From Solirubrobacteraceae bacterium (lineage in GTDB: Bacteria > Actinomycetota > Thermoleophilia > Solirubrobacterales > Solirubrobacteraceae), in the NCBI GenBank assembly GCA_025935735.1, contig JAICUS010000266.1, forward strand, positions 1 through 7,993: a stretch of 7,993 nt of DNA. The letters run 5' to 3'. Shown here piece by piece: positions 1 to 7,993 of the stretch. Below the pieces are notes generated by a model. It was not told the origin of the DNA. It made no database searches and was given only the letters and a program-made list of their open reading frames with translations. The translations under genes were made by a program, and so were the position numbers. Every line of letters starts with the position of its first letter. The stretch's first letter is position 1.

Positions 1-1
1 C

Positions 2-109
2 GAGGCGATCTACAACAACGTCAACGCGGCGCTGTCGGGCAAGGTGTCGCCGTCGCAGGCGTTGAAGACCGCCAACGACCAGATCACCAAGGCCCTGGCG
101 ACCTTCTAG
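2..109 (+). CDS. C-terminal end of an ABC transporter sugar-binding protein (partial)
   Basis: The window opens inside a reading frame that runs to TAG at 107-109 and gives 35 residues, beginning EAIYNNVNAALSGKVSPSQA and ending KALATF. The pattern of an amphipathic helix, 'aLsGkvSpsqAL' and a final helix is typical of the C-terminus of family 1 extracellular solute-binding proteins, where the last helices carry phrases such as 'l.G..sp.eAL'. Two sugar permease genes follow directly (4-base gap), which supports the call. Such a protein would be secreted and lipid-anchored, capturing a sugar or oligosaccharide outside the cell for the importer. The signal peptide and ligand-binding domain lie left of the window, so the substrate cannot be judged. 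The identification rests on a short tail plus context. Confidence 0.72.
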   Translation, partial: EAIYNNVNAALSGKVSPSQALKTANDQITKALATF

Positions 110-113
110 ATCC

Positions 114-1040
114 ATGGCCGTGGCCTCGACTACCGCCGGTCGCACACCGGCGAGGCGGCGCTCCCGGGGACTCTCGGAGCGCCGCCTGGCCACGCTCATG
201 GTGGCCCCATCGTTCGTGCTGATCGCGGTGGTCGCGCTGTGGCCGATCATCTACGCGGTCTGGCTGTCGCTGCACCAGTACAGCCTCATCCACGCCGGGC
301 TCTCGCGCTGGGCGTCCCCGATCGGGCTCGGCAACTACAAAGACGCGCTCGGCGACCCGGACTTCTGGGCCGCGGTGCGGGTCACCTTCGAGTTCACGAT
401 CGCCTCCGTGTTCCTGGAGACGATCATCGGCCTGGGCATGGCGATGGCCATGCACGCCGCGTTCAAGGGCCAGGGCCTGCTGCGGACCACCGTGCTCGTC
501 CCGTGGGCGGTGCTCACGGTGGTCACGGCGATCATGTGGCGGACGATCGTCGACCCGAACCTCGGGTTCGTGAACGCGATCCTGGGGACCGACACGGTCT
601 GGCTGGGCAACTCGCCGCAGGCGCTGATCGTGATGATCCTCGCCGACACCTGGAAGACGGCGCCGTTCATGGCGCTGCTGCTGCTCGCGGGATTGCAGGT
701 GATCCCCGGCGACATCTATGAGGCGGCGAAGGTGGACGGCGCGACCGCGTGGCAGCGCTTCCAGCGCATCACGCTGCCGCTGCTCACGCCGGCGCTGCTG
801 GTCGCGCTGATCTTCCGCACGATGGACGCGCTGCGCGCGTTCGACCTGCCGAAGGTGCTGACCAACGGCGCCAACGACACCACGACATTGTCGCTGCTGG
901 CCCAGAAGACGTTCCAGGTCAACAGCCTCTACGGGCCGGGCGCGGCGCTGTCGATCCTCACGTTCCTGATCGTGATGATCGTCTCCTTCACGTACATCCG
1001 CCTCGTGGGCGGCAACCTGCGCGGGATGACGGAGGACTGA
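114..1040 (+). CDS. Carbohydrate ABC transporter permease, MalF/UgpA type
   Basis: This 308-residue inner-membrane protein is one half of the channel of a binding-protein-dependent sugar importer. An Arg-rich cytoplasmic N-terminus (residues 1-27) is followed by about six hydrophobic segments near 28-52, 88-114, 124-143, 170-196, 220-240 and 277-296. The family hallmark, the EAA loop that docks on the ATPase, is at residues 203-209 (E203-A-A-KVD-G209) and continues into the expected 'LPLLTPAL' helix. Length and topology match the shorter MalF-like permeases (UgpA, ThuF, LacF type) that lack MalF's large periplasmic loop. No clear Shine-Dalgarno precedes the ATG, which sits 4 bases after the stop of the binding-protein gene, so translational coupling is likely. 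The substrate cannot be inferred from the permease alone. Confidence 0.93.
   Translation: MAVASTTAGRTPARRRSRGLSERRLATLMVAPSFVLIAVVALWPIIYAVWLSLHQYSLIHAGLSRWASPIGLGNYKDALGDPDFWAAVRVTFEFTIASVFLETIIGLGMAMAMHAAFKGQGLLRTTVLVPWAVLTVVTAIMWRTIVDPNLGFVNAILGTDTVWLGNSPQALIVMILADTWKTAPFMALLLLAGLQVIPGDIYEAAKVDGATAWQRFQRITLPLLTPALLVALIFRTMDALRAFDLPKVLTNGANDTTTLSLLAQKTFQVNSLYGPGAALSILTFLIVMIVSFTYIRLVGGNLRGMTED
1031..1035 (+). promoter_or_regulatory. Ribosome binding site of the MalG-type permease
   Basis: A GGAGG lies six bases before the ATG at 1042, inside the last codons of the upstream permease gene. It fixes the start of the second permease and indicates coupled translation across the 1-base gap. Confidence 0.75.
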
Positions 1041-1041
1041 C

Positions 1042-2784
<1,743 letters not shown>

Positions 2785-2788
<4 letters not shown>

Positions 2789-5082
2789 CGGTTCATCGCC
2801 TCCCATACCCGGGACGGGGTGCATGGCATGTCCACGTGGCGCACGCCGATCGCGTCGCACACCGCGTTCACGATCGCCGGCGGCGAGCCGACCGTGGCCG
2901 ACTCGCCGATCCCCTTGGCCCCGATCGGGTGGTGCGGCGACGGCGTGACCGTCGCGCCCGTCTCCCAGTCGGGGACCTCGAGCGCCGTGGGGATCAGGTA
3001 GTCCATCAGCGAGGCGCCGAGGCAGTTGCCGTCCTCGTCGAAGGCGATCGTCTCCATCAGCGCCATGCCGACGCCGTCGGCCAGGCCGCCGTGGATCTGC
3101 CCCTCGACGATCATCGGGTTGATGCGCACGCCGCAGTCGTCCACCGCGACGAAGCGGCGGACCTTCACGTGCGCGGTGCCGGGATCGACGTCCACCACCG
3201 CGATGTACGCACCGAACGGGAACGTGAGGTTCGGCGGGTCGTAGACCGCCTCGGCGTCCAGCCCGGCCTCGACGCCGGCCGGCAGCTCGATCGGCCCGCG
3301 GGCGGCCGCGGCGATCTGCTTGATCGAGACCTCGTGCTCGGGGTCGCCCTTCACGCCCCAGCGTCCGCGCCGCCACTCGAGGTCCTCGGGGGCGGCCTCG
3401 AGCATCGCCGAGGCCACCACCCTGGCGCGGTCGCGGACCTTGCGCGCCACGAGCGCGGCGGCGGCGCCGCTGACCGGCGTCGAGCGGCTGCCGTAGGTGC
3501 CCAGGCCGTACGGGGTCGCGTCCGTGTCGCCGTGGACGACGTCGACGTCCTGCGGCGGGATGCCCAGCTCCTCGGCCACGATCTGGGCGAACGTCGTCTC
3601 GTGGCCCTGGCCCTGGGACTGCACGGAGATGGCCAGCTGGGCGGTGCCGGTGGGGCTGATGCGCAGCGCGGCGCCGTCGTTCATCGCCAGTCCGAGCATG
3701 TCCATGTGCCGGCGCGGGCCGGCGCCCACCGCCTCGGTGAAGCAGCTGACGCCGATGCCCATCAGCTCGCCGCGCGAGCGCTTCTCCGCCTGCTCGCGGC
3801 GCAGCTCGTCGTAGCCGGCGAGCTCGAGCGCGAGCTTCAGCGCCTTCTCGTAGTCGCCCGAGTCGTAGGTCCAGCCGGTGCGGCTGGCGTACGGGAACTG
3901 GTCGGGCTGGAGGAGGTTGCGCCGGCGCAGCGCCACGGGGTCGATCTCCAGCTCGCGGGCCAGGCAGTCCACGCAGCGCTCGATCAGGTACACGGCCTCG
4001 GCGATGCGGAACGAGCACGCGTAGGCCACACCGCCCGGCGCCTTGTTGGTGTAGGCGCCGGTGACCCGGCAGTGGGCGGCCTCGAGGTCGTAGGAGCCGG
4101 TGAACACCGAGAAGAAGCCGGCCGGGTAGCGGCTCGGCTGGGCGGTGGCATTGAACGCGCCGTGGTCGGCGATCACGTCGACGCTCACCGCGAGCATCCG
4201 GCCGTCGCGGCGGGCGGCGATCCGGCCGCGCATCGTGTAGTCGCGGGCGAAGCCGGTGGACATCAGGTTCTCGCTGCGGTCCTCGACCCATTTGACCGGC
4301 CGGCCGAGCGCGAGCGTCGCCTCGATCGCGCACACGTAGCCGGGATAGACCGGGACCTTGTTGCCGAAGCCGCCGCCCACATCGGGCGAGATCACCCGGA
4401 TCTTGTGCTCGGGCAGGCCGGCGATCTGCGAGTACAGCGTGCGGTGCGCGTGCGGCGCCTGGGTCGTGCACCAGACGGTCAGCCGGCCGGAGACGCGGTC
4501 GAAGTCGGCCACGGCGCCGCAGGTCTCCATCGGCGCTGGGTGCGAGCGGGGGAAGACCATGGCCTGCTCGACCACGACGTCGGCCTTGGCGAACGCGGCG
4601 GCGGTCGCCCGCTCGTCCCCGGCCTCCCAGTCGAACACGCGGTTGCCGCCGTCGCGCACGGGCGGCGCGCCGGGCTCGAGGGCGCGGCGTGCATCCACCA
4701 CCGGCTCGAGCGGCTCATAGTCGACGTCGATCAGGTCGAGCGCGTCGCGGGCCGCGTAGTGGTCGTCGGCGACGACGAACGCCACCTCCTGGCCCTGGAA
4801 GCGCACCTTGTCGGTGGCCAGGACGGCCTGGGTGTCGGCCGACAGCGTGGGCATCCAGGCGCAGCCGCGGGCCTCGAGGTCGGCGCCGGTGAGCACGGCG
4901 TGCACGCGCGGGTGCTGCAGCGCGGCCGAGGCGTCGATGTGGGCGATGCGCGCGTGGGCGAGCGGGCTGCGCAGGATCGCCCCGTGCAGCATCCCGGGCA
5001 GCGCGACGTCGTCGACGTAGCGGCCCTGGCCGCGGATGAACCGGGCGTCCTCGAAGCGCTTGAGCGAGCCGTAGGCGGTCAC
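2785..5082 (-). CDS. coxL: Form I aerobic CO dehydrogenase large (molybdopterin) subunit
   Basis: This 765-residue catalytic subunit of a Mo-Cu CO dehydrogenase would oxidise CO to CO2 with water and pass electrons through CoxS and CoxM. Visible family landmarks: 'GGGFGNK' (236-242); 'VAYACSFR' with C356, matching the form I signature AYXCSFR whose Cys carries copper in CoxL (Cys388 in Oligotropha); 'SQGQGHETT' (from 489), the cofactor-contacting loop; '[13 protein letters not shown]'; and '[12 protein letters not shown]' with E727, matching the active-site Glu (Glu763 in Oligotropha). From memory, long stretches such as '[13 protein letters not shown]' are near-identical to Oligotropha CoxL. 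Start: GTG at 5082, with GTGA overlapping the upstream stop and AGGGG six bases before; the frame further upstream reads as Arg-rich shadow. The residue before the Cys is Ala rather than Arg. CoxM and CoxS are not in the window. Confidence 0.94.
2799..2804 (-). promoter_or_regulatory. Ribosome binding site choosing the XdhC-YHS start
   Basis: GGGAGG on the minus strand lies ten bases before the ATG at 2788-2786 and within the end of coxL. It favours the ATGA-overlapping start over the ATG at 2806, which partly coincides with this motif and has no comparable site of its own. A second ATG follows immediately at 2785, so the true start could be one codon later. Confidence 0.6.
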
Positions 5083-5330
5083 GTCTCGCCCCTGGCGTCG
5101 TAGACGGCCACGTTGACGGTCCTGCAGCGCCCGCACTTGACCCGCACGCGCTTGGTCATGGTGTCCAGCCCCATGCCCGCGGCCAGCACGTTGCCGCACT
5201 CCGCGCAGACGTAGTCGTACGGGCCGTGGCCGCGGAACACGGGGCGGTCCGGGTCGTCCTGGAGCGCGGTCGCCCCGTCGGGCGGGACCTCGCCCTCGCG
5301 CACCCGGCGCATGACCATCCGCTCCGTCAA
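5079..5330 (-). CDS. Small zinc-ribbon protein in the CODH operon
   Basis: An 83-residue protein of unknown function. Its second half has two CxxC knuckles, C42-AE-C45 and C66-GR-C69, about 20 residues apart, which is the layout of a four-cysteine zinc ribbon. 'GPYDYVCAECG' before the first knuckle and 'KRVRVKCGRCRTVN' around the second are the best-ordered parts; the N-terminus is charged and probably flexible. It lies between coxG and coxL, its TGA overlapping the coxL GTG (GTGA). The start is uncertain: TTG at 5330 overlaps the coxG stop as TTGA, while ATG at 5318 or 5312 is possible, the latter having GGAG nine bases upstream. All choices keep the ribbon. It could bind zinc, or carry another metal or help assembly; nothing in the sequence decides this. 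Confidence 0.78.
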   Translation of the reverse strand: MTERMVMRRVREGEVPPDGATALQDDPDRPVFRGHGPYDYVCAECGNVLAAGMGLDTMTKRVRVKCGRCRTVNVAVYDARGET

Positions 5331-5749
5331 ATGCTCGCCAGCTTCGTCGTGAAGTCCTTGATCAGCGCGTCGAGCACGCTCTGCACGACGCCCTCCCCCA
5401 TCGACGCCGCCTTGCCGCTGATCTGCGCCGCGGTGTGGACGTTGCCGCCGCCGTCCTCGAGCGTGAACGTGACGTCGGCGTTGGCGTAGCCCGAGCCGCC
5501 GGTGTCGCGCGACTTGACCCGCAGCAGCGCGCGGTCGGCGTCCTTCTCGACGACGGTCACGGTGCCGCGGAAGGTCATCGACATCGCGCCCATGCGCACC
5601 TTGATCTCGGCCTTGGCCTCGTCGTCGCCCGTGCGCTCCAGGACGCTGCCGCCCTCCACGCAGGGGATCACGCGCTCGAGGTCGGTCACCGCCTGCAGGT
5701 TGTAGTCGGCGGGCTTGCCCGTCCGGAAGGCGTGGTCGAGCTCAACCAT
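5327..5749 (-). CDS. coxG: CoxG-type SRPBCC protein (CODH membrane/quinone-linking factor)
   Basis: A 140-residue single-domain protein of the CO dehydrogenase subunit G (SRPBCC/START-like) family. Family features include the N-terminal helix with 'VIPCVEGGSVLE', the strand 'IKVRMGAMSMTFRGTVTV', 'GGSGYANADVTFTL', and the C-terminal helix 'GKAASMGEGVVQSVLDALI'. CoxG proteins have been implicated in attaching CODH to the membrane and in supplying menaquinone as electron acceptor; the SRPBCC fold offers a deep hydrophobic pocket. Many CoxG proteins are longer, with a C-terminal extension that can anchor them to the membrane. This one stops right after the SRPBCC helix and has no hydrophobic tail. 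The ATG at 5749 overlaps the end of the YceI gene by 8 bases and has GAGGAG eight bases upstream. Confidence 0.88.
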   Translation of the reverse strand: MVELDHAFRTGKPADYNLQAVTDLERVIPCVEGGSVLERTGDDEAKAEIKVRMGAMSMTFRGTVTVVEKDADRALLRVKSRDTGGSGYANADVTFTLEDGGGNVHTAAQISGKAASMGEGVVQSVLDALIKDFTTKLASI

Positions 5750-6245
5750 GCGTGTCGCTCCTCGGTTCGATGGCCACCTCGACCTCGTCGGCCACCTTGA
5801 GCGTGCCGAACAGCGCCGAGTAGGGCTTCATGCCCCAGTCCGTCTGCTTGATGCGCGCGCTGCCGGCCACGGCGCCGCCGGCGTCGTGCAGCGTGAAGGT
5901 CAGCGGGCGTCGCTGTCCCCCGAGCTCGAGCTCACCTGCGACCTCGAGCGCGTCGCCGGCGCGCGCGACGCTGGTCGAGCGGAACGCGATCGCGGTGCCC
6001 TTGAGCACCTCCTCGTCGATCGTCTGGGCGATCCCCGCCTTCTCCTCGTCGCCCAGCGGCGAGAGGCCGCCGCTGCCGGAGCGCACGCGCAGGGAGCGGG
6101 CGTCGGCGGTCAGCTCGGCCGCGTCGTCGCCGAGCGTCGCCGACCAGCGCGTGACCTCGAGCACCAGGTTGTGACCGGCCTTGGCGGCCGCGCCGCCCTT
6201 GCCGGTGCGCACGGTCAGCCTGGCGTTGTCGGGGCCGAGCTCCAT
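5742..6245 (-). CDS. YceI-family lipocalin-like protein
   Basis: A 167-residue protein with the YceI beta-barrel pattern: N-terminal 'LGPDNARLTVRTGKGG', the 'AGHNLVLEVTRWSATL' strand pair, the middle 'LEVAGELELGGQRRPLTF' segment, and the C-terminal 'MKPYSALFGTLKVADEVEV' characteristic of the family. YceI proteins have a lipocalin-like fold, and structures show a long isoprenoid chain in the barrel. There is no signal peptide, so this copy should be cytoplasmic, unlike the periplasmic E. coli protein. Its ATG shares a base with the stop of the CoxL-like fragment gene (TGATG), and its own stop overlaps coxG. An isoprenoid-pocket protein beside CoxG suggests a role in quinone or lipid handling during CO oxidation, but that is inference. 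The longer open frame upstream of this ATG is Arg/Pro-rich shadow. Confidence 0.88.
   Translation of the reverse strand: MELGPDNARLTVRTGKGGAAAKAGHNLVLEVTRWSATLGDDAAELTADARSLRVRSGSGGLSPLGDEEKAGIAQTIDEEVLKGTAIAFRSTSVARAGDALEVAGELELGGQRRPLTFTLHDAGGAVAGSARIKQTDWGMKPYSALFGTLKVADEVEVAIEPRSDTHG
5758..5763 (-). promoter_or_regulatory. Ribosome binding site of coxG
   Basis: GAGGAG on the minus strand lies eight bases before the ATG at 5749, embedded in the last codons of the YceI gene. It supports the chosen coxG start and coupled translation. Confidence 0.65.
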
Positions 6246-6685
6246 CAGTCGCGATAGACCGTCTGCGCGTCGAGGCCGCCCTCCACGCCGGGCGGGAGCT
6301 GTCCCGTGCCGTGGGCGTAGAGCGCGAGGTCGGCGATCGTCCGGCTCTCGCCGTCGGCGCGGAACACGCCGTCGGCCCATTGCGGCTCCTCGGCCTCCAT
6401 GGCCGCGCCGGCCAGCAGCCGCGCCTTGTCGCGGATCCGGCCAGCGGTGGTGGCGACGGCGCCGGCGGTCCCGGGCGACGGGCTCGTGTTGAATCCGTGC
6501 CCGGCGCCGAAGCGGTTCTCGTCGGCCGGCACGACCTTGACGTCGAGCGGCGGGACCCCGAGCTCCTCGGCCACGATCGCCGCGTAGTCGCCCTCGCGGC
6601 CGTCGGCCGCGGTGGTGAGGCTCAGCACCATCTTCCCCGTGGGGTGGACGCGCAGGAACACCGCGCGATAGGCCTCGTCAGCCAC
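6245..6685 (-). CDS. Stand-alone CoxL-like domain (partial homologue of the Mo-binding subunit)
   Basis: A 146-residue protein aligning with roughly residues 470-625 of the CoxL encoded nearby. 'AAIVAEELGVPPLDVKVV' matches CoxL '[18 protein letters not shown]', 'GRIRDKARLLAGAAMEA' matches '[17 protein letters not shown]', and 'LPPGVEGGLDAQTVY' matches '[15 protein letters not shown]'. The cofactor loop is not preserved: 'TTAADGREGD' replaces '[10 protein letters not shown]', and 'GAGHGFNTSP' replaces '[10 protein letters not shown]'. GGGFG, the AYXCSFR loop and the active-site Glu are all outside the retained segment. It therefore cannot catalyse by itself. It looks like a maintained gene rather than debris: the GTG start has a very strong ribosome site, the frame is intact, and both junctions overlap neighbours. 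Its role is unknown; an assembly or partner-binding part in CODH maturation is possible. Confidence 0.85.
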   Translation of the reverse strand: MADEAYRAVFLRVHPTGKMVLSLTTAADGREGDYAAIVAEELGVPPLDVKVVPADENRFGAGHGFNTSPSPGTAGAVATTAGRIRDKARLLAGAAMEAEEPQWADGVFRADGESRTIADLALYAHGTGQLPPGVEGGLDAQTVYRD

Positions 6686-6845
6686 GCTCCTCCTCCTGTT
6701 GCAGGCGCACGCGCTCCTGGTGCGCGGTCAACGCGTTGTGGTCCTCCCGGTCGCAGAACGCCGGCTGCGGGCCGCCGCGCGGGTCGGGCGGGACCGCCGG
6801 CCGGTCGCAGCCGGGGTAGATGCAGCGCTTCACGTCAGCGTCCAT
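6678..6845 (-). CDS. Small Cys/His protein (55 aa), putative zinc-binding
   Basis: A 55-residue protein with 'C8-IYPG-C13' near the N-terminus and 'F30-C31-DRED-H36-N' later. This Cys-x4-Cys ... Cys-x4-His arrangement could bind one zinc ion. A Pro/Gly loop ('AVPPDPRGGPQP') joins the halves, and the C-terminus is a charged helix ending 'QQEEERG'. No function is recognised. The ATG at 6845 is preferred because AGGAAGGA lies ten bases upstream. The alternative GTG at 6833 overlaps the coxE stop as GTGA but leaves the ribosome site too far away, and it shortens the protein by only four residues. The gene overlaps coxE by 16 bases and the CoxL-like fragment by 8, so it belongs to the operon. Confidence 0.72.
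   Translation of the reverse strand: MDADVKRCIYPGCDRPAVPPDPRGGPQPAFCDREDHNALTAHQERVRLQQEEERG
6687..6697 (-). promoter_or_regulatory. Strong ribosome binding site of the CoxL-like fragment gene
   Basis: AGGAGGAGGAG on the minus strand ends one base before the GTG at 6685, offering several AGGAGG registers at workable spacing. It encodes Gln/Glu codons at the end of the small upstream gene. It is the strongest ribosome site in the operon and supports genuine expression of the fragment. Confidence 0.7.
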
Positions 6846-7993
6846 CCGGGCGTCGTCCTTCCTCGGCTCGGGCCGTAGCCGCTGGGCATGGCCACGGAGC
6901 TGCCGGCCACCGGCGTGGCGCTGCCCCACGGCTCCTCGTCCTCGGGTGCGGCGGGGATCTCCGGCGGCTCGACGTAGTCGGACCCGATCGCTTCCACGAC
7001 CTCGGTCAGCGCGGCGAGGCTGTGCCCGGAGACGAGCGCGTCGACGTGCGGCAGCGCGGCGGCCATCCCGCCGGCCCGCGGGGCGAAGCCGGCGGCGCTG
7101 ACCCGCGGGTTGACCCAGACGATGCGATGGGCCAGCCGGGCCAGCCGCGCCATCTCGCGGGCCACCAGCTCGGGCTCGCCGCGCTCCCAGCCGTCGGACA
7201 GGATCACCACGACCGCGCCGCGGGCCATGCCGCGCCGGCCGTGGCGGTCGTTGAACGCCTTCAGCGCGTCGCCGATCCGGGTGCCGCTGGACCAGTCGGG
7301 CGCGGTGGCCGCGGCGCGCTGGATCGCCCGCTCCGGCGAGCGGGTGGCGAGCGCGCGGGTGATGCGGGTCAGCCGCGTGGCGAACACGAACGCCTCGGCG
7401 TTCGGCCCGGCGCCGGCGGCGCAGGTCAGGAACTGGAGGTACGCGCGGGCGTAGGGCTCCATCGAGCCGCTGATGTCGCACAGCAGGACGATCCGGCGCG
7501 GCAGGACGCGCCGGCGGCGACGGGCCAGGCGGGTCGGCTCGCCGCCGGTGCGCAGGCTGGCCCGCAGCGTGCGGCGCAGGTCGATGCGCTCGCCGCGGCG
7601 GTCGCGCCGGGCGCGGCGGGTGCGCCGCTGCGGCGTGGCGATCTTCAGCTGGGTCATCAGCGCGTAGAGCTGCGCGAGCTCGCCGGGCTCGAGCGCGTCG
7701 AAGCGCTTGCCGCGCAGCCGCTCCTCGTCGCTGGCCGCCACGGGCACGACCGCCTCGCGCTCGGCCTCGCCCTCGCCTCCGGACGGGGCGGGCGCGGCGC
7801 CGCCGGGCGCGCCGTCGCGCCTCTGGCGGCTCGTCACGGGCCGCTCGTCCGAGGGCGCGGGCGCCGCCGGGGCGTCCGTTTCGGGCGGCTCGACCACCAG
7901 GGAGCCGAAGACCTCGTGGAACACGGCGTCGAACGCCTTGATCTGCGCGGCGTCGGAGACCAGCACCGTGCGGGCGGTCCAGTACAAGCGCCG
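6830..7993 (-). CDS. coxE: CoxE-type VWA-domain protein (5' end outside window)
   Basis: The frame is open to the right edge (the first residues read RRLYWTARTVLVS), so the protein is N-terminally partial, with 387 residues visible. 'YWTARTVLVSDAAQIKAFDAVF' matches the conserved N-terminal helical region of CoxE. An Ala/Pro/Glu-rich linker and a very Arg-rich stretch follow, then a von Willebrand A domain with the metal-site motif DISGSM (D-x-S-x-S codons at 7463-7477), the Thr of 'SSGTRIGDAL' and the Asp of 'ILSDGWERG', so all three MIDAS elements are present. 'DISGSMEPYARAYLQFL' is typical of CoxE. CoxE works with the AAA+ protein CoxD in maturing the Mo-Cu site. The C-terminus carries a Pro/Gly/Ser-rich tail of about 45 residues after the domain. 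CoxD is presumably just upstream. Confidence 0.9.
   Translation of the reverse strand, partial: RRLYWTARTVLVSDAAQIKAFDAVFHEVFGSLVVEPPETDAPAAPAPSDERPVTSRQRRDGAPGGAAPAPSGGEGEAEREAVVPVAASDEERLRGKRFDALEPGELAQLYALMTQLKIATPQRRTRRARRDRRGERIDLRRTLRASLRTGGEPTRLARRRRRVLPRRIVLLCDISGSMEPYARAYLQFLTCAAGAGPNAEAFVFATRLTRITRALATRSPERAIQRAAATAPDWSSGTRIGDALKAFNDRHGRRGMARGAVVVILSDGWERGEPELVAREMARLARLAHRIVWVNPRVSAAGFAPRAGGMAAALPHVDALVSGHSLAALTEVVEAIGSDYVEPPEIPAAPEDEEPWGSATPVAGSSVAMPSGYGPSRGRTTPGWTLT
6856..6863 (-). promoter_or_regulatory. Ribosome binding site of the 55-aa Cys/His protein
   Basis: AGGAAGGA on the minus strand, ten bases before the ATG at 6845 and within the tail of coxE. It decides for ATG 6845 over GTG 6833. 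Confidence 0.6.

Follow-up and report, generated by a model that had tools for sequence, protein, structure and literature searches.

FRAG, a selected stand-alone CoxL-like subdomain protein encoded beside coxE in CO dehydrogenase clusters of Solirubrobacter and relatives

The assembly scaffold NifEN is a paralogue of the catalytic NifDK that turned assembly helper; it is near full length and binds a cofactor precursor. A 146-residue protein, here denoted FRAG, that is encoded in a carbon monoxide dehydrogenase (CODH) cluster of a Solirubrobacteraceae bacterium resembles NifEN in being a paralogue of an enzyme subunit and a putative assembly helper, whereas it comprises one subdomain and is devoid of the binding loops. 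FRAG is similar to form I CoxL (TIGR02416; structures 8uem and 1n5w) in sequence as well as in the predicted fold, which corresponds to 8uem residues about 488-641, but it is 146 residues long compared to about 770 in CoxL, lacks the catalytic Cys and Glu regions, has lost both cofactor-side loops, and is present in addition to a full CoxL. Like the medium subunit of nicotinate dehydrogenase (3hrd_B, 330 aa, termed a molybdopterin subunit), FRAG is a separately encoded protein with this subdomain; however, it is less than half that size and its loci contain a complete CoxL. Wherever CoxL lies fully on the contig it is complete, so that FRAG does not complement a shortened partner, as a split subunit does.

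The CoxD and CoxE proteins of the clusters that contain FRAG are the same kind of machine as other pairs of a MoxR AAA+ protein and a VWA protein with their clients, namely, CbbQ/CbbO with rubisco, NorQ/NorD with cNOR, and MSMEG_0748/0751. According to the accessible parts of the respective papers, in O. carboxidovorans, CoxD functions in sulfuration, and the CODH made by CoxE and CoxF mutants is free of Cu (PMC4240915); in the CODH cluster of M. smegmatis, the MoxR protein binds its VWA neighbour (PMC12657314); CbbO contacts rubisco with its VWA metal site plus a single surface acid (PMC4660213), and a metal site together with an acid on the surface has been described for client binding by VWA partners of MoxR proteins (PMC4660213, PMC9976466). 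These parts of the literature mention no client-derived mimic for such pairs, to which FRAG would be an extra part, and do not name the client surface of CODH; recognition and opening of clients by MoxR/VWA machines are poorly known. A literature search at the level of titles and abstracts, with subscription papers largely outside its range, yielded no stand-alone CoxL fragment, although one may still have been published.

Gene, sequence and predicted fold of FRAG

The window, i.e. the whole stretch of 7,993 nucleotides that was analysed, contains the following features.

6830..7993, minus strand: coxE (VWA_CoxE, PF05762), 5' end beyond the window
6842..6931, minus strand: conserved C-terminal tail of CoxE, PWGSATPVAGSSVAMPSGYGPSRGRTTPGW, restricted, among the clusters examined, to those that contain FRAG or break off ahead of it
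6678..6845, minus strand: ZnA, a 55-residue Cys/His protein that matches neither Pfam nor NCBIfam, located between coxE and FRAG
6245..6685, minus strand: FRAG, stand-alone CoxL-like subdomain protein of 146 aa, covering positions 49-183 of 283 of PF20256 (MoCoBD_2), the first alpha/beta half
6587..6610, minus strand: FRAG residues 26-33 (AADGREGD), the site of the CoxL-invariant loop QGQGHETT, which is lost
6488..6514, minus strand: FRAG residues 58-66 (RFGAGHGFN), in place of the second CoxL loop
5742..6245, minus strand: YceI-family protein (PF04264), downstream neighbour of FRAG
5327..5749, minus strand: coxG (PF06240)
5079..5330, minus strand: ZnB, an 83-residue zinc-ribbon-like protein with below cut-off matches only
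2785..5082, minus strand: CoxL2, full-length form I CoxL (TIGR02416, 1260 bits)
1922..2785, minus strand: XdhC/CoxI-family protein with a weak C-terminal YHS-like segment (YHS E 0.01, below cut-off)

On the plus strand, 114-1932 contains two open reading frames that run convergently towards the cox cluster and, by eye, resemble permeases of sugar-type ABC transporters.

The FRAG reading frame is intact, running on the minus strand from a GTG start at 6685 to a TGA ending at 6245, with AGGAGGAGG upstream of the start codon, and it overlaps both neighbouring genes, by 8 nt on the upstream side (6678-6685) and by 1 nt on the downstream side (6245), in agreement with the first-pass annotation of this DNA. 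That annotation aligned FRAG with part of the adjacent CoxL, and a BLASTP comparison confirms this, with 56 of 142 residues (39%) identical to CoxL residues 473-614 (E = 4e-25). The 18 identical bases (3566-3583 and 6561-6578) to which it also drew attention are real and are the longest word common to the DNA of the two genes; however, 9 of 60 synonymous-codon shuffles reached at least 18 shared bases, such that this identity carries no information beyond the shared protein sequence and codon bias and is ruled out as a sign of recent copying.

In the protein alignment, D28-G29-R30-E31-G32 of FRAG are opposite Q530-G531-H532-E533-T534 of CoxL (O. carboxidovorans numbering), i.e. the change from GQGHE to DGREG proposed initially was correctly mapped to within one residue. 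A second cofactor-side loop, TYGSRST, is lost as well, which the first-pass annotation did not mention; we take GQGHE and TYGSRST to be the cofactor-binding loops of CoxL. Only 3 of the 19 CoxL-invariant positions in these loops are kept in FRAG (in at least 90% of 51 FRAG rows) and 16 are lost, compared to 14 of 29 positions kept outside the two loops. All 51 FRAG rows have R58, F59 and G60, which occur in 8%, 0% and 0%, respectively, of the 24 CoxL rows, and the acids D48, D55 and E135 of FRAG are kept and are common to 92-96% of the CoxL rows. The Cys motif of CoxL (AYxCSFR; AYACSFR in the adjacent CoxL) and the GAKG-x-GES stretch (GAKG-I-GES in the adjacent CoxL), which the loci have in their full CoxL, fall outside the region that matches FRAG; the catalytic Cys and Glu regions are thus missing from FRAG, as originally noted.

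The form I CoxL model TIGR02416 matches FRAG with 85 bits over positions 478-619 only, compared to a curated cut-off of 991 bits over about 770 positions and a score of 1260 for the adjacent CoxL, so that FRAG is not a member of this family. The PF20256 model scores 44.2 bits, above the gathering cut-off of 27, albeit only over positions 49-183 of 283, and FRAG is assigned to it. The predicted structure (pLDDT 87) has the fold of the first alpha/beta subdomain of MoCoBD_2, and the best solved structure for FRAG is the CODH large subunit 8uem (residues about 488-641), matched over 143 residues with an rmsd of 2.5. As modelled, FRAG keeps the CoxL subdomain fold with the cofactor-side loops dismantled.

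Distribution, selection and origin

A search of 5.8 billion proteins yielded 7690 matches to FRAG, many of which, beyond the best 120, may be CoxL cut at contig ends; the best 120 are all 145-151 aa long, with 75-97% identity and 99-100% query coverage. Thus, stand-alone homologues of the same length, the recurrence of which had been proposed as a check, do recur, and a union of 31 sampled genomes from the class of S. soli has FRAG. The 13 genome loci identified initially all come from Solirubrobacterales, Solirubrobacteraceae or Solirubrobacter, and FRAG is present in Solirubrobacter soli DSM 22325, S. taibaiensis KCTC 29222 and Candidatus S. pratensis. In the genome surveys, larger groups were sampled evenly, the best candidates per genome were scored and the counts refer to the matches listed. 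On this basis, a stand-alone FRAG was found in 28 of 399 genomes of the class of S. soli, with 22 close copies (subfamily A) and 6 distant ones (five of subfamily B and one of subfamily C); the other matches listed are mostly CoxL-size frames, some of them cut by contig ends, and one genome (G376) has a partial match to the FRAG profile (positions 49-148) in an open frame of 215. The phylum sample of 396 genomes gave four stand-alone copies among the matches listed (E to about 3e-20), all in genomes of the class sample, and a partial profile match in G429 (positions 26-149, open frame 284). Of the 201 genomes sampled from the order, 23 have FRAG, and three of these (G001, G003 and G006) were new, hence the union given above. 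When the protein search was started from a subfamily C member, 383 proteins were found at E <= 1e-10, and the best 120 of these were 147-186 aa long.

In an alignment of 134 FRAG proteins (14 from the window and loci and 120 from the protein search), long invariant or nearly invariant blocks are observed, such as RAVFLR-HPTGKMVLSL and GVEGGLDAQ. The codon-model omega of FRAG is 0.078 (14 sequences, 150 codons), within the range of five neighbours (0.054-0.112), namely, CoxE (0.103, 12 sequences), YceI (0.112, 14), CoxG (0.054, 13), ZnB (0.054, 13) and CoxL (0.061, 9). The NG86 estimate is higher, with a median dN/dS of 0.34 over 91 pairs, but we distrust this value because third codon positions are 95% G+C and synonymous sites look saturated. 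By both estimates, which are below 1, FRAG is under purifying selection, and the alternative of neutral drift raised at the outset finds no support. The FRAG proteins make up a genuine family, found in Solirubrobacter and its relatives, and FRAG is almost certainly a selected, functional protein.

In a tree of the shared region (75 rows, 51 FRAG and 24 CoxL, rooted on O. carboxidovorans CoxL), all 51 FRAG rows form one clade (support 100/100) that is nested among actinobacterial form I CoxL, with bootstrap values of 87-90 on the nesting branches. The CoxL1 and CoxL2 proteins form two further clades, apart from FRAG, with the CoxL of the window in CoxL2. Moreover, in nine FRAG stretches (L006, L050-L055, L057 and L058), the DNA fetched holds no second CoxL, so that FRAG does not require CoxL2 beside it. 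The initial view of FRAG as a copy kept next to its parent is therefore not borne out, and derivation from the adjacent CoxL2 is ruled out by the tree. One actinobacterial form I CoxL subdomain, the first alpha/beta part of the second cofactor-binding domain, became the free-standing, non-catalytic FRAG once and then stayed beside coxE.

The window CoxL2 itself has AYACSFR in place of AYRCSFR, with no coxM or coxS alongside. At this variable position of the active site, the 8 CoxL2 copies read from the loci have Ala (7) or Ser (1), whereas all 8 CoxL1 copies read have Arg; four CoxL of the phylum sample (L046-L049) also have Ala.

Gene neighbourhood and the CoxE tail

The usual gene order in the clusters is coxM-coxS-coxL1-(xdhC-NTP transferase)-coxD-coxE-(ZnA)-FRAG-yceI-coxG-(ZnB)-(coxL2-xdhC), with yceI on either strand. 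FRAG is encoded with both components of the CoxD/CoxE machinery: it adjoins coxE, with at most ZnA recognised in between, in all 13 initial loci and in 28 of 28 class-survey loci, and coxD is in the same cluster wherever the contig extends far enough (these neighbours were identified by tblastn with the cluster's own proteins, such that small unrecognised genes in between could be missed). In L036, FRAG is on the opposite strand, yet still adjoins coxE. In contrast, no link is seen to XdhC, which the first-pass annotation had named next to CoxE as a possible partner: the position of xdhC varies, or the gene is missing from the stretch.

The control set consisted of 19 stretches around CoxL genes from genomes of the class without a listed stand-alone copy, and FRAG was detected in none of them. 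Both coxE and coxG are in view in 8 of the controls, and coxG is the next recognised gene after coxE in 7 (L070, L071, L072, L074, L075, L076 and L081); in L083, the two genes are apart and on different strands. The other 11 controls are cut, are missing coxE or coxG, or are FRAG-type clusters apparently broken at the contig end (L078, from G264, and L079/L080, from G384). Among all 19 stretches, yceI was seen only in L080, in the broken cluster of G384. All 25 subfamily A genomes, all 5 of subfamily B (where it sits at the opposite end of the cluster, by coxM) and G264 have ZnA; the one genome of subfamily C, G384 and 12 genomes that have form I CoxL without FRAG gave no match to it. In two stretches from one genome (L027 and L062, G290), coxE is broken into two frames that overlap, through either a mutation or an error in sequencing.

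CoxE of the FRAG clusters carries a conserved C-terminal tail of 30 residues, which in subfamily A reads W-x-S-A-T-P-V...V-A-M-P-S-G-Y-G-P-S-R-G-x-T-T-P-G-W, with related forms in subfamilies B and C. Some form of the tail is present in all 18 aligned CoxE from clusters with FRAG and in none of the 8 CoxE from clusters without it, which end after the VWA domain (the one in L083 is a distant CoxE). Mean column identity among the 18 CoxE is 0.74 in the tail, between the values for the VWA domain (0.86) and the linkers (0.50-0.54). Irregular forms are the divergent tail of L054 and the shortened one of S. soli (L002), which, near 7860, ends in ...SSVPMPYGRVK, with FRAG intact.

A profile of the tail identified 29 of the 399 class-survey genomes, i.e. 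all 28 with FRAG and G264, the contig of which stops just after ZnA; the weak matches are S. soli (partial) and G238 (divergent, E = 5.9e-4), and a second match in G224 is at chance level. In the order sample, FRAG and the tail occur in the same 23 of 201 genomes, and in a phylum sample of 346 genomes, the tail profile matched the four genomes already known to have FRAG plus G661, the latter at chance level and with no tail-like motif in a regex scan of the fetched stretch. In a tree of the CoxE core that included 37 of 42 loci (L007, L013, L062, L063 and L072 were left out, the core being too short), the 29 CoxE of FRAG-type clusters form one clade (98/96). Because both FRAG and the tail mark this single clade, their co-occurrence amounts to one event rather than many. 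As a pattern in sequences, it fits a pair that works together.

The tail is not tied to ZnA, given that G047 has FRAG and the tail without ZnA, which therefore cannot be the sole partner of the tail, and that in subfamily B, ZnA is at the coxM end. The distribution of YceI is nearly the same as that of FRAG in the clusters compared, so that the tail could serve another partner, YceI being a possible one. The shortened tail of S. soli, where FRAG is kept, and the divergent tail of G238 would, as sequence patterns, speak against pairing of the tail with FRAG. In an AlphaFold2 model of the tail joined to FRAG (6 paired rows, out-of-frame linker, tail-only rows of the alignment with two residues misplaced), the tail was not docked, with pLDDT of about 43-56, a result that carries little weight in either direction.

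Possible role of FRAG in CODH maturation

FRAG as a real, selected accessory protein of CODH clusters, together with its tie to coxE, is well supported. That a non-catalytic protein has been kept beside CoxE suggests that it now assists in assembly of the enzyme, and the CoxD/CoxE machinery is its probable partner. Given that FRAG presents a CoxL surface without the cofactor site and is kept beside CoxE, the simplest reading is that of a client mimic, i.e. an adaptor, placeholder or pseudo-client. Under the full mechanism, to which we assign a probability of roughly 0.4, FRAG would mimic CoxL within the CoxD (MoxR AAA+)/CoxE (VWA) machine that finishes the CODH active site. It would dock on CoxE via the CoxE tail, the VWA metal site or both. 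Once docked, it would be an adaptor or pseudo-client: it would present the corresponding region of apo-CoxL, or keep that region open, during sulfuration and copper insertion, after which it would yield to CoxL. A bolder version, which we consider doubtful, is that FRAG is a captured CoxL subdomain, without its cofactor loops and leashed to CoxE by the new tail, and a placeholder or pseudo-client that lets the MoxR/VWA machine recognise apo-CoxL and open it precisely at that subdomain. From the structural, decoy or chaperone role proposed at first, an intact, selected, non-catalytic protein, probably a helper and linked to CoxE, remains, which may be a decoy, an adaptor or a structural subunit.

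An unlikely alternative, although the most probable of those considered, is that the mature enzyme contains FRAG permanently, as a structural or regulatory subunit that sits on CoxL1/M/S, e.g. stabilising CODH or setting its affinity. The CoxL-invariant core partly kept in FRAG is compatible with such a role, as are the distances over 15 loci, where, among CoxL1, CoxD and CoxE, FRAG tracks CoxL1 best (r = 0.94, partial r = 0.81), with partial r of 0.54 for CoxD and 0.11 for CoxE. Within subfamily A, none of the three stands out (partial r of 0.10 for CoxL1, 0.22 for CoxD and 0.19 for CoxE). That FRAG distances do not follow those of CoxE would also seem to count against CoxE as the partner. 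However, the constant neighbour of FRAG is coxE rather than coxL, and the tail specific to CoxE marks the same clusters as FRAG. The solved CODH complexes found in the structure searches (8uem, 1n5w and 1ffu) are not decisive on this point because they come from other lineages and FRAG was not sought in them by name.

Downstream of FRAG, in most loci with a long enough contig, are yceI and coxG, and one report links CoxG to membrane recruitment (PMC4240915); accordingly, FRAG might serve electron transfer or membrane docking with CoxG and YceI instead of maturation. This appears improbable, given that yceI flips strand and moves off in L009 and L055, and coxG lies across the cluster in L055, whereas FRAG is still beside coxE.

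Descent from a cofactor-binding subdomain and location among maturation genes could also indicate that FRAG carries or inserts a piece of the cofactor, be it the pterin-cytosine cofactor, copper or sulfur. This is quite improbable considering the loss of 16 of the 19 CoxL-invariant loop positions. Furthermore, FRAG of the window contains no Cys, and the only His that is invariant across the 51 FRAG rows, H14, is also present in 71% of the CoxL rows; in subfamily C, H63 is replaced by Asn and H125 by Phe. The lack of a conserved Cys, and of an invariant His specific to FRAG, disfavours a metal or persulfide carrier. Finally, although FRAG copies one part of a gene family that is encoded nearby, a decaying remnant, frameshifted gene or assembly artefact of a full-length CoxL is virtually ruled out by the single length of the best 120 of 7690 matches, the omega of 0.078, the single clade of 51 rows and the presence in strain-collection genomes.

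If FRAG is indeed a client mimic, the conserved 146-residue piece of the client and the CoxE tail would point to the client surface of CODH and provide a small system for binding tests. Among the best 120 of the 7690 matches, many FRAG proteins bear the name 'carbon-monoxide dehydrogenase large subunit' in annotations of metagenomes, so that in soils with many Solirubrobacterales, annotation-based counts of coxL may give too high a number of CO oxidisers.
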